Shown in pieces: positions 1-14,226 of a stretch of DNA of 14,226 nt (position 1 is the first letter of the stretch; each line of letters opens with the position of its first letter). The stretch comes from Candidatus Raymondbacteria bacterium RIFOXYA2_FULL_49_16 (GTDB lineage: Bacteria > Fibrobacterota > OXYB2-FULL-49-7 > XYB2-FULL-49-35): assembly GCA_001789205.1 (NCBI GenBank), contig MFYT01000039.1, forward strand, positions 1 to 14,226. The letters are read 5' to 3'. Both the position numbers and the translations under genes were made by a program. A model generated the notes under the pieces. It had not been told where the DNA came from, made no database searches, and was given only the letters and a program-made list of their open reading frames with translations.

Positions 1-20
1 CATAAGCGAGTAGTAGCGAA

Positions 21-53
21 GAGCCCTGTGCGAGAAAACCGCACGCAGGGATC
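21..53 (+). ncRNA. Group II intron domain V (catalytic hairpin)
   Basis: A 33-base hairpin. The lower stem GAGCCCTG (21-28) pairs with CAGGGATC (46-53), with one mismatch at G23/A51. A two-base CG bulge at 44-45 follows, then an upper stem TGCG (29-32) with CGCA (40-43) and an A-rich loop. The AGC catalytic triad (22-24) and the two-base bulge are the hallmarks of this domain. Confidence 0.85.
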
Positions 54-56
54 CGA

Positions 57-89
57 GGGAGGGGCGCCGGGTAACCGGTGCTCCTATCC
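57..89 (+). ncRNA. Group II intron domain VI with branch-point adenosine
   Basis: GGGGCGCCGG (61-70) pairs with CCGGTGCTCC (75-84), including two G-U pairs, around a GTAA tetraloop (71-74). A60 pairs with T85, A86 is bulged, and 57-59 pair with 87-89. A86 is the expected lariat branch point, eight bases from the inferred 3' splice site after base 93. Confidence 0.83.
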
Positions 90-93
90 CAAT

Positions 94-1206
94 AGGAAAG
101 CACTGATTGTGCTGGGAGTGTTTACGCTAAACATGTGCGCTTTTGCCCAGTTGGAAAATGGAACGCACGTTTATTGGTACAAAGCCGGTGCAAATGGCTA
201 CAACCTTCAGGCCAGCCCGGGCCCGAACATCGCGGCCGGCGCCTTTATCCATGAAGGGAAAATTGTTACCTCCAACAATAGTTCCGGCCTCGGTTATGCA
301 GGCAGCAATTTCAGCTTCGGCTCCAACCCGGACGACGATCAGGGATGGTGCGGCGCCTTTTTCTCAGACGACCTCTGCAACCCGGCAAATGCGGGCGGCA
401 CAGTAACGTCAGCGTTCCTGCGCGGCGAATACGACGATTGGCCAAGCGCAAATGGCCCGCTCTGCAATGGCGGACCGGTTGCCATCCGTTGCGGCGTGGT
501 TGACGTTTCCTTTGGCATCTTGATGTGGGGCGGCGCTGCAAGCATGCCTGACGACGCTGTGTGGGCCGATCTCGACCCGATGAACACCCTCAGCTACGCC
601 CTCACCATCGTGGGCGCCGAGGAAGTCATTAATTTTACAGCGCCCCAAGGCCGTACCGATGGCGCGTCCGCTCCTCTGCTCGATGGGCAGTTTCTTGAAC
701 TCGACGTTACCGACCAGGTCAACTGGATACTTGCAAATGCAAGCGCAAGCGCCCAGTATGCCATTGTTGCCCTTTCTGATGTTGGCGTTGGCAGCACAGG
801 TAAAGCATCGATCATCGCTGCTGAAAACGGCGTCTACAGCCCTACCCATGGCGCAGCGGTCCCAAATGCTCCTTGGACAACCGATGGCAACACAGCGCAC
901 CTGGTATGCGTTGGCAACCTTGCCCAGGTCTCAACCGAAGATGGAGCAGGCGTTTCAGCATCAACAGTCTCGATCGAAAACAACCCCAACCCCTTTAATC
1001 CCACGACTAACATTTTGTATAACACGCTTGGTAACACGGGGATACTGAAAATCTTCAATGCCGAAGGTAAGGTTGTATATTCAAACACAGTCAGTGGCAA
1101 AGGCAGCCTTATATGGAACGCTGCGAACCAGCCCTCTGGCATGTATTTCTCTAAACTTATCGTTGGCAAGCGCAATGTCACAAAACGAATGATCCTAATT
1201 AAATAA
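94..1206 (+). CDS. Secreted protein with T9SS-type C-terminal sorting domain (3' exon of an intron-interrupted gene)
   Basis: A protein of unknown function. The open frame extends back to a GTG at 28, but bases 28-93 are group II intron domains V and VI. The first 22 codons of that frame are therefore not protein, and the real start lies upstream of the intron, outside the window. The exon opens with R-K followed by a hydrophobic stretch ending AFA-Q, the rest of a signal peptide. The mature part is rich in Gly, Asn and Ala. A segment near 679-774 (LDVTDQVNWIL, then a YAIVAL strand) recalls DNRLRE/CBM-like beta-sandwich modules, but this is weak. From about 985 a sorting domain begins (NPFNP at 988-1002) and continues through WNA and PSGMY to the terminal ILIK. 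It is presumably exported to the periplasm by Sec and then across the outer membrane. Expression depends on intron splicing unless the intron is defective. Confidence 0.75.
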   Translation, partial: RKALIVLGVFTLNMCAFAQLENGTHVYWYKAGANGYNLQASPGPNIAAGAFIHEGKIVTSNNSSGLGYAGSNFSFGSNPDDDQGWCGAFFSDDLCNPANAGGTVTSAFLRGEYDDWPSANGPLCNGGPVAIRCGVVDVSFGILMWGGAASMPDDAVWADLDPMNTLSYALTIVGAEEVINFTAPQGRTDGASAPLLDGQFLELDVTDQVNWILANASASAQYAIVALSDVGVGSTGKASIIAAENGVYSPTHGAAVPNAPWTTDGNTAHLVCVGNLAQVSTEDGAGVSASTVSIENNPNPFNPTTNILYNTLGNTGILKIFNAEGKVVYSNTVSGKGSLIWNAANQPSGMYFSKLIVGKRNVTKRMILIK

Positions 1207-1217
1207 CCATAGTAAAA

Positions 1218-1240
1218 CCTGGTCTCCGGGTATATATTTT
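1218..1240 (+). terminator. Weak possible intrinsic terminator
   Basis: CCTGG (1218-1222) can pair with CCGGG (1226-1230), with one T-G pair, around TCT. An A/T-rich tract, TATATATTTT, follows. It lies 12 bases after the stop of the first gene. The stem is only five pairs and the tract is not a pure T run, so the call is tentative. The A/T tract also runs into the promoter element of the next gene. Confidence 0.3.
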
Positions 1241-1244
1241 ATAG

Positions 1245-1250
1245 TATAAT
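1245..1250 (+). promoter_or_regulatory. -10-like TATAAT directly before a start codon (possible leaderless promoter)
   Basis: A perfect TATAAT ends four bases before GTG 1255 and seven before ATG 1258. Transcription starting at the usual distance would begin at or next to the start codon. No Shine-Dalgarno sequence is present before the gene, which fits a leaderless message. A -35 hexamer is not obvious around 1222-1227. Confidence 0.45.
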
Positions 1251-1254
1251 TGGC

Positions 1255-2949
1255 GTGATGATTACATTCCTTAATTGGATTTCTTTTGTAGGTCTCATCA
1301 TACTATTGTTGTTGGCATGGAATACCGGTCCTTTCGCCGCACAGTTTAATGAGATCGACTCATTGTTTCCACTTTCCCCCTATGAGGCCCTTGACGAATC
1401 AACGCTTTCACCGGTAATTCTTTCCGATTCGGCCTATAACAGTACTACCCATGCAGGCAGGACATACCGCGTCATCCGGGTAAGATATTTCAGCCATATG
1501 TGGAAAGACGGTCCCTGGTACGGCTCCATGAGTATCGTTATACCCGATACAATCGTGAACGCCAAACAAGGGTTTTTGGCCATGGCGCCCGGTGGTTCGA
1601 TCAGCATACAGGACAGCATGAACTTTGAATCGGAATACGGGGAATACAACGCCCTTGAATACGGCATTCCGGTCGCGAGCATCCCGGACCAGGGAACCCA
1701 TTTCGGTCTTTCTGATATACATGCCATTTCCGATTCAATCCATGCCATTGGATTTGAGACCTCCGATTTCTCCTGGCTTGCCATATATCCTTCCATAGCG
1801 TTAAAATCACGCGGCATCACCATGGTAAGCTGTCTTTTGGGGTTTCCCGTCCATTCAGCCGTTCATCTGGGCTCCTCAATCACCGCCAACCATGCATGGC
1901 GGTGGCCCATTTTTGACGGCAGAATAAAAGGGCTGGCAGCCACCGGAGATATCGGCCATTATCGTGATTGGATTCCGCTCAATTGTGATTCGACGCTTCC
2001 CACGCGGGTCGTACATTACAGTTGCCTGGACTCATTTAACCGGGCCAAAGTCGACACACTGACGGACCCTTTTATTTTTGGAAAGGATTTGAAAGTTCCA
2101 ATCCTGCAGATTGCCGGGACCAATGACTTTGCGTCACCCCCGTATCACATTCCCGGATTCCTCACCGGTCTTGCGGGTCCTGTCCACCTCGTAAATGCGG
2201 CGAATTATCCACATGGTTGCGCTTCCTGGACCCACGTGGAGTCATTCCGCATGTGGATAGACCATGTTTTCTTTAACAGGCCGCTGACCCGCATCAGCAT
2301 CGGAGAGGTGGCAAAGACATCTGACCGCTTGAATGTGACGGCTTATATCAACACTGACACTTCCGTACAGATTCAGGACGTCCAGCTTAATTATACGGCA
2401 TATTCCGACACGAATTACTTCAAGTCCGTGCTTTTACCGGGTATGCCGGACAGCAATTATATGAATGCCGTATGGGTAAGTACACCCATGACCCTGAATG
2501 GGGGGGGCTGGCAGGCCGGTATAGCGCTGAAAGCCTTGACAGAAACGAATCTTGCCTATTTTGCCAGCGTGAAGGACAGGTACAACAACAGGATTGGGCA
2601 TGCTTCAACCTCAATAAACTACGGACTAATTTCAGGAATCGGCACTGAATCCGGGCCTGGCCGCAAGGAACAAACGGGGTTCACCATACACTGTGCGCCA
2701 AATCCATTTAACCCCCTTGCAACAATCACTGTTGACATTCATTCCCCTGCCGCTCATTCCCTAAGCATATTTAATTCCAGGGGCATGCTAATAAGGACAT
2801 GGTTCATTGCTTCGACCGCGAAGGGTTCGTATAAGATAACATGGGATGGCAGGAACTGCAATGGAAATGCGGTTGCCGGTGGACTGTACCTCATAAGACT
2901 GATCGCCGGTGACAAGGTTTATTCAAGAAAAGCGGTGTTACTTCGCTGA
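1255..2949 (+). CDS. Secreted alpha/beta hydrolase, PhoPQ-activated pathogenicity-related protein-like, with T9SS sorting domain
   Basis: A 564-residue protein beginning GTG-ATG; either codon could be the start, and nothing upstream reads better. Residues 1-30 form a long hydrophobic export signal ending FAAQ. The central region resembles the PhoPQ-activated/PqaA branch of alpha/beta hydrolases. A GSSIT elbow gives candidate nucleophile Ser208, a GTND turn gives Asp291, and an NYPHG segment gives His320. The order and spacing suit a Ser-Asp-His triad. After residue 340 comes a beta-rich domain like the one that follows the hydrolase in that family, with an alternating polar/aromatic pattern and the segment GGGWQAGIAL. 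The sorting domain starts near NPFNP (about residues 482-486) and includes ITWDGRNCNGNAV and a terminal VLLR. The substrate is unknown; an esterase or peptidase acting outside the cell is plausible. The family is inferred from motifs, not from a search. Confidence 0.7.
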   Translation: MMITFLNWISFVGLIILLLLAWNTGPFAAQFNEIDSLFPLSPYEALDESTLSPVILSDSAYNSTTHAGRTYRVIRVRYFSHMWKDGPWYGSMSIVIPDTIVNAKQGFLAMAPGGSISIQDSMNFESEYGEYNALEYGIPVASIPDQGTHFGLSDIHAISDSIHAIGFETSDFSWLAIYPSIALKSRGITMVSCLLGFPVHSAVHLGSSITANHAWRWPIFDGRIKGLAATGDIGHYRDWIPLNCDSTLPTRVVHYSCLDSFNRAKVDTLTDPFIFGKDLKVPILQIAGTNDFASPPYHIPGFLTGLAGPVHLVNAANYPHGCASWTHVESFRMWIDHVFFNRPLTRISIGEVAKTSDRLNVTAYINTDTSVQIQDVQLNYTAYSDTNYFKSVLLPGMPDSNYMNAVWVSTPMTLNGGGWQAGIALKALTETNLAYFASVKDRYNNRIGHASTSINYGLISGIGTESGPGRKEQTGFTIHCAPNPFNPLATITVDIHSPAAHSLSIFNSRGMLIRTWFIASTAKGSYKITWDGRNCNGNAVAGGLYLIRLIAGDKVYSRKAVLLR

Positions 2950-2990
2950 ATCAGGGAATTAAACCGAAAAGTGTAGGTATTTAATATCTG

Positions 2991-2996
2991 AGGAGA
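2991..2996 (+). promoter_or_regulatory. Ribosome binding site that selects the start at 3003
   Basis: AGGAGA lies at 2991-2996. ATG occurs at 2998 and again at 3003, in different frames. The spacing fits 3003, and the frame at 2998 does not encode the signal peptide. Confidence 0.75.
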
Positions 2997-3002
2997 AATG
3001 GT

Positions 3003-4688
3003 ATGGTTTTTGCCCTGACAATCGCAATAGGTCTTTCAATTGTTTCAACGCTTTATTCTTTGACCGTTACGCCCGCTGAGTGGGTTCCTGCTTCCCTGGC
3101 GTCCAAGATTCAGACGTCCCCAGCCTCCCTTACCGATGTTCAAATTCTTTCCAACATCGATACCTTCCAGAACCGTATTGCCGCGCTGAATCAGAGCAAT
3201 ACGTACGTTCAGAAATTCACCGCCCAGATCAGGGAAAACGTACTGCATCTCTATCGAGAATACAACCTGAACCATACTCGCAGCGCATATGGAAGCATGG
3301 ATTTTACGGCCGCGGAATGTCTTGGGGTAGTGAAAAGCGACTTGAATTTCTATCTCGACAGGCTCCAAACAGGCGCTAACCCCTTTTATGTTCCTGGAAG
3401 AAACATGGAAAAGGCCTATTGGAACGATTACTCGGGCAGTCTGGGTCAATACACCATCCTCACACCAAACATATGCCTCTATGCAACGCCAAACCCCCTG
3501 GTAATTTCCCAGCAGGACGATCCAGGCCAGAGACTCCAGAGTGAAGGATACATCACTCTGTGCAGGTTCAAAAAGGATTACCAGTTCGACGACAACAAGC
3601 TTCAGGTAGCGATTAAAGCAATGATTCTCGATGCGGCAAGGGATGTGCATGTCGATCCCTTCAGAGTATATACTACTGGTTTTTCGTTCGGTGCACAGAC
3701 TTGTCTGCGTGTAACCTGGCGTTATCAGGATTGGTTTGCCGCTTCTGTTCCCGTGCACAATGACCTTAATCCCGTTAATCACGCTGGCATATGGTCTAAC
3801 CTAGCCAATCTTATCAACACTCCTACCAGGCTCATCAATGGGTCCGGGGACAACTACTACAGGGATTCTACCTATCGTTTTATGCTCGAAAACGGGTGTC
3901 CGGTACAAGAGTTTATGATAGCCGCAGGCCACAATGCGGATATTCCCTTCAGAGACAGCCTTTCCCTGCTGGTGAATTTCCTCGATAGCAATGTCCTCAA
4001 TCCCTATCCAAAACGGGTGAAGCACAATATGGAATTTGTCGGCTATTCCCGCGCTTTTTGGGTAAACGGGAAGGTAGCCAATGCAAGTGGAACCATCAAT
4101 ACCGGGTTCGATGTGTCTGTATCAGGAAATACCATCACCATAACCAGTGCGGATGCCAATATCAGGGGATTCGATTTTTATTTGAGCGATTCCCTGCTGA
4201 ATATGAACCAGCCGGTCGTTGTCGTGCACGGCAGTGATACCCTGTACAACAGCGCGCCTTCGGCCAAAATATCAGTAACGCTCACGGCAGGCACGTATCA
4301 AAGCAGTAACATCGAACGGCTGTTGTGGGAGGAACTCGATTCGATCCAGTATGCTATTTTCGGATACCGGTCACAGTACAACACCACCACGGTTGAAGAC
4401 GGCCAATCTTTTTCCGGTAATGCACAAGGAAATGGGGCCCTTGCGGCTGCGCCCAACCCGTTCAATCCGGCAGTGACAATCACGGTTTCTGGCTGCACTG
4501 CTGCTTTGAATTCCGGTATGTCACTCATAATTTACGATCTTAATGGCCGGTTGGTCGCAAATCTTACTTCGAAACTGGTCAATGGTCGCGTTACCTGGAA
4601 TGCTGTAAATATGCCTAGCGGGCTTTATGTTGTCCAGTCGCGTATCGGGAAGAAATCGCTTATCAAGGCAGTCACTCTTTTAAAATAA
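3003..4688 (+). CDS. Secreted esterase-like alpha/beta hydrolase with T9SS sorting domain (paralogue A)
   Basis: 561 residues. Residues 1-20 are a signal peptide. A helical N-terminal region (about 25-130) begins with WVPASL. The catalytic core follows: a GFSFG nucleophile elbow with Ser228, Asp283 in GSGDN, and His310 in AGHN, an order typical of feruloyl-esterase and poly(3-hydroxybutyrate)-depolymerase-like hydrolases. After LNPYPK (about 332-337) comes a beta-rich region with YSRAFWVNGK and WEELDSI, then the sorting domain (NPFNP 485-489, WNA, PSGLY, terminal TLLK). A protein of the same architecture is encoded at 10902-12632. The two share WVPASL, the VDPFR/IDPFR strand before the elbow, LNPYPK, YSRAFWV and the post-catalytic domain. 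The strand that in the paralogue reads PRGY...YPLI is altered here, so substrate preference may differ. A secreted carboxylesterase role is inferred. Confidence 0.78.
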   Translation: MVFALTIAIGLSIVSTLYSLTVTPAEWVPASLASKIQTSPASLTDVQILSNIDTFQNRIAALNQSNTYVQKFTAQIRENVLHLYREYNLNHTRSAYGSMDFTAAECLGVVKSDLNFYLDRLQTGANPFYVPGRNMEKAYWNDYSGSLGQYTILTPNICLYATPNPLVISQQDDPGQRLQSEGYITLCRFKKDYQFDDNKLQVAIKAMILDAARDVHVDPFRVYTTGFSFGAQTCLRVTWRYQDWFAASVPVHNDLNPVNHAGIWSNLANLINTPTRLINGSGDNYYRDSTYRFMLENGCPVQEFMIAAGHNADIPFRDSLSLLVNFLDSNVLNPYPKRVKHNMEFVGYSRAFWVNGKVANASGTINTGFDVSVSGNTITITSADANIRGFDFYLSDSLLNMNQPVVVVHGSDTLYNSAPSAKISVTLTAGTYQSSNIERLLWEELDSIQYAIFGYRSQYNTTTVEDGQSFSGNAQGNGALAAAPNPFNPAVTITVSGCTAALNSGMSLIIYDLNGRLVANLTSKLVNGRVTWNAVNMPSGLYVVQSRIGKKSLIKAVTLLK

Positions 4689-4696
4689 ATTCAATT

Positions 4697-4704
4697 GGAA
4701 GGAA
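4697..4704 (+). promoter_or_regulatory. Ribosome binding site supporting a GTG start
   Basis: GGAAGGAA ends six bases before GTG 4711, fixing a GTG start for the response regulator. The short gap after the previous stop suggests co-transcription. Confidence 0.65.
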
Positions 4705-4710
4705 CATCTT

Positions 4711-5364
4711 GTGGGAAAACATCTGAGAATAGTCCTTGTCGACGATGATTGCGATTTCCTTGAAATAAGCGCTGCCAGGCTCAGGTTGATGGGATACACC
4801 AGGACCATCTGTTTCAGCAAGGCCGCCAAAGCGCTTTTTGCGCTTCCCCATCTACACATAGATACAATCATTTCGGACAATTACATGAAGGGCATGTCCG
4901 GCGGCAGGTTCTTTTCGGAAATAAGGAAAAGGGATGAATATTCCTCCGTCAAATTTGTGGCGGTCTCGGGCGCCGCTCCCCAGCGATGGACAAAAAATGC
5001 CGACGCATTCTTCAGCAAGCCAGTTGACTTTAAAGCTCTTGACGGGCTGTTGTCCGGAATGAAGGGGGACGCATCCGACCGGCGGATGTACCGGCGCTAC
5101 AATATCAACGGGCCAATCAGCGTCAAATCCGGCCCTCTTCCCGTTGCCGCCATACGCGACACAGGTCTTTCCGGCGTCAGTTTTATAAGCCCGGTTGAAT
5201 ACCCGGTAAGCCGTCCAGTAACTTTGAAGATAAAGACAAATACGCAGAAATCTTATATGCCCAGCGAAGGTTTAATCGTATGGAAAAAGAAGGAGTCTTT
5301 AACCGGCTATAGCTACGGCGTCAGGTTCACGCAATCCATGCTTTCAGGGCTTTGCCCATGCTGA
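4711..5364 (+). CDS. Response regulator with REC and PilZ domains
   Basis: 217 residues, cytoplasmic, with no export signal. Residues 5-118 are a receiver domain: acidic cluster DDD (11-13), phospho-acceptor Asp56 in the IISDN strand, Ser86 in AVSG, and Lys103 followed by Pro. Residues 122-210 look like a PilZ domain. It has an arginine motif RRMYRR (124-129) and, in place of the classical D-x-S-x-x-G, the sequence DTGLSG (150-155), in which the central Ser is Gly. Cyclic di-GMP binding is therefore likely but not certain. There is no DNA-binding domain, so output is probably by protein contact. The gene starts 22 bases after the esterase gene and 29 bases before the LmbE-like gene, pointing to one operon. 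No histidine kinase is in the window. REC and PilZ assignments are firm from motifs; the process controlled is not known. Confidence 0.85.
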   Translation: MGKHLRIVLVDDDCDFLEISAARLRLMGYTRTICFSKAAKALFALPHLHIDTIISDNYMKGMSGGRFFSEIRKRDEYSSVKFVAVSGAAPQRWTKNADAFFSKPVDFKALDGLLSGMKGDASDRRMYRRYNINGPISVKSGPLPVAAIRDTGLSGVSFISPVEYPVSRPVTLKIKTNTQKSYMPSEGLIVWKKKESLTGYSYGVRFTQSMLSGLCPC

Positions 5365-5393
5365 AATCGAGAAGATAAATAAAGGTGATGTAA

Positions 5394-6215
5394 ATGACCC
5401 GAATTTTCATCTTACTCATTACGGTAACCGTCCTCTCCATTTCAATAGGATGCAACAAAAGTACGAGCCCCTCACCGCCAGCCGTCAGTACTATTATATT
5501 GGCTGATTTGATCACAAACGGCGCTTCCGTTATGTGGATAGGAGCTCATCCGGATGACGAAACCGCCCTGGCGGGCGTCCTGCTGGCCAAGGCTTCGCTT
5601 GAACTGAATAATTCATGCCATTTGATTTCCTTCACTGCCGGTAAATACGGGGGATGCCACCCTAATAGCCTCCAAAACGGCACATGCCCCTGTCCTGATT
5701 CCAATTATTGCCCTGACACGATGGCGGTCGCACGGTCAAAAGAATTCTCCGATATGGCGCAGTTCATAGGTGCAGAGTGCCGGGTTCTCAATTGGGATGA
5801 TGCGTTCCTAAACGGGCAAGTTCAGTATTTTGAGCAAGCTGTAGATACCGTCATCAAACTGATACGAAGCATCAAACCAAGTATAGTGATAACCCATGCC
5901 AGTAACGGTGGATACGGAAAACAGGACCACATCTATGTCAATCAGATTGTCCGGAAAGCATATCAAACACTCCCTTTGGCCGAGCGTCCGGATTACTTAT
6001 ATTACGCCATTCACATCCTCCCGGACGGAATCGATACAGAACAGGTTACGGACAGCATTGACGGCAGGGCATATTCGATAAAACTCGCCCGGACATATTG
6101 GGAAAGCGTTATAGATGCAAGCCGGTTTTATCAGACGCAGGGATTAGACCTGCAGGCGCAATCCATTACGGACACATATCATTGGAATGGGTTTTATCTT
6201 GCTGGATCACATTGA
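5394..6215 (+). CDS. PIG-L/LmbE-family deacetylase, predicted lipoprotein
   Basis: 273 residues. The N-terminus is a short hydrophobic signal ending in a lipobox-like SIGC with Cys20, followed by a Ser/Pro linker, so it is probably an anchored lipoprotein. The LmbE signature AHPDDE is at 51-56, the R-x-x-E helix motif at about 114-118 (RSKEF), and a second metal-site segment THASNGGYGKQDH ends at His179. These residues define zinc-dependent N-deacetylases such as GlcNAc-PI and mycothiol-pathway enzymes. Between the first motif and the helix is a cysteine-rich loop with Cys88, 98, 100 and 106, not usual for the family; it may form disulfides or bind a metal. It lacks the C-terminal sorting domain of its neighbours, so it uses a different anchoring route. 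A start with GGTG about seven bases upstream is reasonable. The substrate is probably an N-acetylated sugar, by inference. Confidence 0.83.
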   Translation: MTRIFILLITVTVLSISIGCNKSTSPSPPAVSTIILADLITNGASVMWIGAHPDDETALAGVLLAKASLELNNSCHLISFTAGKYGGCHPNSLQNGTCPCPDSNYCPDTMAVARSKEFSDMAQFIGAECRVLNWDDAFLNGQVQYFEQAVDTVIKLIRSIKPSIVITHASNGGYGKQDHIYVNQIVRKAYQTLPLAERPDYLYYAIHILPDGIDTEQVTDSIDGRAYSIKLARTYWESVIDASRFYQTQGLDLQAQSITDTYHWNGFYLAGSH

Positions 6216-6340
6216 GGACAATTCTCTTGCAAGACCGGCCAGTACTGGGAGGAAATGCTTCCAGCGAAATTCGCATGTGGATCGGTGGCGCTGAAAATGA
6301 CGGTAAAATGAGAGTTTTAACCAATTGCATTGTGAAATAA
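6216..6340 (+). pseudogene. Fragment of an FAD-dependent oxidoreductase
   Basis: The translation in the frame ending at the TAA at 6338-6340 reads ILLQDRPVLGGNASSEIR followed by MWIGGAEND. This is a strongly conserved stretch of FAD-dependent oxidoreductases of the FAD_oxidored type, where it directly follows the nucleotide-binding beta-alpha-beta fold. The GxGxxG loop that should precede it and several hundred residues that should follow are absent. The fragment begins essentially at the LmbE stop codon. It is best read as a leftover from a deletion. The family call rests on motif recognition. Confidence 0.68.
6310..6331 (+). repeat. Direct repeat copy 1 (22 bases)
   Basis: The sequence starts GAGAGTTTTAACCAAT and ends GCATT. 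It matches 8589-8610 at 21 of 22 positions (T versus C at the 17th base). It sits ten bases before the first mini-ORF. Confidence 0.7.
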
Positions 6341-6553
6341 ATGGCTCAAATTTTCATCATACTCATTTTTCTGGTTTCCTTCTCTTTTGCCGCCAGAACC
6401 ACATACGAGTCCAATAACGACAATTTTCTCACATGTATTGAATGGAACGGCAAAGCGAACAATGGTAGGTGTGTGGCGTCAGGTATGTACATTTACCGGG
6501 TCAATATCGGAGATGATTGCGTGAAGACCAGGAAAATGATTGTGGTTAAATAA
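6341..6553 (+). CDS. Mini-ORF: signal peptide joined to the C-terminal half of a sorting domain
   Basis: 70 residues. Residues 1-18 are a clear signal peptide ending SFAA. After about a dozen polar residues the sequence becomes IEWNGKANNGRCVASGMY, then continues to a terminal IVVK. That is the second half of a FlgD-Ig/T9SS type A sorting domain, with the NPFNP half missing. No mature cargo remains between the two parts. The start directly follows a TAA in the same frame, and no ribosome binding site is visible. It looks like a secreted-protein gene whose middle has been deleted. An expressed small secreted peptide cannot be excluded. Confidence 0.5.
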   Translation: MAQIFIILIFLVSFSFAARTTYESNNDNFLTCIEWNGKANNGRCVASGMYIYRVNIGDDCVKTRKMIVVK

Positions 6554-6617
6554 CAGTGCACATGCAATCCGACATATCCTCAATTATATTAACCTTAACT
6601 CCTTACTGCAGGAAGAA

Positions 6618-6624
6618 AAGAGGG
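6618..6624 (+). promoter_or_regulatory. Ribosome binding site that selects the start at 6631
   Basis: The purine run AAGAGGGG (about 6617-6624) ends six bases before ATG 6631. The reading frame stays open back to 6556, but the signal peptide only makes sense from 6631. Confidence 0.65.
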
Positions 6625-6630
6625 GAAATC

Positions 6631-8313
6631 ATGAGGTTTTATTTGCGTATTGCGGCGGAATGTTTTATTTGTTTTGTTTTTCCTTTTATGGCACAAGCGC
6701 AACCGGTATTGACGGCCTTCCCCAAACCTTTGCAATTTTATTGCCGGAATGCGCAAGATTCCGCAGTCGCGGCGGTGACTGGAACCGTTACCGCTGCCGG
6801 CCCTGAATCTGTTACGGTCACACTGTACAAAAACAACATACAAACCCTTCACCTTGCGCAGCGTCTGCACTATTCCGGCGCTACGGCTTCCTTTGGCTTT
6901 TCGCCAAAAATACATGCGGAGCTTTCCATGTATAAATTTGAACTCCGCGTCGATACGGCGCTTTATGCCTCGGCCGACAGTGTGGTATGCGGCGACGCAT
7001 TTACCATTGACGGCCAATCCAATTCCGTTACTCAGGCATCCTACAATTATTCCAGCAAATGGATCCGCTCATTTGGTTCCTCCACCACAGACGCAGCACC
7101 AAGCCAGGCGGACTCGACGTGGGCCGTGGCACAGTCCATGACCATATATAGCCATGGAGCTATCGGCGTTTGGGGCATGCAGGTTGCCCGTCACATTATT
7201 GAAAACAGCCAAATTCCGGTTTGCATCATTAACGGCGGTTATAATGGGACGTCCATTGAATCGCATGCCCGCGACCTCACGTATTCCTCCATTTACGGAC
7301 GGCTGTACAATCGGGTACGCCGAGCGGAGTTGTTGAACGGCATCAGGGCTGTTTTCTGGCACCAGGGAGAGAGCGGCTACGATCCGGCCATGTACCGGAC
7401 CAATTTCCTTAATCTCTGCAGCTCCTGGAAAACAGATTACCCTTCGATTGAGCGATATTACCTCTTTCAAACCCGCCCGGGATGCGGTATCGCTTCAGGC
7501 CAGGATATCGTGCGTGAGGCGCAGCGTATTATTCCCGTGGGAAGGCCGGACATTTCCATCATGTCCACCGTGGACCTGCCAGGCCATGACGGTTGCCATT
7601 ATGCGGCCAATGGGTACATCCAGATGGGCGACCAGCTTTACCGGTTGGTGGCCCGTGACTTTTATGTTTCTTCAGACACGGCTCGGATTTGTCCGCCCAA
7701 CATCCAGGAGGCCCGATTCGCCGACATGGCGCACACCCGCCTCATACTCCGGTTCGATCAACCCGTCCTTGTCCCGGCGGACACAGGCATAAGGCACGCT
7801 TTTGCCCTGGGCAAGACCGTAACCGCTTTGGATTCCGTAAAGGCCGATACGGCAGCCAATACCATCACCATTTACTTTCACGTTCCCTCGGACTCCGCTA
7901 CTATCAGCTATGGTCCCGATACCTGGAACAGCGCCACTTATGAAGGCCCCTGGTTATACAATACACGCGGCATCGGCGCGCTGACCTTCCATCGTTTTAT
8001 TGTTTCTGCCAACACGGAGGATGAACCCGGAACAATGGACCTGGAAAACCATTCCCTTACAGTTGCACCCAACCCATTTAATCCGAGCGTGAATATTAAG
8101 GTCGCAGGTTGGAAGAACGGAACAGAGCTCAAGATATTGAATATAAATGGCAAGGTTGTGGTGAATCTGACGACAGTTTTGAACAATGGATCGCAGAAAT
8201 CGGGATTGCGGCAGGTTTCCTGGAATGCTTCAGGCCATGCATCGGGAGTCTATGTTGTAATGCTTAAAAATGGCAATTCCAAACTTAAACAGAAGGTAAT
8301 GCTTATTCGATAA
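6631..8313 (+). CDS. Secreted SASA/sialate O-acetylesterase-type SGNH hydrolase with T9SS sorting domain
   Basis: 560 residues from ATG 6631. Residues 1-23 are a signal peptide ending MAQA. A beta-rich domain follows (about 25-120), as in sialate O-acetylesterase-type proteins. The SGNH core then starts with DGQSN (127-131; nucleophile Ser130), has NGGYNGTS around 202-209, WHQGES at 243-248, and the catalytic D-x-x-H as Asp320 and His323 in LPGHDGCHY. This is the arrangement of the SASA domain and CE6 acetylxylan esterases, which remove O-acetyl groups from sialic acids or xylan. A beta domain around 345-465 precedes the sorting domain (NPFNP about 481-485, VSWNASGHASGVY, terminal MLIR). Which acetylated sugar it acts on cannot be read from sequence. 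Confidence 0.85.
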   Translation: MRFYLRIAAECFICFVFPFMAQAQPVLTAFPKPLQFYCRNAQDSAVAAVTGTVTAAGPESVTVTLYKNNIQTLHLAQRLHYSGATASFGFSPKIHAELSMYKFELRVDTALYASADSVVCGDAFTIDGQSNSVTQASYNYSSKWIRSFGSSTTDAAPSQADSTWAVAQSMTIYSHGAIGVWGMQVARHIIENSQIPVCIINGGYNGTSIESHARDLTYSSIYGRLYNRVRRAELLNGIRAVFWHQGESGYDPAMYRTNFLNLCSSWKTDYPSIERYYLFQTRPGCGIASGQDIVREAQRIIPVGRPDISIMSTVDLPGHDGCHYAANGYIQMGDQLYRLVARDFYVSSDTARICPPNIQEARFADMAHTRLILRFDQPVLVPADTGIRHAFALGKTVTALDSVKADTAANTITIYFHVPSDSATISYGPDTWNSATYEGPWLYNTRGIGALTFHRFIVSANTEDEPGTMDLENHSLTVAPNPFNPSVNIKVAGWKNGTELKILNINGKVVVNLTTVLNNGSQKSGLRQVSWNASGHASGVYVVMLKNGNSKLKQKVMLIR

Positions 8314-8357
8314 AAGTCGGCTTTTTGAAAAAAGACGTCTTTACCCATGGAGCGTAT

Positions 8358-8495
8358 GTGAATCCTATACGAGCGTCATTGGTTTTGGCTGCGTTGTTTC
8401 TTCTTACAGCCGGGTTGGGCGCGCAACCTCCCCAGCAGCGGCCGCTGATACAAAAATCCAACTTCACGGCACGAAAAACGACTGTGGTTAAATGA
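8358..8495 (+). CDS. Mini-ORF: signal peptide joined to the tail of a sorting domain
   Basis: 45 residues from GTG 8358, with GGAG five bases upstream. Residues 1-23 are a signal peptide (NPIRAS, a hydrophobic core, then GLGAQ). A short Pro/Gln-rich stretch follows, and the protein ends FTARKTTVVK, which matches the last ten residues of a T9SS sorting domain. There is no cargo region. Like the ORF at 6341-6553, it looks like the two ends of a secreted-protein gene brought together by an internal deletion. The intact ribosome binding site means it may still be translated. Confidence 0.45.
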   Translation: MNPIRASLVLAALFLLTAGLGAQPPQQRPLIQKSNFTARKTTVVK

Positions 8496-8588
8496 GTGGC
8501 AGGATCAAGACTCTTTGAATATAGCCGGATTTAAGTTCTGAACGGAGCGTGATAAAGCGGCCCGATCTGTTTTAGAATTACCCCTCCC

Positions 8589-8610
8589 GAGAGTTTTAAC
8601 CAATCGCATT
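8589..8610 (+). repeat. Direct repeat copy 2 (22 bases)
   Basis: Matches 6310-6331 at 21 of 22 bases and likewise lies between a gene remnant and the next secreted-protein gene. The flanking bases are unrelated, so the identity is confined to this block. Confidence 0.7.
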
Positions 8611-8628
8611 TGGAATTACTATCAATCG

Positions 8629-8644
8629 TCCGACTTAAATCGGA
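8629..8644 (+). repeat. Short inverted repeat upstream of the LRR gene
   Basis: TCCGA and TCGGA flank the six bases CTTAAA, a five-pair stem. No T run follows, so it is not a standard terminator. It could be an operator or chance. Confidence 0.3.
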
Positions 8645-8663
8645 GTTATATTATTGTACAACA

Positions 8664-8670
8664 AAGGAGA
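8664..8670 (+). promoter_or_regulatory. Ribosome binding site that selects the start at 8678
   Basis: AAGGAGA ends seven bases before ATG 8678. A TTG in the same frame at 8654 lies upstream of this site and would put charged residues before the signal peptide, so it is rejected. Confidence 0.75.
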
Positions 8671-8677
8671 AGAACGA

Positions 8678-10873
8678 ATGAGAACATTTTTGATCGTACT
8701 CATCGCATCATCGTGCTTGCTGGCACAGACGTATTCCGACGATTCGCTAATCGTCAGATCTATCCTCGATTCAAACGGGTGGACCGCTTTTTCCGTGGGC
8801 GATGTCGCGCAGGTGCAGGACAACAGGATTGTGTCCCTAAACCTCAGCGGATATTGGTACGGCAGGCGTCTGCGTATCAGCGCCGGCGTATACACGAGCA
8901 AACCGACTTTTCTGGTAATCCAACAACTGCCTTCCACAATCGGAAACCTGACCGGACTTCAGACCCTCAACCTCAACGGCAACCAGTTGACCTCTCTGCC
9001 GGATGAAATCGTAAATCTGGCCAACCTGCGCAATCTGTATCTCAATAACACGCAGTTGTACGTCATCGATACCATGAATCCGTATGCAGGCGACACTACT
9101 GTTTTCAGGACATTCAGCCTTACGGGGAAGATCAGCAACTTCAAGGACCAGCCGATCGATTATATGAACAACTGTCTGAAGGTGCTGCCCGATTCCCTAG
9201 GCAAACTCACGAATTTGACCGCGCTCCATCTGAACAACAACCTGCTCTCCAGCCTTCCCGCTGCGCTTGGAAACATAAACGGCCTGCAGGAGCTGTTGTT
9301 AAACAGCAACAATTTATCGGCATTCCCCGCTACTATAGTAAGCCTTACAAATCTTAGGAAACTCTGCCTTGGCAATAATTTCATATCAGCCGTTCCTGCC
9401 TCAATAAACAACTGTGCGCTGCTCGACTCGCTTGAACTTGGGAACAACAGCCTGACATCTGTACCCGATGAAATCGGAGACCTGGACAGCCTCAGGTACC
9501 TTCGCCTGAACGATAACCGGATATCCAACCTTCCCGACGCACTTGGCACTTTAAACAGGCTGCTGCTGCTTTCGGTGGCGCGAAACGCATTGACCGCACT
9601 GCCTTCAACCATTGGCAATCTTGTTAATCTGCAATCTCTGTATGTGGATTTCAACCAGATCACCGCGCTTCCCGCTTCCATCGGCGGCTGCACGCAACTG
9701 CGGCGCCTCTCTGCCGCGCACAACAGGCTTGCGGCCCTTCCTGACCAAATCGGCAGCCTTGGATATCTGTACGATGCACAATTCCAGGAAAACCTGCTGA
9801 CATCCATCCCCGATGCCATTGGAACCATGGGCAATCTGACAACATGGCAAAACCAGGTCTGGCTGCACCTTGACCATAACCTGTTGACCACCGTACCGGG
9901 GACTATCGGGGACATAGGCGAGCTCTATGCTCTCAAACTCCATAACAATCGCTTGACCAGCGTGCCGGGTAAACTTGTCAAGCCAGGTGCCTTGCGAATG
10001 CTCGAACTGCAGCATAATGAACTCACCAGCCTGCCTGACTCGTTTAACCTCCATAAGAACTATTTCTATTTTAAGGTGTTCAACAACAGACTTACCAGTC
10101 TCCCGAATTTCACACGGTGCGATTTCAACTGGTTCTATGCGTATAACAACCAGATCACCACCATTCCCGACTCTTTGATCACCTGCACTCTCGGCGATCT
10201 GCAGCTCCAGAACAATAAACTTGCAAGCCTTCCGGACTCGTTTGGCAACATCCGGGTGGGTACTCTGTATATTGAGGACAACCAGCTTACCAGCCTTCCC
10301 GAATCCTTCTGCAAGATAAACAATTTAACGTATTGCTATTTGAGCAGAAACCAGCTAAGCGCCCTACCGGATTCCTTTGGAAACCTCAGCCGTCTGAGCT
10401 GGTTCAAGGTGGACGGCAATCAGCTGACAGCGCTCCCAAACTCAATCACCCGGATATCGCTCTATTCCGGGTGCACAAGTTTTGATAAAAACATATTGTG
10501 CAACATGCCGCCGGCCATGGTTACCTGGCTCAATGCACAGGATCCGGACTGGGCTTCCTCGCAGGACTGCGGCGGGGTTGTGGGAATAGACAAAAATCCT
10601 GATGGAAAACTTGTCTTTTCCCTGGCCCAGAACACGCCCAACCCGTTCAATCCTTCAACAGCGATCAGCTATTCATTGCCGTCAGCCTGTCGCGTGACGC
10701 TTGAAATGTACACCATAAACGGTACCCTTGTGACCACGTTGTTTGATGGGGATAAAATCGCCGGAACACATGCGGCAGTTTGGAACGCTGATGGAGTAAG
10801 TTCCGGAATATATTATTACAAACTCCGGGCCGGAGAATTCGCGGCAACGAAGAAATGCTTGCTGGTAAAGTAA
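8678..10873 (+). CDS. Secreted leucine-rich-repeat protein with T9SS sorting domain
   Basis: 731 residues from ATG 8678. Residues 1-17 are a signal peptide ending LLAQ. A cap (about 18-80) contains SNGW and RIVSLNLSG, as in bacterial and plant-like LRR proteins. About 20 repeats of 22-24 residues follow (roughly 82-600) on the pattern LxxLPxxIGxLxxLxxLxLxxN, the SHOC2/bacterial type. After the second repeat an insert of some 25 residues breaks the register (YVIDTMNPYAGD to KDQPIDYMNN). Later repeats become irregular, with aromatic residues in concave positions (YFYFKVFNN, WFYAYNN), a possible binding face for sugars or protein. The sorting domain starts near residue 652 (NPFNP) and ends LLVK. 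LRRs generally bind partners rather than catalyse, so a surface adhesin or substrate-binding role is inferred. The next gene begins 28 bases later with its own ribosome binding site, suggesting an operon. Confidence 0.85.
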   Translation: MRTFLIVLIASSCLLAQTYSDDSLIVRSILDSNGWTAFSVGDVAQVQDNRIVSLNLSGYWYGRRLRISAGVYTSKPTFLVIQQLPSTIGNLTGLQTLNLNGNQLTSLPDEIVNLANLRNLYLNNTQLYVIDTMNPYAGDTTVFRTFSLTGKISNFKDQPIDYMNNCLKVLPDSLGKLTNLTALHLNNNLLSSLPAALGNINGLQELLLNSNNLSAFPATIVSLTNLRKLCLGNNFISAVPASINNCALLDSLELGNNSLTSVPDEIGDLDSLRYLRLNDNRISNLPDALGTLNRLLLLSVARNALTALPSTIGNLVNLQSLYVDFNQITALPASIGGCTQLRRLSAAHNRLAALPDQIGSLGYLYDAQFQENLLTSIPDAIGTMGNLTTWQNQVWLHLDHNLLTTVPGTIGDIGELYALKLHNNRLTSVPGKLVKPGALRMLELQHNELTSLPDSFNLHKNYFYFKVFNNRLTSLPNFTRCDFNWFYAYNNQITTIPDSLITCTLGDLQLQNNKLASLPDSFGNIRVGTLYIEDNQLTSLPESFCKINNLTYCYLSRNQLSALPDSFGNLSRLSWFKVDGNQLTALPNSITRISLYSGCTSFDKNILCNMPPAMVTWLNAQDPDWASSQDCGGVVGIDKNPDGKLVFSLAQNTPNPFNPSTAISYSLPSACRVTLEMYTINGTLVTTLFDGDKIAGTHAAVWNADGVSSGIYYYKLRAGEFAATKKCLLVK

Positions 10874-10888
10874 TTAAAACGATAATTA

Positions 10889-10895
10889 AAGGAGA
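10889..10895 (+). promoter_or_regulatory. Ribosome binding site of the paralogue B esterase
   Basis: AAGGAGA lies about six bases before ATG 10902, closely resembling the sites before 3003 and 8678. The 28-base gap to the LRR stop contains no terminator. Confidence 0.65.
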
Positions 10896-10901
10896 AATAG
10901 T

Positions 10902-12632
10902 ATGAGCCTTACAATAACTCGTGCAGGGTTTCTGATGATCGCGACAGTCATTGTTATAGCAGCGCTTTCCGGTAACGCTACGGCTGCAGCAAGCTGGGTA
11001 CCGGCCAGCCTTGTTGCACGGGTGAGCGCCGCTCCTGCGACAGCAACCGATGATTCCATCAAGAATATCCTGATACCAGACTACGAAACCCGGATCGACG
11101 ATCTTGATACAGGCGTCGCTTTTATTAAACGTCATATTATTCAGCTCCGCGATAATGTTTTAATGCTTTACCAGCAGTACAACAGGGGCTATTCTTATGA
11201 CTATGACTTCCGTACTTTCAACGCTGTCTTGGAAGACATGGGTTTTTATCTGCCGCGGCTCGAAAGCAAAGTAAATCCGGACAACGACCTGCCGCTGCGT
11301 ATGATGAGGAAGCCATATCTGGGGGGTGATAACAAGATTGGTTGTTACTGGGTGATGATCCCAAGGGGATACACCAGCGACAAAGCGTATCCTTTAATCA
11401 GTACAGATCAGATGCAAATGAGTTTTATTGATAAATTCATGAGGGTTGTGACGAATTCCGGATATATTGCGGTGGGCGAAAACGCATCACTAACCGACGT
11501 GGCGCACGATCTGCATATCGATCCTTTCAGGACATATACGGGCGGTTTTTCGCAGGGCGGTCATACTTCCATGCGTTCGGCATGGTGGAGGCCCGACAGG
11601 TATGCGGCGTGCGTTCCGGTGTCTCCCGATCTCCGTCTTCCAAACCAGGCTTCGTACTTCTACTGTGTAAAAGCCTTGAAAAATGTCCCTGTCCGCATAC
11701 TCCAGGGGGATTATGACGGATATATCGACGGCACAAAATATGTGTACGAGGTCATGCAGGAGGCTGGATGCCCGGTTGAATTCATGACGTTTCTTGGAGC
11801 CCATGAGCCCATACCATGGATAGACCCCGCCAGTTTTCCCCTTATCACAACCTTTTTTGACCAGCATGTGCTGAACCCCTACCCTAAGACGGTCTATCAT
11901 GCGGTGGAAGCCGGCCAGGTCGCGTATTCGCGTGCCTTCTGGGTGGACGGCAAACTTGCCCGCAACCAGGTTATCGGCGGTTTTAATCCCACGTATACGG
12001 TAACAGCGGACAAAGCGGCAAATACCATCACTATTGATTCCGCTGACGCCATATTCACCTCATTCGACTTTTATCTTTGCGACAGTCTTGTTGACATGAC
12101 CAGCCCCGTCAATGTGGTCAAAAACGGGACATCGCTCTTCTTTGGCGCTGTTCCCACCAACGGGAAGCTGACGGTGCTGATCTCCACGCAGTACACCATT
12201 CCCGCAACAGCGACGACAAAGGCCTCGATAATCACCTCCCAGCAGTTGACCGGCGGCGTGACCAGGAACCAGTGGCAGGAACTGGATTCAATCAGGTGCC
12301 TGATTTTCAACGATTGCAGCGATACCCTTCCCTCAACAGCTGTTAAAAAAGCGGAAAAGCCATTGCCCGGCAATGCCGGTATTACCGTAAGCCCGAATCC
12401 ATTCAATCCACGTACGGTCATAAGCATCAAGAATCTTGTACCAAGCAGCAAAAAAAATGAGATACAGATATTTAATATCCATGGCAAATTGATTCAGACG
12501 CTTTCTGCTCCCTCCCTGGTTCTTGGCGCCGGCTTATCCTGGGACGCGTCGGCCCAGCCATCGGGCATATATATCGTAAAGGCCGTCGTGGGGGGCCAGG
12601 TGCTGGCAAAACAGATGACGCTGATCAAATGA
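10902..12632 (+). CDS. Secreted esterase-like alpha/beta hydrolase with T9SS sorting domain (paralogue B)
   Basis: 576 residues. Residues 1-30 are a signal peptide ending ATAAA. As in the gene at 3003-4688, a helical N-terminal region begins with SWVPASL. Here the core is closer to a textbook esterase: VMIPRGYTSDKAYPLI, a GGFSQGGH elbow with Ser217, Asp270 in LQGDYDG, and His301 in GAHEP. Poly(3-hydroxybutyrate)-depolymerase and feruloyl-esterase-like hydrolases have this order. LNPYPK, YSRAFWVDGK, NTITIDSADA and WQELDSI mark a post-catalytic beta domain shared with paralogue A. The sorting domain has NPFNP at 499-503, then WDASAQPSGIY and terminal TLIK. Pairing with the LRR gene in one operon suggests they act on the same surface or substrate. 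The ester substrate is not known. Confidence 0.8.
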   Translation: MSLTITRAGFLMIATVIVIAALSGNATAAASWVPASLVARVSAAPATATDDSIKNILIPDYETRIDDLDTGVAFIKRHIIQLRDNVLMLYQQYNRGYSYDYDFRTFNAVLEDMGFYLPRLESKVNPDNDLPLRMMRKPYLGGDNKIGCYWVMIPRGYTSDKAYPLISTDQMQMSFIDKFMRVVTNSGYIAVGENASLTDVAHDLHIDPFRTYTGGFSQGGHTSMRSAWWRPDRYAACVPVSPDLRLPNQASYFYCVKALKNVPVRILQGDYDGYIDGTKYVYEVMQEAGCPVEFMTFLGAHEPIPWIDPASFPLITTFFDQHVLNPYPKTVYHAVEAGQVAYSRAFWVDGKLARNQVIGGFNPTYTVTADKAANTITIDSADAIFTSFDFYLCDSLVDMTSPVNVVKNGTSLFFGAVPTNGKLTVLISTQYTIPATATTKASIITSQQLTGGVTRNQWQELDSIRCLIFNDCSDTLPSTAVKKAEKPLPGNAGITVSPNPFNPRTVISIKNLVPSSKKNEIQIFNIHGKLIQTLSAPSLVLGAGLSWDASAQPSGIYIVKAVVGGQVLAKQMTLIK

Positions 12633-12666
12633 CAAAGAAACCTAATGGTAAATAGTTGGGGTTTTA

Positions 12667-12846
12667 ATGAATGCAACTGAAATGGCGCGTCAATTGAAAG
12701 CGGCGGGTGAACGTCATCTGGCTGAATTCATTCCCGGCTCTTGCGGTTCATCCAGGGAAGTGAACCGATGGGGCATAGTGCAAACCTCGATCGATTTCAG
12801 GCTGCAGAACGCGAAAAACGCTGAAAAACTTCAGAAAGAGGCGATT
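12667..12846 (+). pseudogene. Fragment resembling a GH4-family glycosidase
   Basis: The frame from ATG 12667 encodes MARQLKAAGERHLAEFIPG and, after about ten residues, WGIVQTSIDFRLQNAKNAEKL. A G-(D/E)-R-H-x-x-E-(F/Y)-x-P block followed by an R-rich helix resembles the C-terminal part of NAD-dependent GH4 glycosidases (alpha-glucosidase, alpha-galactosidase or galacturonidase type). The NAD-binding N-terminus and the remaining C-terminus are absent. The frame stays open to 13056, but the later part overlaps the deacetylase gene and looks like unrelated sequence. It starts 34 bases after the esterase stop, without a clear ribosome binding site. It is best read as a remnant. The family assignment is a motif impression only. 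Confidence 0.42.
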
Positions 12847-12940
12847 AGAAACAGATCGATAAAGTGGAACCGAGCGGGTAACGATAAAATAGGTTTGGAA
12901 CGGCCCCCTTTTTTTTCCGTAACTTTAACCGGACATTACT

Positions 12941-14226
12941 GTGTTTTTATATTTTATTACCCTGGTTGTATGCGCTGTCATGGTTTATCCACAAACCATT
13001 CCCACGCCCACCTTCTGGCCCGGCAGCAAAACCGCCGCAGTTTCGCTGACGTATGACGACAATCATCCGGTCCAACTGAAATACGCCGTTCCCGAAATGG
13101 CGAAACGCAATGTCAAAGGCACTTTTTTCATTGTTACCGGTGATGCAGGGTGGGGAGCTTCCTACCAGTGGCAACCTATTGACTGGAACCAGGCCATTGC
13201 CATGGCTGATTCGGGGCATGAAATAGGCGGTCATGCCGTCACCCATTCGCCTTCAGTCTCTGAAGTCAGGCCGGCCCTCGACTCTCTACAGTTGCGGTTT
13301 CCGGGAAAGAAATGGTGGACCTGGGCCTATCCTGGAGGCAATTCAGACGCCATGAGCGAAGTCAAACGCTGGTGTATCAGCGCTCGCGGCTGGAATGAAC
13401 AAGGTATAGAGGACAATGTGCCGGCAAATCCATACTTGATTAAAACCATCGGTAATGTCGGAACGATCGCTGATATTGAAAATGCGGTCAACAAATCTGG
13501 ATGGCTGGTGGAAACCATTCATTGCATTTATGGAAGTTCCGGGGAGTGTTCGCTGGGGTCTACCGCTGCGTTAGGTGACTACATAGCCCACCTGGACACT
13601 TTGTCAGCGCGCCGTTCCCTCCTCTGGATAGCACCGTATGGCGATGTTTTTCGGTATATTCAGGAACGCGAAAATGCCACTATTACCCTCTCGGCATCAG
13701 ATGCAATGTCACAAACCTTCAGTTTTACAGACACTCTTCCGGATTCCATCTATAATCTCCCGCTGACCTTGTCCATGTCACTCCCTGCGGGCTGGACAGG
13801 CTGTAAAATCGAGCAAAATGGTAAAGGGCTTTCGCCGGTACTGCAACAAACCCGGGTGATGTTTGATGCTGTTCCGGACAATGGGCCTATTGTTTTGAGT
13901 AAAAGGACTTTACCTGCAAGCCCTTTCAATGCGACGCTTTGGGATTCTGGTACGCCTGAAAGCGGAAGCGGTCCTGACTTGATGGTATATCTTGCGCCGC
14001 AGGGCAGGGCAAATGGCGCCGCGATTATTGTTTGCCCTGGTGGCGGTTACGGAACATTGAAGATTACGGAAGAAGGCACTCAGGTGGCCCAATGGCTGAA
14101 TACCCAGGGAATTGCGGGGATAGTATTACCCTACCGGCTTGCGCGCCATCCGGTTCCGCTGGAAGACGGGCAGCGTGCGGTTCGCCTTGTCCGGGCCAAG
14201 GCTGCTGAATGGGGGTTGGATACGGC
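12941..14226 (+). CDS. Polysaccharide deacetylase (CE4-like) fused to an acetylxylan-esterase-like alpha/beta hydrolase, truncated by the window end
   Basis: 428 complete codons are visible and the frame runs off the window. The start is taken as GTG 12941, because the frame has a stop at 12926-12928 and this codon opens a signal peptide (MFLYFITLVVCAVMVYPQ). No clear ribosome binding site is seen. The first domain is CE4-like: SLTYDD with Asp39 and Asp40, GGHAVTH with metal ligands His98 and His102, and WAYPGG at about 128-132. These define metal-dependent deacetylation of N- or O-acetylated sugars. A beta-rich linker (about 245-320) follows. The second domain (from about 345) has VCPGGGYGTL, an oxyanion-loop motif, then YRL and an HPxPLxDGQRAVRLVR helix, as in BD-FAE/acetylxylan-esterase alpha/beta hydrolases. 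Its nucleophile would lie beyond the window. Two de-acylating domains in one exported chain suggest removal of acyl groups from one polysaccharide. Confidence 0.82.
   Translation, partial: MFLYFITLVVCAVMVYPQTIPTPTFWPGSKTAAVSLTYDDNHPVQLKYAVPEMAKRNVKGTFFIVTGDAGWGASYQWQPIDWNQAIAMADSGHEIGGHAVTHSPSVSEVRPALDSLQLRFPGKKWWTWAYPGGNSDAMSEVKRWCISARGWNEQGIEDNVPANPYLIKTIGNVGTIADIENAVNKSGWLVETIHCIYGSSGECSLGSTAALGDYIAHLDTLSARRSLLWIAPYGDVFRYIQERENATITLSASDAMSQTFSFTDTLPDSIYNLPLTLSMSLPAGWTGCKIEQNGKGLSPVLQQTRVMFDAVPDNGPIVLSKRTLPASPFNATLWDSGTPESGSGPDLMVYLAPQGRANGAAIIVCPGGGYGTLKITEEGTQVAQWLNTQGIAGIVLPYRLARHPVPLEDGQRAVRLVRAKAAEWGLDT

Follow-up and report, generated by a model that had tools for sequence, protein, structure and literature searches.

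A group II intron end at the translation start of a secreted-protein gene, and a putative set of introns carrying start codons of their own

The window, by which we mean the whole 14,226-nt stretch of DNA analysed, opens on the 3' tail of a genuine group II intron in sense orientation and passes from there directly into the gene of a secreted protein (Table 1). The Rfam model RF00029 is matched at 19-93 on the plus strand over its full length with 40.8 bits (E 3.1e-5), which score is marginal, the gathering score being 40; and the D5-D6 fold reaches -40.8 kcal/mol against -25.6 for shuffled sequences (z -4.8), with none of the 200 shuffles as good. In group II introns the branch-point A is expected 7-8 nt before the 3' end, and the terminus is expected to be AY; here an internal U85-A86 bulge in D6 presents the branch-point A 8 nt from an intron end that reads AAU. 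The presence of an intron with D5 and D6 and its sense orientation, both proposed in a preliminary description of this DNA, were thereby borne out. Family A, to which this copy belongs (see below), has an A opposite the catalytic-triad G of D5 (GGAUCC), where the usual partner is U; and this feature, together with the marginal Rfam score, makes the catalytic fitness of the window copy uncertain. As to the gene that follows, its product ends in a Por_Secre_tail domain (Pfam, E 1.2e-7), has at least five paralogues of 56-68% identity in the same genome, and gives 149 matches there, mostly to the C-terminal tail alone. The remainder of the window (1255-14226) is mostly a run of secreted proteins that share similar C-terminal sorting tails, and a response-regulator-like ORF lies at 4711-5364.

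Table 1. Features at the start of the window, with their positions and the basis of each assignment.
Feature	Positions	Strand	Basis or remark
Intron bases preceding D5	1..18	+	Codons H-K-R-V-V-A, in frame with the downstream gene
D5 catalytic hairpin	19..54	+	RF00029 and RNA fold
D6, with branch-point A at 86 and 3' end AAU at 91-93	55..93	+	RF00029 and RNA fold
Putative 3' splice junction, at the boundary of start Met and codon 2	93..94	+	Intact-start paralogues
3' exon, encoding a secreted protein from its codon 2 onward, with signal peptide RKALIVLGVFTLNMCAFAQ and type IX sorting domain	94..1206	+	

The last base of the intron coincides with a codon boundary of the open frame that runs to 1206, and two paralogues of the same genome with intact starts indicate which boundary this is. 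The first (C76) reads GAGGAGGATGTAC-ATG-AAA-AAA-GCA-CTG-ATC, the second (C66) AAAAGGAGGAGA-ATG-ATG-AGA-AAA-GCA-CTG, and the window sequence that follows the intron, /AGG-AAA-GCA-CTG-ATT (a slash marking here and below the edge of the intron), aligns exactly with both starts, the N-termini being MKKALIAVGV and MMRKALVGVL versus RKALIVLGV in the window. Since position 94 corresponds in this alignment to codon 2, the intron would have been inserted directly after the start codon, precisely between it and codon 2, the 3' side of which placement comes from the paralogues and the 5' side from the sister copies described below. The phase-0 splice site after position 93 that the preliminary description had put forward therefore stands, on the evidence of both the frame and the paralogues, whereas its location of the intron inside the signal-peptide codons needs amendment: the site is indeed at the N-terminal edge of the signal peptide, but the paralogues place it directly after the start codon. 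The same description had warned that a start at GTG 28 would amount to the translation of intron RNA, and rightly so, that codon being within D5; for this reason we rejected GTG 28 as the true start.

Base 1 of the window is likewise base 1 of its contig (C39), in a genome of 5.43 Mb and 112 contigs that contains 16 group II D5-D6 matches, among which two families, A and B, have near-identical 3' ends located at contig ends. The 5' part of the window intron is missing because of a repeat-induced assembly break. Family A comprises three copies: that of the window (C39:1), C48:1, and C39b (C39:148656-148748), the last being 92% identical to window 1-93. The copies C39:1 and C48:1 are 99% identical as far as the contig ends, which suggests that they are recent mobile copies. 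A phase-0 signal peptide follows the intron in C39:1 and C39b, where the frames remain open for 370 and 323 codons, respectively, and no long frame is present downstream of the third copy, C48; among the genomes of the phylum, the relatives of family A are weak matches only.

These data bear on the possibility that the intron end is a dead relic, the open frame in the window being then the 5' UTR of a gene whose start is at another position, such as GTG 28 or an internal ATG. The marginal Rfam score, the A opposite the triad G and the contig end at this point would agree with such a reading, but the window gene has no ATG of its own at codon 1, where the paralogues do have one, and the near-identity of C39:1 and C48:1 suggests recent mobility; we consider this explanation very improbable.

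The copy C39b is informative about what precedes D5. There, GGAGG-ttaacg-ATG-CTG-TCA-GTA, a Shine-Dalgarno (SD) motif with an ATG 6 nt downstream, stands before the stretch equivalent to window 1-18, and the frame thus opened continues through D5 and D6 as far as a signal peptide (MLSVHKRVVANSPVRENRTQGSVGGVPGNRRSYPN-RIFFLIFLSVSLSFGQ); frames that stay open by chance over ~100 nt of GC-rich D5-D6 are, however, not rare. C39b, which is the one family A copy where such a pre-D5 start can be read directly, has just ~170 nt ahead of a decayed D5 (-31.6 kcal/mol), and is, judging from these features, a splicing-dead relic that retains a fused frame into another secreted protein. In the window the frame is open, in the phase of the C39b SD-ATG, up to the contig edge; the intron-borne ATG, whose position is beyond the assembly, would by analogy sit 12 nt upstream of base 1.

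Family B is represented by eight 3' ends in the same genome, with phase-0 open frames of 624, 507, 471, 245, and 173 codons; downstream lie signal-peptide starts (C104, C84, C46, C97), a receiver domain (C95), and a FolE2-like start (C100), and the copies in C66 and C102 have no usable start in phase 0. That of C66 (L033) is situated ~50 nt upstream of a window-gene paralogue that keeps its own SD-ATG. With L144, a relative of family B in a different genome of the phylum, as the query, the 5' ends were found: all seven, at contig ends, read ...ATG/GTTAACCTGGC, most of them with an SD, as in AAAGGAGATTGATT-ATG/ and AAAAGGAGCGGGAAA-ATG/. The introns of this family begin with GTTAACC and not with GUGYG, so that a search of the same genome for RBS-ATG-GTGYG, which gave 8 matches versus 9 in the reversed control, was uninformative. 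In C84, the one copy of family B with a directly readable pre-D5 start, AGGAGGAACCT-ATG (AGGAGG-ATG) lies ahead of D5 and in the same frame, and L144 has an in-frame ATG at the equivalent position; the relatives of family B in another genome (G024) have a stop in that frame, and their 3' flanks are without such a gene start.

Several identical D5-D6 ends before different secreted proteins would also be expected if, as with the intron C.te.I1 of Clostridium tetani, scattered D5/6 modules served as 3' acceptors, alternative or in trans, through which a shared 5' exon is joined to different surface-protein exons, and the C. tetani ORFs after D5/6 likewise start inside D5/6 (PMC3919590). Nevertheless, the 5' ends of family B (7) are similar in number to its 3' ends, are at separate loci and have each an RBS-ATG, which correspondence fits separate complete introns; and the copies are dispersed, not tandem. 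We rejected alternative acceptors of the C. tetani type, there being no tandem modules nor one 5' half accompanied by many D5/6, and give this explanation very little credence. The 5' exons of both family B and the complete copy described next are, moreover, RBS-ATG sequences and not the terminators that group IIC introns target.

A complete copy exists in the same genome in contig C60, whose 5' junction, with an RBS upstream, is GGGAGGAATGT-ATGA/GTGCGCC. Its D6 contains AAGGAGG-ATG-TCT-ACT-CGA-C before the exon (TAAGGAGGTTATGT directly before the ATG, exon AAATCACG), and the 3' part as a whole reads GTAAGGAGGTTATGT-ATG-TCT-ACT-CGA-CGC-TCT-ACT-CGA-C/AA-ATC-ACG; consequently, the sequence of the predicted spliced product, MKITNIVIMAALLTAAGLLMSC (MKITN..), and that of the unspliced one, MSTRRSTRQITNIVIM (MSTRRSTRQITN..), are both in frame and encode the same lipoprotein. 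The preliminary description had expected a 5' exon with a Met codon, and the sister copies agree, namely all seven family B 5' ends with their ATG and C60 with RBS-ATGA/GTGCG, the 5' exon of the window copy itself being outside the assembly. A 31-bp stretch of D1 is common to C39b and C60, which links family A to the class of introns with an ATG in D6. At ~757-1630 of C60 (G000, L342) D5 is split by ~0.9 kb with the group II-like motifs GGTGAAAGTCCAGTC and ATGAGCCGTATGAG, so that C60 is a probable twintron nested in the D5 loop.

We examined how far that D6 arrangement extends. In 167 genomes of the phylum, a D6 pattern from which the ATG had been omitted matched ten times, every match having an ATG in D6, and the reversed-pattern control gave none; the D6-class SD-ATG is also present in the genomes G034 and G010. 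With the ATG-containing pattern, the GTDB species genomes yielded at least 112 stretches in more than a dozen phyla, including Nitrospira, Ignavibacteriales, Deltaproteobacteria, Spirochaetia, Omnitrophota, Facilibium, Actinomycetota, Dehalococcoidia, and Scalindua, many of these loci being at contig ends of metagenome assemblies. Viral contigs searched with this pattern, or with the family A D5, gave no match. Among the matches listed, 78 of 80 have an SD-like motif no more than 20 nt away, and 62 of 80 have Q following MSTR, which means that the exon starts with AA. Of the 78 with enough flank, 57 keep the frame of the ATG open for at least 40 codons, the corresponding counts for the two other frames being 5 and 7. 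Judged by eye, the downstream products look like signal peptides, GroES, HtpG, adenylate kinase, glutamine synthetase, IspH, RidA, and ThiS. The complete copies, from several phyla, have the 5' exon ATGA/GTGYGCC in eight instances and ATGG/ in one, and most keep the frame whether spliced or not, as exemplified by the pairs MKKNIAVF versus MSTRQKNIAVF and MIKYHVGVDV versus MSTRLKYHVGVDV. Their IEPs are of 444-447 aa with RVT_1, the two full-length IEPs matching RVT_1 only. A conserved TTCAT in D1 of this class is complementary to AUGA and, an assignment made by conservation only, is probably EBS1.

Another alternative to be weighed against these counts is an ordinary intron that depends on splicing only and came to lie after a start codon by chance or through target pairing, the ATG frames being then coincidental and export splicing-dependent. 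The D5-D6 of the window is in fact largely intact, with its bulged A, and the complete D6-class copies do give in-frame exon joins upon splicing; but coincidence accounts poorly for an ATG in each of the ten unbiased D6 matches, for the frequency of the SD and for the excess of open frames in the ATG phase over the other two, and the relic C39b holds its frame without a working intron. We therefore regard the splicing-only explanation as unlikely, though less so than the two considered above.

We instead propose, with a probability of roughly three in four, that these are introns that insert at translation starts and carry a portable SD-ATG near their own 3' end, and that the window copy is one of the set. 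Insertion would take place at the ATG/ or ATGA/ of a host gene, the site being probably chosen in the D6 class by pairing of EBS1 with AUGA, and the portable start would be located either in the D6 loop, as in C60, G034, G010, and many phyla, or just before D5, as in families A and B. Splicing would join the native ATG to codon 2; failing that, ribosomes would initiate at the intron-borne ATG, in frame with the exon, and the unspliced message would probably be translatable, yielding the same protein but headed by a short foreign stretch, of the form MSTRQ.. in the D6 class and of ~35 residues in family A. Insertion, therefore, need not silence the gene, whether the intron is spliced or not. 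What is read from the sequence is the insertion after start codons as well as the intron-borne starts and their frame in C39b, C84, C60, and the D6 class. A further claim, toward which we incline with less assurance, is that this represents a new and widespread target specificity, consisting in retro-insertion at start codons through EBS1-AUGA pairing, with an intron-encoded SD-ATG in D6 (or between D4 and D5) that would leave any gene so invaded, even an essential one, translatable when unspliced. The preliminary suggestion that export is conditional on splicing found no support, in view of the in-frame SD-ATG of related copies and the fused frame kept by C39b; secreted proteins would rather be often invaded because signal peptides begin with ATG-Lys/Arg (ATG-AAA/AGA), a preferred ATG/A target, and not for the regulation of export.

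The closest precedent is C.te.I1, a class B group II intron of C. tetani (McNeil et al., PMC3919590) that has four alternative D5/6 modules and in which the start codons of downstream surface proteins lie inside D5/6 in frame with the 3' exon and the unspliced transcript is coding; that system, however, has a long-ORF 5' exon and tandem alternative acceptors, whereas the present 5' exons consist only of an RBS and an ATG, and the copies are apparently separate introns at different gene starts. The domain VII introns of the Bacillus cereus group similarly have extra 3' sequence beyond an ordinary D6, but PMC3261151 mentions no start codon or Shine-Dalgarno sequence, while the added D6 sequence here is an SD-ATG unit. 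A 2015 review (PMC4424553) gives three target specificities for group II introns, namely homing sites, terminators, and attC; the group IIC introns, whose sites are attC or lie just after terminators, resemble the present ones in an insertion preference that limits host damage, and differ in that the present introns target the translation start and bring a replacement. The Thermosynechococcus F3 introns (PMC2882425) are also near a start codon, being flanked on each side by a start codon of an RT ORF, but constitute a single twintron site and not a general start-codon target. We found no description of start-codon targeting or of an intron-borne SD-ATG in the open-access papers that we searched, and an earlier description may exist elsewhere.

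If the proposal is true, translation starts would have to be counted among the sites for which group II introns are specific, and a mobile ribozyme would neutralise its insertion in two ways, splicing itself out and donating an RBS and start codon. For many phyla, the proposal would account for the introns found before apparently essential genes, those with GroES-, HtpG-, and adenylate-kinase-like starts. It would also provide a natural system where the choice of splicing sets the N-terminus of a protein and perhaps its export, and annotated N-termini of the form MSTRQ... become suspect.

Three further observations pertain to the wider set of genomes. In a contig binned as Nanoarchaeota (L223, JAHJDQ010000208.1) there is an intron of the D6-ATG class whose SD and MSTRQ start look bacterial, so that mis-binning or a recent transfer is possible. 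In the genome G058 (L081-L089), two other multi-copy intron families insert before a recurring CCGTTTAAATTCCG or CCGCAAGACTGGCG and not at gene starts. Finally, G073:C101 (L179) and G094:C93 (L180) have an extended D6 with AAAGGAGAAAG-TTG-AAA-GTC-GTC-TAC-TCG-AC, which may be a form of the portable start with TTG as its initiation codon.
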